In this document: one piece after another, positions 1 to 64,000 of the stretch | How positions within the stretch are numbered: position 1 is the first letter of the stretch | How the letters are laid out: every line of letters begins with the position of its first letter | DNA from: Sphingobacteriaceae bacterium | GTDB lineage: Bacteria; Bacteroidota; Bacteroidia; B-17B0; Aurantibacillaceae | Reading direction: 5' to 3' | NCBI GenBank assembly: GCA_947480015.1 | Contig: CANKBS010000020.1 | Location: forward strand, 1-64,000 | DNA length: 64,000 nt | Translations under genes and position numbers: made by a program | Notes under the pieces: model-generated | Told to the model about the DNA's origin: nothing | Seen by the model: only the letters and a program-made list of their open reading frames with translations | Databases searched by the model: none

Positions 1-324
1 ACCGTTCAAGGCATTGATCAAAATGGTTGTGTAAATCAAGGCTCGTTTGTTTTAAATGTAAGTTTATGTTTGGGTGTCGATAATTATTCAAGTAATGGCG
101 CTCGTTTGTTAATCTATCCTAATCCATCTCATGGGGAATTTGTGATTGAATTGAATCAGAATGCAGAAATCGAAATATTTAATTCACTTGGACAAAAGGT
201 TTATTTTAACAATTTACTTGAAGGGAAAAATCACATTGAACTTATCAACCAATCAAAAGGGATCTATTTTGTTCAAATGAAATGCAATAATCAGGTTTTA
301 ACTTCTCCACTAATAAAAGAATAA
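1..324 (+). CDS. C-terminal end of a T9SS type A sorting-domain protein (5' truncated by window edge)
   Basis: Reading frame 1 is open from base 1 and ends at the TAA at 322-324; the ORF track lists it only from an internal TTG at 70. The first residues read like the end of an Ig/SprB-type repeat. About 80 residues follow with the usual T9SS C-terminal domain pattern: IYPNPSHGEF, then IEIFNSLGQKVYF, then KGIYFVQM, ending in a basic-acidic tail. Proteins with this domain cross the outer membrane by T9SS and are released or anchored to the surface. The cargo part lies upstream of the window, so its function is unknown. A strong terminator follows. Confidence 0.85.
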   Translation, partial: TVQGIDQNGCVNQGSFVLNVSLCLGVDNYSSNGARLLIYPNPSHGEFVIELNQNAEIEIFNSLGQKVYFNNLLEGKNHIELINQSKGIYFVQMKCNNQVLTSPLIKE

Positions 325-347
325 GCGAGTAATTTGTTTGAAATTTA

Positions 348-376
348 AAAGCGGGGAATTTCCCCGCTTTCTTTTT
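348..376 (+). terminator. Rho-independent terminator after the truncated T9SS gene
   Basis: A ten-base stem AAAGCGGGGA / TCCCCGCTTT with a 3-nt loop is followed by CTTTTT. It separates the T9SS gene from the cysteine desulfurase gene. Confidence 0.85.
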
Positions 377-411
377 ATACGGCTATGATTTCTAAATAGG
401 AAAGGATTCGT

Positions 412-419
412 TAAATTTG
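412..419 (+). promoter_or_regulatory. Probable -7 element for the cysteine desulfurase gene
   Basis: TAAATTTG matches the Bacteroidota -7 consensus TAnnTTTG and lies 30 bases before the ATG at 450. No good TTTG is seen at the -33 position. The track start (TTG at 417) lies inside this box, which argues for the ATG at 450 as the true start. Confidence 0.5.
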
Positions 420-449
420 CAAATAAAATCAAAATCAGAAAGTAGTATA

Positions 450-1595
450 ATGAAAGTATATCTCGATAACGCAGCAACGACAAAATTGGACGACGAGGTG
501 CTAAAGGCCATGATGCCGTTGTTTACCGAAGATTTCGGTAACCCATCTTCCATACATGCATTTGGGCGAAAAACGCGCTACTACCTTGAAAATGCAAGGA
601 AGACAGTGGCCAAATTATTAAATGTTACTCCGGCAGAAATATTTTTCACTTCCGGTGGAACGGAAGCCGATAATATGGCTATTATTCAAAGCATCGAAAC
701 TTTTGGCATAAGCCATGTTATTTCAAGTCAAATTGAGCACCATGCCGTAGAACACACCATTAAAATGCTTGAGGAAGCTGGAAAAATTAAAGTGAGCTGG
801 CTAAATACCGATGAAAAGGGCAATGTGGACCTCAATCAACTTGAGGATTTATTAAAAAACAATCCGCGTAGTTTGGTTTCATTAATGCATGCAAACAATG
901 AAATTGGAACGTTACTTCCAATTAAGGAAGTTGGAGCGATTTGTAAAAAATACGAAGCTGTTTTTCACAGTGATACCGTGCAAACTATGGGGCACTACAA
1001 AATGGACCTGCGCGATATTAATGTTCACTTTGTTACTTGTGCCGCTCATAAATTTCATGGACCTAAGGGCGTTGGATTTTTATATATTAATCATCAACAT
1101 AAAATCAAACCATTTATTCATGGTGGATCTCAGGAACGAAACATGCGTGGTGGCACTGAAAATGTATCTGGAATTGTTGGTTTGGCCAAAGCTTTACAGC
1201 TTTGTTTTGATGATATGGAAAAACACCAACACCATATTAGTGGCTTAAAGGAATATATGCGTAACAGTTTAATTGAACAAATCCCTGGTATTGAATTTAA
1301 TGGTGAAACTTCTTTTGAAAACTCACTTTACACGGTATTAAATTGTCGTTTCCCAAAACACTCTGATGCGGAGATGATCTTGTTTAATTTGGATATTCTT
1401 GGCATTGCCGCTAGTGGTGGAAGTGCTTGCAGTAGTGGTTCTAATCAAGGCAGCCATGTGTTGAGAGGTTTGGGTGTCGAAATGGAAAGGCCGTCAGTGC
1501 GGTTTAGTTTTAGTAAGTATAATACGAAGGAAGAAATAGACTTTGTACTTCAAAAAGTAGCAGAGCTTTTTGCAATTAAAGAAAAAGTACAATAA
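450..1595 (+). CDS. Cysteine desulfurase, IscS/NifS class
   Basis: A PLP enzyme of about 381 residues that takes sulfur from L-cysteine for Fe-S clusters and thiolated tRNAs. Visible motifs are YLDNAATT at the N-terminus, SGGTEADN, the cofactor-contacting EHHAVEH, the PLP lysine in AAHKFHGPKG, and the catalytic cysteine loop SGGSACSSGS near residue 327. The long ordered Cys loop and full length fit group I (IscS/NifS) better than SufS. I start at the ATG at 450, not the TTG at 417, because the protein alignment and the promoter box agree. No iscU or fdx gene follows; the next gene is frr. Confidence 0.93.
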   Translation: MKVYLDNAATTKLDDEVLKAMMPLFTEDFGNPSSIHAFGRKTRYYLENARKTVAKLLNVTPAEIFFTSGGTEADNMAIIQSIETFGISHVISSQIEHHAVEHTIKMLEEAGKIKVSWLNTDEKGNVDLNQLEDLLKNNPRSLVSLMHANNEIGTLLPIKEVGAICKKYEAVFHSDTVQTMGHYKMDLRDINVHFVTCAAHKFHGPKGVGFLYINHQHKIKPFIHGGSQERNMRGGTENVSGIVGLAKALQLCFDDMEKHQHHISGLKEYMRNSLIEQIPGIEFNGETSFENSLYTVLNCRFPKHSDAEMILFNLDILGIAASGGSACSSGSNQGSHVLRGLGVEMERPSVRFSFSKYNTKEEIDFVLQKVAELFAIKEKVQ

Positions 1596-1656
1596 AGAAT
1601 AATAAAGAATAGTAAAGGAGTATAGAATAACTAGTAAATTCAGAAAAATTAATTTT

Positions 1657-2217
1657 ATGTCAGATGTAAAGTCAGTGTTAGATTCAACTAAAAGTTTAAT
1701 GGAAAAAGCCATTAACCATCTAGAAAGTGAACTACAAAAAGTACGCGCAGGAAAAGCTAATCCGGCTATGCTTGAAAATATTATGGTAGATTATTATGGC
1801 AGCAAAGTGGCCATCAGCAATACGGCTAGTGTTAATACGCAAGATTCCCGTACATTGATAATACAGCCTTGGGAAAAGAGTATGCTGACACCGATTGAAA
1901 AAGCCATTCAAATGGCTAATCTTGGTTTAAATCCTCAAAATGATGGTATTATTATTCGTATTATGGTGCCGCCCTTAACAGAAGAGCGCCGTAAAGAACT
2001 CACTAAAATGGCAAAAGGTTTAGGTGAAGATGCTAAAGTTGGAATTCGCACATCACGTAAAGATGCTATGGAGCAAATAAAAAAGCTTCAGAAGGATGGT
2101 TTGCCAGAAGATGAAGGTAAAGATGCCGAAACGAAGGTGCAAAGTCTCACCGATGCATATGTGTTGAAGGTGGACAAACACATCGAACAAAAGGAAAAAG
2201 AAATTATGACAGTATAA
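1657..2217 (+). CDS. frr: Ribosome recycling factor
   Basis: 186 residues, the usual RRF length, with ATG start. The protein opens with a helix and the conserved KVRAGKANPAMLENI, then VDYYGSKV, PPLTEERRKEL and the KDGLPEDEGK segment of the helical bundle. With EF-G it splits the post-termination ribosome. In many bacteria frr follows pyrH; here it follows a cysteine desulfurase gene with a 61-base gap, and pyrH is not in the window. A strong terminator starts at its stop codon. Confidence 0.97.
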   Translation: MSDVKSVLDSTKSLMEKAINHLESELQKVRAGKANPAMLENIMVDYYGSKVAISNTASVNTQDSRTLIIQPWEKSMLTPIEKAIQMANLGLNPQNDGIIIRIMVPPLTEERRKELTKMAKGLGEDAKVGIRTSRKDAMEQIKKLQKDGLPEDEGKDAETKVQSLTDAYVLKVDKHIEQKEKEIMTV

Positions 2218-2247
2218 AAAAACCCGGCTAAAACCGGGTTTTTTTGT
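2217..2247 (+). terminator. Rho-independent terminator of frr
   Basis: Stem AACCCGG / CCGGGTT with loop CTAAAA, flanked by A-run and T-run, so it can act in both directions. On the minus strand it could also serve the cspA-like gene beyond it. Confidence 0.92.
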
Positions 2248-2361
2248 TAATTAAAATTTTGAATGTGATTTTGTTCTTTCAAATTTATAATTCAACGAAT
2301 CAGAAACAACTAAGTATATAAATAGGGGTAGAAATCGCAATAATTTAATTAACAGTGAGAA

Positions 2362-2553
2362 TTAAGCCAACTTTACGTTAACGGCATTTAATCCTTTTTT
2401 ACCTTCTTGAATTTCAAAAACAACTTCGTCATTTTCACGGATTTCTTCTTTAATCCCTGAAACGTGAACGAATACTTCTTTTCCTGACCCTTCAACTTTG
2501 ATGAATCCGAAACCTTTTGTTTGGTTGAAAAACTTAACTGTACCTTTTTCCAT
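2362..2553 (-). CDS. Cold-shock domain protein (CspA family)
   Basis: 63 residues forming one cold-shock OB fold. RNP1 is KGFGFIKV and RNP2 is EVFVHVS, both typical for single-stranded RNA and DNA binding. It starts MEKGTVKFFNQTKGFGF and is a monocistronic minus-strand gene. Such proteins melt RNA structure at low temperature or act as RNA chaperones. A clear promoter lies more than 220 bases upstream, giving a long leader with a nested hairpin, as in cold-regulated csp genes of other bacteria. Which stress controls it cannot be read from the sequence. Confidence 0.95.
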   Translation of the reverse strand: MEKGTVKFFNQTKGFGFIKVEGSGKEVFVHVSGIKEEIRENDEVVFEIQEGKKGLNAVNVKLA

Positions 2554-2784
2554 TTTTTTTATTTATTTTTATTTCCCTTTTTATTACTATTAAATACCGA
2601 CAGATAAAAGGGTATGACCCGTCGGCATTATTTCTTTACTCTTTTATAAAAAACGAACAAGTCAATTCTTAAGCCGATTTGCCATTTGTTTATTAATTTT
2701 CATAAAACTTAATTAAAACGAATTGCAAAAGAGATGAAATCGAGGTGTTGTGTGTTTAAGGTTAATTCGTATAAAGATTCAGGA
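2554..2784 (-). promoter_or_regulatory. Long 5' leader of the cold-shock gene with a nested hairpin
   Basis: About 225 bases lie between the predicted transcription start and the ATG. The leader contains CCGAC (2597-2601) pairing with GTCGG (2621-2625) around an inner GGGT/ACCC hairpin (2610-2620). The bases just before the ATG are an almost pure A-run on the coding strand. Long structured leaders control translation of cspA in other bacteria; a similar role here is inference. No gene is seen in the rest of the gap to 3027. Confidence 0.5.
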
Positions 2785-2815
2785 CAAATTTAAATAAAAA
2801 TTATCAAATCACAAA
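2785..2815 (-). promoter_or_regulatory. Bacteroidota-type promoter of the cold-shock gene
   Basis: On the minus strand TTTG (2812-2815) and TAAATTTG (2785-2792) are 19 nt apart, an exact match to the phylum's primary sigma-factor consensus. Confidence 0.75.
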
Positions 2816-3027
2816 TAATAATTAAACGACTGTTAATCAATATGTTAAAAAAAATTCTAAGCCTGTTTACAGGTTTAATAAGCTGAATTTGTTCAGAAAA
2901 AATAAATGAAAACATTTAAAATAGTTCTTTAATGACTTTCAAGTACCCAATCCTATTCCGCGTTGAATACCGAATTAACGTATGGTATACCTTTATTCGA
3001 TAGGAGTGAATGCATTTAGGAAATAAC

Positions 3028-3744
3028 TTAGGAGGCTTTAAAGAGGCCGTATTTTAAAATACAATAAATCGCTCTAAATCCGTCTTTCCAACCAATTTTT
3101 TTCCCCTCTTCATAGGTACGTCCATAGTATGAAATGCCCACTTCATAAATTCTAACTTTGGTAATGCGTGATATTTTTGCGGTAACTTCCGGTTCAAAAC
3201 CAAAACGTTTTTCTTTTAATTGAATGCCTTTAATAATATCGGTTCTGAATAATTTATAGCAAGTTTCCATATCCGATAAATTCAAATTGGAAAACATGTT
3301 ACTGATGAATGTTAAAATTTTATTTCCTATAGAATGCCAGAAAAAGAGAATACGATGAGGTTGACTGCCAATGAAGCGACTACCATAAACAATATCGGCC
3401 ATGCCGTTTAAGATCGGCTTAAGCATGAGGTTATATTCTTCCGGATCATATTCGAGATCGGCATCCTGAATGATCAGGTAGTCGCCGCTTGCCTCTCTGA
3501 TTCCGGTATGTAAAGCAGCACCTTTACCCATGTTTACTTCATGTTTACGGTACTGAATATTCAGATTAGGATTGTTTTTTTGATAAGTTATGATTGCATT
3601 TTCGGTATCATCTTTCGAGCAGTCGTTTACGATAATGATCTCTTTTTCGACGTTTTCTAACAGAACAACGTCAGTAATTTTATTAAGTATTAAATGAATG
3701 GTTTTTGCTTCATTGTATACAGGTATGACGATTGATAATTTCAT
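3028..3744 (-). CDS. Family 2 glycosyltransferase (dolichyl/polyprenyl-phosphate sugar synthase-like)
   Basis: 238 residues with a single GT-A fold and no obvious membrane segments. It begins [16 protein letters not shown] and carries [21 protein letters not shown] and the metal-binding [11 protein letters not shown]. This pattern is that of DPM1-like enzymes that move a sugar from a nucleotide to polyprenyl phosphate. It is divergent with the GT4-type gene at 3826; a TATATTTG box (minus strand, 3770-3777) lies 26 bases before its ATG. It may supply lipid-linked sugar to a GT39-type enzyme such as the one at 7766, but they are not in one operon. Exact sugar unknown. Confidence 0.88.
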
Positions 3745-3825
3745 GTAAATCTTTCGGTGGTGTTTGTTACAAATATAATTTAATTATTTTGGTTTATCCC
3801 ATCAAAAAAATTAGTTTTACAAAAA

Positions 3826-5133
3826 ATGAAGAAAGTACTGATCCTCACTTATTATTGGCCGCCCGCAGGTGGTGCAGGGGTGCAACGTTGGCTGAAATTT
3901 GTTAAGTACATGTATTTGTTTGGATGGGAACCCATTGTTTACACTGCCGAAAATGGCGAAATGCCGGTAATTGATAAGAGTCTTGAAAAGGATATTCCAT
4001 CAGGTACTGTTGTTTTGCGCCAGCCAATTTGGGAGCCTTATAGTGTATATAAAAAATTTATTGGTAGAAAAAAAGAGGATAAAATAAACGCGTCTTTTTT
4101 AAGTGAAAATAAAAAGGATGGAATTACGCAAAAAATATCGGTGTGGATTAGGGGTAATTTTTTTATTCCCGATGCCCGTAAATATTGGATCAAACCAAGT
4201 ATAAGGTTTCTTAGCGACTATATAGAAAAAAACAACATCCAGCATGTCATTAGCAGCGGACCGCCGCACAGTATGCATATGATAGCAAAGGGATTAAAGC
4301 GTCAGTTTGCTGAACTAAAATGGTTGGCCGATTTCAGGGATCCTTGGACGAACATTGATTTTTACGAAAAGCTTATGTTGAGTTCATGGGCCGACAAACA
4401 GCATCATGCTCAAGAGCTAAGTGTATTGACCCAGGCCGATGCGGTAATAAGTGTTGGTTATGCTATGAATGAAGAATTCAAATTAATGTATGTCAATTCA
4501 GGGGGAAAGAAGACTGAAAAATTTTCGGTCATTACAAATGGGTTTGATGAGGCCGATGTTTATCAAGGTCCTTTGCAAAAGGACAGTAGCTTTAGCATTG
4601 CCCATATAGGTACGCTCGTTAAGGATCGTAATCCGGATGTGTTATGGCGTGTATTGGGAGATTTAGTAAAAACAGATTCTGAGTTTAAAAACCAGTTAGA
4701 AATTAAGTTAGTTGGGAAGATAGATATTTTTGTAAAAGAAGAAATTGAAAAATACGGCTTAAGCCGTTTTGTGAACAAGATCGATTATTTACCTCATGAT
4801 GAGGTAATCAAAGAGCAACAAAAGTCGAGCGTGTTATTGTTGTTGGTAAATAATACTAAAAATGCAAAGGGTATTTTAACCGGAAAGTTTTTTGAATACA
4901 TGGCTGCTGGTGCGCCAATAATTGCTATTGGTCCGGTTGATGGCGATTTGGCAAAAATCATGGAAAGCAGTAATTGCGGTTTAATAAGTGATTTTGCTGA
5001 TGAGCGCAGTTTAAAAGAGAATATTTTAAATTGTTTTAAAGGGATTACAGAAAGTTCCAATAAGTCTGAAATTGCCCGTTATAGCAGAAAAGCTTTAACA
5101 GAGGACTTATGTCACCTTTTAGATAATCTTTAA
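3826..5133 (+). CDS. Family 4-type glycosyltransferase (GT-B fold)
   Basis: 435 residues. The N-terminal Rossmann half starts KKVLILTYYWPPAGGAGVQR, typical for the phylum's surface-sugar transferases. The C-terminal half has the donor-site motif GKFFEYMAAGAPIIAIGP around residues 355-375. No signal peptide or membrane segment is seen, so it should act on the cytoplasmic side of polysaccharide synthesis. It is divergent from the GT2 gene and convergent with the aminotransferase gene 13 bases downstream. The sugar substrate cannot be told. Confidence 0.88.
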   Translation: MKKVLILTYYWPPAGGAGVQRWLKFVKYMYLFGWEPIVYTAENGEMPVIDKSLEKDIPSGTVVLRQPIWEPYSVYKKFIGRKKEDKINASFLSENKKDGITQKISVWIRGNFFIPDARKYWIKPSIRFLSDYIEKNNIQHVISSGPPHSMHMIAKGLKRQFAELKWLADFRDPWTNIDFYEKLMLSSWADKQHHAQELSVLTQADAVISVGYAMNEEFKLMYVNSGGKKTEKFSVITNGFDEADVYQGPLQKDSSFSIAHIGTLVKDRNPDVLWRVLGDLVKTDSEFKNQLEIKLVGKIDIFVKEEIEKYGLSRFVNKIDYLPHDEVIKEQQKSSVLLLLVNNTKNAKGILTGKFFEYMAAGAPIIAIGPVDGDLAKIMESSNCGLISDFADERSLKENILNCFKGITESSNKSEIARYSRKALTEDLCHLLDNL

Positions 5134-5146
5134 AAAAAATCAGAAT

Positions 5147-5992
5147 TTATTCGGTTAATTTTAGAAGTTTTTCAGTAAAAAACTGCGCCATTTTATTGGT
5201 ATAAAATTTCTCTCTGAATTGCCCAACCCATTGAATACCATTAATACTATTGGTTAGAAAAACCTCGTCACCGTTCACGAGTGTGTAATTGGTAATTGGA
5301 GTTTCGAAAGTAAGGATCTTATTTTCGGTGGCTAAATTCATTACTTGTTTGCGCATGATGCCGGCAACACATCCTTCGCTGAGTGGTGCCGTATATAAGG
5401 TGCCATTTTTAACCACAAAAATATTGGAGCTAATACTTTCGCAAATAGTACCATTTTCATTAATTAAAAAACACTCATCCAATTTCATGCTTTGTTTGGA
5501 AATGCCTGCCATCACGTACATGAGCGCGTTACCACTTTTAATATTGGAAAGTTTGTTGATTGATTTTTTAATGTCTGCGTAAACATCTACCCAAAAACCT
5601 TTTTGATTTAATTCATAAGGTCCGGCTAATTCATCACTTTCTATTAAAAACGAAATATCGTTCGTTTCGGGTGTATAAAAACCACCATCATTTCTAAATA
5701 CCGTGAGTCTGATGCGTGCATTTGGTGCATGGGCATTATGTTTTAGCAATTGAATAATGAATTCGTTAATATTCTCACTAGTAAATTCGGCCGGCAAATT
5801 CATGCGCAATACTGTCATGCCTAATTTTAGTCGCGTGAGGTGATCACGCAGAAACATTAATTTATTATTACAAAGGCGAATGGTTTCAAATAAGGAATCC
5901 CCGTAGCGGAAGGCACGGTTGGCAAATGATACGGTGGGTTCGTAAATGCTAATTAAATGGCCATTTAATATGCAGTACTTGTCTTTTGTCAT
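5147..5992 (-). CDS. Class IV aminotransferase / aminodeoxychorismate lyase-like PLP enzyme
   Basis: 281 residues with the fold-type IV layout: RFGDSLFETIRL-like region (RYGDSLFETI) early, the PLP lysine in SNIKSGNALMYV near residue 155, and the cofactor-binding INENGTICESISSNIFV segment. Relatives include 4-amino-4-deoxychorismate lyase (PabC), D-amino acid and branched-chain aminotransferases. Length and the GCVAGIMRKQV tail lean to PabC-like, but no pab genes are near, so I leave the substrate open. Single gene; ATG start. Confidence 0.85.
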   Translation of the reverse strand: MTKDKYCILNGHLISIYEPTVSFANRAFRYGDSLFETIRLCNNKLMFLRDHLTRLKLGMTVLRMNLPAEFTSENINEFIIQLLKHNAHAPNARIRLTVFRNDGGFYTPETNDISFLIESDELAGPYELNQKGFWVDVYADIKKSINKLSNIKSGNALMYVMAGISKQSMKLDECFLINENGTICESISSNIFVVKNGTLYTAPLSEGCVAGIMRKQVMNLATENKILTFETPITNYTLVNGDEVFLTNSINGIQWVGQFREKFYTNKMAQFFTEKLLKLTE

Positions 5993-6152
5993 TTACGTTT
6001 TTACAAAAGTGCAGTAAAAATCCTGCTAATGCGTTCATTATCAATTTATTTAATAACAATGTAAAGTTAATCTACAGGCATTTAGGGTTTTTGTTAAATT
6101 AAATTGGTGAAAAAGTATGACAAATTAGCGTTAATAACTATTTTGCATCGTA

Positions 6153-6183
6153 TTTGATATACGTAGCCTAACAATTACATTTG
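6153..6183 (+). promoter_or_regulatory. Bacteroidota-type promoter of clpP
   Basis: TTTG (6153-6156), then 19 nt, then TACATTTG (6176-6183). The predicted start of transcription is about 17 bases before the ATG at 6207. Confidence 0.78.
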
Positions 6184-6206
6184 ACACTAACTAAAAACAA
6201 AAAATT

Positions 6207-6878
6207 ATGTTTGATAATAATGAATTTAGAAAGTATGCCACCAAACATGTGGGCATTAACAGTTTAACTTATGATAGTTATACCTCCAGAATCCAATCTT
6301 CTTTAACGCCATATATTATTGAAGAGCGTTCGCTAAATGTGGCGCAAATGGACGTTTTTTCACGTTTGATGATGGATCGGATTATTTTTTTAGGAACCGG
6401 TATTAATGATCAGGTAGCCAATATCGTTCAAGCACAGCTTTTGTTTTTAGAAAGTGTGGATGCTAAAAAAGATATTCAAATCTACGTTAATTCCCCTGGT
6501 GGCAGCGTTTATGCCGGCTTAGGAATATACGACACCATGCAGATAATTAAGCCCGATGTGGCCACTATTTGTACCGGAATGGCAGCCAGTATGGGTGCAG
6601 TGCTTCAATGTGCCGGTGCAAAAGGAAAACGCACGGCATTAAAACATGCCAGGATTATGATTCACCAACCAATGGGTGGAGCTGACGGACAAGCCAGTGA
6701 TATTGAAATTACAGCCCGTGAGATTCAAAAATTGAAAAAGGAATTATATGATATTATTGCATTACACAGTGGTCAAACCTATGAAAAAGTATGGGCTGAT
6801 AGCGATCGTGACTATTGGATGATTGCTCAGGAAGCAAAAGATTATGGTATGATTGATGAAGTTTTAGAAAGAAAATAA
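6207..6878 (+). CDS. clpP: ATP-dependent Clp protease proteolytic subunit
   Basis: 223 residues. The catalytic serine lies in GMAASMGAVLQ, the histidine in ARIMIHQPMGG, and the fold is introduced by DRIIFLGTGIND and INSPGGSV-like YVNSPGGSVYAG. The N-terminal 30 residues are longer than in E. coli ClpP. It forms the barrel protease that works with ClpX or ClpA/C; neither partner is beside it. It is transcribed alone from its own promoter. Confidence 0.97.
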   Translation: MFDNNEFRKYATKHVGINSLTYDSYTSRIQSSLTPYIIEERSLNVAQMDVFSRLMMDRIIFLGTGINDQVANIVQAQLLFLESVDAKKDIQIYVNSPGGSVYAGLGIYDTMQIIKPDVATICTGMAASMGAVLQCAGAKGKRTALKHARIMIHQPMGGADGQASDIEITAREIQKLKKELYDIIALHSGQTYEKVWADSDRDYWMIAQEAKDYGMIDEVLERK

Positions 6879-6908
6879 GAAAACCAACAATTTTAAACCG
6901 GCATAAGC

Positions 6909-6941
6909 GTTAAGTGGGCAGCAGAGGCTTGCCTTCTTAAC
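6909..6941 (+). other. Hairpin downstream of clpP
   Basis: GTTAAG/CTTAAC with an inner GGCA/TGCC after a small internal loop, but no T-run follows. It could protect the 3' end of the clpP message or be a weak terminator. Confidence 0.35.
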
Positions 6942-6977
6942 ATTTATACGTTATTAAGAAAGAATTTTGGCATGGAT

Positions 6978-7008
6978 TTTGCCAGTATCTATTAAATAAA
7001 TATATTTG
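6978..7008 (+). promoter_or_regulatory. Bacteroidota-type promoter of the secreted unknown protein gene
   Basis: TTTG (6978-6981), 19 nt, TATATTTG (7001-7008); the ATG is at 7044. Confidence 0.78.
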
Positions 7009-7043
7009 AGAATCGAACACACGTATAATAAATTTAAAAACAC

Positions 7044-7643
7044 ATGAAAAATCTGTTTGCATTAGTACTCGTAGCATTTAGCTTAACGGTTAGCGCTCAA
7101 AAAAACAAAGCACCAAAAATGGCCCCAGTACTTGCTGAAGGTTACTATGTAGGAACCAAAGGAGATACTGTAAGAGGAATGGTACAAACCAATCCCGAAT
7201 TTGAAGTTGACATGTATAAACAATTTTCGTTTAAACCAGATAAAGGTGGAAAAGTAATGCCGGTTAATCCGAAACGTGCTACTGCTTATGGATACGACGG
7301 AAAACACTTTATTTTGTATAATTATGGCGGAGAAGATGTCTATATTGAAAGATTAACTTCAGGGCGCTTAAATTTTTTCGAATACCGATTAAATGGCAAA
7401 GTGGATGGTTACACTGCAGTGGTTTCTGAATACTTTGCTCAAGATAATAGAGCGGAAGGCGAAGATATTAAACTGAAAGAACTTACTAAAATTTCGAATA
7501 AGTTTTATAAAAAAGATTTAAAGCCTTTTATGAAAGATCAATTAATGATTTGGACTGATTTAGATAAATTTACTTTTGAAAAACAAACGGTGGTTAACGC
7601 CATCATTGAATTTAATAAGTACTACATCATTAGCGCAAACTAA
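7044..7643 (+). CDS. Secreted protein of unknown function
   Basis: 199 residues with a clean signal peptide MKNLFALVLVAFSLTVSAQ, so it should be periplasmic or outer-membrane associated. The mature part is hydrophilic and rich in Lys, with YYVGTKGDTVRGMVQTN near the start; no domain is recognised. It has its own promoter and a strong terminator and so is a single-gene unit between clpP and the GT39-type gene. Confidence 0.85.
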   Translation: MKNLFALVLVAFSLTVSAQKNKAPKMAPVLAEGYYVGTKGDTVRGMVQTNPEFEVDMYKQFSFKPDKGGKVMPVNPKRATAYGYDGKHFILYNYGGEDVYIERLTSGRLNFFEYRLNGKVDGYTAVVSEYFAQDNRAEGEDIKLKELTKISNKFYKKDLKPFMKDQLMIWTDLDKFTFEKQTVVNAIIEFNKYYIISAN

Positions 7644-7664
7644 ATTTGTCGTTTAATTTTTAGG

Positions 7665-7693
7665 CCGCTTCAGGATCTGGAGCGGTTTTTTTT
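7665..7693 (+). terminator. Rho-independent terminator
   Basis: Nine-base stem beginning CCGCTTCAG with a 3-nt loop, followed by eight T residues. Confidence 0.93.
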
Positions 7694-7765
7694 ATTTCCC
7701 TAAGGGATAAACTTTTTGACGATTGCTTTGCTTTTAATACTTTAGTTTCCGTAAAATAAAACCCT

Positions 7766-9322
7766 ATGCAATTTGAAAATACAGGACTCCTTTATACAGG
7801 AATTTTATTGGCTTTATTTAGCTTTGTAATTCACCTGACAGGTAAAGATAAATTAGCCATACTTTTTTTGTTCTGTTCGGCTTTATTTGTGCGATTGTAT
7901 ATTGTTCATCTGGATCATTTTTTGCATGACTGGGATGAACGTTTTCATGCTCTGGTAGCAAGAAACATGATGGATCACCCATTTAAGCCTATGTTGTATT
8001 CACAGACTATACTTCCCTATGAGTTTATGTCGTGGACTGAGAACCACATTTGGCTGCACAAACAACCTTTGTTTATGTGGCAAATGGCATTAAGTATGAA
8101 AATTTTCGGCGTGTCGGAATTTGCTATGCGTTACCCGAGTGCTTTAATGGGAGCCATCATGGTAATAGTTGTGTATCGTATAAGTTGGTTATTAAGCAAA
8201 GACCGTCTATTATCCTATGGCGCTGCTTTGTTAATGTGTTTTTCGAATTACCAGTTAGAACTTATGTCAGGTTATATAGGCATGGATCAGAATGATGTTG
8301 CCTTTGGCTTTTATGTTTGCGCTAGCATTTGGGCTTATATAGAATTGCTAAACGATAAGCGCTGGTTTTGGATTCTACTAGTAGGCGTATTTGCCGGATG
8401 TGCTGTTTTAAATAAATGGCTTACTGGTTTACTAGTATTTGGTGGCTGGGGATTAAATATCCTACTGGCAATTAGAAAACCTGAATCGAAAAAGGAAATC
8501 TTTCGGATGCTAATGTCGTTTGGCATTTGTTTACTTGTGTTCGTTCCTTGGCAGATCTACATTCTGAATCAATTCCCACTGGAAGCAAAAAACGAATTTG
8601 CTTACAATTCAAAACATGTATTTGAAGCTGTAGAAAATCATGCGGGCTCTACTATGTTCTATTATCAAAAATTACCTCAGTATTTTGGTTTATTCACCTG
8701 GCAACTTTTTCTGATTGGCATAGCGGTATTTGCTGCTGCTAAAACTGAGGACTGGCGAATTAAGCTGAGTTTGGGTTTTAGTGTTTTAATTATTTTTCTT
8801 TTCTTTTCATTAGTAGTAAAAACAAAAATGCAGTCTTATTTTTTTGTGGTAGGTCCAATTGGATATATTTTTATGGCTTATGCCTTGGTTAGGGGCATTC
8901 AGTTTTTTAAACTTCCAGGCTATTGGCCAAAACTCGTTAGTGGCAGTGGATTGATAATTTGCGCCTGGTTTTTATTTAATTATAGCGGAATAAAAACATT
9001 CTTTCACGATCCAAATGATCCCGACAGAATAACAAAAATAAAAAACACTGCCATTTATAAAGACCTTAAAAAACAACTTAAACCAAATACCAGATGTGTT
9101 CTTAACCTTAGTCAGTTTTCGGAAACAGAGCTGATGTTCTACAATCCGAATCTGGTGGCCTATCACGGTAATCTCAACAAAGAAAGTATAGAAAGACTGT
9201 TGAAAGATAATTTACCAATAGCGGTATTTAAAAATCACGACAGATATAAGGATGCCGATTACCTTCCTACTTCACCATTATTTTATTTAATTGATGAGGA
9301 ATTAGGGGAAGCCAACAAATAG
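7766..9322 (+). CDS. Membrane glycosyltransferase, GT39/ArnT (PMT) superfamily
   Basis: 518 residues with about 10-12 hydrophobic segments. Between the first helices lies the loop HDWDERFHALVARN, matching the acidic (DE) motif of ArnT/PMT-type GT-C enzymes, followed by KQPLFMWQMALSMKIFGVSEFAMRYPS. Such enzymes use polyprenyl-phosphate sugars at the outer face of the inner membrane to modify lipid A, arabinan or protein. The C-terminal 100 residues form a soluble domain. Convergent with tcdA. The acceptor is unknown. Confidence 0.86.
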   Translation: MQFENTGLLYTGILLALFSFVIHLTGKDKLAILFLFCSALFVRLYIVHLDHFLHDWDERFHALVARNMMDHPFKPMLYSQTILPYEFMSWTENHIWLHKQPLFMWQMALSMKIFGVSEFAMRYPSALMGAIMVIVVYRISWLLSKDRLLSYGAALLMCFSNYQLELMSGYIGMDQNDVAFGFYVCASIWAYIELLNDKRWFWILLVGVFAGCAVLNKWLTGLLVFGGWGLNILLAIRKPESKKEIFRMLMSFGICLLVFVPWQIYILNQFPLEAKNEFAYNSKHVFEAVENHAGSTMFYYQKLPQYFGLFTWQLFLIGIAVFAAAKTEDWRIKLSLGFSVLIIFLFFSLVVKTKMQSYFFVVGPIGYIFMAYALVRGIQFFKLPGYWPKLVSGSGLIICAWFLFNYSGIKTFFHDPNDPDRITKIKNTAIYKDLKKQLKPNTRCVLNLSQFSETELMFYNPNLVAYHGNLNKESIERLLKDNLPIAVFKNHDRYKDADYLPTSPLFYLIDEELGEANK

Positions 9323-9339
9323 GTTGGATAAAAAACCAA

Positions 9340-10089
9340 TTATGCTTTTTTTAAGCCTGTCTTCACTTCCTTCCAGTCCACCAAATCTCTTATCACCACC
9401 GAAGCACAGGTGAGTCCGAATGCTGCCGGCAAATAGGATATGGTGCCATAAGCCGATTTTTTATATTTACTGCCATCTGTTTTCATAATAGAATATTTGG
9501 CCGGAATTTCGGTACTGTAAACCGATTTAATGCCTTTGTATATATTCATGTAACGTAAACGTTTACGCACATACTGAGCCATGGGACAAATATTGGTTTG
9601 CGAAATATCTACTACTTGAATTTTAGTGGGGTCCATTTTACCACCCGCTCCCATGCTCGAAATAATTCGCTGGTTATTAAAATAAGCGGTTTGAAGCAAA
9701 TATAATTTTGGTGAGATACTATCAATGGCATCAATGACGTAGGAGAATTTTTGCGACATAAACGCCTTCATGTCATCGGGATTTTTAAATTGTTCAATAA
9801 CATTTAATTCAATTTCGGGATTAATGAGTTTTAAACGTTCACCCATAAGTAGGGCCTTGTTTTGACCATGCGTTGACGTAAGCGCTTGAAGCTGACGGTT
9901 ACGGTTGGTAGGGTCAACCGTGTCTCCATCAATAATGGTCATTTTTCCAACACCACTTCTGCCTATGGCTTCAGCGGCGTATGAACCCACACCACCCAAG
10001 CCAACTATGAGCACATGCGCTTGGTTTAATTTTTCCAAGCCTTTTTCACCTATTAAAAGGGAGGTGCGCTCCATCCATGCTGTATCCAT
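9340..10089 (-). CDS. tcdA: tRNA threonylcarbamoyladenosine dehydratase (TcdA/CsdL, E1-like)
   Basis: 249 residues, ThiF/MoeB/E1-type. The ATP-binding loop is VGLGGVGSYAAEAIGR, followed by DGDTVDPTNRNRQLQA, both typical of TcdA. The enzyme adenylates t6A37 in tRNA to cyclise it to ct6A. MoeB or ThiF is the alternative, but the DPTNRNRQ motif and short length favour TcdA. It lies 24 bases after the TatD-family gene on the same strand and is probably co-transcribed with it. Confidence 0.9.
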   Translation of the reverse strand: MDTAWMERTSLLIGEKGLEKLNQAHVLIVGLGGVGSYAAEAIGRSGVGKMTIIDGDTVDPTNRNRQLQALTSTHGQNKALLMGERLKLINPEIELNVIEQFKNPDDMKAFMSQKFSYVIDAIDSISPKLYLLQTAYFNNQRIISSMGAGGKMDPTKIQVVDISQTNICPMAQYVRKRLRYMNIYKGIKSVYSTEIPAKYSIMKTDGSKYKKSAYGTISYLPAAFGLTCASVVIRDLVDWKEVKTGLKKA

Positions 10090-10113
10090 TGCCGTTGTTA
10101 TTTAAAATCGCGA

Positions 10114-10800
10114 TTATTTACTCAAAGATAATTTAAATACATTCTCGAAATTACTTTGTAATTGTTGTTTAATGATCTCTTCATCTATACCTAGTAATTC
10201 AGAGGCTTTTTTGTAAATGTATTTAATAGAAATGTCCGCATCATCGGTTTCTAAAAAGAAATTTTTTCTACCCACATTTTTTATCGCCTTGGCTGCGTTT
10301 GATTCATAGCCCAGCAAGGCTTTTCCAAAGGAGAATAAAATTCCTTGGTTAACCAAAACCCGAGCAATGTTTTCGTTGTTATTAAAGCCATGAACAATTA
10401 CCGGAACCTTATTGTTGTTGAGGTTTAGACAATTAATTAATTCATTAAAGGCTTTTACGCAATGTACGATTAAAGGTTTTTGGATTTTGTTTGCCAGTTT
10501 AATCTGCTCAATAAAAGCTTCTTCCTGCAAAGCAAAATCAACCGGGCTTAATTTATCGAGTCCACATTCTCCAATGGCTAAACAACGTTTTTCATGAGCC
10601 AGTACTTTTAAATTTTCGAGATCATAGGACAGACTATCCTTGTCTATATACCAAGGGTGAAGTCCGTATGAATAATAATTCGGACGTTCTTTTGAGCCAA
10701 GAGAAAGGTTGACCACTTCTATTTTGGCGTCGTATAATTGAGCGTGCGTATGTGTATTAATGAACAAGTGATAAGGATTTACGCGGGATGCTGTTGACAT
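10114..10800 (-). CDS. TatD family metal-dependent hydrolase
   Basis: 228 residues, somewhat shorter than typical TatD (about 260). Metal-ligand motifs are visible in order: FINTHTHAQL, AIGECGLDK, IVHCVKAFNE, VPVIVHGFNN and FLETDDADI. TatD proteins are 3'-5' DNases or related amidohydrolases. First gene of a probable two-gene unit with tcdA. A TAAGTTTG box lies on the minus strand at 10849-10856, about 49 bases upstream. Confidence 0.88.
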   Translation of the reverse strand: MSTASRVNPYHLFINTHTHAQLYDAKIEVVNLSLGSKERPNYYSYGLHPWYIDKDSLSYDLENLKVLAHEKRCLAIGECGLDKLSPVDFALQEEAFIEQIKLANKIQKPLIVHCVKAFNELINCLNLNNNKVPVIVHGFNNNENIARVLVNQGILFSFGKALLGYESNAAKAIKNVGRKNFFLETDDADISIKYIYKKASELLGIDEEIIKQQLQSNFENVFKLSLSK

Positions 10801-10881
10801 CTTTGCGGTTAAATTTTTTTTGAGACGGATTAATAATTAATTTTATATCAAACTTAGAGAAATATAAAAGAGCTATTTTAC

Positions 10882-12294
10882 ATGGAAGCTATAAATTATA
10901 ACAAAGTGCGGTCAATAACCTTAAAAGCCTTTGAAAACATTGTGGGGACAGATTATATAAGTGTAGATCACGAGCAACTTGAAAAATACGGCCAAGATGA
11001 GACCGAGGACTTTATTTACCATGCTGAGGTGGTTTTAAAACCACAAACCGTTGAACAGGTTGCGGCCATAGCCAAACTTTGTAATGAAGAGAAGATTCCA
11101 TTAACCACCCGTGGTGCAGGAACAGGTTTGAGTGGCGGTGCCTTGCCAATAAAAGGAGGGGTGTTATTGAGCATGGAAAAATTTAATAAGATCCTGAGTA
11201 TAGATGAACGTAATTTACAAGCTGCCGTTGAACCAGGTGTCATTAACTATATTTTTCAGGAAGAGGTAAAAAAAGTGGGATTGTTCTATCCCCCCGATCC
11301 GGCCTCTTGGGGCAGTTGCAGTTTGGGTGGTAACATTGCCCACAGCAGTGGTGGACCAAAGGCGGTGAAATATGGTACGACCCGCGATTATGTGTTGAAT
11401 TTGCAAGTGGTTTTAACCAGTGGTGAAATTATATGGACAGGCGCTAATACTTTAAAATATTCTACCGGATATAATTTAACGCACCTTATGGTTGGGAGTG
11501 AAGGAACATTGGGTATAGTGACAAAAATTGTTTTTAAATTAATTCCTTTGCCGAAGCATGACCTCTTAATGCTGGTACCATTTAAAAGTGCCGAGAATGC
11601 CTGTAAAGCAGTAGCAGAGGTGTTTAAGGCAGGCATTGTTCCTAGCGCGATGGAGTTTATGGAACGTGATGCTATTGACTGGAGTATAAAATATTCGGGG
11701 GAAGTTAACTTCGACATAAAAGCCGATTGGCAGGCCTTATTGCTGATTGAGGTAGACGGTAACAATCAAGATGTTTTGATGTTAGACTGTGAACAGATCA
11801 GTACAGTAATGCAGGCGAATGATTGTGATGAGATTTTATTTGCGGATAGTGCCGAACAAAAAAATGCCTTATGGAAGATCAGAAGAAAAGTAGGGGAGGC
11901 TGTAAAAAGTAATTCGGTGTATAAAGAAGAAGATACGGTTGTGCCCAGAGCAGAACTGCCTGTACTTTTAAAGGGTGTGAAAGCCATTGGAAAAAAATAT
12001 GGTTTTAGTTCGGTGTGTTACGGACATGCCGGCGATGGTAATTTGCATGTAAATATTATTAAGGGCGATCTGTCTGATGAAGTTTGGGATAAAGATCTTC
12101 CTAAAGGCATTAAAGAAATATTTGAATTGTGTAAATCGCTGGGAGGCACTATTAGCGGTGAACACGGCATTGGGCTGGTACAAAAACCTTATTTACCCAT
12201 TGTTTTTAGTCCTTACCATTTAGACCTGATGAAAGGCATAAAAAAAGTATTCGATCCTAATTACATTTTAAATCCGGGTAAGATTTTTGACTAG
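10882..12294 (+). CDS. FAD-linked oxidase, glycolate oxidase GlcD / D-lactate dehydrogenase type
   Basis: 470 residues. An FAD_binding_4 (PCMH) domain occupies about residues 40-220 (TTRGAGTGLSGGALP, LGGNIAHSSGGPKAVKYG), and a C-terminal FAD oxidase domain carries VCYGHAGDGNLHVNI and ISGEHGIGLVQK. It oxidises a 2-hydroxy acid such as glycolate, D-lactate or D-2-hydroxyglutarate. No glcE or glcF partner is adjacent, so it may act alone. Repeats start right after the stop codon. Confidence 0.9.
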   Translation: MEAINYNKVRSITLKAFENIVGTDYISVDHEQLEKYGQDETEDFIYHAEVVLKPQTVEQVAAIAKLCNEEKIPLTTRGAGTGLSGGALPIKGGVLLSMEKFNKILSIDERNLQAAVEPGVINYIFQEEVKKVGLFYPPDPASWGSCSLGGNIAHSSGGPKAVKYGTTRDYVLNLQVVLTSGEIIWTGANTLKYSTGYNLTHLMVGSEGTLGIVTKIVFKLIPLPKHDLLMLVPFKSAENACKAVAEVFKAGIVPSAMEFMERDAIDWSIKYSGEVNFDIKADWQALLLIEVDGNNQDVLMLDCEQISTVMQANDCDEILFADSAEQKNALWKIRRKVGEAVKSNSVYKEEDTVVPRAELPVLLKGVKAIGKKYGFSSVCYGHAGDGNLHVNIIKGDLSDEVWDKDLPKGIKEIFELCKSLGGTISGEHGIGLVQKPYLPIVFSPYHLDLMKGIKKVFDPNYILNPGKIFD

Positions 12295-12296
12295 CC

Positions 12297-12520
12297 TTGA
12301 AGGGTTCAAAGGGTTCAACCCTTCGACAGGCTCAGGGTGACGTTCAAAGTTCAAAGGTTCAAAGTTCAAAATAGTTGAAGGGGTTCAAATAGGCTCAAAG
12401 GTTCAAAGTTCAAAATAGTTCAAATAGGTTCAAAAAAGTTTACACTAGTTCAAAAATTGTTTAAACTTCTTCAAAGCGTTACTTTCTTATATGACCTTAG
12501 ATCTCTTATGTGGTTCAAAA
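12297..12520. repeat. Composite intergenic repeat, copy 1 (TTCAAAGG-type words plus CTCAGGGTGAC module)
   Basis: A run of degenerate words such as GGTTCAAAG and GTTCAAAATAG surrounds one CCCTTCGACAGGCTCAGGGT module and ends in TATGACCTTA...TTATGTGGTTC. The same modules, in the same order, occur inverted at 46850-47050. It fills the whole space between the FAD oxidase and rluD-type genes; I see no coding potential. Confidence 0.85.
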
Positions 12521-12539
12521 GGTTACGAGAGATACGCAA

Positions 12540-13613
12540 TTACTCCAATACCTTATCCTTCGTGTATTTGCGCCATTTATCCAATACGGCTTGCATATCG
12601 GCTGGAATCTCACTATCAAAAAATAATTTTTCTCCGCTAATAGGGTGCGTAATGCCCAGTGTTTTGGCATGCAAGGCTTGACGGGGTAAAAGATTAAAAC
12701 AATTTTGAATAAACTGTTTGTATTTGGCCGAATTAATTCCTTTTAAAATCACATCGCCACCATATTCCTGATCATTAAATAAAAGGTGACCAATGCTTTT
12801 AAAGTGAACACGAATTTGATGCGTTCTTCCTGTTTCGAGTTTACATTCTACAAAGGTGATATAACCAAATCGTTCAATGACCTTATAATGTGTTACGGCG
12901 TGTTTACCATGTTCGCTGCCTTCGGGGAAAACATACATTTTTTTGCGGTCACGTAAATCACGACCAACATTGCCAACAATAGTACCTTCATCTTCCTTTA
13001 AATCGCCCCAACAAATGGCAATGTATTTACGATCCATGGTGCGGTCGAAAAAATCTTTTGCTAAACGCGTCATGGCCAGTTCGGTTTTAGCAATGATAAT
13101 AATGCCCGAGGTGTTTTTATCAATGCGGTGCACCAAACCCGGTCTGTCAAGATAGAGATCGTTGTTTAATTTGGTTCTTGATTTGGGTAAATTTTTAAAA
13201 TGAAATACGAGGGCATTTACCAAAGTACCCGTGTAATTGCCATAGGCCGGATGGACCACCATGCCCGGTTTTTTATTTATTAGGGCAATGTAATCGTCTT
13301 CAAAAACAATGTTGAGTGGAATATCTTCGGCAAGAATTTCAAAGCTGCGAGGCGGAACCGTTAGAACGATCGAGATCTCATCCAAGGGTTTTATTTTGTA
13401 ATTCGATTTGGTAGGTTTTCCATTCACCAAAACAAAACCGGCATCGCAGGCATTCTGCACTTTAGTACGGGTAGTGTTGGCCACACGAATCATGATAAAT
13501 TTATCAATACGCATGGTCACCTGACCTTTTTCAACTTTAATGTGATGGTGTTCGTAAAGGGCCTGATCTTCGTCGGTACCTAATTCTTCGGGGTCTTCAA
13601 CCAAATCGGGCAT
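12540..13613 (-). CDS. RluA-family 23S rRNA pseudouridine synthase (RluD-like)
   Basis: 357 residues. An S4 RNA-binding domain lies near residues 35-95 (RIDKFIMIRVANTTRTKVQ), followed by the catalytic domain with the aspartate in RPGLVHRIDKNTSG and the conserved GRTHQIRVH. The S4 domain and length fit RluC/RluD types that modify the large subunit. It lies 7 bases after the T9SS gene on the minus strand, so it is likely last in a PASTA - T9SS - RluD unit. The N-terminal 30 residues are acidic and extend beyond the usual start, which is common in this phylum. Confidence 0.92.
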   Translation of the reverse strand: MPDLVEDPEELGTDEDQALYEHHHIKVEKGQVTMRIDKFIMIRVANTTRTKVQNACDAGFVLVNGKPTKSNYKIKPLDEISIVLTVPPRSFEILAEDIPLNIVFEDDYIALINKKPGMVVHPAYGNYTGTLVNALVFHFKNLPKSRTKLNNDLYLDRPGLVHRIDKNTSGIIIIAKTELAMTRLAKDFFDRTMDRKYIAICWGDLKEDEGTIVGNVGRDLRDRKKMYVFPEGSEHGKHAVTHYKVIERFGYITFVECKLETGRTHQIRVHFKSIGHLLFNDQEYGGDVILKGINSAKYKQFIQNCFNLLPRQALHAKTLGITHPISGEKLFFDSEIPADMQAVLDKWRKYTKDKVLE

Positions 13614-13620
13614 AGTGTAA

Positions 13621-15576
13621 TTAATGTTGTAAAATTATTTTTTGTTGTTGCAGGGTTTTGCCGTTTTCTTTGAGTGAAAGAAAATAAATACCTGATGACA
13701 ATGTGCTTGTGTTAACAGCTTGTTTGGTGTTTTCAAGACTGCCGTTTAATAGGTCTTGTCCCAATGTATTATAAACGTGGTAAGTAACATGCGGTAATTG
13801 AGGGCCACTAATAAAAAACTCTTCACGCGAGGGATTTGGATAAATTATAAATAGGTCCTTATCATTTTTGGCGTATTCGTTTATCCCAACAGGAGGTGGC
13901 ACATAGCCGCCAAATACGGGGTGAATTAAAAGCGAGCCTCTGAATACCGACTGCGTCCAGCCGCTTCCCGAATCGAAATAAGTATTTGTATGACTGTCGT
14001 AATTTTTATCAAAACCCACGGCTATCCCATCGGGCGATTCCTGCTGAAAGCCTAGGTAGTACGTGCCCGGACCCAGAATGACTTTTTGACTGAGTTGATA
14101 TTCCGGAATAGCTCTAAAGTTTGTGTCGTAAAAAATGGGAAGTTTAGCGGCATCTAGATGAATGCGGCTTCCCGGACCATTTGTGCCACCGTCGGCCCAA
14201 ATACTCATGGTAAAATGCGAGGTTGAGTGGGTGTTACTTACAACCGAAACCATACCAACCGGATCAAAATAAATACGCATGGCCCGCAGTGTATCGGTTA
14301 CATTAACTCTAATTTTAATGGCGATTTTTCCACCCACACCGGTCACATAATAACCGGCTTCGGCGCTTCCATCGTCGTAAGCGTAATAGTTTCTAAATGG
14401 ATGATATTGTATAACGGTATCGTTTTCGAGAATAAAATCAGAACTGCTGGTTGTGCCGCGATCTACCACGTGTTTGATCATAAAATCGGTACTGTCGGTC
14501 ATGTTTGGAAAGAGATAGGTAAAACTGGCATCACCCGCCGGATTGCTGATTGGCTGGAAGGAACAGTAACCAACGGATTTAAAAGGGCCTAAATTATCGT
14601 TACTGCCGGGATAGGAATATACATTAGCTCCTGATTGATTGTATAGTTTGTTTTCGTATTTAAAACTAATTTGCTGACTGTAATTATTTTTTATGAGCAC
14701 CGAATTTTTGTGCGACATTTCTGAACTTTTATATTGTTGAAATGGCATGGCCGAATAATCTTTGAGGAAGGGTGTAGGAACATTGGCAAACGTAAGGTCG
14801 TTGTAAAGCGTATCACCAATCGAATCGCGATTCATGTTGAGGTATACATAATCTAAATTCCAGTGATCAAAATCACCGGCAGTAGTGGCTTTATTTCTAA
14901 ATCGAAAACGAAAACCATCATGAAAATAATCAGGATCCTTAATTGAAATAAAAGCTCTGTAAAAGGCGGTATCACTAAAATTCACATTATTACTGCCTTG
15001 TTTTCTCCAAACCGGAACCCATTTATTTAATAAGGGTTTGTATAAATCAAGAATTAAACTGTCGTTAAGTTCAGGGTTTTCACCATTGCCTCTGGCTTGA
15101 TAATAAAAGGTGAGTCCCACTTTATCGGTAGGAATTATAGTATGTGAGTTAGGGGTTGTATAAAGATTGATGGGCAATGAGGTGAGCGTATCGGCAGGTT
15201 TAGAACTGGCAAGATTTAAAAGGCCCGGAGTATAAGGATAACCGTGTTTGTTCAGTCCATCAAAAGTGGCTACACCAATACTTGGTGGGGCTATGGGGAA
15301 ACCTGAATTAATATATACATTCGAGTCGGCCCAGAGGCTGGCTTTTGGGTATTTGGTTTTGGTGCAGTAAGAAAAGTCGTCGAGAAAGGGAATGGATAGT
15401 GACGTGGACTGAGGTTTATTTTGTGGCGATTGTTGGTTCTGTTGTTGCAACTGCTCATTTGGTCCAAGTGCTTTATAAACGTAGCTTAAATTGGATGACA
15501 AAGGCTTAAGGCTCTCTTGAGCGAAAGCAGACAGGCAAAGGAATGGAAAAATAAAATTACAAACGAACCTTGTCAT
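13621..15576 (-). CDS. T9SS type A sorting-domain protein of unknown function
   Basis: 651 residues with signal peptide MTRFVCNFIFPFLCLSAFAQ and a C-terminal sorting domain (FIIYPNPSREEFFIS, VYNTLGQDLLNG, LSSGIYFLSL). The middle has aromatic- and Asp-rich beta-type sequence with YYAYDDGSAEAGYYV, a motif seen in several Bacteroidota surface proteins, but no enzyme signature. It sits 18 bases after the PASTA gene and 7 before the pseudouridine synthase gene, an odd place for a secreted protein. Confidence 0.88.
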   Translation of the reverse strand: MTRFVCNFIFPFLCLSAFAQESLKPLSSNLSYVYKALGPNEQLQQQNQQSPQNKPQSTSLSIPFLDDFSYCTKTKYPKASLWADSNVYINSGFPIAPPSIGVATFDGLNKHGYPYTPGLLNLASSKPADTLTSLPINLYTTPNSHTIIPTDKVGLTFYYQARGNGENPELNDSLILDLYKPLLNKWVPVWRKQGSNNVNFSDTAFYRAFISIKDPDYFHDGFRFRFRNKATTAGDFDHWNLDYVYLNMNRDSIGDTLYNDLTFANVPTPFLKDYSAMPFQQYKSSEMSHKNSVLIKNNYSQQISFKYENKLYNQSGANVYSYPGSNDNLGPFKSVGYCSFQPISNPAGDASFTYLFPNMTDSTDFMIKHVVDRGTTSSSDFILENDTVIQYHPFRNYYAYDDGSAEAGYYVTGVGGKIAIKIRVNVTDTLRAMRIYFDPVGMVSVVSNTHSTSHFTMSIWADGGTNGPGSRIHLDAAKLPIFYDTNFRAIPEYQLSQKVILGPGTYYLGFQQESPDGIAVGFDKNYDSHTNTYFDSGSGWTQSVFRGSLLIHPVFGGYVPPPVGINEYAKNDKDLFIIYPNPSREEFFISGPQLPHVTYHVYNTLGQDLLNGSLENTKQAVNTSTLSSGIYFLSLKENGKTLQQQKIILQH

Positions 15577-15594
15577 GAATGGCTTAAATTTAGT

Positions 15595-16185
15595 TTATTG
15601 GGCAACCTGACTTGTGTCGGCGCTGGCATCATAATATGCATCTTTTCTGCCCACCACCAGGTCAACCGCCGTACCTTTTTTAATACCGGTACCCGGTTCA
15701 ACACTTCTACCTTTAACAAGTTGTGCTAACACACAGCCATTGCAATCGGACGCTTTTTCACTAATACCACCCGTTTTTAAACCATAACTACTCAAAATAA
15801 GACGGGCTTGTCTTTCACTTCTATCAACCAATTTTGGCATAATAACCTGTGGGGCAACCATACCTGTAACGTAAAGATAGATGGTTCTATTGTGTTTTAC
15901 TTTAGCTTTTATAACAGGGTCTTGCCAAAGTACAATCCCCGATTTTTCTCTCGGGTCGTAAATACTATCAATTATTTTGTAACTAATGTCTTTGTCTTTA
16001 ACAAACTCATCAAGTTGACTTATTTGTTGGCCTTTAAAATCGGGTACTTCGGTGTATTCGCCATGCTGGGTGTAGGATGAGAGCCAACGAAGACTAACGA
16101 ATAAAATGATAAAAATAAGGGCTACAATTATGCCCAACTGAACTAGAAATGTTTTTGATTTAAAAAATGCTAAAATACCTTGCAT
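15595..16185 (-). CDS. Membrane-anchored PASTA domain protein
   Basis: 196 residues. One N-terminal membrane helix (LGIIVALIFIILFVSLRW) is followed by two PASTA repeats outside the membrane: YTEVPDFKGQQISQLDEF at about 40-110 and VIMPKLVDRSERQARLIL at about 112-185. PASTA domains bind peptidoglycan stem peptides or beta-lactam-like ligands. No kinase or transpeptidase domain is attached. In Bacteroidota similar proteins often lie beside ddl and rluD; here ddl is absent and a T9SS gene is inserted. Confidence 0.9.
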   Translation of the reverse strand: MQGILAFFKSKTFLVQLGIIVALIFIILFVSLRWLSSYTQHGEYTEVPDFKGQQISQLDEFVKDKDISYKIIDSIYDPREKSGIVLWQDPVIKAKVKHNRTIYLYVTGMVAPQVIMPKLVDRSERQARLILSSYGLKTGGISEKASDCNGCVLAQLVKGRSVEPGTGIKKGTAVDLVVGRKDAYYDASADTSQVAQ

Positions 16186-16221
16186 AAACCTTTGCTAATA
16201 ATTGATTTTTTTTGGAAAGAA

Positions 16222-16647
16222 CTAGGCATGTTCGATCTGAGGTTCATGAACGACTACTTTAAATAGCACGATTACCATGGCGCCGACAATTTGTTCGGTC
16301 ATTTGCCAAATACAATCCATCATGAGGTGTTGCATGCTTAAGTGGCGGGTAAGAGAAATATTCACAATGGTAGCAACCATAAAGAGTGAGAAACCTGCAA
16401 TTACACCGCAAATCACCCCTCTAACAAAAAAATTGCGAATCTTTTTCATGACCTGCGATTCGTACAAGAGGTAAATACCTGCTCCAAAAATTAGATAGGT
16501 GAATGCAGCAAAGGTAACAAACCAAACAAGTGGAAATTGAATGCGTTTAAAATCATTTAAGAAAACACCATGCCATACATAAAATAGTGTAAACATCACT
16601 ATTGCGGAAAAAATCCAGGACAGAAAAAATCGATAACCTACCTTCAT
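16222..16647 (-). CDS. Four-helix integral membrane protein, unknown function
   Basis: 141 residues with about four hydrophobic helices (for example FFLSWIFSAIVMFTLFYVW and VWFVTFAAFTYLIFGAGIYL) and a cytoplasmic basic loop. No family is recognised with certainty. A TATCTTTG box lies on the minus strand at 16659-16666, with TTTG 23 nt further up, so this may be the first gene of the minus-strand group ending with the RluD-like gene. Confidence 0.75.
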   Translation of the reverse strand: MKVGYRFFLSWIFSAIVMFTLFYVWHGVFLNDFKRIQFPLVWFVTFAAFTYLIFGAGIYLLYESQVMKKIRNFFVRGVICGVIAGFSLFMVATIVNISLTRHLSMQHLMMDCIWQMTEQIVGAMVIVLFKVVVHEPQIEHA

Positions 16648-16910
16648 TTAATATACAACAAAGATAGTTAAAAATGAATCCCTTTTTTACAAATAAGCAT
16701 AATTATTAAGCAAAAATGTGTTTTTGATTGCCCGCTGCCGGGCGAAATTTTGCCCTAACTTTTTAAGGTCATTTTAAATTACTAAGGCTGGGATAAGACT
16801 CCAACCAAAAAGAAAAAATGGTGGATGAAAAACCTGGTTTAAGCTGAATTTGTTTAAAACGGCCAAGACTTAGGACATTCGTGAGACCTTCGTATGTTCA
16901 AAAATTAATT

Positions 16911-16918
16911 TATATTTG
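16911..16918 (+). promoter_or_regulatory. -7 element just before the lipoprotein gene
   Basis: TATATTTG matches TAnnTTTG only 6 bases before the ATG at 16925. A matching -33 TTTG is not obvious. If used, the message would begin at or very near the ATG. Confidence 0.4.
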
Positions 16919-16924
16919 TAACAC

Positions 16925-18508
16925 ATGGTATTCTTTAAAAAAATTTGGCTGCTTGGCCCTGTACTACTCTTACTTTTGGGCTGCAGAAAATCAACCAATG
17001 CCAACTGGGATGTGGATGTGGTGCTACCGGTAGTTAATTCGGTTTTGGATATCAAAAATTTTGTGGGGGATAGTTTATTTAAAACGGATAAAAACGGTTT
17101 GATGACCCTAAGCATTCACCGACAGATTGCCTATATAAAACTCGATTCCTTATTGAATTTGCCTGATACAACTTTTATTAGCAAGTTTACCAATACTGTT
17201 TTTCCGATTGGACTTCAACCTGGAGACAGCTTTACAAACGCCCCCATCACCGAACTCAGTTTTAATGTTGGAACCGGTATTGAATTGAAGCGGGTAGATA
17301 TCAGGCAAGGATTATTACACATAAAATTTAGTAATGATCTTTCTCAGCCACTTGATATTCGCTATGTAATTGCAAACGCCACTAAATATGGACCCTTAGT
17401 CATTACAGAAACCATTCCGCCCGGACAAAATTCACTTGTTAAGGAATATGACCTTTCGGGATATAGTTTAAACATGCAAGGTATTTCGGGCAATAAATTT
17501 AATACCATATCTCAGGCTTATACATTGGCCTTAAATCCGGCTGCCACTTCTTCTGTTACTATATTCATTGGGCAGGGTGCCGCCCTTGAATTGGGTTATT
17601 CTGAAATAATACCACAATATGCCGAAGGGTATTTTGGAAATCAAAGCGTTAATCTTGCCTTGGATACGGCCAGAGTGGGTTTGGTTAAAAACTTCAAAGC
17701 TTCTAATTTTTTATTGAGCGATGCCACCATGAATTTCTCCATCATTAATGAGTTTGGCGCTGAATTCAGGGGTAATCTCACCAATGTAAAATCCATAAAT
17801 ACGCCAGATAATAAACTCATACAACTTAATAACAGTCATCTATCCAGCATTAATATAAATCCGGCCAGTAAAAATGGATCGGTGATTAGTTCTTCTACAA
17901 CTGTACTTTCTTTTAATACTGCTAATAGCAATATCACTTCCTTTATTTCAAATTTACCCGATAAACTCACCTATCAAGGTCAAATTGATTTGAATCCGAA
18001 TCAAAATCATAGGGGATGGAGTGATTTTGCCTTTTACAATACCGGTATTAAAATTCTGGCCGACATTAATATTCCTTTAAGGTATACTGCCAATTATTTT
18101 AGATTAAACACCAATTCTGTGACCGATTTTTCAAGTGTGTCGCAATTAGATAAAGTGAATTACGGACGCTTTGTGATTTTTGCCACAAACGGATTTCCTT
18201 TTAATGCCAGCTTACAAGCTTATATGTATAACGATCAAAACCTAGTGATTGATTCGCTTCTTACCTTTGATGCCAACACCATTATGGCCGGAGCTGTGGA
18301 TTATTACAATGTGGTGCAAACACCAACGGCTTCCAAATTAATTATTTCAATGGATAAAGCTAAAATTGAGAACCTAAAAAAATGCAAGTCCATTAAAGTA
18401 GTATCCAACTTTATTATGCCGGTTAATCCGCCCGAAATTAAGATTTTAGATTCGTACCAAATAAGTGTGAACATAGTAGCTGAAGTAAATTATAATGTTG
18501 GTTTGTAA
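16925..18508 (+). CDS. Large lipoprotein of unknown function, first gene of an envelope operon
   Basis: 527 residues. The lipoprotein signal LLGPVLLLLLGCRKS has Cys in a good lipobox, so it should be lipid-anchored. The mature part is Ser/Thr/Asn-rich and predicted all-beta, with several INxxPLRYxxNYF-like strands; no domain is recognised. Nine bases separate it from the barrel-like gene downstream, and the whole group to 23828 runs on the same strand, so they are probably one transcript. It may be the lipoprotein partner of the outer-membrane protein. Confidence 0.82.
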   Translation: MVFFKKIWLLGPVLLLLLGCRKSTNANWDVDVVLPVVNSVLDIKNFVGDSLFKTDKNGLMTLSIHRQIAYIKLDSLLNLPDTTFISKFTNTVFPIGLQPGDSFTNAPITELSFNVGTGIELKRVDIRQGLLHIKFSNDLSQPLDIRYVIANATKYGPLVITETIPPGQNSLVKEYDLSGYSLNMQGISGNKFNTISQAYTLALNPAATSSVTIFIGQGAALELGYSEIIPQYAEGYFGNQSVNLALDTARVGLVKNFKASNFLLSDATMNFSIINEFGAEFRGNLTNVKSINTPDNKLIQLNNSHLSSININPASKNGSVISSSTTVLSFNTANSNITSFISNLPDKLTYQGQIDLNPNQNHRGWSDFAFYNTGIKILADINIPLRYTANYFRLNTNSVTDFSSVSQLDKVNYGRFVIFATNGFPFNASLQAYMYNDQNLVIDSLLTFDANTIMAGAVDYYNVVQTPTASKLIISMDKAKIENLKKCKSIKVVSNFIMPVNPPEIKILDSYQISVNIVAEVNYNVGL

Positions 18509-18517
18509 GAGAAGTTT

Positions 18518-19795
18518 ATGAGAACCCAAAAAAAACAAAAAATAGTATTTTATTTTAGGCTCAACATGTTGTTTGTCCTTTTGATGTTTTTGAGTAAAAC
18601 CTTAAACGCCCAATACAATACCAATTTTCTAAATTATAGTTCAATGGGTCGCAGTGTGTCGGCCAATCTCGATTTTGAGGCAGGCAGCAATGGCATGAGC
18701 ACACCCTTGGTAAACAAACTGTTTTGGGGTGGCTATATTAGTAAGGATGTAAAAGATCAATCGGCCAAGCATTTAAAAGCCAGTAATAATTTCGGCTTGC
18801 TACTTGACTACGATGTAAACGCTTTTGTAAAAGGCAATTATAAATTTGATTATTTAATAGGTGTAAAAAGTCAGGATGTACTAAATGCCACCTACACCCG
18901 AGATTTTTATAATTTGCTTTTTTATGGAAACGGCGCCTACAAAGGGAAAACAGCCAATATTGGCAATTCCAGTGTAAATGCCCTTCGTTTTAATCAAGTA
19001 ACGTTTGGTGCCGTTTTACACAAGGTGGATTCGGTTGGTAAAATCGGCATTTCTGTTTCGCTTATTCAGGGGCAACAATTGTTTGATGTGAAAACTAACG
19101 CTAATTCCAGTTTGTACACTTCACCCGATGGCACGGAACTTATTTTTAATTCTAATTTTAATATGGCGCTGAGCGACACCACGCGTAAAAACCCCTTAAG
19201 CTTTAATGGCATAGGGGCCAGTGCCGATATCTTTTTTGAAACGCCATACAAAAGCCGTATTGGGAAGCGCAGTGTATTAATTGTAAACGCTAACAATTTG
19301 GGTTTTATACATTGGCAAAATAATTCGGTGCAATATAGCAGCGATTCGAGTTTGCGTTATACGGGTTATAATATTCATAGTATAAATGATCTGCGCGATT
19401 CTACCATTAATCGTTTAAAAAGCGATAGTTTGGTTCAGAATCTTTCTAATGCCCGTCACCAGTCTTTTAACGTAAACATACCAACCAATTTAGTAATTTT
19501 AAATAAGGTTTATTTTTCGGAAATATTTAGTTTGACTTTAGGTTTCAGACATATTTTTAATGCCAATTATGTGCCCTATGTGTTTTTGGAACCGGAGTAC
19601 AAATACAAAAATTTTATTTTTGGATTGCATACCGGATACGGGGGTTATGTGAGGTTAAACGTGGGTGCTAACATTACTTGGAACAGCAAAGCCTGGTTTT
19701 TACGCTTGGGAAGTAATAGTTTACAAGGTTATTTTTTTCCTAACATCACTTATGGACAAGGATTGTATTTAAGCTTAGCAAAAAAAATAAAATGA
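18518..19795 (+). CDS. Outer-membrane-like beta protein (possibly DUF5723)
   Basis: 425 residues. The signal region MLFVLLMFLSKTLNAQ is preceded by about 17 extra basic residues; an internal ATG at 18566 would give a more usual signal peptide. The body has alternating aromatic beta strands and GxGAN-type turns, like PorV/FadL or DUF5723 barrels, and ends LYLSLAKKIK rather than in an aromatic residue. The DUF5723 label is from memory of the family and tentative. It overlaps the next gene by ATGA. Confidence 0.68.
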   Translation: MRTQKKQKIVFYFRLNMLFVLLMFLSKTLNAQYNTNFLNYSSMGRSVSANLDFEAGSNGMSTPLVNKLFWGGYISKDVKDQSAKHLKASNNFGLLLDYDVNAFVKGNYKFDYLIGVKSQDVLNATYTRDFYNLLFYGNGAYKGKTANIGNSSVNALRFNQVTFGAVLHKVDSVGKIGISVSLIQGQQLFDVKTNANSSLYTSPDGTELIFNSNFNMALSDTTRKNPLSFNGIGASADIFFETPYKSRIGKRSVLIVNANNLGFIHWQNNSVQYSSDSSLRYTGYNIHSINDLRDSTINRLKSDSLVQNLSNARHQSFNVNIPTNLVILNKVYFSEIFSLTLGFRHIFNANYVPYVFLEPEYKYKNFIFGLHTGYGGYVRLNVGANITWNSKAWFLRLGSNSLQGYFFPNITYGQGLYLSLAKKIK

Positions 19796-21276
19796 GAAAA
19801 CAACTTATTTACATTCTGGCTTTGCTGAGTTTATTGGTATCAGCGCAGCCCCCCGATAAATTTTATACCAAATTTGGAGGCTCAGGAATTGATATCGGCT
19901 ATGGTGTAAAAGAAACGTTTGATCGCCAATATGTGGTGATTGGTTCTACCAGCAGTTATGGGGCAGGAGGGATGGATGCCTTTATGTTGTTGGTTGACAG
20001 CATGGGGCAACTCAAATGGCAAAAAACCTTTGGTGGCATAGGCACCGATGAAGGAAAAAGTATTTTAGTGAACCCTGCAGATAGTGGTTTTGTGTTTGCA
20101 GGTTATACAAACTCTTTTGGTTTTGGGGGGTATGATGTATATGTGGTGCGAACGGATAAAAACGGCAACATTATTTGGGAAAAAAGTTTTGGTGGTTTTG
20201 ACTGGGATTTTGGAAATGATTTGGTTTTTGCGGCGGATGGGAATTTGGTAGTTTGTGGCTCTTCCTATAGCAGTACTTATGGCAAAAATGACGGCTATTT
20301 AATAAAAATTAATACGAATTCAGGCAATTTAATTTGGCAAAAAAATTATGGCGGCATAGAGGATGATGAATTTAAAGCGGTTGTTAGAAGAACGGGATCT
20401 GATTTTTATCTTGCTGGTAACTCAAAAAGTTTTGGAGACCTAAACGGCGATATGTTAATGTATAAAATTGGTGCAAACGGAGATTCCCTTACATCTATTG
20501 TTTATGGAGGGTCTAAATATGATGGGGCTAATGATGTTATTGTTTTTGACAATAAGGACATAATTTTAGCGGGTGGAAGTAATAGTTTTACGAATGGAAA
20601 GCGGGATGTTTTTGTGATAAAATTCGATTCTTTAAGCAATGTGATTTGGAAAAAGAATTATGGCCAAAGTGGGGATGATGAGGAATGTTATAAAATAGTT
20701 TTTTCTTTGAGCAGCCTTCTCAACGAAGTAGTATTAATTTATACAACTCAAGAGTCAGGAGCATTTACAAAAAAGGACATCAAAACTATTTACCTAAATA
20801 TTTTTGGGGATTATTTTGGAGGGTACAATAGTGGTAAATTCGGATCCTATGGTGATGATGAAGCATTTGATATAGCCCCTGCAAAAAACAAAGGCTATGT
20901 TCAGGTTGGTTATACTACTGGGTATAATGCCCAAAATAAAGATTTGTTTATAGTTAGACAAGATTCTTTACTTGCCGAAGGAACATTTTCTGTTGTTGGT
21001 ATAAATGAAAATATTTCAAAAGAAGATCAAGTCTCAATTTATCCTAATCCATTTACTTCTCATTTTAATATTGATATTACGGAAATTGAATCTAATTCTT
21101 CTATTCAAATTACTATTTATGATGTTTTTGGGAATCTTCTACTTTCCGAAAAACAGATTATTGTTCGTCAATCAAATATGCTGAAAGTTTCAACAATGGG
21201 ATGGAATTCTGGTGTTTATTCATTGTGTATAAAATCGGACATTAAAACATATCACTCAACAATAATTAAGCAATAA
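19792..21276 (+). CDS. T9SS type A cargo with beta-propeller-like repeats
   Basis: 494 residues, start overlapping the previous stop by four bases. Signal peptide MRKQLIYILALLSLLVSAQ. The body holds about seven repeats of roughly 55 residues of the type IWxKxFGGxxxDxGxxxxxxxDxxxVxxGxS (for example WQKTFGGIGTDEGKSI and WEKSFGGFDWDFGNDL), a layout typical of secreted propeller proteins. A T9SS domain (SIYPNPFTSHFNIDI, SGVYSLCIK) closes it. Base use in the last 600 bases is more AT-rich than in the operon around it. Confidence 0.88.
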   Translation: MRKQLIYILALLSLLVSAQPPDKFYTKFGGSGIDIGYGVKETFDRQYVVIGSTSSYGAGGMDAFMLLVDSMGQLKWQKTFGGIGTDEGKSILVNPADSGFVFAGYTNSFGFGGYDVYVVRTDKNGNIIWEKSFGGFDWDFGNDLVFAADGNLVVCGSSYSSTYGKNDGYLIKINTNSGNLIWQKNYGGIEDDEFKAVVRRTGSDFYLAGNSKSFGDLNGDMLMYKIGANGDSLTSIVYGGSKYDGANDVIVFDNKDIILAGGSNSFTNGKRDVFVIKFDSLSNVIWKKNYGQSGDDEECYKIVFSLSSLLNEVVLIYTTQESGAFTKKDIKTIYLNIFGDYFGGYNSGKFGSYGDDEAFDIAPAKNKGYVQVGYTTGYNAQNKDLFIVRQDSLLAEGTFSVVGINENISKEDQVSIYPNPFTSHFNIDITEIESNSSIQITIYDVFGNLLLSEKQIIVRQSNMLKVSTMGWNSGVYSLCIKSDIKTYHSTIIKQ

Positions 21277-21320
21277 AATAAAATAATTATCTATATTTAT
21301 TCCTTAAGAAGTTTTAGTAA

Positions 21321-23828
21321 ATGAATATTAAAAAGTTTTTTATTCTCCTACTCATCTTTTCTTACATAGGCTCCTCAGCGCAGGTTATGAATGTAAGAAA
21401 GTGGCGTAAAACCGAGCGTGATTCGCTTGATTATGGTATGATTTTGTATGAAGAAAAATCATTTTTACAGGCCTTGCCGCTTTTTGAAAAGATTCTCAAC
21501 AACCACTCCGATGAGGAGTTTCTTAAATTTACCTATGCCAAGTGTGCACTTAATCGTTCAGACAAGCATGCCGATGCCTATAAGTATTTGACCGAGGTGT
21601 ATGAAAAAAATAAAAAATTGCCCGACATGCAGTACGACATGGCCTTGGCAGCGCATTATAATTATAAATTTGAAGAGGCTGAAAATTATATCAATCAATA
21701 CGAAGCAAAAAAATTAAGTCCGGAAGCAAAGTTAAAGGCCGATCAATTAAAGCGTTATATTGCAAATGCCAAGGTTTTTTATGCCAATCCCACTGCAGCT
21801 AAAATTAGCAATTTGGGCGATTCCATCAATACGGCCGATGATGAGTATGTGCCGGCCATTACTGCCGATGAGTCCTTGATGTATTTTACCTACGCTGGTT
21901 CTAAAAGTTTGGGTGGGCGACAAAATGCCACTTTACAGGCCGATTCCGGTGGTACATTTATGGAAGATATTTACATGGCGCATCAGCATAACAATAAATT
22001 TCGCAAAGCCATTTCACTCGATAGTTTAAATACCAATGCGCCAGATGCTGCCATTTCGGTGAGCAACGACGGTCGGGTTCTTTTTATTTATCAGGATATT
22101 GGCGATGGTCACGGTGATATTTATAAAAGTGATTTGATTGGTGAGCATTTTTCAAAACCAAAAAAATTACGCGGCGAAATTAATTCATATTCTTGGGATG
22201 GCCACTGCTCCTTGTCTCCCGATGGGCAAACCCTTTATTTCAGTAGCGAACGTATTGATGGCTTAGGTGGTCGCGATATTTACCGCGCCAGTTTGTCGGC
22301 CGATTCGAGTTGGACCCATGTGGTTAATTTGGGTGATTCGGTGAATACGCCATACGATGATGATGCCCCATTTATTAGTGCTGATGGCTTAACCCTGTTT
22401 TTCAGTTCAAAAGGACGCAGCAGCATGGGCGGTTATGATGTTTTTAGAACGGTGATGAATCCGGTAGATTCAAGCTTTAAAAAGTCAGATAACTTAGGAT
22501 ATCCGATTAATTCAACAGCCGACGATATTTATTTTGTAATGGCTGCTAATGGGATTAATGGGTATTACAGTTCGGGTAAAAAAGAAGGCAAGGGTATGAA
22601 AGATATTTACAAGGTTGAACCCAATTTTACTTGGGAAAAACCTGCTTTGTATTTAGTAAAAGGGACTATAAAAAACCTGGAAGGCCCTGTAACTGCTAAG
22701 ATAAAGGTGGAGGTTTTATCTAATAATAATAAGATATACAACACCTTTAGTGCCAATTCAAAAACGGGAGCTTATTTGTTGAGTCTGCCCGGTGGTGCAA
22801 CTTACCGCTTAACATACAGTTATAAAAATCTTAAACCCGAGGTGCTCGACATGGATGCAAGTGCCATAAAAGGTTATCATGAGAAAACAGAAAATATAGT
22901 ATTATCTGTAGCGCCGGAGCCGGTATTGGCAGCGGTTACAGCAATAGCAGCAAATGTAACAGCCACAGTAAATCAGGTAGCAGTTAAAACAAACACAAGT
23001 ACATTAGCCTTAGTCGCAAAAACGACAGCTTCTGAAACAACGCGTATTGCAAAGGTAGAGCCAAAACAAGTTGAAAAAGAACTGAAGGCGGCAGAACCGT
23101 TAGCCAAAGTGGAAGCTGTAAAAACAGAAACAAAAACGGCCGTAATTGCGGAAGTACCAGTTGCAAAAGTAGAGCCTGTAAAAACAGAAACAAAAGCGGC
23201 AGTAGTTGAGGAAGTTGCAGTGGCGAAAGTAGAACCAGTAAAAACTGAAATAAAAACACCTGAGCCGGAAAAAGCAAAAGTAGTTAAAACAGAACCGGTG
23301 AAAGAAACGCTTGCAGTAACTGAAAAACCTGTGTTTAAGCCTGAAGAGGCCAAGCCATTGGCAGAAGCCAAAGTAAGGAAAAGCAAAGAGAAAAATCCAT
23401 TGGCGGCAGCCTGGGATTTTACAGCACAGCCTGTGAGTTCTACTCCATTAAAATTACCGAAGGTGGCGGCTAGTAAAGATGGCTTCACCCCAATTAATGG
23501 TCCACAAGTTAAAACACAAAAATTCGCCGAAAAATACGGTAATGTTGCTGATCAGGATGTGGTGTATTGGGTGCAAGTGGCTGCAATTAAAACCGATAAA
23601 CCGATTGAATTAGCGCATTCTAAAAAATTGGGCAAGGTTGAAAAAATTGATCTGTCGGATGGTTATATACGCGTTACCGTTGGTGGTACCTTTAAAACGC
23701 TGGGTGCAGCTTATAAACATACCAAAAAGGTTGTAAAAGCCGGTCAGAAAGACAGTTTTGTGATTGCCTTGTATAAAGGCAGGCGAGTAAGCTTTGAGGA
23801 ACTTGAAGAGATGGGTTTACTAAAATAG
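21321..23828 (+). CDS. TPR - PD40 propeller - SPOR-like periplasmic protein (paralogue A)
   Basis: 835 residues. Order: signal peptide (FFILLLIFSYIGSSAQ), TPR helices about 30-150, WD40-like PD40 strands about 165-430 (LYFSSERIDGLGGRDIYRA and LFFSSKGRSSMGGYDVF), a carboxypeptidase-regulatory-like beta domain about 450-530, a Lys/Glu/Val/Pro linker with EPVKTETK-type repeats about 555-690, and a C-terminal SPOR-like domain about 745-820 (VYWVQVAAIKTDKP). PorE, a T9SS-linked protein, has a similar front but ends in OmpA. SPOR domains bind denuded peptidoglycan. Its paralogue is at 50812-53088. A terminator follows. Confidence 0.85.
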   Translation: MNIKKFFILLLIFSYIGSSAQVMNVRKWRKTERDSLDYGMILYEEKSFLQALPLFEKILNNHSDEEFLKFTYAKCALNRSDKHADAYKYLTEVYEKNKKLPDMQYDMALAAHYNYKFEEAENYINQYEAKKLSPEAKLKADQLKRYIANAKVFYANPTAAKISNLGDSINTADDEYVPAITADESLMYFTYAGSKSLGGRQNATLQADSGGTFMEDIYMAHQHNNKFRKAISLDSLNTNAPDAAISVSNDGRVLFIYQDIGDGHGDIYKSDLIGEHFSKPKKLRGEINSYSWDGHCSLSPDGQTLYFSSERIDGLGGRDIYRASLSADSSWTHVVNLGDSVNTPYDDDAPFISADGLTLFFSSKGRSSMGGYDVFRTVMNPVDSSFKKSDNLGYPINSTADDIYFVMAANGINGYYSSGKKEGKGMKDIYKVEPNFTWEKPALYLVKGTIKNLEGPVTAKIKVEVLSNNNKIYNTFSANSKTGAYLLSLPGGATYRLTYSYKNLKPEVLDMDASAIKGYHEKTENIVLSVAPEPVLAAVTAIAANVTATVNQVAVKTNTSTLALVAKTTASETTRIAKVEPKQVEKELKAAEPLAKVEAVKTETKTAVIAEVPVAKVEPVKTETKAAVVEEVAVAKVEPVKTEIKTPEPEKAKVVKTEPVKETLAVTEKPVFKPEEAKPLAEAKVRKSKEKNPLAAAWDFTAQPVSSTPLKLPKVAASKDGFTPINGPQVKTQKFAEKYGNVADQDVVYWVQVAAIKTDKPIELAHSKKLGKVEKIDLSDGYIRVTVGGTFKTLGAAYKHTKKVVKAGQKDSFVIALYKGRRVSFEELEEMGLLK

Positions 23829-23854
23829 CCAACGCTATTATTTGCTTTTGGTTG

Positions 23855-23892
23855 AATCCGTTTATTTTAAAAAAATTGACGGATTTTTTTTG
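23855..23892 (+). terminator. Probable terminator of the envelope operon
   Basis: AATCCGT (23855-23861) pairs with ACGGATT (23879-23885), followed by T-run. The loop is long (17 nt), so strength is uncertain. Confidence 0.65.
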
Positions 23893-24013
23893 AACAATTT
23901 CCTGCCCTCATAGCCTTTGATTGCTTGTTAAGCCGCAATAACAGCATAAGTCTAGAAAAAAATGAGATGCTGTCTTAGTGCGGCTAATCCTCATGCGACA
24001 GGCGCATGATGAA

Positions 24014-24114
24014 CTTATTAGTGTTTGTTAGGATTTCTTTTCACACAAAACGCGGAAATCCTTACAAACACTTATATCGCAGAATTGCAGTTTAATTCTG
24101 TTAAGGGTTAAATA
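24014..24114 (-). repeat. Two-hairpin intergenic element, copy A
   Basis: An 18-base inverted repeat with one mismatch (AGTGTTTGTTAGGATTTC at 24020-24037 against 24055-24072) is followed by a second hairpin CAGAATT / AATTCTG (24080-24100). Read on the minus strand it aligns over about 95 bases with 59969-60066. A separate small hairpin CATGCG/CGCATG lies at 23992-24008. The rest of the gap from 23893 to 24159 shows nothing else. Confidence 0.75.
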
Positions 24115-24159
24115 AGCCTTTTAGTGAGCAATTGTTTTAGCAAATCGCTTTTTTTTCAG

Positions 24160-24167
24160 TACTTTTG
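24160..24167 (+). promoter_or_regulatory. -7 element of the pyrG promoter
   Basis: TACTTTTG fits TAnnTTTG and is 32 bases before the pyrG ATG. Only a poor T-rich -33 region is seen. Confidence 0.55.
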
Positions 24168-24193
24168 CCTACAGTTTTAAAAAACTTCTATAA

Positions 24194-25800
<1,607 letters not shown>

Positions 25801-25801
<1 letters not shown>

Positions 25802-26307
25802 TGGAACTTTTAGAAGTAGGATATTTTAGTAAAACACACGGTGTTAAGGGACATTTAATTCTTCGCACCGAGATGGCTATTTTACTGGAAGATCTGAAAG
25901 CCTTGTTTATTGAGGCCAGTTCGGGCAAAGCCCCTTATTTTATTGAAGAAATAAAAGACAGCAATACCGGAATTATTTTGCGCTTGGAAGAAGTGGATAC
26001 CGTTGAAAAAGCAAAGCCGTTGCTTGGTAAAAAGGTCTTTATTGATGCCTCATTGGTTGAAGAAGAGGAAGCAGATTTTGAATGGTTGGGATATGAGTTG
26101 ATTGATGAGGCGAAGGGATTCTTGGGCATTGTGAATGGGGTTACGAATAACGGACATCAGGTATTATTGAGTATCCCATTCAGGGGGAAAGAAGTGATAT
26201 TGCCCTTGGTAGAAGATTTTGTGCAACGAATTGACGAAAAAGAAAAAAAACTTTATTATAATGCTCCGGAAGGCTTGATAGACTTGTATTTGGAGGAAGC
26301 AGAATAA
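25801..26307 (+). CDS. rimM: Ribosome maturation factor RimM
   Basis: 168 residues. The N-terminal RimM barrel begins VGYFSKTHGVKGHLIL, and the C-terminal PRC-like domain has LPLVEDFVQRID. It helps assemble the head of the 30S subunit and binds S19. In many genomes it follows rpsP; here it follows pyrG with a one-base overlap. No terminator is seen after it before the tRNA-Ser region. Confidence 0.95.
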
Positions 26308-26408
26308 AATAAAAAAATTGTGGATTTTAAATAAAAATTACTTAGATTTGCAATCCAAAATCTGGTAAGCGCTAATGAATGCAGTATACGTTTACTTGGA
26401 AATTGATT

Positions 26409-26475
26409 GGTTAGGTGGACGTCAAATGTCCTTTGGACATTTGAGCGAGCAAGAGCGAAAGCCATCCGCCTAACA
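26409..26475 (+). repeat. Nested hairpin upstream of tRNA-Ser, starting with a copy of the tRNA 5' end
   Basis: An outer stem GTTAGGTGGA / TCCGCCTAAC (26410-26419 with 26465-26474) encloses a perfect inner hairpin CAAATGTCC-TTT-GGACATTTG (26423-26443) and GAGCGAGCAAGAGCG. The first 11 bases, GGTTAGGTGGA, equal the first 11 of the tRNA-Ser gene 105 bases downstream. It resembles REP-type palindromes, but its family is not recognised. Confidence 0.6.
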
Positions 26476-26524
26476 AACATAAGAAGCCAAAATATTTTGT
26501 GAAAACGAAATATTAAAATACCTA

Positions 26525-26614
26525 GGTTAGGTGGATGAGTGGCTGAAATCACCGGTTTGCTAAACCGACGTACGGTGTTAAGCCGTACCGGGGGTTCGAA
26601 TCCCCCCCTGACCG
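26525..26614 (+). tRNA. tRNA-Ser (anticodon GCT)
   Basis: 90 bases with the long variable arm of class II tRNA. The acceptor stem GGTTAGG/CCTGACC has one G-T wobble, the anticodon loop is TTGCTAA, the variable arm TACGGTGTTAAGCCGTA, and the T arm GGGGGTTCGAATCCCCC. The discriminator is G and CCA is not encoded. The outermost anticodon-stem pair is a C-A mismatch. It reads AGC/AGT codons. A terminator follows. Confidence 0.96.
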
Positions 26615-26630
26615 CAGATAAATGCAAAAA

Positions 26631-26657
26631 GGTTTGAGCTTTGCTCAAACCTTTTTT
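26631..26657 (+). terminator. Terminator of tRNA-Ser
   Basis: Nine-base perfect stem GGTTTGAGC / GCTCAAACC with loop TTT and a run of six T. Confidence 0.93.
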
Positions 26658-27243
26658 GTTTTGTGAAGTACCGTCGAAAGCTTGCTTTCGAAAGGGGAGG
26701 CACAAAAACAAAAATAAGATCTGTCTTAGCAGATCTTTTTGCATTATGACTCTGGGACTTTGTGGGGATCAGCGGAGCTAATCCCACCCCCCTGACCGCT
26801 GAAACGAGCTTAAGAAGCTCTAAAACCCCCGAAAACAGGGGGTTTTTTGTTGACCGTTTTTAAGGGGGTGTAATTTAGGGTGTAATTTCATCAGAATCCC
26901 CCCCCCCCTTGCCTGTAAAATTTTTTACAGAAGAAGCTTTGGCGATAGCGTGGCTTAAAACCTTTATTTAGAAATGTAGTGAATTCTATTAATTGAACGA
27001 TGCGACTAAAATCATTTGCCTTTCTAGGAGTTATCAACTAGTTTAGAAAGTAAATCAAGCGTAAAACAGACACTGTGATGTTGTTAAACGCTAAGAGTGT
27101 ATCGCATGATGCCTGTGGTTAGGTCAATGTGGTGTATTCGTATTTCCCTTGCATTTGTTAGTTTTTTTCATATCTTTACTTGAAATAAATAGCTGCCTCT
27201 ATTTATTGAATGCCGGTAGTATTGTAACCCCAAAAAAATCAAT
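26658..27243. other. Palindrome-rich non-coding region after tRNA-Ser
   Basis: No gene is seen. The region holds TCGAAAGC-TT-GCTTTCGA (26674-26691), a terminator-like AAGATCTG / CAGATCTT hairpin with short T-run (26716-26740), a 13-base copy of the tRNA 3' end (CCCCCCTGACCGC, 26787-26799), a G/C hairpin ACCCCC / GGGGGT with six T (26825-26848), and a C10-like homopolymer near 26900. The last 240 bases before 27244 show nothing recognisable. Confidence 0.6.
26825..26848 (+). terminator. Rho-independent terminator, no gene directly upstream
   Basis: ACCCCC (26825-26830), loop GAAAACA, GGGGGT (26838-26843), then a T-run. No coding region ends here; it may belong to a lost RNA gene whose 3' end is the CCCCCCTGACCGC copy just upstream. 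Confidence 0.7.
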
Positions 27244-27966
27244 ATGAAAAAGTCCCTACTTGTAATTTTAACCCTCATCTTTTTTATGCAATGTAAAAAA
27301 GATAAAAAAACCGACACAAATACAAATACCGATAATGGTAACACAAATCCTTCAGTTGTTGTGCCTAAAAAAATTGATACCTTAAAACCCTTAAGTTATT
27401 TCCCTGTTTTTCCGGGCTCTTATTGGAAATACCTGGTGAATAATCAAGACACCCTTCGCATTCAAACGAATCCAACTTATATAAAGGATTCATATCCTAT
27501 TCAGATTTACAGTGCTCAGAATATTTACCATGTTTCTGATACGGTGTATGTACCTGTTATTACCAATGCCAATCCGAATTATCTCTACGATTATGTATTT
27601 GCTTCAACAAGCAAGGCTATTTATCAGTATAGTAGCATTGTTCAAATGGGAATAGCATCAAGTGCTTCAACTGGTTTGATCAAAGCTGCTTTTCTTTCTG
27701 AAAGCATTGGTGCTGTTATTACTAGGGGGGGTTATGACTTTCGTTACCCAGACTTCCGTGAAACCATAGTAGTCACTCAAAAAACAGCAATAAATGGTGA
27801 TTCTGTGCTAATTCTGAAAGGGCAGTATAACAAAACAAATCTGCCTAATCTTTTTTCGTATGAGAAGTACATAAAGAATGTAGGTTTGTCACTCCGCTAC
27901 GTGACTGATTCAATAAGTCATGATACGGTATACAAATGTAAATTGTTGAGTTATTATATTAATTAA
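27244..27966 (+). CDS. Lipoprotein of unknown function
   Basis: 240 residues. Signal peptide with lipobox LIFFMQCKK, then a low-complexity KKDKKTDTNTNTDNG linker that probably spaces the domain from the membrane. The rest is predicted beta with SYFPVFPGSYWKYLVNNQD near the start, a pattern common in Bacteroidota secreted lipoproteins. No enzyme motif. Single gene, convergent with the SDR gene across a shared terminator. Confidence 0.82.
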   Translation: MKKSLLVILTLIFFMQCKKDKKTDTNTNTDNGNTNPSVVVPKKIDTLKPLSYFPVFPGSYWKYLVNNQDTLRIQTNPTYIKDSYPIQIYSAQNIYHVSDTVYVPVITNANPNYLYDYVFASTSKAIYQYSSIVQMGIASSASTGLIKAAFLSESIGAVITRGGYDFRYPDFRETIVVTQKTAINGDSVLILKGQYNKTNLPNLFSYEKYIKNVGLSLRYVTDSISHDTVYKCKLLSYYIN

Positions 27967-28022
27967 TCGCGATCGATTTTTTTTAGAAATATAAATCAGT
28001 TTTTTTTTGATTTTAAAATTGA

Positions 28023-28050
28023 AACCGGATGTAATTCATCTGGTTTTTTT
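28023..28050 (+). terminator. Terminator between convergent genes
   Basis: AACCGGATG / CATCTGGTT (one G-T pair), 5-nt loop, then a run of T. Ends the lipoprotein message. Confidence 0.85.
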
Positions 28051-29497
28051 ATTTTATCCCCGCAATGCCTTTAAGCATATTCCGGAAAATAAAAAAATGG
28101 AAAGGTAGCATGGCGTACCAGTAGTTTCGGCCTAAGATTCCCTTAGGACGAAAGGTAGCGGTTTGTTTGAGTACACAGCGTTGTTCGGTTTCAACAATTG
28201 AAAACTCAAGCCAAGCTTCTCCCGGTAATTTCATTTCGGCATATAATAAGAGTCGTTTGTTTTTGTGATCGGCCACTACTACTCGCCAGAAATCAATGGT
28301 ATCGCCAGCCTCAATATCAGTGTCGCTTGTGCGACCTCTGCCAATACCAACACCACCAACAAATTTGTCGAGCAAACCTCTGAACTGCCATAATAAATCG
28401 GCATAGTACCAACCGGTATTACCACCAATGGCAAAAAAACGGGCTGCAACTTCGTCGGCTTTTTCTTTATCTATCTCAATCCATTTACGATCGCGGTAAC
28501 AACCATTCACCGGTACTTCGATATACTGGTTCACATCTAAGCGTGTTAAGCTACTCGAGGCGGCATCTTTCCAACTCGATACCACCATGTTTTGTTCAAT
28601 ACGCTGAAAGGCCATGGTAATAGCATCGCGATAAGAAATTAAGTCTTGTGGGATAATATTTCTTATTTCAAACTCTTTACAAATGGTATCGTTTTTCATG
28701 CTCTGAACTAATTGTCGTGCAATGGTAAAATTAGCAGATGTGGTAAGGTAAAGCCAATAAGCCGAGAGTCCTTGAAAAGCCCCTGGTATGGAAAAGATAT
28801 AACGTTTATAACCTCTGATGTTGGCAAATTCTAAAAGCATTTGTTTATATGATAGTACATCGGGTCCTCCAATTTCGAAAGTTTTGCAGAACATCTTTTC
28901 GTTCATCAAACATTTATGCAAATAGGTAATTACATTTCGGATAGCTATGGGTTGACAGCGTGAGTCGAGCCAGTTAGGAACAATCATCACCGGAATTTTT
29001 TCGGTGATATCACGAATCACTTCAAAGGAAATACTGCCTGAGCCCACAATAATGCCTGCCTCAAAAATAGTGTAAGGAATGCCTGAGTTAACAAACACCA
29101 GCTTTACTACCTTACGCGCCATAAGATGTTTGGATAAATTGACTTCGTTACTGATACCACTGAGGTAAACAATTTGTTTAACCTGTGTAAGACTTGCTAC
29201 CAAAACAAAACAACCGGCCGAACGCAATTCATATTCTTTTAAGGTGGTGAGCGTGTCGCCCAGTGAATGAATAAGATAGTAGGCAACATCATATTGTTTT
29301 TTATTAAAATTTTGAATAGCATTTTCGGGTTGCAGAAAATCAAATTCGATAATTTCAATTTTATCGAGTAAGCCCGGAGCCGGACGAAAGCGGTTACGGT
29401 CTCTCACCACACAGGTTACATCATGGCCGGCTTCAACCAAGGTAGGTAACAACCTCATGCCAATATAACCATTGGCTCCTGTGAGTAAAATTTTCAT
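28049..29497 (-). CDS. NAD(P)-binding SDR-like protein with C-terminal DUF2867
   Basis: About 482 residues from the ATG at 29497; the track start 14 codons upstream adds a poor leader. An atypical SDR domain starts MKILLTGANGYIGMRLLP with the GxxGxxG nucleotide-binding loop and covers about residues 1-280. The C-terminal third has RGRTSDTDIEAGDTIDFWRV and GEAWLEFSIV, as in DUF2867 proteins. Relatives are described as NADH-binding or epimerase-like without a proven reaction. Single minus-strand gene. Confidence 0.87.
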   Translation of the reverse strand: MKILLTGANGYIGMRLLPTLVEAGHDVTCVVRDRNRFRPAPGLLDKIEIIEFDFLQPENAIQNFNKKQYDVAYYLIHSLGDTLTTLKEYELRSAGCFVLVASLTQVKQIVYLSGISNEVNLSKHLMARKVVKLVFVNSGIPYTIFEAGIIVGSGSISFEVIRDITEKIPVMIVPNWLDSRCQPIAIRNVITYLHKCLMNEKMFCKTFEIGGPDVLSYKQMLLEFANIRGYKRYIFSIPGAFQGLSAYWLYLTTSANFTIARQLVQSMKNDTICKEFEIRNIIPQDLISYRDAITMAFQRIEQNMVVSSWKDAASSSLTRLDVNQYIEVPVNGCYRDRKWIEIDKEKADEVAARFFAIGGNTGWYYADLLWQFRGLLDKFVGGVGIGRGRTSDTDIEAGDTIDFWRVVVADHKNKRLLLYAEMKLPGEAWLEFSIVETEQRCVLKQTATFRPKGILGRNYWYAMLPFHFFIFRNMLKGIAGIK

Positions 29498-29799
29498 GAC
29501 TTTAATTTTATAAGTTAAAGAACCGTCGCCTCTGACCATGGCGAGCTATAACAATATTACAATCAATTGTTCCAAATAAAAATGCGCAAAGTCATGCTTT
29601 GGCTTTTTGCATGCTTACTCATCGACTTGGCACAGACCCCACCCCAATAATAAAGCTAGGAGAGATGGATGATTTTGGTCATTTTGATTTTAACCAATTG
29701 CTGATTAGTGACTTATGGAAGAAAAAAATAGTTAAGGATTAGCCACTACCATTAAATCGGTTTTGAATTCCACATTCGAATGATTTGTGACCGAAAAAT
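29498..29799. other. Intergenic region with a possible 25-codon ORF
   Basis: No clear gene. A small plus-strand ORF (29665-29742, MDDFGHFDFNQLLISDLW...) is preceded by AGGAGAG, an unusually good ribosome site for this genome. It is too short to judge and could be chance or a gene remnant. No hairpin terminator is visible. Confidence 0.35.
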
Positions 29800-31680
29800 T
29801 TACTTGACTAATAATTTCTTAATGAAGGGGGTATAACCACTTTGTACCTTAATCAGATAAATTCCTGAGTCCAAGTTTAAATTTTCGATTTCAATTTCAT
29901 TCGGTTGGTCCGGATGTTCCGGCATAACTGCACGATTAAAGAATTGTTTGCCGGTTAAGTCGCAGATGATTACTTCTACTGCGCCACCAGGGTGTTTATC
30001 TAAATGAATAGAAAGTGTTTCATTGCCGGTAATTGGATTTGGATAAAAAGAAAAACGAAATACATCATCAATGTCAAGATAAACGATTGGGGAGTATTTA
30101 TAAGTGCCATCTACATCCATTTGTTTTAATCGATAATAATCAAATCCTATTTTTGGTTCGGTATCTATAAACTCATAATTTTTTAAAGTGTTGCTATTTA
30201 TCGCGCCTGCAACCGTTCCGATTTTAATAAAATTAAACCCATCGGCGCTTTTCTCAATCTCGAATAATTTATTGTTTTTTTCTGAAGCGGTTTGCCAGCT
30301 TAATTTAATGGTTGACGATTCGGCCTCCCCTTTAAAAAACACCAGTGTAATTGGTAAAGGACCGTTAGCTGAAGCGATGATTCCACCATTATTTGAACCT
30401 CCTCCTCCGGTGGCATTCGTCGTGCCGCCACTGTTATCGCTACCGGGGGTTCCGTTATTGGTTTGTGTTGTAACGTTGGCTGTTGGTTGTGTTATCGAAT
30501 AAATAACCACACCCTGTCCGCCACCAGCACCACCACCATGAGCAGCGGCGTTTCCAACACTTCCGCCGTTTCCGGCATTCGACATAATGGTAAGTGGACA
30601 CGCAGCCGTTGCTGAAAAAGTAGTGGCTTCAAGTAGTATACTACCTCCTGCACCGCCACCACCGGCCCCATCATTCCCACTATTTCCGGTTGTTACCCCA
30701 TTCGCTGAAATCTGAATTGACGATCCACAAGTGGTGTTTGTAGCAATGGTTCCGGCTTTAATTAATATAATACCTCCACCATTGCCGCCAAAGGTAGAAA
30801 CGCCGTTATTAGCTTGGCCACCGCCACCACCACCGCCCATAAAAATACGAGAGGCACTTATTTGTCCTGATAAAGAAATGCCGCCCAAACCTCTGCCTGA
30901 ATTCGCCAAGGTGCAAGGATACCCCAAGCCACCATCACCACCGGCTGAATAATTTCCGCCACCGCCACCGCCAGCGTTGTTCTCACCGCCGCCGCCGCCG
31001 CCATTTAAAATTTTTCCGCGACCGGTACTGAATGAAGTTACGGTTGCCAGATAAATTCCTTCACCTTTTGCGCCTAAGGTGGTTAGGGTTGACGTATACG
31101 ACGTGTTTACGCAGGCAAAATCACCAGATGCATTGGAGGAATAGGAACCTCCTCTAAAACCCAGACCGTCGGCAGTAATACGATGATTAAGTGTTAAGGT
31201 GTTGGTTACATAAAATGCGACTACACCACCCACATTACCATTCCAGCTTAAGCCGCTAATGTTGGCGCTGGTGGTATAACTGGCGCCCAAATCTCTTAAA
31301 CTAATTAGTTGAACAGAGGCGTTTGCGTTGATGTTATAAGCGTTAGATAGCGCCGCACTTAAGGTTAACGACGTTGGTGTGCCGCTTGTTGGTGTCACAG
31401 CAGCAATCGTTCTTATTTCATATAAACCAGCACTGGCAATAGCCGAAAGGTTCCCAAAAGTAACCGCATTGGTGGTATTGGTACCTATGACATTATCCTG
31501 CATTTGCATAATCACCACCTGCCCACCAACAGTAAAGGTATGATTGCTGATATTAACATTAGAAAGCGCCAAAACACTGGAACCAGTAACAGAGGTCACT
31601 TTAGCATAAGCATTAAGGGTGGTTTGGGATTGAATAAAACAAGCACTAAGTACAAAACTAAGAATAAAGACTAATCGCAT
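29800..31680 (-). CDS. Glycine-rich T9SS type A surface protein
   Basis: 626 residues, signal peptide MRLVFILSFVLSACFIQSQ. Residues about 210-430 are extremely Gly-rich with blocks such as GGGGGGENNAGGGGGGN, a pattern of secreted adhesins or glycine-rich propeller-like proteins. Before the C-terminal T9SS domain (SFYPNPITGNETLSI) there is the common FFKGEAESSTIKLSWQTASE module. A perfect palindrome TTGGAAT-AA-ATTCCAA lies just before the ATG. Confidence 0.87.
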   Translation of the reverse strand: MRLVFILSFVLSACFIQSQTTLNAYAKVTSVTGSSVLALSNVNISNHTFTVGGQVVIMQMQDNVIGTNTTNAVTFGNLSAIASAGLYEIRTIAAVTPTSGTPTSLTLSAALSNAYNINANASVQLISLRDLGASYTTSANISGLSWNGNVGGVVAFYVTNTLTLNHRITADGLGFRGGSYSSNASGDFACVNTSYTSTLTTLGAKGEGIYLATVTSFSTGRGKILNGGGGGGENNAGGGGGGNYSAGGDGGLGYPCTLANSGRGLGGISLSGQISASRIFMGGGGGGGQANNGVSTFGGNGGGIILIKAGTIATNTTCGSSIQISANGVTTGNSGNDGAGGGGAGGSILLEATTFSATAACPLTIMSNAGNGGSVGNAAAHGGGAGGGQGVVIYSITQPTANVTTQTNNGTPGSDNSGGTTNATGGGGSNNGGIIASANGPLPITLVFFKGEAESSTIKLSWQTASEKNNKLFEIEKSADGFNFIKIGTVAGAINSNTLKNYEFIDTEPKIGFDYYRLKQMDVDGTYKYSPIVYLDIDDVFRFSFYPNPITGNETLSIHLDKHPGGAVEVIICDLTGKQFFNRAVMPEHPDQPNEIEIENLNLDSGIYLIKVQSGYTPFIKKLLVK

Positions 31681-31842
31681 AAAATTGGAATAAATTCCAA
31701 GATATGGAAAAAAAGAAATCTGTGCAAATGGAAATGAAAACTTATATCAACGACCAGATCTTAATATCTTAAGGAGATTAAAACCGGTATAAAATTTTCA
31801 TCTATAACATTTACTTAACTTTATGCAAAATTGGTACTTGGT

Positions 31843-32739
31843 ATGTTCAAAGGACTTAACAAACATTTTTTATTACTGCATTTAATTGTTTTTATATGGG
31901 GATTTTCGCCTATTCTGGGGCGATATATTACCGCCGATACCTGGCAACTGGTATGGTTTCGGATTCTCATAACCGTTGTGGTGATGTTTACATATTTGAA
32001 ATTTACTAAACACGATTTTAGGATCTCGCGCAAACATTTTTGGCAACTTACCGGCATTGGCATCATTATTATGCTGCACTGGCTTGCTTTTTATGGAGCC
32101 ATCAAAGTTTCTAATGTGAGTGTTACCATGGTGGCTTTTAGCACCGGCACCTTATTCAGTTCTATAATAGAACCTGTTTTTTTCAGACGCAAAGTGCGCA
32201 TGTATGAAATAATAATTGGACTTATTATCATAGCCGCCATAGCATTAATTTTTTCTATCGAAGCGCAATACTGGCTTGGAATAGTTTTAGGAATAGTTGC
32301 TGCATTCACCTCTTCTGTATTCGGGGTGTTAAATGGAATTATGGCACATAAAATGCGTTCGGGTATAATTAGCTTTTATGAATTGAGTGCGGCCCTTGTG
32401 GGATTAACGATATACATTCTTTGTCTCGGAAAATTTGAGGTGACGTTTTTTGTTTTGGATCAAGCCTCTGTGATAGGATTACTTCTCCTAAGTTTAGTAT
32501 GCACGGTTTTCCCATTCATCACATCAGTTAACCTAGCCAAATTTATCAGTCCTTACACCATTGTGCTTACGGTTAATCTTGAAACTGTTTATGGCATTAT
32601 TTGGGCCATTTTATTTTTTAAAGAAAACAATGAAGTGCAGCCTTCTTTCTACTTAGGGGTGGTCATTATTCTACTGGCCATTTTTTTAAATTCCTACCTT
32701 AAAAAAATCAGCGATAAAAAATCAATACAGATTTCCTAA
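31843..32739 (+). CDS. DMT-superfamily (EamA) permease
   Basis: 298 residues from the ATG at 31843; the track TTG start is four codons earlier. Ten hydrophobic helices in two EamA halves are visible, with HLIVFIWGFSPILGRYI at the start and an internal break near residue 145. EamA proteins export or import metabolites; the substrate is not predictable. The GT9 gene starts 3-9 bases after its stop, so the two are probably co-transcribed. Confidence 0.88.
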   Translation: MFKGLNKHFLLLHLIVFIWGFSPILGRYITADTWQLVWFRILITVVVMFTYLKFTKHDFRISRKHFWQLTGIGIIIMLHWLAFYGAIKVSNVSVTMVAFSTGTLFSSIIEPVFFRRKVRMYEIIIGLIIIAAIALIFSIEAQYWLGIVLGIVAAFTSSVFGVLNGIMAHKMRSGIISFYELSAALVGLTIYILCLGKFEVTFFVLDQASVIGLLLLSLVCTVFPFITSVNLAKFISPYTIVLTVNLETVYGIIWAILFFKENNEVQPSFYLGVVIILLAIFLNSYLKKISDKKSIQIS

Positions 32740-32741
32740 AT

Positions 32742-33707
32742 TTGACTGTGCAAAAGATTCTCATCATTCGATTTAGTTCCATAGGCGACATTGTTTTAAC
32801 CAGTCCGGTTATACGCTGTTTAAAAGAGCAATTGCCTGATGCGCAAATTCACTATGTAACCAAAGAATTATTTAAACCGGTATTGGAACACAATCCTTAT
32901 GTTTATAAAATTCACACCTTTAAAAAAGATGTTTCGGAGATTTATGAGGAATTATTAAAGGAGCAATTTACTTTAGTCATCGATTTGCATAAAAATCTAA
33001 GAAGCTTACGATTAAAACAAAAATTAAAGCTGCCTTCTTATGCGTTTAATAAACTTAACCTTCAAAAATTTGTGGCAGTTAATTTTAAAATGCTAAACCG
33101 TTTGCCTCAGCAACACATTGTTGACAGATACTTAGAGGCTGTGACAAGGCTTGCTATCAGAAACGATGGCAAAGGCTTGGATTATTTTATTGGTGAAAAT
33201 GATAAGGTGAATAGGTCTGAAATTCCCGCCGGAAAATTTATAGCACTTGTTGTTGGAGGTTCGTACTATACCAAACAAATTCCGCACACAAAATTGCAAG
33301 CGATTTGTGAATTGGCTCAATTGCCAATTGTTTTAATGGGCGGCAAAGAGGATGCCGTTATCGCAAAAAAATTACAAGATCAATTCCCCGGCCTTATAAA
33401 TGCCTGTGGTAAGTATTCCATTAATCAAAGTGCTTCTATCATTAGTCAGGCTGAATGGGTGATTACTTCCGACACAGGACTCATGCACATAGCCTCGGCC
33501 TTTCATAAAAAAATAATTTCTGTGTGGGGAAATACCATTCCTGAGTTTGGCATGGGGCCTTATTTATCCGCCGCCGGTAGCAGAATAGTAGAAGTAAAAA
33601 ATTTACCTTGTCGCCCTTGTTCTAAATTAGGTTATCACAAATGCCCCATTGCGCATTTTTATTGCATGAATCAAAATGATTTTTCTTTTGTGAGTGAATT
33701 AAAGTAA
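32742..33707 (+). CDS. Family 9 glycosyltransferase (heptosyltransferase-like)
   Basis: 321 residues. It begins QKILIIRFSSIGDIVLTSPV, the ADP-heptose-type N-terminus, and has DLHKNLRSLRL and the donor-site segment TSDTGLMHIASAF. It probably adds heptose or a similar sugar to the LPS core. No ATG is available near the start: initiation must use TTG (32742) or GTG (32748), directly after the permease stop, suggesting translational coupling. The C-terminus carries four closely spaced cysteines (PCRPCSKLGYHKC). Confidence 0.88.
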   Translation: MTVQKILIIRFSSIGDIVLTSPVIRCLKEQLPDAQIHYVTKELFKPVLEHNPYVYKIHTFKKDVSEIYEELLKEQFTLVIDLHKNLRSLRLKQKLKLPSYAFNKLNLQKFVAVNFKMLNRLPQQHIVDRYLEAVTRLAIRNDGKGLDYFIGENDKVNRSEIPAGKFIALVVGGSYYTKQIPHTKLQAICELAQLPIVLMGGKEDAVIAKKLQDQFPGLINACGKYSINQSASIISQAEWVITSDTGLMHIASAFHKKIISVWGNTIPEFGMGPYLSAAGSRIVEVKNLPCRPCSKLGYHKCPIAHFYCMNQNDFSFVSELK

Positions 33708-33725
33708 TCGAATTATTCTGTCGAC

Positions 33726-36700
33726 TTATTCTACCAGCAATTTTTTTCTGAAGATTTGATCTTGATTTTTGATCTCGATCACATACACCCCTGATGCGAA
33801 CTCAGACAGATCAATCGAAGTAAGAGATCCAATGTTTTTATTGTTGATGATGATCTGTCCTAAATTATTATACATATTCAATTGCAAATCATTTCCCCTG
33901 CATTTTATGCGGATACTATTTTTAGCAGGATTAGGATAAATTTCGAATCCATCATTAGTTGTCATATCAGCAATTCCGGTATTCACACCAACACATGAAC
34001 TTGTTGAGGTGAGACAGCCATTAGCATCTTGAATGGTAAGCGTATAACAACCCGGTAGCAGATTAGAAGCGGTACTGCCATTGCCGCCGCTTGGTAACCA
34101 GCTATAGGTAAATGGCGCAGTTCCTCCCGCCGTGTTTAATTGAATGAAGCCGTCGTTACAAGAACTGCAATTGGCATTGGTAATTGATAAAACCGGCACC
34201 AGATTATTTATTGGAGCAGTGATACTGAATGTTACATTAGAACTGCAACCGGTATTATCGGTAGTTTTTAAGGTGTAGTTTCCTGCGCATAAATTCACAC
34301 AAGGTAAACTGTTACACGATGCCCCGGTTAAAACATAACTATATGGTGCAGCACCTCCCGAACTGGCAGCATTTGCCATGCCCGAACAAGCATTGGTACA
34401 ATTGGCATTGCTGGTGCTGATAACCGATAAGGGATTATTAATAATAACACTCAGGGTTTTTACAGTGCTGCATCCGATGCCGAAACCTGTTACGGTATAT
34501 ACCGTGGTAACGGGTGGGTTAACCAGTACACTTTGACTACCAGCTCCGGTACTCCAGGAATAACTAATGGCACCATTTACGCTAAGGGTTGCGGTTCCAC
34601 CAACACAAATGTATTGATCAAGGGCTACCAAGGTAGGTGAAGGACTAACCAAAACGCTAACTATTTTTGTTGCCACACATCCCGCTGATGATCCGTTTAC
34701 GGTATAATTTATTGTACTAATGGGTGATACAACTAAACTACTACCGGACGCTCCGGTATTCCAGGTGTAGGTGCTTGCTCCCGATGCCTGCAAGGTGGCA
34801 GCATAACCGGCACATATGCTGGCATTGCCGGCCGAAATAGTCGGCAATGAAGAAACCGTTATGGTTCGCGTAACAGAACTGGTGGAGGTTCCATTGCTAC
34901 CCATTAAATTTAAGGTATAAGTTCCCGGTGCCGAATAAGTCACGCTTGGATTGGTGGCGTTTGAAATCGCCGGTGTAGCTCCCTGAAAATTCCAAGTATA
35001 TGAACCGGCACTTGCACTGCTGTTAGTAAAGCTTAGACTTGGATTAGTGATACAAATAGAAGAAGCATAAGTGGTACTTAACGTTGGGGTAGGGAAAACC
35101 AAATTAATATTATCCAAATAAATAGGCTGACCATAATGGCCACGATTAATAAAACTAAACATCACATTGTTTTGTCCTGCTGTGAGCAACGAAATGGCAA
35201 TGGTATCGCGTCGCCACTGGGTTGAGCTCGGACTATAAAAACTTCCCGCATCGGGTGCTGTGGCTAATTGTGTTCCACCCTTTAAATAAATACTGGTCCA
35301 AGTGGTTCCACAATTGGTTGATACTTTCACTTCCAAACTATCCGAAAACACAGCATCGTAACGGGCATAAGCCACATCAAACCGTAACCGCGCGGTGGCT
35401 ACATTGGCAAAACTAAATTTGGGTGAGCGCATCTCGTCGCGGTCACCGGGAGCATTCAAATTAAAATTATCGAAGGTAGCACAGGCGGTACTGGTACCAA
35501 AGCCGCCAACACCAGTAGCGCGCGACCAATATAAATTATCGTTCCAAATATTATTCGGACTCCAACCACTGGGTAAAAACTGATTGGCCTGAAAGCCTTC
35601 AAAAAAGGGCAGGGCAGAGGGCCCTGATACATTTACATAACTAAGTTTGGTTTTTGAATTGCTGCCATTGGCATTACTTACAGTGAGTGAAACGGAGTAG
35701 TTGCCTGCAGTGGCCCATGAAACGGAAGGATTGGAGGATGTTGAAGTGGCCGGGGTACCTCCTTGAAAGGTCCAGATCCAAGTTGTTGGAACATATAAAG
35801 AACTATCATAAAAAGGGATATTGGTATTTGGACAAGTGAAAATTGGAAAGGCATAAAAATTGGCAACCGGCGGTAATGCTGAATACGAAGCGGCACAGGT
35901 CATGGCAGCAAAAGCATCAATTCGTCCCGCCCCTAATTGTGAACCGGGCGCAAAACCGGCATTACCGCCTAAAGTATAAATATTTGCCGCAGTAGTTGAA
36001 ATGCAATTTAAAACATCGTTGCGTGTCATGTTTGGACTTTTAGATAACATGAGTCCTGCTAAACCCGCCACCATGGGCGTTGCCATGGAAGTGCCTGATA
36101 AACCCCCATAGGCAGGTATGCCGGTATATGGTAGGGTGCTGAATATGTTTACACCTGGCGCAGCTACATCTACCCATGTGCCATAACAACTTAAGCCCCA
36201 TGCGACATCGGAAGCGTCAACTGCCGTTACGCAATAAACGTGATTGTATGCTCCGGGATAATTGGGTGTGTTATTACCCGCATTGCCTGCCGCTGCAACA
36301 ATGATGCAACCTCGGTTCCAGGCATAATCAATGGCGTATTGTTCGGTAATTGAAGAGCCCACTTGATTGCCCCAACTACAAGAAATAATTTTTGCTTTTG
36401 CACGGGTCGCATAAATAATACCTTCGTAACCATAGGTCACATTAATCGTTGAACCACTGGCATCGGGTTCACATTGAACCGGAATTAATTTGATGTTCCA
36501 TCCAATGGAGGCAATACCTGAAGCATTATCGGTGCGAGCCCCGGCAATACCTGCACAATGCGTGCCATGAGACATTCCTAAATTAGTGGGATTAGCATTG
36601 TTATTATTATCAGCTACTGAAAAACCATTAATGTCGTCAATATAACCGTTTCCGTCATCGTCAACACCCGTTGTACCTGAGGCTTCCGCAGCATTGGTGT

Positions 36701-37229
36701 AAGTATTTGCAGTAAGATCGGCATGCGACCACATGACGGCATTATCTACAATGGCAACTGTTATGTTAGAGTTTCCATTAAAAACATTCCAAGCATTTTG
36801 TGCGTTAATTTGTGTCAAATGCACTGAGGCAGAAGAAATGGCGAAATCGTTGGGTGTGGCATCCGTTTTCATTAAGGATACTTTTTCGGCATATTCAATT
36901 CCGGGAATGGTTTTTAATTCTGCAATAATGGATTCAATTTGTTGTATTTGGGTGAATTCTAATTTTACCACATCGGGTAAATTGGCATCATCATTGGCTT
37001 GGTAAAAGGGACAAGTGGCTTTACTGATTCCGTATTTTGAAATGAGTGCCTTAACTGAAACCATTTTATTGAGAGAAATATTTTTGGGATCTTCTTTCGA
37101 AAAAGGTTTATGCGCAGCTTTAGTGAACTTTACATACACTCTCCCGTCAATATAGTTAGGATATACGTTTTGAGAAAAACTGCTAAAACTAACAGCCAGG
37201 CATAAAAATGTCAGGAAAAGATATTTCAT
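33726..37229 (-). CDS. Secreted subtilisin-like (S8) protease with PKD/SprB repeats and T9SS domain
   Basis: 1167 residues. Signal peptide (FLCLAVSFSSFSQ), propeptide to about 130, then the S8 domain: catalytic Asp in VAIVDNAV near 162, His in GMSHGTHCAG near 221, Ser in SGTSMATPMVAG near 381. After it come a PKD domain (about 450-540), a jelly-roll-like region, a second PKD, Ig-like units and two SprB-type repeats (NANCTNACSGMANA, NANCSSCNDGF), ending in a T9SS domain (FEIYPNPAKNSIRIK). It should be a cell-surface or released protease. The Asp is followed by Asn-Ala instead of the usual Ser/Thr-Gly, worth noting. Confidence 0.93.
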   Translation of the reverse strand: MKYLFLTFLCLAVSFSSFSQNVYPNYIDGRVYVKFTKAAHKPFSKEDPKNISLNKMVSVKALISKYGISKATCPFYQANDDANLPDVVKLEFTQIQQIESIIAELKTIPGIEYAEKVSLMKTDATPNDFAISSASVHLTQINAQNAWNVFNGNSNITVAIVDNAVMWSHADLTANTYTNAAEASGTTGVDDDGNGYIDDINGFSVADNNNNANPTNLGMSHGTHCAGIAGARTDNASGIASIGWNIKLIPVQCEPDASGSTINVTYGYEGIIYATRAKAKIISCSWGNQVGSSITEQYAIDYAWNRGCIIVAAAGNAGNNTPNYPGAYNHVYCVTAVDASDVAWGLSCYGTWVDVAAPGVNIFSTLPYTGIPAYGGLSGTSMATPMVAGLAGLMLSKSPNMTRNDVLNCISTTAANIYTLGGNAGFAPGSQLGAGRIDAFAAMTCAASYSALPPVANFYAFPIFTCPNTNIPFYDSSLYVPTTWIWTFQGGTPATSTSSNPSVSWATAGNYSVSLTVSNANGSNSKTKLSYVNVSGPSALPFFEGFQANQFLPSGWSPNNIWNDNLYWSRATGVGGFGTSTACATFDNFNLNAPGDRDEMRSPKFSFANVATARLRFDVAYARYDAVFSDSLEVKVSTNCGTTWTSIYLKGGTQLATAPDAGSFYSPSSTQWRRDTIAISLLTAGQNNVMFSFINRGHYGQPIYLDNINLVFPTPTLSTTYASSICITNPSLSFTNSSASAGSYTWNFQGATPAISNATNPSVTYSAPGTYTLNLMGSNGTSTSSVTRTITVSSLPTISAGNASICAGYAATLQASGASTYTWNTGASGSSLVVSPISTINYTVNGSSAGCVATKIVSVLVSPSPTLVALDQYICVGGTATLSVNGAISYSWSTGAGSQSVLVNPPVTTVYTVTGFGIGCSTVKTLSVIINNPLSVISTSNANCTNACSGMANAASSGGAAPYSYVLTGASCNSLPCVNLCAGNYTLKTTDNTGCSSNVTFSITAPINNLVPVLSITNANCSSCNDGFIQLNTAGGTAPFTYSWLPSGGNGSTASNLLPGCYTLTIQDANGCLTSTSSCVGVNTGIADMTTNDGFEIYPNPAKNSIRIKCRGNDLQLNMYNNLGQIIINNKNIGSLTSIDLSEFASGVYVIEIKNQDQIFRKKLLVE

Positions 37230-37377
37230 TCGTTTGAAAAATTATAATTATAAATATAAGAATTTTAGGACTCTTTAACCCCTTAAAATGATGGAAAAGT
37301 ACTTATATTTATCAAATGTACAGGCTCACTGAGTGAATGAAATTGTTTTACCTGAAAATAGATTTTTGAACGGAATT

Positions 37378-38319
37378 ATGAAGCGCATTGCAGTAATAGA
37401 TTGTGGTACAAATACCTTTAACCTGATAATTATTGAATTACAGGACGATAAAAAAATTAAAAAATTATTTAACACCCGCCTCTCTGTAAAGCTTGGCGAG
37501 TCGGCCATTAACCAGGGTTTTATAGCCGAAGCACCCTTTAACCGGGGATTGGCTGCCTTGGAATCTTATAACGAATACTTAGGACAGTTTGATGTTGAAG
37601 AAGTACAGGCCTTTGCCACATCGGCTATTCGTGAAGCTAAGAATGGTAACGATTTTGTTGAGGCTGTAAAAGAACGCACGGGTATTAGTGTGGAGGTTAT
37701 TCAAGGCGATAGGGAAGCTGAACTTATTTACAAAGGCGTGCGGGAAGCTGTTAAGATGCAGGATTCAAACACCCTCATTATGGATATTGGAGGTGGTAGT
37801 ACCGAATTTATCATTGCCAATAAAAACGAATTACTGTGGAAACAAAGTTACAAAGTGGGTACAGCACGTTTGCTTGAATTATACAAACAAGCAGATCCTA
37901 TTCGCGAAGAAGATATTGCCCATATAAACCAACATTTGCAAAAAGAATTTCATTCCCTGTTTGAAGCCGTAGCTAAGTATCAACCCTCAGAACTGGTAGG
38001 TGCTTCAGGCGCCTTCGATTCGATTGTGGAAATGATCCATGGCGAATTAGGCGGCGAGGCCATTACAGCTAATAAAACAGAATACGCCATTGATTTTAAT
38101 CAGCATACAAGCATATCCACCAAAGTTATTCAATCAACGCTTGACGAACGTAAAAAAATAAAAGGTCTCATTGCCATTCGTTTTGATATGATTGTGGTTT
38201 CTTGTTTAATGGTTGATTTTGTGCTCAACAGTTTTCAACTTAATAAAATGCGGCTCTCCACCTATTCTTTAAAAGAAGGGGCTTTAGCCGAATACATCAG
38301 TAATTTAAAAGACATTTAA
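37378..38319 (+). CDS. Ppx/GppA family phosphatase
   Basis: About 313 residues from the ATG at 37378 (the track uses a GTG 15 codons earlier). ASKHA fold with AVIDCGTNTFNLII, ATSAIREAKNG, and the phosphate loop LIMDIGGGSTEFII. This short form lacks the C-terminal HD-type domain of E. coli Ppx. It hydrolyses polyphosphate or pppGpp. Directly followed by the response regulator gene with no gap (TAA then ATG), so stress signalling and the regulator may be linked. Confidence 0.92.
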   Translation: MKRIAVIDCGTNTFNLIIIELQDDKKIKKLFNTRLSVKLGESAINQGFIAEAPFNRGLAALESYNEYLGQFDVEEVQAFATSAIREAKNGNDFVEAVKERTGISVEVIQGDREAELIYKGVREAVKMQDSNTLIMDIGGGSTEFIIANKNELLWKQSYKVGTARLLELYKQADPIREEDIAHINQHLQKEFHSLFEAVAKYQPSELVGASGAFDSIVEMIHGELGGEAITANKTEYAIDFNQHTSISTKVIQSTLDERKKIKGLIAIRFDMIVVSCLMVDFVLNSFQLNKMRLSTYSLKEGALAEYISNLKDI

Positions 38320-39471
38320 ATGGCAAAAATATTAGTGATTGATGATGAAAATGCTATTCGCCGTTCTATCAAAGAAATTTTGGAGTTTGAAAAACACAGT
38401 GTTGAGGAAGCAGAAGATGGACTAACAGCACTGAGTATGGCCTTAAAAAATAATTACGACATTATTTTAAGTGACATTAAAATGCCAAAATTAGATGGCA
38501 CCGAATTATTACAAAAACTCATCGAAGCTAATTGTCCGAGTACCATTATTATGATGAGTGGTCACGGTACCATCGAAACCGCTGTGGATGCTGTTAAAAA
38601 AGGTGCTTACGATTATTTGGCTAAGCCCATCGATTTAAACCGGCTTTTGGTTTCGGTGCGCAATGCGCTTGAAAAAGGAGAGTTAGTTACTGAGACGAAA
38701 GTGCTCAAAAAGAAGATCACCAAAAGTGTGGACATGATTGGTAACTCACAAGCCATACAGGATATTAAAGACATTATTGAAAAAGTTGCCCCTACCGATG
38801 CCAAGGTTTTAATTACCGGAAGCAACGGAAGCGGTAAAGAATTGGTCGCAAAATGGCTGCATGAAAAAAGTAACCGGGCTTCCGGACCCTTGGTGGAAGT
38901 GAATTGCGCGGCTATTCCATCGGAATTAATAGAGAGTGAATTATTCGGACATGAAAAAGGATCTTTTACCTCGGCTGTGGCTCAGCGTAAAGGAAAATTT
39001 GAAATGGCCGAGGGTGGTACCTTGTTTTTGGATGAGATTGGCGACATGAGTTTAAGTGCTCAGGCCAAAGTATTACGGGCCTTGCAGGAAAATAAAATCA
39101 CCAGAGTAGGGGGTGATAAAGAAATAAAAGTGAATGTGCGTGTGTTGGCCGCTACCAATAAGGATCTTGAAAAGGAAATTGAAAAAGAAACATTCAGACG
39201 AGATTTGTTTCACCGTTTAAATGTTATTCCCATTCATGTGCCTTCTTTAGATGAACGCAAGGAAGACATTCCGGTTTTGGCGGAGTATTTTTTGGATCTT
39301 ATTTGTGAAGAAATGGGGATTGCCAAAAAAACCATTCAGGCAGATGCTGTTAAAGCTATGCAGGACAGGAGCTGGCAAGGTAATATCCGCGAATTCAGAA
39401 ATGTGATCGAGCGCTTAATTATTTTGGGTGGAAAAGAAATCTCGGCCGAGGATCTGAAAAAGTTTTCGTAA
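38320..39471 (+). CDS. Sigma-54-type response regulator lacking a DNA-binding domain
   Basis: 383 residues. The receiver (about 1-120) has the phospho-Asp in IILSDIKMPKLDG. The AAA+ domain (about 140-370) has Walker A TGSNGSGKE, Walker B GTLFLDEIGDM and NIREFRNVIERL near the end. The loop that contacts sigma-54, GAFTGA in most family members, reads GSFTSA here. The protein stops at LKKFS with no Fis-type helix-turn-helix. It is translationally adjacent to the Ppx gene. No partner kinase is adjacent. Confidence 0.9.
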   Translation: MAKILVIDDENAIRRSIKEILEFEKHSVEEAEDGLTALSMALKNNYDIILSDIKMPKLDGTELLQKLIEANCPSTIIMMSGHGTIETAVDAVKKGAYDYLAKPIDLNRLLVSVRNALEKGELVTETKVLKKKITKSVDMIGNSQAIQDIKDIIEKVAPTDAKVLITGSNGSGKELVAKWLHEKSNRASGPLVEVNCAAIPSELIESELFGHEKGSFTSAVAQRKGKFEMAEGGTLFLDEIGDMSLSAQAKVLRALQENKITRVGGDKEIKVNVRVLAATNKDLEKEIEKETFRRDLFHRLNVIPIHVPSLDERKEDIPVLAEYFLDLICEEMGIAKKTIQADAVKAMQDRSWQGNIREFRNVIERLIILGGKEISAEDLKKFS

Positions 39472-39588
39472 AACTCTTTTTCATTTATCAATTTCCTGCT
39501 TAATGTTTAAATCTCCTTAATATCTCTTGTTGATATTATTTTTATTCCAAAGCTTAAACGGTAATTTTAGGGAGTTTTTAATGATTTA

Positions 39589-40002
39589 ATGAGAATTAAA
39601 CAATTTGAATTCGCGCGTTTAGAATATAACGAATCGACGAACATTCTAATTTACCGGGTTAAACAAGGCATTGTTGTCGACGTACACGAAATTTCTGAGA
39701 TGCTTAAGTACGTGGAAGAATTCATGGGCTATGTTCATCATTATGCCGTTATTGATTTTGGCGATAATCTTTTATCTACTACCGAAGCCCGCAAAGCCTA
39801 TGCCCTTTCATCTTATATACAAAAGTACCGCATCGCCGATGCGTTTTTAGTAAAGTCCTTAGCGGTGCGTTTAGTTGCCAATTTTTTTATTAATGTTACC
39901 AAACCCAAAATCCGCACTAAATTATTTACCAGCGAGGCCCAAGCATTGCAATGGCTTGAGAACATAGAGAAAGCCCTTCCGGCCCAACAGAAGGTTGATT
40001 AG
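39589..40002 (+). CDS. Small soluble protein, possibly SpoIIAA/STAS-like
   Basis: 137 residues without signal or membrane segment. Alternating beta-alpha pattern (NILIYRVKQGIVV, HHYAVIDFGDN, ADAFLVKSLAVRL) and a closing EAQALQWLENI helix resemble SpoIIAA/STAS-like proteins of unknown role in this phylum. The similarity is weak and by eye only. Stand-alone gene. Confidence 0.6.
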   Translation: MRIKQFEFARLEYNESTNILIYRVKQGIVVDVHEISEMLKYVEEFMGYVHHYAVIDFGDNLLSTTEARKAYALSSYIQKYRIADAFLVKSLAVRLVANFFINVTKPKIRTKLFTSEAQALQWLENIEKALPAQQKVD

Positions 40003-40194
40003 TGTTTTTTTTAAGATGCTTTAGCCATTTTTAATGCTGGGGAAAATCAAAAAGGTTAACAGCAGTTGAAATGTTTATTGTGGGTTGATTATAAGTGTTA
40101 TGACATTGCTTATAGAATAGTTCGCGAAATTATTTTCGATTAAATCGTAACTTTTTTTGTAGAACATCGTAAATTCACAATAAAACAAATTAAG

Positions 40195-41442
40195 ATGAAA
40201 AAAACACACGTCGTAATGGCGATAATTTTTGCTACACTTAACCTTAAGAGTCAGATTGTTTTTAATGGATCTGTCACTAAAAGTGGTATCGGAGTACCTT
40301 CATTAACATTTACTAAAACTGTTACTGCTGGCAACAATGTTTTGCTTATCGTGGGTGTAACGGTGCAAGATAAAAACATAACTAATGTTTCATTTGCCGG
40401 AACAAATTTAACCCAATTTACCCTAGTCACCCGAAACAGTATGCGCGTGGGTTTGTATTATGGGGCTATGGGAAACTTAGCAGTTTCAGTAACTTCTAAT
40501 GTGGTTGTTACCTTGGCCGCTTCCAGCGATGCGTTTGCGGGTGCGGCAGATTATTCTGGTGTATGGCAGGCCGCTCCATTTGTAAATCCAACCGTTGCGC
40601 AAGCCAAAAATACCCAACCTTCAGTTACCTTTACAAGTGCCGTTGGCCACAAAGCCATCAGTTTATTAGGTGATATTTCTGCAACTCCAATCGCTAACGG
40701 GGCCGGACAAACTCAATATTGGACGTTTACAGGTTCACATTCCAACAGGGCTTGCGAAAAAAACGGAGCGGCCTCCATAACCATGTCTCACACTTTAAGT
40801 GCCAGTGAAGATTGGGTAATGATTGGTGGTACCATGCAGGATTATGCCGTAATAACTTTGCCGATTGAATTAATTGAATTTAATGCCGAACGAACGAGCC
40901 ATTCGGAGGTGAGTTTAAAATGGTGTACGGCATCGGAACTTAATAACGATTATTTTAGTCTTGAAAGAAGCCTGGACGGATTTGAATGGAAAGAAGTGGC
41001 AAAAATAATGGGCGCTGGAACATGCTCTGTTCAGAAAAAATACGTGTATGTCGATAAACTTGAATTCGAGGTGCTAACCAGGAGTGAAGAAGCGCAATTA
41101 ATTTATTACCGACTAACGCAGGTGGATTTTGATGGCACTATGAAAGCCTTTGATATAATATATGTTGAACCTTATGAAACTGATAAAACCGAATTGATGA
41201 TTTTTCCTAATCCCACTTCAGGTGATAAGGTGAATTTGCAGATTGAACTTAAAAATCCGATTCCAATGGCTAAGCTCCAAGTTATCTCAAGTCAAGGGCA
41301 AGTGGTTTACAGCTCCACACAAGCGCTAATAAAAGGGACTAATCATTTTCAACTTAATTACAAATTCGAAAAGGGAGTTTATTTTACCATGCTTTTTTCG
41401 GGCAATACGCTTTTAGCTTATAAAAAGTTAGTTATAAAATAG
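40195..41442 (+). CDS. T9SS type A sorting-domain protein
   Basis: 415 residues. A short N-terminal signal (HVVMAIIFATLNLKSQ) precedes a beta-rich domain of about 190 residues (TKTVTAGNNVLLIVGVTVQD), then the IELIEFNAERTSHSEVSLKWCTASE module found before many T9SS tails, and a final sorting domain (MIFPNPTSGDKVNLQ, KGVYFTMLF). The first domain resembles secreted beta-sandwich modules seen with this tail; no enzymatic residues recognised. Confidence 0.88.
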   Translation: MKKTHVVMAIIFATLNLKSQIVFNGSVTKSGIGVPSLTFTKTVTAGNNVLLIVGVTVQDKNITNVSFAGTNLTQFTLVTRNSMRVGLYYGAMGNLAVSVTSNVVVTLAASSDAFAGAADYSGVWQAAPFVNPTVAQAKNTQPSVTFTSAVGHKAISLLGDISATPIANGAGQTQYWTFTGSHSNRACEKNGAASITMSHTLSASEDWVMIGGTMQDYAVITLPIELIEFNAERTSHSEVSLKWCTASELNNDYFSLERSLDGFEWKEVAKIMGAGTCSVQKKYVYVDKLEFEVLTRSEEAQLIYYRLTQVDFDGTMKAFDIIYVEPYETDKTELMIFPNPTSGDKVNLQIELKNPIPMAKLQVISSQGQVVYSSTQALIKGTNHFQLNYKFEKGVYFTMLFSGNTLLAYKKLVIK

Positions 41443-41815
41443 TATCAGTCATATAAAATGTTTTGAAAATTTTTGATGTTTGGAAGTACTAACTTGCTCT
41501 AATCCGGCCGAACATTTGGAGGAATAACACAACAAAATCTGGTTTCTTAGCGTTCTTCTGATTAGAAACGCAATGAAACGCTTCATCAGTTTATTAATTA
41601 TCTTTTTAGTTTCATCTTTATCCGTTCGCGCGGATCTATGATCCGTGCGAATATCCCGAGGCTGTCCGCTCTAAGTCACGACCTCATGGGTGCTGCTGCG
41701 GCTTTGCGCAGTATTCGAAATTGTAATTTTCAGGTTGTAATGATTACGATTGATTTTGTTTAATGCACATGACACAACAATTAAAGTGCCTTGACGTTCT
41801 ATGATAAGCTTAACA
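41443..41815. other. Intergenic region with signal-peptide remnant and strong hairpin
   Basis: A 22-codon ORF (41573-41641, MKRFISLLIIFLVSSLSVRA...) looks like a signal peptide and stops at once. Its TTTTTAGTTTCATCTTTAT stretch is also present in the signal peptide of the gene at 41816. The ORF ends inside a 12-bp hairpin TTCGCGCGGATC-TAT-GATCCGTGCGAA (41625-41651). No T-run follows. This suggests a decayed or duplicated gene start. Confidence 0.55.
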
Positions 41816-42400
41816 ATGAAATCCTACTTGAGTTTCCTGTCTTTGTTTTTAGTTTCATCTTTATTCTCGCAAGAAAGTAAGGACTATCTCATCAAACTAA
41901 ATCAAGATATCATTTTCCTGAAAGTAATAAAGATAGATCGCCATTTTAAAAAGGTGATGTGCGAACTAAAGGGACGAAAACTAAGCTACCCGGCAAAAGA
42001 TCTTTTAGAAATAAAAAAGGACAGCATCACTTATGAAACCGCCTTGCTGAGCTTGAAATGCCTTCGAGCGAAAAAATATGTTTTTCTTCAAAGAACCATA
42101 AAAGGAAAACTGAGTCTGTATGAAATACCGGTAAAGCGAACTCAATTTGATCTGATAACATTTGCCGGTGATTTTGTTCATTTACGTTGGGTTTACCGGG
42201 CACACGATTGGTCTAAAAGCGAACAGAACATTGTGCATTATTATAAAAAAGAAAATGAAACCCGGGATGCATTTACCAAGCAGTGGAAAGAAAAAACAAA
42301 AGACTGCAAAGCATTGCAAGATGAATTGGTACACAAGTCAAAAGTCGAAATACTTTCACCTGAAGCCATAGTAAGCTTTTATAATTCGCACGGTGACTAA
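41816..42400 (+). CDS. Secreted protein of unknown function
   Basis: About 194 residues from the ATG at 41816; the track ATG five codons earlier gives a weaker signal. Signal peptide MKSYLSFLSLFLVSSLFSQ. The mature part is Lys-rich and has LKVIKIDRHFKKVMCELKGRKLSYPAKDLLEI, a short beta domain seen in other Bacteroidota unknowns. No domain is recognised. Convergent with the small membrane protein gene. Confidence 0.72.
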   Translation: MKSYLSFLSLFLVSSLFSQESKDYLIKLNQDIIFLKVIKIDRHFKKVMCELKGRKLSYPAKDLLEIKKDSITYETALLSLKCLRAKKYVFLQRTIKGKLSLYEIPVKRTQFDLITFAGDFVHLRWVYRAHDWSKSEQNIVHYYKKENETRDAFTKQWKEKTKDCKALQDELVHKSKVEILSPEAIVSFYNSHGD

Positions 42401-42434
42401 AATGAGTGATTTCTTCAAACGAATGCTTGCGAAA

Positions 42435-42761
42435 TTAACTCAGGAATTGCTCATCCAGAGCTTCGTCGCTGGTCATGGTTCCTTTTTTGCTCCATGATTT
42501 TTTAAGAATAAGGTAAACAGCCCAACAGCTAAGCAGGCCTAAAGGAAATCCAATTAGACTGAGTGTTAGCTCCGAAGTGCCCTCTACAAAATCGGTTTTA
42601 AAAAGCACATCCGAAACGGCAATAAGCACACCTAGCAAAAATGAGCCAAAATAAAAAGAAACAATGCCAAGTATGGCAAAACCCCATTTGTTCTTATTAT
42701 GTTCGAGTGCTAATTCGGAAAAGTATTTCCATATAAAGTAGATAACTAAGAAACCTAACAT
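42435..42761 (-). CDS. Small membrane protein, unknown function
   Basis: 108 residues with three hydrophobic helices (MLGFLVIYFIWKYF, GFAILGIVSFYFGSFLLGVLIA, LSLIGFPLGLLSCWAVYLIL) and a short acidic tail. No family is recognised. Confidence 0.7.
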   Translation of the reverse strand: MLGFLVIYFIWKYFSELALEHNKNKWGFAILGIVSFYFGSFLLGVLIAVSDVLFKTDFVEGTSELTLSLIGFPLGLLSCWAVYLILKKSWSKKGTMTSDEALDEQFLS

Positions 42762-42957
42762 ATTTTTGTTTTTTATGGTTGTTTGAAATAGTTATTTGCT
42801 TTCGCCTTTGGGTTTATATTTTTCTTAAATCTAATGGTTTTGAAACAAGTGTGCAAATGCCGCCTGTTAATGCATAAAGATACTTGATTAAGGCACGATT
42901 TAAACATTTTAATGACGTACTGAATGTCATCTTTTCTCAATAGTTGGGCAAATTGAA

Positions 42958-43152
42958 CTAGTTAAGTATAATCTCTATCGAAGACTCATCAACTCTTAAG
43001 CAAAGTAGTAATAGTTTTGCACGACCTTTGTCATGGGTTTTGCAACGATCGAATTCAGTTAAAAGTCCACTTGCATAAAGCCTTTCGTTAACGGTCATTC
43101 CGCCGAGACCATCAATTCCGGAAATTTTTTTTATGAGTTCTTCATCGGTCAT
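42958..43152 (-). CDS. Small soluble protein, unknown function
   Basis: 64 residues, start MTDEELIKKISGIDGLGGM. The pattern GMTVNERLYASGLLTEFD looks like a conserved short protein of the phylum, but I do not recognise a name. Between it and the next gene lies a TTAACC repeat. Confidence 0.65.
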   Translation of the reverse strand: MTDEELIKKISGIDGLGGMTVNERLYASGLLTEFDRCKTHDKGRAKLLLLCLRVDESSIEIILN

Positions 43153-43263
43153 TCTATTATTAGAGTGAAGTCAAAAATTAATTTAGCTTATCCGATAGTA
43201 TCATCATTCATTCAAATTCATTGTGATTTTATTTTGCAATCTGATATTTTCTTACCCGATTTC

Positions 43264-43320
43264 GTTAACCTTAACCTTAACCTTAACCTTAACCTATACC
43301 TTAACCTTAACAACCTATAC
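43264..43320. repeat. TTAACC hexamer tandem repeat
   Basis: About eight copies of the unit CTTAAC, two broken by CTATAC and one by CAACCTATAC. Degenerate octamer words (TCTTTAAT, TCTGAAAT) follow to 43413. It lies between small ORFs and downstream of a YD-repeat-like gene. Confidence 0.9.
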
Positions 43321-43416
43321 CTTTGCCTCAATCTGTTACTTGGACGCCCAATACTTAACGCACATCACTAACCTTCAATCTTTAATCTGAAATTTGCAAT
43401 CTGTAATTTTTAATCT

Positions 43417-44535
43417 TTAATTATACGTAAAGTCATACCTGTATTCCTGTGTCTGGGCCGATCTTCCGAATGCCTCATTAGCAGGCTGAATGTTGCGTGT
43501 TTTTATAATTAAACCTTTTTCGTTATACCAAAACTGTTCGGTAGAATTTAAATTACCACCATTAATCTGTTCAGTTATCTGATTTTTTTCGTTGTACTTA
43601 AATTTGTAATTACTTCCGTAAAAATCTTTTTCTATAAGTCGACCTTTCACATCATAGGTATATTTAGAATCGGCTTCCTTTTCTCCTTTTACCGTGCCGG
43701 TCAATACCGCTTTTAAAAACAAAGGTGAAAAAACATAGTAGTTAAAATCTTCGGGATGTTTTTGCATAAAGGCCATGTAAGCATTTTCGTAATTCATTTT
43801 TCCGGATGCTATGGTGCGGCCCTTGGCATCTGTTTGTGTATAATAGGATTCAATTTTATCGGCTATTTCAATACGACCATTTACCTTGTAAGTAATTTCA
43901 TCTTGATAAAAACAATTATTCTTTACATATGTGCGCTCCACTGTTTTGTTGCCCTGTTTGCGGCCTTTTTCATCTATATCTTCCGGACGATAGGTATAAG
44001 TGATGTAATAATTGTAAATACCCGAAGTGCTGTCTAGGCCGGTAATGGTTTCATACACACTGTCGCCAAGGTATTTATAGGTCACCATTCTGGTTTTATC
44101 TTTTTCTTCACTTAAAACCTTTGTTTCCGATTCGGTGTGTACCACTAATTTTCCATCTTGATAATTACCGTTTTCCTCTTTCAGTAAATAACCTTTATCA
44201 TTAAAAGTAATTGAAGTCCAGGCTTCAATTTTACTGGTATCCTTATCATCAAAACTAATGCGTTTCGTAACCAAACCTTTTGCATTGTATTCGAATTTCA
44301 TGCGATGCCCCGAATTGTTAAAGGTTTCAATCACACGACCGTCTTTATTAAAACAATAGCGCGAAACGGAATTGTAAAGCAAATTGGTTTCAGTAATGGC
44401 ATTAACGCGATTAAGCTTAACTAACGCACGTAAAGTAGTATCCTCATAATAAGTCCCCAATCCTTCAAATTGCGCCATTAATGAACAAAAGTTGATGATG
44501 GTGAGTGTAATAAATATTATATTTTTATTTTTCAT
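43417..44535 (-). CDS. YD/RHS-repeat-like secreted protein, tandem copy 1
   Basis: 372 residues with a signal peptide (FITLTIINFCSLMAQ). The body has repeated aromatic-Asn-Glu-Lys-Gly units such as KFEYNAKGLVTKRI, KYNEKNQITEQI and WYNEKGLIIKT, as in YD-repeat shells, but far fewer than in Rhs toxins and without a toxin tip. Strongly similar over its length to the neighbour at 44690-45832, so it arose by tandem duplication. Surface or periplasmic location is inferred from the signal only. Confidence 0.82.
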   Translation of the reverse strand: MKNKNIIFITLTIINFCSLMAQFEGLGTYYEDTTLRALVKLNRVNAITETNLLYNSVSRYCFNKDGRVIETFNNSGHRMKFEYNAKGLVTKRISFDDKDTSKIEAWTSITFNDKGYLLKEENGNYQDGKLVVHTESETKVLSEEKDKTRMVTYKYLGDSVYETITGLDSTSGIYNYYITYTYRPEDIDEKGRKQGNKTVERTYVKNNCFYQDEITYKVNGRIEIADKIESYYTQTDAKGRTIASGKMNYENAYMAFMQKHPEDFNYYVFSPLFLKAVLTGTVKGEKEADSKYTYDVKGRLIEKDFYGSNYKFKYNEKNQITEQINGGNLNSTEQFWYNEKGLIIKTRNIQPANEAFGRSAQTQEYRYDFTYN

Positions 44536-44550
44536 TTCTCTAATAATCCC

Positions 44551-44692
44551 TAATCTTTAAGTTCTAATCTTTAATCTTTAATCTTCAATCTTTAATCTTC
44601 AATCTTCAATCTTTAATCTTCAATCTTTAATTTTCAATCTTTAATTTTCAATCTTTAATTTTCAATCTTTAATTTTCAATCTTTAATCTTTA
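44551..44692. repeat. AATCTTTA / AATCTTCA octamer repeat
   Basis: About 17 units of 8 bp, alternating AATCTTTA, AATCTTCA and AATTTTCA, running up to the stop codon of the gene at 44690. A shorter, degenerate version lies at 43374-43413, directly downstream of the paralogue's stop. The unit matches no known CRISPR spacing. Confidence 0.92.
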
Positions 44693-45832
44693 ATCCCTAT
44701 AGCTGTATACAAAAGTACTTTCCTGCTTTGTTACCTGTGCATTCTCCGACAGCGGATCAAGGCTAGTACTTTGTGTTTTGCTAATCAAGCCTTTTTCATT
44801 GTACCAATACAACTGTTTAGTGCTTTGATTTTCTTTGTTCTCACCAAACTGTTCAACAAGCTGGCCTTTTTCATTGTATTTCATTGTATAACAATAAACA
44901 AACAAATCTTTTTCAATCAGGCGACCGGCAGCATCGTAAGCGTTTTTAAATTCCGGGTTTTTTACGCCCTGTACCTTGCCTTCCAGCAAGGCTTTAAGAA
45001 ACACGGGAGCATAGAAATTGGGATTAAAATCTTCGGGATGCTCCTGCATAAAATCCATATACACATCGTCGTAATTAATTTCGCCCACTTCCAGTAGTCT
45101 TCCTTTTACATCCAATTGTATGTATTGCGTTTTAATCTTATTCAGAACCTCGCTTTTACCAAACACCTGATAAGTTAAGACATCATCATAAGTGCAAAAA
45201 TCTTTGGTATAACTTCGTGCGACTGTTTTAACGCCTGCTCTTCTGCCTTTTTCATCCACATCACCCGGTCTGTACTCATAACTCACATAAAATTTTTGTT
45301 TACCCGAGGTGCTATCATGTCCGTAAATGGTGCTGTGGAATTTATTATCCTCATAGCGTTTACGTACAATTCTATACACACCTTTGGCTGTTTTGCTATA
45401 AGTGGATTCGAAGGTTTTACGCATTTCCATTTTTCCGTTTATGTCAACATTTCTTTCTTCCTTCAGTAAGTGATTTTCAACATCCCAGGTCCATATTTTT
45501 ATACTCTCAATCTTGCTGGTGTCTTGACTGTCATAACGAATTGTTTTTGTCCAGCTGCCAATTTTATTATAATAAAACTTGTTACGATTAAAGCCATTAC
45601 CATACACCATGTTGAACTCTGTCACCCTGCCATTCGCATCAAAAAAATACGTTCCGTTGTATTTACTTATACTGTCTACTTTTATATACTCGCTCACAGT
45701 AACAATACGATTAGCTTTAACCTGATTGCGCAGGATAGTATCGTACATAAAGCTACTTATGCCGTCAAATTGCGCTTTGTAAGCGAGCACGCAAAATAAA
45801 ACGCTAACAATAAAGAGAAATTTCTTATTCAA
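44690..45832 (-). CDS. YD/RHS-repeat-like secreted protein, tandem copy 2
   Basis: 380 residues, signal peptide (FIVSVLFCVLAYKAQ) and the same body plan as copy 1: KFYYNKIGSWTKTI, MKYNEKGQLVEQF, LYWYNEKGLISKT, and the shared HPEDFN and EYRPGDVDEKGRR words. Near-collinear with copy 1. The stop codon is inside the octamer repeat, so the 3' end may be unstable. No role can be assigned. Confidence 0.82.
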   Translation of the reverse strand: MNKKFLFIVSVLFCVLAYKAQFDGISSFMYDTILRNQVKANRIVTVSEYIKVDSISKYNGTYFFDANGRVTEFNMVYGNGFNRNKFYYNKIGSWTKTIRYDSQDTSKIESIKIWTWDVENHLLKEERNVDINGKMEMRKTFESTYSKTAKGVYRIVRKRYEDNKFHSTIYGHDSTSGKQKFYVSYEYRPGDVDEKGRRAGVKTVARSYTKDFCTYDDVLTYQVFGKSEVLNKIKTQYIQLDVKGRLLEVGEINYDDVYMDFMQEHPEDFNPNFYAPVFLKALLEGKVQGVKNPEFKNAYDAAGRLIEKDLFVYCYTMKYNEKGQLVEQFGENKENQSTKQLYWYNEKGLISKTQSTSLDPLSENAQVTKQESTFVYSYRD

Positions 45833-46072
45833 TGGTTTAAGTTTAGATGGCCGTAAAAGTACTAAATTGAATATACTTACTTTAGTTCTACATGCGAATT
45901 TTATAAGGTAATAACCAATTTAACTAAAAATTAAAAAATTTAGCAGACTAAGCATTCATGGGCGTTTCTTATGCTATGATCTCCGATTGAAACTTTGGGG
46001 CTGATACCTATTGGCACTTTGTGGTTAAAGTGTTCGAGTGTTTCTATTTGAAAGGGAAATCAGCCCTTCAGT

Positions 46073-46747
46073 CTAAAACGTATAGGTTAATTGTAATTTT
46101 AAACTTAATTCGGTATTGGTTTGATTCGACATGCCCGATGATGTTTGTGAGCTGTAAAGTGAATTTCTGTGTATAGATTCGCGACCTTTGAAAACATCAA
46201 CTGCTAATTCAGGAGAAAGACAAAGTCGTTTTGAAAGGCCTATTTTATAACCTAAACCAACTAAGAAATTAAATCCATTTTGTGAGCTTGTAAATGTATA
46301 ATCACTCCCAACAACATCATCATTATAATCACCGGAAGCAAATCTGTTTCTATAAATTGCATCCGCAAAGGCATACACACTGTTCTTATAAGTTGTTAAG
46401 GCAAATTGTGTGCCTAACCCCAGTCTAAATTCCTTGTATTCCGCTCTGCCACCAAATTCTTTTTGATAAGTTGAAGAGACTAACGGATGAATGTTGGGTG
46501 AGTAGTACTGCGCATAAGCGGCCTGAGCTCTGAGTCCCCATCTGTTTTTGACATAACGAAAAAAAACACCATTCACATATTCTATTGGTCGCACATAAGA
46601 TGAATTGTTGATCATTCCATAAGGGTTAACACTATTAGAATGAAGCATGACAAGATTAACACCAATTTCAAAACTTTTACCGGTGTTTTGAGCAACAGCC
46701 GTGTGGAGTAAACAGCTTAAAATGATTGCAAGTGATACTGTTTTCAT
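46073..46747 (-). CDS. Outer-membrane beta-barrel protein, OMP_b-brl type
   Basis: 224 residues with signal peptide MKTVSLAIILSCLLHTAVAQ, about eight amphipathic strands rich in Tyr and Gly (RAEYKEFRLGLGTQF, FNFLVGLGYKIGLSKR) and a C-terminal Phe after LSLKLQLTYTF, which is the usual outer-membrane insertion signal. Small barrels of this kind are common in the phylum. No partner gene is close. Confidence 0.82.
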   Translation of the reverse strand: MKTVSLAIILSCLLHTAVAQNTGKSFEIGVNLVMLHSNSVNPYGMINNSSYVRPIEYVNGVFFRYVKNRWGLRAQAAYAQYYSPNIHPLVSSTYQKEFGGRAEYKEFRLGLGTQFALTTYKNSVYAFADAIYRNRFASGDYNDDVVGSDYTFTSSQNGFNFLVGLGYKIGLSKRLCLSPELAVDVFKGRESIHRNSLYSSQTSSGMSNQTNTELSLKLQLTYTF

Positions 46748-46849
46748 GGTTTGGGGCTTAACATGTTTATTAAAATTACAAAAATTAAATGGTGTTTTTA
46801 CTCATAAATGAAATTTAACATACAAGTAGAGTCAATTCAACTTTACAAA

Positions 46850-47160
46850 CCTTAAACTTTTAAACCCCTTTGAATCTTTTGAACTCCATTGAACCTTTTG
46901 AACCTTTTGAACTTTTGAACTATTTTGAACTTCCTTGAACCTTTGAACCATTTTAAACTTTGAACGTCACCCTGAGCCTGCCGAAAGGTTGAACCATTTG
47001 AACCTTTGAACCCTTTGAACCACATAAGGCACATAAGGTCATATAAGAAGGAGGTTCATTCAAAAAGTTTGAACACCAGAACCCTTAAAGCATTTTCAAC
47101 TTTTAAGGTCACCCTGAGCAAGTTTATGCTGAGCCAGTCGAAGCATAGAAGGGTTGAACT
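46850..47160. repeat. Composite intergenic repeat, copy 2, with extra CTCAGCATAAACTTGCTCAGGG module
   Basis: Minus-strand reading gives the same series as 12297-12520: TTATATGACCTTATGTGCC, GTGGTTCAAAG words, then CGGCAGGCTCAGGGTGACGT and more TTCAAA words. A second module near 47106 holds GAGCAAGTTTATGCTGAG. The 60-aa track ORF at 46852 is repeat, not a gene. Confidence 0.85.
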
Positions 47161-47194
47161 TTTGACCGAAGAACCAACTTGAATCATTAAAAAC

Positions 47195-47287
47195 TAAGTA
47201 CTAGAAACTAAACATTAAACACTATACATTAAACACTAAGCAAAAAAACTAAATACTAAAACAAAGCATCTACTAAACCACGGTAAA
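47195..47287. repeat. CTAAACACTA-type degenerate repeat
   Basis: Words such as AAACATTAAACACTATACAT and AAAACTAAATACTAAAAC fill the gap to the Kelch gene. Related words are at 50361-50390 and, inverted, at 62182-62240. No coding potential. Confidence 0.7.
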
Positions 47288-50275
47288 TTACTCCACAATT
47301 AGTTTGCCTGAACCAATACTTATACCATCGCCCAGAACCGTATAAAAATAAAGAGCGCTCTCAAGTGAGGTTTTGATATCATTGACGCCGGCTTTTAATT
47401 TTTCCTTTTGAACTATGCGGCCTTGCGTATTTGTAAGTATGAGTTCAATTTGATTATAACCTACTGGACAAATTACGCGGAATTTATTGCTGCAAGGATT
47501 CGGGTAAAGTTCAACAGCTTGATTTAGATTATTTTCTTTCAAACCGGTACAAGCATTCACAATTAATTGCAGGCTCACTGTTTTTGTACAGTTATTAGAT
47601 CCCGTTCCTGTTAGGCTATAAGTTTTACTGATGGTATCCAATACTATTATGGAAGGTGTTGCTTCTCCTGTATTCCATAAATAGGCCGAAGCTCCTGTAG
47701 CCTCAAGTGTCGCAGATTCTCCGGCACAAATGGCACCCGGAATTATATTGGTAGTGATGTTCGGTGCGGGTTTTACAATAATTGAACGCACGCTGGGCAC
47801 TACACTTTTGCAACCTGTTATCGTATCGGTTCCATAAACCGAATAGGTGCTCGTAGCGCTTGGTGTAAATGGAACACTGTTTAAAACGCCTCCGGTCCAG
47901 GTGTATGTATTGGCACCACTTCCGTTGAGAGTAACCGAACTACCTTCACAAATGTTTGAAGCCGATGCATTGGTATTTATTATCGGCAAACTGTTAACCG
48001 TTATACTTGCAATGGCCAGTGTTGGCGAAATACATCCGTTTAATCCTTTAGCTGCAACGGAATAGGCCGTATTTACAAGAGGTGAGATAACCGGGCCACC
48101 GTTCATGTAGGTATAGGTCGCCGCTCCTGTTGGATTTATAGTATAAGAAAAACCTATACACACCGCACCGCTGTTAATGTTAATAAAAGGTACCGGTTTC
48201 ACTGTAACACTATGTATAGCTGTTGTCGCACATGTACCACTGAAACCGGTGACGGTATACGTAATATTGGTGAATGGATTTCCGGATAATGTATTTGTTT
48301 GCATTCCTGTATTCCAGCTGTAGGTAGAAGCCCCGCCTGCTATTAAATTCAAGGGATCTCCCGCACAGGTTACATTGCTGCCGTTTATACTTACCGAAAG
48401 GTTATTTGCCACCGTAATCGTTACAGTTGCAGGAGCGCCTAAGCAACCTGCTGTAGAGGTTCCGCTAACAGTATATACACTGGTGCTTGTTGGCGAAGTA
48501 ATAGAGCTTCCACTTGAATAGGTATAAGTTGCAGCCCCAGATGGATTAAATGTAAAGGAGTTGCCAGTACAAATTCCCCCGCCGTAAACAACAATCTGCG
48601 GTAGTGGGTTAACCGTTATGGTAATGGCTGTTCTGCTGGCACTGGGACCGCAGGTAATGCCTTCAGCGTAAAATGTTGTGGTTGTGGTAAGTGTAGGAGT
48701 GAGAAATGTAAATCCCGAACTTAAATTGCTAGTGCTTGTTGGACTTGAAAACCACTGCATGCTGCCAGTAGTTGAATTTACGGTAAGTGTGCTGCCATTG
48801 CCACTACAAATTAGTTGATTGGCTGGAAGGCTTATGTTTGTGGGTGTTGGAGGTGTATAACACACATCGTAGCGCCAAAAGTCATTTAAAAGTCCGGAAG
48901 CTCCAGCCGAACGGCCAATACCTCCAAATAACCAAAGCCTTCCGTTTAAATCTGTCCAGCTCATATATTCCTGGCGACTTCCGGGCATATTATTAGGCGC
49001 CGCTATGCCTTGGGTGCCATAAACACCAAGCTGGTCAAACAGATTACTTCCCTTCATTAAGGTCCATTGGTTGTTGCTGACGTTATATTTCCACAAATCA
49101 CTCATGTAATTACTAAAAGACGAGGCAGAGCCATAGCCTCTTCCTGCAAACAACCAAAAATTTCCCGCCGCATCCGTCCATCCTTTATGCATATCTCTGC
49201 CTCCAGGTTGGGCCGTGCCAGTTGCAACGCCTATTGGACTATAGTTTGCAAGTTGATTAGGCAAACCCGACCCCTTCATCCAGGTCCAGTTATTTGTTGT
49301 TGGATCGAATTTCCAAAGATCGCTCATTAAACCGGTTGAAGTCGTGCTGTTGCCTTGACCCCATCCACCATAAAACCAGAAGTTCCCCGCCGCATCTTTA
49401 AAAGAACAAGCGTCTTGATGTCCACCGGGTGTGTTGCTGCTTGAAGGAAAACCTTGCGATCCAAATACACCCATGGCATTGGTTGGTTGGTTGCTGCCTT
49501 TCATCCAGGTAAATTGATTGGTAGCGGTGTTATATTTCCAAAGATCATTCATCACACCACCTCCAAATTGTGAAGAACCTACAGTCATACCACTAAACAT
49601 CCAAAGGCTTCCCGTTGCATCACTCCAACCCACTGCCTGCAGTCTTTGTCCCGACAAATTAGAAGAATTAGCAACACCTAGTGTTCCGTATACGGCATAC
49701 TGATTGGCTGAAGTGCCAATACAGCCGCTATAGAAGGTCCATTGATTGGTGGTAATGTTATATTTCCATAAATCGTTCAAGTAATTCGTTCCACCAAGTG
49801 TAGTGGTACCATAATAGCCCATGCCTCCATACAACCATAAATTTCCAGAAGGGTCTACCCAGGTTAAAGCGTTTTTTTTACCGCCAGGCCTGTTTCCCGG
49901 TGCAGCTATGCCCGGTGTTCCGTATGCGGATGGCTGATTAACAAGGGGCGAGCCTTGCATAAAGGTCCATTCGTTTGTTGTTGGATTATAACGCCACAAA
50001 TCATTTAAATAATTATAACCCGATATAAACTGGCCGTAACCTTCACCACCAAATAGCCATAAATTACCGTTTAGGTCTGTCCAAGTAGCTCCCGAACGAC
50101 GGGCACCGGGCGTATTGGCAGTTGAAGGTAAACCCTGAGTGCCGTAAATACCCAAGGCGTTAGGAGTCGTCGTTCCCGTTACCCAGGTAAAATTCTGAGA
50201 GGAAGCAGTTTCTGATATCAAAAAAAGAAAAATGTAAAATGCAAATAGGACTTGGGTTTTGAAAAGTGCTTTCAT
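47288..50275 (-). CDS. Kelch-repeat T9SS type A surface protein with Ig-like domains
   Basis: 995 residues. Signal peptide (ALFKTQVLFAFYIFLFLI...), then six Kelch-type repeats of about 65 residues marked by NDLWRYNPTTNEWTFMQGS, YLNDLWKYNITTNQWTFYSG and similar words (about 40-470). Next come six or more Ig/PKD-like units of about 75-80 residues with CxGxS/T and AxTYTW/S patterns (about 480-900), and a T9SS domain (VELYPNPCSNKFRV). It should be a surface-exposed binding or scaffold protein. Confidence 0.9.
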   Translation of the reverse strand: MKALFKTQVLFAFYIFLFLISETASSQNFTWVTGTTTPNALGIYGTQGLPSTANTPGARRSGATWTDLNGNLWLFGGEGYGQFISGYNYLNDLWRYNPTTNEWTFMQGSPLVNQPSAYGTPGIAAPGNRPGGKKNALTWVDPSGNLWLYGGMGYYGTTTLGGTNYLNDLWKYNITTNQWTFYSGCIGTSANQYAVYGTLGVANSSNLSGQRLQAVGWSDATGSLWMFSGMTVGSSQFGGGVMNDLWKYNTATNQFTWMKGSNQPTNAMGVFGSQGFPSSSNTPGGHQDACSFKDAAGNFWFYGGWGQGNSTTSTGLMSDLWKFDPTTNNWTWMKGSGLPNQLANYSPIGVATGTAQPGGRDMHKGWTDAAGNFWLFAGRGYGSASSFSNYMSDLWKYNVSNNQWTLMKGSNLFDQLGVYGTQGIAAPNNMPGSRQEYMSWTDLNGRLWLFGGIGRSAGASGLLNDFWRYDVCYTPPTPTNISLPANQLICSGNGSTLTVNSTTGSMQWFSSPTSTSNLSSGFTFLTPTLTTTTTFYAEGITCGPSASRTAITITVNPLPQIVVYGGGICTGNSFTFNPSGAATYTYSSGSSITSPTSTSVYTVSGTSTAGCLGAPATVTITVANNLSVSINGSNVTCAGDPLNLIAGGASTYSWNTGMQTNTLSGNPFTNITYTVTGFSGTCATTAIHSVTVKPVPFININSGAVCIGFSYTINPTGAATYTYMNGGPVISPLVNTAYSVAAKGLNGCISPTLAIASITVNSLPIINTNASASNICEGSSVTLNGSGANTYTWTGGVLNSVPFTPSATSTYSVYGTDTITGCKSVVPSVRSIIVKPAPNITTNIIPGAICAGESATLEATGASAYLWNTGEATPSIIVLDTISKTYSLTGTGSNNCTKTVSLQLIVNACTGLKENNLNQAVELYPNPCSNKFRVICPVGYNQIELILTNTQGRIVQKEKLKAGVNDIKTSLESALYFYTVLGDGISIGSGKLIVE

Positions 50276-50360
50276 ATTGAAAAATTTGCCGTAAAGATAA
50301 GCTTTTTTTGCATATCCTTTTTTGCCTGAGGTCTCCGTTTATGGATTGCAGGAGGCGTAA

Positions 50361-50600
50361 CTAAACACTAAACACTAACAACTAGCTAGAGGTAAAGTTT
50401 AGTATGGTTATGAAGTCTTTGAGGTGGCCAAATGCGGTCATGTATTTTTAATCCACATGAGACATTCTCCTTCTGAAAGCTATCAACCGAAGGATTATAC
50501 CCTTTGAACCCTTTGAACCCTTTGAATGTCCCCTGAGCAAGTTTATGCTGAGTTTGGCCGATAACTATCGTACGAAGGATGGTTAAAAAAATAGGCGTCT
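50361..50600. repeat. Mixed intergenic repeats before the second TPR/PD40 gene
   Basis: Contains CTAAACACTAAACACTA (50361-50380), TTTGAACCCTTTGAACCC (50505-50525) and CCCTGAGCAAGTTTATGCTGAG (50531-50552). Between 50600 and 50750 lie words such as TGTGGCCATTGTGGTTAAAG. These are pieces of the composite repeats seen at 12.3 and 46.9 kb. Nothing coding is seen in 50276-50811. Confidence 0.8.
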
Positions 50601-50757
50601 AGCTCCGTGACCTTTGTGCCAAACATTGTGGCCATTGTGGTTAAAGCAAACCATGAAACTATTTCGCTTGCGAACATGGCAGGGTGCGCCTGTTGAATGT
50701 GAACCCCTTGAACCACTATGGTTTTTTCTAAGTAAAAAGCATTAAAAACTAATAAAA

Positions 50758-50789
50758 AAAACCCTCCAAACCGAAGTCAAGAGGGTTTA
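50758..50789 (-). terminator. Terminator of the minus-strand TPR/PD40/SPOR gene
   Basis: On the minus strand AAACCCTC (50781-50788 reversed) pairs with GAGGGTTT (50759-50766 reversed), followed by TTTTT. Confidence 0.85.
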
Positions 50790-50811
50790 TATGATATAAC
50801 AAAGCTTCTTA

Positions 50812-53088
50812 TTAATTGATTGGCTGTGCCGAGAAATCAATCATGATTAAATCTTCTAAGGTATAACGTTTACCATCTACAAACGCTACAATCCATGAAT
50901 CGGCGGTACCTTTGCTTATCGCTTTCTGACGGTGTTTTTCAGCGTCTTTTAACGTAGTAAATTGTTTTTGAGTGAAACGAGTAATGCCATCCGGGTAACT
51001 TTCCGATTCTAATTTACCTAAAGATTGTAATTGCGCACCTTTAAAATTAGCCGGGTTTCTGTATGCACCCACCTGTACTTTAAATACCAAATTACCCGAA
51101 CAATAATTTCCGGCCAATTCCATTAACTGTTTGTACACTGCCGCATCGTTTAACGATTTACCTTTAACCCCACTTAAATCAGGCAGGGTAGGTTCACAAG
51201 GTGCATTTTTCGCTACCACTTCTTTTTCTTCCTTCACCACTATTTCTTTTACAGGAGCTTTAGTTTTTTCCTTCTTTGGTTCTACAACCGCTATAGGCTC
51301 TTCTTTAACAACTTCCATAACAGGTTCTACTTTTACCACTTCTTTCACAGGTTCTACTTTTGCCACCTCTTTCACCGGTTCTTCTTTTACAACAACAGGC
51401 TCCGGAACCACCGGTTTCACCACTTCTTTAGGCTTTACCTTCATAACCGTAACCACCGATTTTTTTGGATTTGGATTAGTGGCTAAATACACAGGCGTAT
51501 ATAAATAAAAGTCTTTGCTCTGCTCCATATACGAAGCTAAAGTCTCAATATCCACATCTTCTTCTACCGGATCAAATCCATCGGCAATAACTTTAATTCG
51601 GTAAACATTACCCGGACTAAGTGCCATTAAATATTTTCCGGTTTTATTATTACTGGTAAATGGACCAATGTTTTCTTTCTTAGCGGTTTTAATCACTTCA
51701 ATTTTCGCTCCAATTGGTTTTTCATCACCATATACGGTTCCTTTAATGAGGGCTACAATTGGCTTCTCACCTAAGATACCCGGGGTAACCATATAAATAT
51801 CTTGTTGACCAAAAGCACCTGCGCCATTTCGGTCACTACTAAAATACCCTTTATCCCCTTTCGAATTAATTACATAATACGAATCATCTTCTGTGGTATT
51901 CAAAGGAATACCCATGCTTTTTGGAGCGGTCCAGCCATTGTCTTCTTTAATAGAGAACATGATATCATATCCCCCAATACTTTGATGCCCTTTTGAACTG
52001 AAGAATAAGGTAATCCCATCGGGGTGAATAAAAGGCGCATCATCATCATAAGGTGTGTTAATGTTTGGTCCCAGGTTAACAGCCGGCCCCCAATCACCAT
52101 CTATATTTTCACTCACCCAAATATCCCTACCTCCTAAACCTTCAGGCCGTTCAGAAGCGAAGTATAAATATTTTCCATCAGCAGAAATGGAACAAGAACC
52201 TTCCCAATAATCAATGGTATTAATATTAGCATTTAAAGCTATTGGTGTTGAATAGTCATTGCCTACTAACTTACTCACCATAATATCACCCGGATTATTA
52301 TTATTACTTAAAAAGGTAAACAAGGTTTGACCACTTGGTGAAATAGCAATGGCAGCATCGTTACCGCTAGTATTTAAATTTTTCATCGGTACCGGTTTAT
52401 TCCATGTGGTGCCTGATGTATCGCGGGTACTGATAAATATATCCGATAAAAACACCCCGTTAACAGGGTCAGATTGAAGGGCGGTGTTTAATTTACCCCC
52501 CATACTTTTACTTCCAATGTAGGTGTATATCAATTCCGACTCATCGGCCGTTATAATAGGTACCCCTTCTAATTCATTGGTGTTTACAGGAGATCCGATA
52601 TTAGTAATCTCAGCATAAATTTTATTCTGCATCAGGTATTTCCCGTTCTCACAATTCTTAATGGTTAAGGCCACCTCATCCAGTAAAAACTTATCTTCTT
52701 TTTTGGTGCTTTTTGATAAAATCTCAACCAAAGGTGTTAAAGTCGCAATGCCCTCATCAAATTTATAGTTTCGGTGAAAGGCTTTCCCTAAATAGACTTC
52801 TACTTCTAGGGTTTTGTAGCGCTGTTTCATATCCTTAAAGATCTCGATGGCACGGTCTTTCTTATCCGCGTAATTTAAACAGCAGATCCCCAATTTAAAT
52901 TGGTAATCGATCTCTTTTGGATAACGTGAATGTAATTTGTCGAAAATTTCATAAGCCTTCACATATTGGTGTGAATTTAAAGCGTCATAACCCTGATCTT
53001 CCATAGTACTACGCGATTGGGCCTTTGAGAGACCTGCCATAAGTATAAATACAAATGCAACGAGGTAATAAGTGTTAAATTTGACCAT
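50812..53088 (-). CDS. TPR - PD40 propeller - SPOR-like periplasmic protein (paralogue B)
   Basis: 758 residues with the same order as paralogue A at 21321: signal peptide (LVAFVFILMAGLSKAQ), TPR-like helices (30-150), PD40 strands (YLYFASERPEGLGGRDIWVS, LFFSSKGHQSIGGYDIMF) to about 430, a regulatory beta domain, a KVEPVKEVVKVEPV repeat linker (570-640), and a C-terminal SPOR-like domain (FKVQVGAYRNPANFKG). Single gene with its own terminator. Peptidoglycan contact by the SPOR domain and outer-surface-independent periplasmic location are inferred. Confidence 0.86.
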   Translation of the reverse strand: MVKFNTYYLVAFVFILMAGLSKAQSRSTMEDQGYDALNSHQYVKAYEIFDKLHSRYPKEIDYQFKLGICCLNYADKKDRAIEIFKDMKQRYKTLEVEVYLGKAFHRNYKFDEGIATLTPLVEILSKSTKKEDKFLLDEVALTIKNCENGKYLMQNKIYAEITNIGSPVNTNELEGVPIITADESELIYTYIGSKSMGGKLNTALQSDPVNGVFLSDIFISTRDTSGTTWNKPVPMKNLNTSGNDAAIAISPSGQTLFTFLSNNNNPGDIMVSKLVGNDYSTPIALNANINTIDYWEGSCSISADGKYLYFASERPEGLGGRDIWVSENIDGDWGPAVNLGPNINTPYDDDAPFIHPDGITLFFSSKGHQSIGGYDIMFSIKEDNGWTAPKSMGIPLNTTEDDSYYVINSKGDKGYFSSDRNGAGAFGQQDIYMVTPGILGEKPIVALIKGTVYGDEKPIGAKIEVIKTAKKENIGPFTSNNKTGKYLMALSPGNVYRIKVIADGFDPVEEDVDIETLASYMEQSKDFYLYTPVYLATNPNPKKSVVTVMKVKPKEVVKPVVPEPVVVKEEPVKEVAKVEPVKEVVKVEPVMEVVKEEPIAVVEPKKEKTKAPVKEIVVKEEKEVVAKNAPCEPTLPDLSGVKGKSLNDAAVYKQLMELAGNYCSGNLVFKVQVGAYRNPANFKGAQLQSLGKLESESYPDGITRFTQKQFTTLKDAEKHRQKAISKGTADSWIVAFVDGKRYTLEDLIMIDFSAQPIN

Positions 53089-53514
53089 GTTTTTTTGTTT
53101 ATATTAATAAGTATAAAAATTGCAATTAAAGCCTTTGGTATTTTGATGGCCTTAACAAACTTATTAAGAGGGGGATGTTTAATTCCTAAAATTTAGATTT
53201 TTCGGGATTAAACTGGTTATTTAGTGAAACAATGGCAGACTTATTACTTTTAAAAACGATTTAACTACCTGGGTGCAAGGTTTTTGTTCAAAGCAAAGCC
53301 TCGGTTTTATACTAAATGGGCTAAACACGTGAATAAAATGAAACCGCTAAAAGTTTGGGTTTTGCGCCAGGGACACGAAAGGTTTAGCTCTTTTTGAGGC
53401 GCACTATAATTGAACGCCAACTCACACCAAAAAAAAGCCGAAGCCTTAGTGGAGCCTGCAGCGGCCAGCTCGGGCGCCCAAATAAAAAAATGGTGTCATC
53501 AAACTATTAAAAAA
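53089..53514. other. Intergenic region with no recognised feature
   Basis: AT-rich sequence; the overlapping plus-strand ORF at 53410 is a shadow. No repeat, terminator or RNA is recognised. The LRR gene on the minus strand ends at 53515. Confidence 0.5.
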
Positions 53515-54117
53515 TTACCAGCTGCAGTTGCAGGGCGAACTAAAAAAGATGGTACAATCGGGCAACATGGCCGAAATGGCATCCTGGTGGTTTTGAGGAA
53601 TGAGAATATTTCGCAAATCCATCCACTTCAGGTTTTTTAGTTTAGACATGGTTTCAGGAAAATACTCCAAATTATTGCTCCACAAATCGGCCACTTCCAA
53701 GTTTTCGAGGTCCCCAAAACTATACGGTAAAACACTCACCTCGTTTTGATTGATGTTTAAGAATTTGAGGTTTTTTAATCCACCAATGTTTTTAGGAAGA
53801 AATTCCAAACCGGTTTTGCTGATGATGAGGTATTGTAAATTCACAAAAGTAACAATGGAATCGGGCAGTTCTTTAATATCGTTTTTACTCAAATCGAGGT
53901 ACTGTAAATTTTTAAATTTATAAACCACACTGGGAAAACCTTTGAATTTTTTTTTACGCAAACTTAACTTTATCACATCATCCGGATTTTTAAGCGCCTC
54001 TCCCAAATCGGTGTATTCCTGATAAGTAGCCAAGGTAATAGAGTCGAGCAGCGTGGTTTGAGCCCAACAAAAATTGCTCAGCCAGCTAAATAAAATAAGT
54101 ATTAAAATTCTTTTCAT
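53515..54117 (-). CDS. Secreted leucine-rich repeat protein
   Basis: About 200 residues from the ATG at 54117 (the track start nine codons upstream lies inside ribF). Signal peptide MKRILILILFSWLSNFCWAQ. Five LRRs follow with pattern LxxLxxLDLSxNxI/LxxLPxxI (LQYLDLSKNDIKELPDSI, LKFLNINQNEVSVLPYSF). It ends in a Cys pair (PCNCSW). The start overlaps the ribF stop by ATGA, so both are translationally coupled. Binding partner unknown. Confidence 0.86.
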   Translation of the reverse strand: MKRILILILFSWLSNFCWAQTTLLDSITLATYQEYTDLGEALKNPDDVIKLSLRKKKFKGFPSVVYKFKNLQYLDLSKNDIKELPDSIVTFVNLQYLIISKTGLEFLPKNIGGLKNLKFLNINQNEVSVLPYSFGDLENLEVADLWSNNLEYFPETMSKLKNLKWMDLRNILIPQNHQDAISAMLPDCTIFFSSPCNCSW

Positions 54118-55052
54118 GAATACTCGGGTCTTAATTGCAGACAAATTTCTTTGTCCTCATTAAGGGCCATTTTTAGTTCAGTTAAGTTAGAGAATTTTTT
54201 CTCGTCACGGATTCTTTTAAGAAAATTTAGTTTAATGGTCTTATTATAAATATCGGCAGTGAAATCAAAAATATGCACTTCCAATTTGATGGCCTCATCG
54301 GCATCGGTAGTAGGATTAAGCCCCACATTCATCATGCCAAAGTACGGAGCGCCATCAACCAACACTTCCACAAAATACACCCCTGTTTTAGGAATGATTT
54401 TTTCTTCACCCTCAGGTTTTACATTGGCCGTGGCATAACCCAGGGTTCGACCCAATTGTTTGCCTTTAACCACTAAACCATTTAAAAAAAAGCGGTGACC
54501 CAAATATTCATTTGCCAATTCAATTTGGCCCTCTTCCAATGCCTTGCGAATCTTGCTGCTGCTAATAGCAATGGTATCAATGTCTTTAGCGCTGATTTCT
54601 TCAACCGAAAAACCAAATTGTTTGGCGTAATTTTTGAGGGTATAAATATCGCCCCCACGGTTTTTACCAAACTTGTGATCGTAGCCTATTACGAGGTGTT
54701 TCACTTGTAATTCTTTGTGCAGCACTTCCTCTACATAAAACTGCGCGTCCATTTCAGAAAAAGCTTTGCTAAAGGGATATACCACGGCCACATCTACACC
54801 ATAGGTTTCAAATAATTCGAGTTTTTCATCGATGAGTGTGAGTAGTTTCAGGTCTTTTTGTTCGGGGAATAAAACCTTGCGGGGATGCGGTTCAAATGTA
54901 AGCACCACGGTTTTTAATCCCGTTTTTTGTTTTAATTCCTGTAAACGTTTCAAAATTTTTTGGTGCCCCACGTGCACCCCGTCGAAGGTGCCAATGGTAA
55001 CAATGGTGGGCGACTCTATTCTAAAATGTTCGGTGTTTTGGACAATCAGCAC
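54114..55052 (-). CDS. ribF: Bifunctional riboflavin kinase / FAD synthetase
   Basis: 312 residues. The FAD synthetase half has TIGTFDGVHVGHQKI (HxGH nucleotidyl motif) and ISSSKIRKALEEG; the kinase half has LGRTLGYATANV and KLEVHIFDF. It makes FMN and FAD. The only start in frame is GTG at 55052. A TACTTTTG box (minus strand, 55057-55064) ends 4 bases before it, so the message may have almost no leader. Coupled to the LRR gene downstream. Confidence 0.94.
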   Translation of the reverse strand: MLIVQNTEHFRIESPTIVTIGTFDGVHVGHQKILKRLQELKQKTGLKTVVLTFEPHPRKVLFPEQKDLKLLTLIDEKLELFETYGVDVAVVYPFSKAFSEMDAQFYVEEVLHKELQVKHLVIGYDHKFGKNRGGDIYTLKNYAKQFGFSVEEISAKDIDTIAISSSKIRKALEEGQIELANEYLGHRFFLNGLVVKGKQLGRTLGYATANVKPEGEEKIIPKTGVYFVEVLVDGAPYFGMMNVGLNPTTDADEAIKLEVHIFDFTADIYNKTIKLNFLKRIRDEKKFSNLTELKMALNEDKEICLQLRPEYS

Positions 55053-55167
55053 AAAACAAAAGTAAGTTTAATTTAATTAATTCGGAGTTTTTGCCGCCTT
55101 AAACTTTTTTAATAAAAAGTGACCTTTCAAAACTGTTAAAAACCCCTTAATAAATAGCATTTTTTTG

Positions 55168-55198
55168 TTGATAGAATAAGATTAAAATACTACCTTTG
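55168..55198 (+). promoter_or_regulatory. Bacteroidota-type promoter of atpD
   Basis: TTG (55168-55170), 20 nt, TACCTTTG (55191-55198). The start of transcription should be about 25 bases before the ATG at 55229. Confidence 0.72.
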
Positions 55199-55207
55199 CG
55201 CTCGTAA

Positions 55208-56739
<1,532 letters not shown>

Positions 56740-56740
<1 letters not shown>

Positions 56741-56815
56741 AGAACCAAGAACCAAGAACCAAGAACCAAGAGCCAAGAACCAAGAGCCAAGATTCAAGAG
56801 CCAAGATTCAGGAGC
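56740..56815. repeat. AAGAACC heptamer tandem repeat between atpD and atpC
   Basis: About ten units of 7 bp: four AAGAACC, then AAGAGCC, AAGAACC, AAGAGCC, AAGATTC, AAGAGCC, AAGATTC and a partial unit. It starts in the atpD stop codon and fills most of the 116-base space to atpC. Confidence 0.93.
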
Positions 56816-56856
56816 ATTTATCTTGAATTTTCTTCTTACTCTAAAAAACAATTGAT

Positions 56857-57093
56857 ATGAAATTAGAAATTATCACCCCTGATACAAAACTCTACGAAGG
56901 TACTGTGAAGTCAGCCATTTTTCCCGGTAATGAAGGGAGTTTTGGTGTACTCGACGAACATGCTCCAATGATTGCCACGCTTAAAGCAGGTAAAGTAGTG
57001 CTTATAGAAGAAAACAACAGCAAGGTTGAATTTGAGGTAAAAGGCGGGGTGGTTGAGGTTCTTCACAACAAAGTAATTGTATTGGCCGAATAA
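56857..57093 (+). CDS. atpC: F1 ATP synthase epsilon subunit (short form)
   Basis: 78 residues containing only the N-terminal beta-sandwich (LEIITPDTKLYEGTVKSAIFPGNEGSFGVL, DEHAPMIATLKAG). The C-terminal helical hairpin that can inhibit ATPase in many bacteria is absent, which is common in the phylum. Follows atpD through the heptamer repeat and ends in a terminator. Confidence 0.95.
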   Translation: MKLEIITPDTKLYEGTVKSAIFPGNEGSFGVLDEHAPMIATLKAGKVVLIEENNSKVEFEVKGGVVEVLHNKVIVLAE

Positions 57094-57124
57094 AAGCTGT
57101 TCAAATTATTAATTCAAAAAAAAT

Positions 57125-57150
57125 CCTGGTTTTATACCGGGTTTTTTTTT
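57125..57150 (+). terminator. Terminator of atpC
   Basis: CCTGGT / ACCGGG (one T-G pair) with loop TTTAT, followed by nine T. Confidence 0.8.
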
Positions 57151-57200
57151 GCCCCTATTTCGACGCATGTCTAGAAAACACTTGTGTAATCCAGAAAAGC

Positions 57201-57509
57201 ATGAGCACTAAAGCCGACATTTCGGTTATTAGTTCCAAATCCGAACACGCGCTGGTGTTTCCAAATCCGGTAAACGATAAAGCTACCATCGCTTTTTCGG
57301 CGGGTGATCATAAAAAAGCAAAAATTGACTTAGTTTCCTTAATGGGTCAAAACTTTGCCAGCATTGAAACAGAGGTGAAATCAGCCGGTGATTATGAGGA
57401 AACTATCGACTTTAAAGCCATGAATTTAGAGAGGCGTATTTATTTTATAAACACCACCATTGGTGATCATTCACAAAAACAAAAAGTTGTTTATACAAAA
57501 GCCAATTAG
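57201..57509 (+). CDS. Orphan T9SS sorting domain without cargo or signal peptide
   Basis: 102 residues, almost exactly the length of a T9SS tail: ALVFPNPVNDKATIAFS, then IDLVSLMGQNFASIE, then RRIYFINTTIGDHSQKQKVVYTK. No signal peptide, membrane helix or cargo region precedes it. A terminator follows. It is either a piece of a degraded cargo gene or a small protein that uses the fold without export; the LERRIYFI turn differs from the usual SSGIYFI, which favours decay. Confidence 0.7.
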   Translation: MSTKADISVISSKSEHALVFPNPVNDKATIAFSAGDHKKAKIDLVSLMGQNFASIETEVKSAGDYEETIDFKAMNLERRIYFINTTIGDHSQKQKVVYTKAN

Positions 57510-57526
57510 TCATTTTATTAATTTTA

Positions 57527-57560
57527 AAATGGTCGCACCATAAAGGCGGCCATTTTTTTT
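57527..57560 (+). terminator. Terminator after the orphan T9SS domain
   Basis: Ten-base stem AAATGGTCGC / GCGGCCATTT (one T-G pair) followed by T residues. Confidence 0.9.
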
Positions 57561-57627
57561 GGGAAAGCATAACACTGCTAAAACTGAAAATAGAAAAGGA
57601 TTAATTAAATTAGTAAAAAATTAATTC

Positions 57628-58686
57628 GTGGAGACAACTAAAAAAACCAAAATATCGCAGCAGGTATTTCTATTAGGCTTGTTAAATGCAGTGATATGTG
57701 TAACCTGTTTTTTGCTTTTGAATTCCTTTGGGGGATTTAAAACCGATTTAGCTTACCTTCTCCTGTCAACCTTTGCCTGCTTCATTACCGGCTTTCTTAT
57801 TCTTTATTATTTTTATTATGTGGTAGTAACCCGTAACGTTAATGCCTTATCTGATAAAATAAAAAAACGTTTTTTAAATAATGAAATCCCACAGCGTATT
57901 AATCAATTGGAAGAAGAAGATGGAATTGATATACTGGAAGGTAAAGTTGACTTTTTAATTGAAACGCGAGAAAAAGAAGTGATCCATTTTGAAAATTTAG
58001 ATAGCTATCGCAAAGAATACCTGGGTAATGTGTCGCATGAATTAAAAACACCGGTATTTAATATTCAAGGTTATGTAGATACCTTGTTAAACGGTGGCTT
58101 GGAGGATGATACCATCAATGTGGATTATTTAAAACGCGCCGAAAAAAGTATCGATCGACTCATCAATATTATTGATGATTTGGAAACCATTACCCAGTTA
58201 GAAAGTGGTGGCTTACACCTCGATCCGGATGTGTTTGATCTGGCCAATTTAAGCAAGGATGTATACGGTTCACTCGAATTAAATGCTGCTAAACGTAACA
58301 TTAAACTTGAATTGGCGCGAAAGTACGATAAACCAATTTTGGTAAAGGCCGATAAATTCAGAATCAGACAGGTGATGGTGAATTTAATTACCAACAGCAT
58401 TAAATACGGAAAAGACAATGGCACCACCCTTGTATCATTAAGTTTTTTAAACGATGATGTAGTGGTTGAAATTAGCGATAACGGTGATGGTATTGACGAA
58501 AAACATTTGCCTCGTATTTTTGAACGTTTTTACCGCATCGATAAAGGCAGAAGCCGAGAGCAAGGGGGTACCGGTTTGGGATTGGCCATTGTAAAACACA
58601 TCATCGAAGCGCATGGTAAATCAATAAAAGTAGAAAGCAGTATTGGAAAAGGAACCACCTTTACTTTTTCATTGGCTGCGGCCTAG
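57628..58686 (+). CDS. Two-helix sensor histidine kinase (PhoR-like)
   Basis: 352 residues with GTG start. Two membrane helices with a very short loop (LLGLLNAVICVTCFLLLN, LLLSTFACFITGFLILYY), a HAMP-like linker, then the kinase core: H box in YLGNVSHELKTPVF, N box LITNSIKYG, D box ISDNGDGIDE, F box IFERFYRIDKG and G box GGTGLGLAIVKHI. With no large sensor loop it probably senses within the membrane or through partners. The cognate response regulator is not adjacent. Confidence 0.93.
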   Translation: METTKKTKISQQVFLLGLLNAVICVTCFLLLNSFGGFKTDLAYLLLSTFACFITGFLILYYFYYVVVTRNVNALSDKIKKRFLNNEIPQRINQLEEEDGIDILEGKVDFLIETREKEVIHFENLDSYRKEYLGNVSHELKTPVFNIQGYVDTLLNGGLEDDTINVDYLKRAEKSIDRLINIIDDLETITQLESGGLHLDPDVFDLANLSKDVYGSLELNAAKRNIKLELARKYDKPILVKADKFRIRQVMVNLITNSIKYGKDNGTTLVSLSFLNDDVVVEISDNGDGIDEKHLPRIFERFYRIDKGRSREQGGTGLGLAIVKHIIEAHGKSIKVESSIGKGTTFTFSLAAA

Positions 58687-58809
58687 TGAGCCAAAAAAAG
58701 GTTTTTTTAGGATAAAAAGGCTCTAAAAGGCATAAAACAAGCAATTTTTAAAAACTTTTAATTGCTAAACTTACCTATTATTACTAAAATTGCAAAAACT
58801 TTAACAACA

Positions 58810-59157
58810 ATGGCTGAAATTCACATTACCGATATCGAATATATAGAAATTAACTCTCAAAGTGGTCTGGATTTTAAATACAAACCCGAAATTCCTAAGT
58901 TAAAAGTGGTTGGCACTTTATTACTTTCTGAAAGCGAAGAGGAAGAAAGTGGTGTGTTATTCTTAACACAAAAACAATTAAACCAAGTGTTGGCGGGTAA
59001 GGATATCGATTTAAAATTACAAGACGACCGTTGGTTATTAGGAAAACCCTTAACCAAAGAACAGGTTAAAAAAGTAGGATTAGTGGATGTTGATGCTGAA
59101 TACATGGGCACTGCCGGCGACATCAAATGTTTTGAAGCTGTAAAAATTTCCGAATAA
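58810..59157 (+). CDS. Small soluble protein, unknown function
   Basis: 115 residues from the ATG at 58810; the track start 16 codons earlier adds a poor leader. Sequence MAEIHITDIEYIEINSQSGL, then an acidic SESEEEESG stretch and LLGKPLTKEQVKKVGLVDVD. No family recognised, no signal peptide. Convergent with the next gene. Confidence 0.72.
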   Translation: MAEIHITDIEYIEINSQSGLDFKYKPEIPKLKVVGTLLLSESEEEESGVLFLTQKQLNQVLAGKDIDLKLQDDRWLLGKPLTKEQVKKVGLVDVDAEYMGTAGDIKCFEAVKISE

Positions 59158-59179
59158 TTTTCTTTTCGTAGTTAACATC

Positions 59180-59208
59180 GGCTGAACGTAAAACCTTCAG
59201 CCTTTTTT
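59180..59208 (+). terminator. Terminator between convergent genes
   Basis: GGCTGAA / TTCAGCC, 9-nt loop, then six T. Confidence 0.9.
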
Positions 59209-59220
59209 ATTTGTTGCCTG

Positions 59221-59898
59221 CTACCAATAGCAAGGACCATATTGTTTGGTGATTGCCGATTTAGGAAACAACTCATAAAACAACTGATCGAACCAAAATA
59301 AGGCTTTAAAACTTAATGAGGGTGAACTCAATTGAACATAGGTTTTGTTGGCGTTCTGCAGGGCAAACCGGTAAGCCACATCGGCACCGGCACCCATCCA
59401 CCTAAGTACTTTAAACTGCATGGTTATGCCGGGCTCATAAAACACAACGGGGTATTTTTTTTCTTCAACACCAAAAGCATATACCCTGTTTTGTTGATGC
59501 CATACAGAACCCATACCCAACTGAATTGGCACACTCAGTTGCCAGCGCTTGGTTTTATAAAAAACAAAATCGGCATAAAAACACAGGTACATAAATTTTA
59601 AATATTTTTTTACGGTGTCAATTTTCCCAAATTCATTTTGAGGATAAAAACGCTTACTCACCGGAGTCTTAAGCCAACTCACACCAAAACCTAATTTTAA
59701 TTTACGCTGAAATGCCAATCCTAAGCGCACCCCGTTAACACTGGTGAGTTCATGGTCAATAAAACTGTTGCGTGATTCAAGTCGGGTATCGATGCTGTAT
59801 TTTTTTTTAAAGAGCGTCCGCAGCGAATCTACAAGTTGTGTTTCACCCTCGTAAGAAAGTAGAAAGATAAAGCATATAAAAAGTAGTTTTCGCAACAT
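59221..59898 (-). CDS. Secreted or outer-membrane protein of unknown function
   Basis: 225 residues from the ATG at 59898, with signal MLRKLLFICFIFLLSYEGETQ. The rest has alternating aromatic strands (FAYxKLGFGVSWLKTP, KWFxxADFVFYKTKRWQLSVPIQLGMGSVW) like small barrels, but ends ITKQYGPCYW, not a classical insertion signal. Tentative. Confidence 0.65.
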   Translation of the reverse strand: MLRKLLFICFIFLLSYEGETQLVDSLRTLFKKKYSIDTRLESRNSFIDHELTSVNGVRLGLAFQRKLKLGFGVSWLKTPVSKRFYPQNEFGKIDTVKKYLKFMYLCFYADFVFYKTKRWQLSVPIQLGMGSVWHQQNRVYAFGVEEKKYPVVFYEPGITMQFKVLRWMGAGADVAYRFALQNANKTYVQLSSPSLSFKALFWFDQLFYELFPKSAITKQYGPCYW

Positions 59899-59968
59899 AA
59901 ACAAAATTACGTTTATAAAGTTTTTATTCTTTTTCCTTTATTCAATTGTTTCAACAATCTACTTGTAG

Positions 59969-60066
59969 TAAATTTAACCCTAATCAGAATTGAATAATTC
60001 AATTCTGCGATTAGTGTTTGCAAGAATTTCATTGTTTTGTCGCAAAGAAATCCTCACAAGCAGTAA
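59969..60066 (+). repeat. Two-hairpin intergenic element, copy B
   Basis: Starts TTTAACCCTAATCAGAATTG and holds a perfect hairpin CAGAATTGAA-TAA-TTCAATTCTG (59985-60007), then the AGTGTTTGCAAGAATTTC / GAAATCCTCACAAGCAGT inverted repeat. The last base is next to the recG ATG. It aligns with the minus strand of 24014-24114. Confidence 0.75.
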
Positions 60067-62181
60067 ATGCCGATTAAAAATGGAATGTTAGACACGCCGA
60101 TTGAATATTTAAAGGGAATTGGTCCGCTAAGGGCAGAGGTGCTTAAGAAAGAACTTGGTATTTTTTTGTACCGAGATCTGCTGAGTTATTACCCTTTTCG
60201 TTATGTTGATCGTAGTAAATTCATAAGTATTCGTGAAGTAAAGGATGACTTGCCAGGCGTGCAGTTGCGTGGCTTTATAGAAAGCATGGAAGTGGTTGGT
60301 CAAAAACAAGCCAAACGCTTGGTGGTGATTTTTAGAGACAAGTCTGGCAGTATTGAATTAGTATGGTTTAAAGGATATAACTGGATGGCCCAAAAATTAC
60401 AATTGGGTGTTGAGTACATTGTTTATGGTAAGGCCAGCGCTTTTAATGGAAAATTTAATCTCGCTCATCCCGATATAGAAGAGGTAACGGAGCAGAGTTT
60501 GAGTCACCAATCGGCTTTTCAATCGGTTTATAATTCAAGCGAAAAACTCAAGTTTAAAGGCTTGGATAGTGAAGGCATCCGACGATCAATGAGAGCCTTG
60601 GTTTCGCAATTACAACTGGGGCACATCACTGAAACGCTGAGCGAGGAAGTCCTGCAGGATCATCAGCTCATTTCTAACTACGAAGCTTTAAAGTACATTC
60701 ATTTCCCTGAAAATCCTGAACAGTTGAGACGTGCTGAGTTTCGGATAAAGTTTGAAGAACTTTTTTACATACAGTTGAGGCTTTTAAGACTCAATAAAGT
60801 GCGCGCACATACGGTAAAAGGGTTCGTTTTTCCGAGGGTTGGAGAGCAGTTCAATGTTTTTTTTAACAAGCATTTACCTTTTCAGTTAACCAATGCTCAG
60901 AAACGGGTGTTAAAGGAAATTCGAATGGATATGGGCAGCGGCCGACAAATGAATCGCTTGTTACAAGGTGATGTTGGCAGTGGTAAAACCATGGTGGCTT
61001 TGATGAGTATGTTATTGGCTATTGATAATGATTTTCAAGCTTGCTTGATGGCGCCAACCGAAATTCTTGCACAACAGCATTTTGCCACCTTTAACGAATT
61101 ACTCGCTGCCATGCCCATCGAAATGGCTCTGTTAACCGGTTCTTCCAAAACAAAAGAACGGCGTGTTATCTATGCTAAATTATTAAATGGTGACATAAAA
61201 ATACTTATTGGTACGCATGCCTTAATAGAAGATATTGTGAAATTTAAAAACATTGGCCTGGTGGTTATCGACGAGCAGCATCGTTTTGGGGTGGCTCAAC
61301 GGGCAAAGTTGCGAAGTAAAAATACCCATCCGCCGCATATGCTCATTATGACCGCAACCCCAATACCACGCACCTTGGCCATGACCTTTTACGGCGATTT
61401 GGATACCAGTATTATTGATGAATTGCCACCGGGACGAAAGGCTATAAAAACAGTGCATTACAAAGATTCAAAGCGTTTACGCGTGAATGGATTCATGAAA
61501 GAACAAATTGCTTTAGGTCGCCAAGTGTATATTGTTTATCCACTCATACAAGAAAGTGAGAAAATGGATTATCAAAATTTACAACAGGGTTATGATAATT
61601 TGGTTTTAGAATTCCCGCCACCGAACTATCAAATCAGCATTGTTCATGGTAAATTACCCAACGATAAAAAAGATTTTGAGATGCAGCGTTTTATAAAAGG
61701 TGAAACACAAATCATGGTAGCCACAACAGTTATTGAGGTAGGCGTAAATATTCCCAATGCCTCAGTAATGATTATTGAAAGTGCCGAGCGTTTCGGCTTA
61801 TCACAGCTTCATCAGTTACGCGGAAGAGTAGGGCGTGGAGCCGAACAAAGTTATTGTATTTTAATGACCGGTTATAAATTAGGAGCCGACAGTCGGTTAC
61901 GCATGGAGACCATGGAGCGCAGTAACGATGGTTTTGAGATCAGTGAGGTGGATCTAAAATTACGCGGTCCGGGTGATATTGAAGGCACACAACAAAGTGG
62001 GGTCATGGACTTAAAACTGGCCAATCTGGCTCAAGATGGACAAATACTGCAACTGGCCCGCCAAAGCGCTCAGACTTTATTAGATGAAGATGAAAACTTA
62101 ACCTTAGAAAAAAACAAGGTATATGAGCGGCAACTGTCGGCCATGCAGGAAAGCAGAAAGAATTGGAGTAAGATAGGGTAG
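60067..62181 (+). CDS. recG: ATP-dependent DNA helicase RecG
   Basis: 704 residues, full length. Wedge (OB) domain at about 60-160; helicase motifs I LLQGDVGSGKTM, Ia LMAPTEILAQQH, II VVIDEQHRFGV, III LIMTATPIPRTLAMT, and VI QLHQLRGRVGRG. The enzyme reverses stalled replication forks. The ATG at 60067 directly follows the two-hairpin element, so its leader would be that element. No further gene is in the transcript before the next gene at 62570. Confidence 0.97.
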   Translation: MPIKNGMLDTPIEYLKGIGPLRAEVLKKELGIFLYRDLLSYYPFRYVDRSKFISIREVKDDLPGVQLRGFIESMEVVGQKQAKRLVVIFRDKSGSIELVWFKGYNWMAQKLQLGVEYIVYGKASAFNGKFNLAHPDIEEVTEQSLSHQSAFQSVYNSSEKLKFKGLDSEGIRRSMRALVSQLQLGHITETLSEEVLQDHQLISNYEALKYIHFPENPEQLRRAEFRIKFEELFYIQLRLLRLNKVRAHTVKGFVFPRVGEQFNVFFNKHLPFQLTNAQKRVLKEIRMDMGSGRQMNRLLQGDVGSGKTMVALMSMLLAIDNDFQACLMAPTEILAQQHFATFNELLAAMPIEMALLTGSSKTKERRVIYAKLLNGDIKILIGTHALIEDIVKFKNIGLVVIDEQHRFGVAQRAKLRSKNTHPPHMLIMTATPIPRTLAMTFYGDLDTSIIDELPPGRKAIKTVHYKDSKRLRVNGFMKEQIALGRQVYIVYPLIQESEKMDYQNLQQGYDNLVLEFPPPNYQISIVHGKLPNDKKDFEMQRFIKGETQIMVATTVIEVGVNIPNASVMIIESAERFGLSQLHQLRGRVGRGAEQSYCILMTGYKLGADSRLRMETMERSNDGFEISEVDLKLRGPGDIEGTQQSGVMDLKLANLAQDGQILQLARQSAQTLLDEDENLTLEKNKVYERQLSAMQESRKNWSKIG

Positions 62182-62569
62182 GTTTTAGTGTTTAGGTTTT
62201 AGTTTTAAGCACAAAGTTTTAGTACTTAGTTTTTGGGATAGTGAACGCTAATCCTAAAGCTGTAATTTTTAATTTCAAAGACAGAAATCGTGTTTCCAAT
62301 AAACCACATGGCAACCCCTTCATTTTCCATAATTTGAAATCATTACAAAATATGGAATTATAAAATTTTTAAACGCGAATTAACATTTGTCTGTTTTTAT
62401 TAAACCTAATGACAAGTTTTTGTTAATTGAACGCCCGTTTTGGTGAATAAAAGCGAATTCGTCGATAAAAACAGTATCTTTATCTGCAAAATCAAAAAAA
62501 AGACGGTAAATGTCGGTGGTTTTAACTTTTTCAATATCTTTAGGTGTTAAATAAATACAAATACAAAAT
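62182..62569. other. Intergenic region with CTAAACACTA-type words, no gene
   Basis: The first 60 bases (TTTTAGTGTTTAGGTTTTAG, TTTTAGTACTTAGTTTTTG) are the inverse of the AAACACTAAACACTA words at 50.4 and 47.2 kb. The rest is AT-rich; I see no terminator for recG and no clear promoter for the gene at 62570. The minus-strand ORF at 62380 looks like chance. Confidence 0.5.
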
Positions 62570-64000
62570 ATGCGATACATACTTATTTTTCTATTTATTG
62601 GAATTGAATTTCTAGGCTTCAGTCAGGCGCCGGCTTTTATTAATTATCAGGGTATTGCCCGTGATGATAAGGGTGCGCCAAAAGGCAACCAAGCGATAGC
62701 ACTGCGTTTTGAAATTTTGCAGGGTTCTTCTTCCGGTAATGTTATCTACACCGAAGATCAAGCAACCGGCATAACAACCAATTCATTGGGATTGTTTAGT
62801 ACTCAAATTGGTAAAAACGCCAACTTGGCTACTGTTAACTGGTCGGCCGGCCCATACTATTTGCGTGTCTCGATGGATATGACAGGAGGAGCCACTTATG
62901 TATCTCTTGGTTCGCAAGCCATTAGCTCTGTACCTTTTGCATTATCAGCGCCGGCCCCCTCACTTTCATACAGCAATAATATTTTAAGTATAGGTGGTAA
63001 TACCATTGGTATCACTACAGCTCAGCAGGTTTCAATTAGTGCTGGCAGTAATGTTACAGTAACAGGCGGACCAATTTATACCATTTCAACAGCATCACAG
63101 ACCCCTCAGGTTTTTCAAACGCTTGCTCTTAGTGCTAATAATGCCAGCTTAGGTATTAGTGGCGGAAACACCATTGCCTTACCGGCAGGATTACCACCAT
63201 CCAATGTTACATCAACATCCGGTATAGCTTCGGTTAGTTCAATCGGACAAAATTCATTTAACGTGAATGTGCCGGCTCCTTCATATAATGCAGCTTCTGG
63301 CGTTTTATCATTTGGTTCAAACACAACCAACGTTGTACCTAATTTAGGTTTGACCTCGGGTATTTTGTATGTTGGACCAACCTCCAATTCCATCAGTTTA
63401 CCGGCAGCGGTAAGTGTTTTGGGCACCGGTATTGCAACGGTAACAGGCGGACCAGCCTATATGGTAAATGTGCCGCAACCAAGTTTAGCCATTTCGGGAA
63501 ATTCATTAATGATTAGTATAGTTGGCGGTAACTCGGTGACTATTCCAACAGCGCCAACTATATCGGCCACGCCGGGTGGTATCGTTTCGGTGAGTGCCGG
63601 ACCAAATTATGCGGTTACAGTGCCATCACCAACCTATAACGGAACCGTATTAACCATAGGAGCGGTTACGACAACCATTGCACCAACGGTAGCCTTAACA
63701 AGCGGCACACTGCTAACCGTTGGTCCACTTTCCAATTCAGTAAGTTTATCGGCACTTGGTCCATGGCGTCAGGGTGCGGGCAGTGTAACCCTTGCTACTG
63801 CGAGCGATAACGTGGCCATTAATACGCCGGGTGCGCCCAGTGCCAAATTAGATATTTCGGGCGGTGCCGCGGGTCTTTTATCTGCCTTAAAAGCCGATAA
63901 CCCCAATGCCGCCAATGCTAATCCAACCGCCGATTTTTCGTCAAGCGGTGTGTTAGGTTTACGAGTAATCAATAACAATGCCGGTGGTGTTGCCGGTAAT
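62570..64000 (+). CDS. Large repetitive secreted protein (3' end outside the window)
   Basis: Not in the ORF track because it has no stop within the window. The ATG at 62570 opens a frame that stays open for 477 codons to base 64000. Signal peptide (MRYILIFLFIGIEFLGFSQ), then a family-typical N-domain (INYQGIARDDKGAPKGNQAI, NSLGLFSTQIG, SVPFALSA), as in Bacteroidota collagen- or tail-fibre-like proteins. Then beta repeats of about 60-70 residues with IxAGSNVTVTGG, VPAPSYN and LTSGxLxVGPxSNSISL. The two minus-strand ORFs here are shadows. Higher G+C than its surroundings. Confidence 0.88.
   Translation, partial: MRYILIFLFIGIEFLGFSQAPAFINYQGIARDDKGAPKGNQAIALRFEILQGSSSGNVIYTEDQATGITTNSLGLFSTQIGKNANLATVNWSAGPYYLRVSMDMTGGATYVSLGSQAISSVPFALSAPAPSLSYSNNILSIGGNTIGITTAQQVSISAGSNVTVTGGPIYTISTASQTPQVFQTLALSANNASLGISGGNTIALPAGLPPSNVTSTSGIASVSSIGQNSFNVNVPAPSYNAASGVLSFGSNTTNVVPNLGLTSGILYVGPTSNSISLPAAVSVLGTGIATVTGGPAYMVNVPQPSLAISGNSLMISIVGGNSVTIPTAPTISATPGGIVSVSAGPNYAVTVPSPTYNGTVLTIGAVTTTIAPTVALTSGTLLTVGPLSNSVSLSALGPWRQGAGSVTLATASDNVAINTPGAPSAKLDISGGAAGLLSALKADNPNAANANPTADFSSSGVLGLRVINNNAGGVAGN

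Follow-up and report, generated by a model that had tools for sequence, protein, structure and literature searches.

A lipoprotein and DUF5723-type barrel gene pair of Bacteroidota, with linked genes for a T9SS cargo and a SPOR-like protein, as a candidate surface-display unit

The surface of Bacteroidota is defined by complexes of outer-membrane barrels and lipoproteins (Sus, BAM, T9SS), and the type A cargo of the T9SS normally uses PorV. PorP, a barrel of P. gingivalis, interacts both with the T9SS cargo PG1035 and with the peptidoglycan-binding PorE in a demonstrated complex of wall, barrel and cargo (PMC9143113), and five operons of F. johnsoniae assemble genes for PorE-like, SprF-like and type B cargo proteins (PMC12618676). 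Besides, the barrel BamG of the Bacteroidota BAM complex carries a lipoprotein, BamH (PMC12611786, PMC12578637).

The locus presented here lies in a 64-kb window, i.e. the whole stretch of DNA that was analysed, from a genome of 3.77 Mb in 66 contigs. It consists of four open reading frames, P1 to P4, that follow one another on the same strand with intergenic gaps of 9 (P1-P2), -4 (P2-P3) and 44 bases (P3-P4), an arrangement that the initial annotation had described and that was confirmed, coordinates included (Table 1). With the PorE-PorP-PG1035 complex and the SprF/PorE-like/type B operons, it shares the bringing together of a T9SS cargo, a barrel, which in those units is of the FadL type with 14 strands and may be so here, and a TPR/PD40 protein that probably binds peptidoglycan, and, within the genus, cargo, barrel and PorE-like genes stand side by side as in those units. 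However, the barrel probably belongs here with DUF5723 instead of PorP/SprF, the P3 tail is of type A (TIGR04183, PF18962) and not of type B, and there is an additional lipoprotein, P1, which is the most conserved partner.

The four genes are likely to be read as one transcript, as suggested by three signals in the DNA: the TATATTTG box is the sole TANNTTTG found 5' of P1 by the pattern scan, the same scan returned no TANNTTTG box in the junctions between the four genes, and a stem-loop with a U-run follows P4 (-10.9 kcal/mol, z -2.5, 3 of 200 shuffles being equally stable). The box preceding P1 is weak by itself, 42 boxes of the TANNTTTG type being present on the + strand of the 64 kb. Since the ortholog alignments of P2 mostly start at residue 13-20, the true start of this protein may be the Met at 18566, which would bring the P1-P2 gap to 57 bases.

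Table 1. Positions of the four genes and of their flanking transcription signals in the window.
Feature	Coordinates	Strand	Length	Basis
Bacteroidota-type -7 promoter box, TATATTTG	16911..16918	+		pattern scan; 6 bases 5' of the P1 start codon
P1, lipoprotein, multi-domain all-beta	16925..18508	+	527 aa	ortholog alignment, AF2 model, Foldseek
P2, predicted outer-membrane beta-barrel, divergent DUF5723 member, FadL/BamG-like fold	18518..19795	+	425 aa	Pfam matches of aligned members, model, Foldseek
P3, predicted T9SS type A cargo, delta-60-like propeller and C-terminal sorting domain	19792..21276	+	494 aa	Pfam, NCBIfam
P4, predicted periplasmic protein, TPR - PD40 propeller - low-complexity linker - SPOR-like C-terminus	21321..23828	+	835 aa	Pfam, profile-profile comparison
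Terminator-like stem-loop with U-run, 3' of P4	23854..23891	+		folding energy compared with shuffles

The conservation of the gene order was followed in 60 relatives and 40 neighbourhoods, the named ones among the relatives being uncultured Bacteroidota/Bacteroidia metagenome bins, and in a phylum sample of 118 genomes. P2 directly follows P1 in 33 of the 35 genus genomes that possess P1 and in 16 of the 19 other P1-bearing genomes of the class. In the phylum sample, a P1 match was obtained for only 46 of the 118 genomes, and a DUF5723 gene lies directly 3' of it in 41 of the 45 P1-bearing genomes other than the source. The P3 of the locus is the genome's best match and sits beside P2 in 28/35 genus genomes; among other families, the genome-best P3 match adjoins P2 in 8 of 17 (p ~1e-19 under random placement), the paralogous group of P3 being large, with up to 44 matches per genome. 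A linkage by chance, which had been proposed as the conclusion to draw if the homologues were usually not neighbours in related genomes, is thereby rejected, clearly so for P1-P2 and for P3. As for P4, it is located 3' of the unit in 22/35 genus genomes (manual count). It directly adjoins P3 in no more than about 7 of 21 loci, glycosyltransferase or opposite-strand genes lying between the two elsewhere. Its membership in a phylum-wide unit was rejected, this linkage being restricted to the genus. The linkage is therefore layered, with an ancient P1-P2 core to which P3 was added in the class Bacteroidia and P4 in the genus. The idea of a dedicated surface-assembly unit put forward in the initial annotation thus keeps its plausibility, a close published parallel being available, but not in the form of a fixed four-gene system, as the core is P1-P2 and P4 is confined to the genus. 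In many members of the genus, although not in the window, a membrane glycosyltransferase of the PMT_2 type (protein O-mannosyltransferase-like) is encoded between P3 and P4, e.g. at 6962-8386 of locus L065.

In most of the phylum, P1-P2 comes without P3 or P4, and the gene after it is mostly on the opposite strand, so that the pair mostly stands alone. This would be expected if P1-P2 were a FadL-like transporter of a hydrophobic molecule or lipid, with P1 as its binding or lid subunit and with P3 and P4 as unrelated passengers. The FadL-type fold match of P2 points in the same direction, as do the neighbouring genes in some genomes: kdsA (KDO-8-phosphate synthase, LPS core) lies directly 3' of P1-P2, and is usually followed by P3, in several families of the class (L048, L050, L053, L054, L060, L220), and lptF/G-type genes adjoin the pair in L225. 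Nevertheless, the FadL NPA motif was seen on inspection to be lost in P2 of the genus, and the linkage of P3 across families lies far above chance, which makes a transporter with passengers somewhat unlikely.

Regarding the second gene, its description as barrel-like is borne out by an AlphaFold model that forms a confident beta-barrel (pLDDT 84.2). A Pfam search with the window P2 gave no match at E<=1, DUF5723 (PF18990) included, while 28 of the 33 aligned P2 members do match PF18990, with a best E of 2.1e-79; P2 is accordingly, judging by its aligned relatives, probably a divergent DUF5723 protein. Neither a PorV match nor a PorP_SprF-type match was found in Pfam or NCBIfam. The parallel with PorV-type barrels drawn in the initial annotation thus does not extend to the identity of P2, which is without NCBIfam match and groups with DUF5723, and an identity with PorP/SprF was rejected on the basis of the DUF5723 matches of the aligned members.

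In Foldseek, the best PDB fold match of P2 is 9n2d_B, which is BamG in the BAM complex of F. johnsoniae (E 2.5e-6, TM 0.38-0.41), and further matches are TodX, TbuX and FadL (E ~1e-6, prob 1.00, TM only 0.38-0.45). This resemblance, together with the fact that P1-P2 and BamG-BamH both combine a lipoprotein with a barrel, FadL-like in BamG and possibly so in P2, and that B. thetaiotaomicron encodes a BamG2-BamH2 in an operon (PMC12578637), would fit a pair acting as an outer-membrane assembly factor, either as a functional counterpart or as a paralogue of BamG-BamH, that would attach to BamA and assist the folding of particular surface proteins such as P3. However, the P2 profile found no match among PDB chains at E<=10, BamG and FadL included, P2 has no match to Toluene_X (PF03349) in Pfam, and its comparison with the Toluene_X protein of the same genome by hhalign reached a probability of only 0.5. 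An orthology of P2 with BamG was consequently rejected at the sequence level, there being no PDB chain match by profile. In addition, P1 and P2 are an adjacent gene pair of patchy distribution (46/118 genomes for P1), whereas BamG and BamH are reported to be conserved in the phylum. Taken together, with no sequence match to any BAM chain and P2 outside Toluene_X, a role in assembly appears improbable. In the search for the genome's own BamG, its sole Toluene_X protein had no PDB match by phmmer.

The first gene encodes, as initially annotated, a lipoprotein: its lipobox reads LLLGC, and the lipid-anchored Cys20 is invariant in 33 orthologs from many families. Trp28, about 8 residues further, is invariant as well, suggesting that the fold begins very near the lipid anchor. 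While P1 is without any family in a Pfam search, the structure prediction recommended for the first two proteins yielded for P1 an all-beta AF2 model of several domains (pLDDT 85.7), the top Foldseek match of which is PDB 4h3w (E 1.6e-9, prob 1.0). The latter is BDI_1231 of Parabacteroides distasonis, a putative secreted protein of about 330 residues, compared to 527 for P1. It is also the best PDB match of the P1 sequence profile, over its C-terminal residues 239-322, at a weak E of 0.26 among 177,635 PDB sequences. P1 falls into a lipoprotein family that is related to 4h3w and has not been named.

In the same line, the gene preceding DUF5723 in genomes of family f27, where no P1 match was found, codes for a short lipoprotein of 178-191 aa. 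The profile of these proteins has 4h3w as its sole PDB match at E<=1, in the C-terminal part (217-322, E 0.11, 177,635 sequences) that overlaps the region matched by P1, so that 4h3w is the best, though weak, sequence match of two independent profiles of partner lipoproteins. By hhalign, P1 and the f27 lipoproteins are joined only over 48 N-terminal columns, signal peptide included (prob 89). It is likely, from these profile matches, that the two are homologous.

On which leaflet P1 resides bears on the function of the pair. Acidic residues after the Cys are the mark of surface lipoproteins, according to a published rule (PMC12578637) that calls for at least 2 of them among the first six residues (LES rule). 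The window P1 has 0/6 and, devoid of this export signal, may face the periplasm. Among 34 P1 sequences with a script-called lipobox, a few of these calls being wrong, at least 2 acidic residues occur in 11 and none in 14. The absence of the signal in P1 of the genus is consistent with a structural staple, in which an inner-leaflet P1 and P4 would link P2 to the wall, and PorV would deal with P3 as with other type A cargo; the SPOR-like end of P4 and the DUF5723-OmpA fusions described below accord with it too. Conversely, in 6 of 8 short lipoproteins of f27, at least 2 of the six residues that follow the Cys were seen on inspection to be acidic, as expected for surface lipoproteins, and P4 is missing from the unit outside the genus. 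A staple is the least probable of the readings considered.

The fusions in question are proteins in which TSP3 repeats and an OmpA domain come after a DUF5723-type barrel. One is encoded in the source genome (L177:1384-3837, contig C21) and others were found in L173 and L184. In L173, L177 and L180, an adjoining gene resembles those of peptide-chain-release factors. The occurrence of such fusions in the source genome and in others is a parallel to P2 with P4 and makes a tie between barrel and wall credible.

The third gene had been annotated as a T9SS propeller, which agrees with a sorting domain at residues 416-491 (PF18962, E 2.2e-11; TIGR04183, 38 bits for a cut-off of 23) and with weak delta-60/DUF5122 matches of the propeller repeats. 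P3 is, on these domain matches, classed as a type A cargo of the T9SS. The tail is kept in 19 of the 24 aligned P3 members, three of the remainder being cut by contig ends. In close orthologs (L065, L066, L074, L075, L082), the YPNP start of the tail is degenerate. The SprA translocon was detected in the source genome, and none of the 45 other P1-bearing genomes lacks SprA. A dedication of the pair to the T9SS was not retained from this co-occurrence, which proves little because the SprA-negative genomes are mostly of one family (f36).

For the fourth gene, the annotated TPR and PD40 repeats were recovered (Pfam, E 2.2e-17), while SPOR (PF05036, residues ~749-815) stayed below the threshold in Pfam (E 0.13; 16.9 bits in the genome search) but was supported by an hhalign comparison with SPOR domains encoded elsewhere in the genome (prob 92.8). 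The signal MNIKKFFILLLIFSYIGSSAQ is, on inspection, of the Sec type without lipobox Cys. The parallel with PorE-type proteins holds as far as TPR and PD40 are concerned. Nevertheless, P4 scores 161 bits against the PorE model NF052230 of NCBIfam (cut-off 600) and 189 bits against the CHU_0125 model (cut-off 620), it has no OmpA domain match, the SPOR-like end standing in its place, and it carries no lipid anchor, so that its membership in PorE was rejected.

The P1-P2 pair would work like the known barrel-lipoprotein and barrel-PorE units, yet is a member of none of the tested families. The reading favoured here, with a probability of roughly 0.4, is that of a wall-tied display, in which a complex of P1 and P2 presents the cargo P3 while P4 attaches it to peptidoglycan. 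More precisely, P1 would hug the membrane, docked on the FadL-like barrel P2, and the two quite probably form an outer-membrane complex, the ancient core. P3 would be received or held at the surface by this core, a coupling that would have arisen in the class Bacteroidia. Through its SPOR-like, presumably peptidoglycan-binding end, P4 would contact P2 and tie the barrel to the wall, so that P3 would be displayed at a fixed site, as an addition of the genus. The layout parallel to PorP-PorE-cargo, the constancy of P1, which accompanies the barrel more regularly than any other partner, much like BamH with BamG, the lipoprotein before DUF5723 in f27, the BamG and FadL-type fold matches of P2, the linkage of P3 to P2 across families, the DUF5723-OmpA fusions and the presence of SprA all argue for wall-tied display. 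Against it stand the low TM scores of the FadL-type matches (0.38-0.45), the lack of a profile link between P2 and BamG or FadL, the P1 of the genus without acidic signal, the type A tail of P3 when type A normally uses PorV, the rarity of P4 beside P3, and the fact that the pair usually occurs without P3 and P4.

A further barrel-lipoprotein pair, phylum-wide and without functional annotation, would represent a direct and testable addition to the surface complexes of Bacteroidota. It would reveal whether barrels of the FadL type serve surface lipoproteins and T9SS cargo as a general platform, and whether type A cargo can be anchored to the wall as type B is. In the open-access literature, no paper was found on the P1-P2 pair, DUF5723 or BDI_1231, subscription papers lying outside the search. 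A broader proposal, which is regarded as doubtful, would be that the lipoprotein and the DUF5723 barrel make up an outer-membrane machine of the whole phylum that has not been described before and differs from BAM, from Sus and from PorV/PorP. This machine would have been joined with T9SS cargo as well as with anchors in peptidoglycan (P4 in trans, OmpA in the fused paralogues) and would display surface proteins at wall-fixed sites.

Finally, a few other elements of the window may be mentioned. An inverted repeat of 22 nt, 91% complementary and with a loop of 17 nt, occupies 24016-24076 in the spacer that separates P4 from the CTP synthase gene; similar copies of it at 60001-60066 and in contig C1 (80% and 75% identity) suggest a small repeated hairpin element. 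On the minus strand, 50812-53088 encodes a second PorE-like PD40 protein, adjoined by a Kelch/Ig_7 protein (47288-50275, minus strand) whose T9SS tail is weak; 47288-53088 is possibly another pair of cargo and PorE-like protein.
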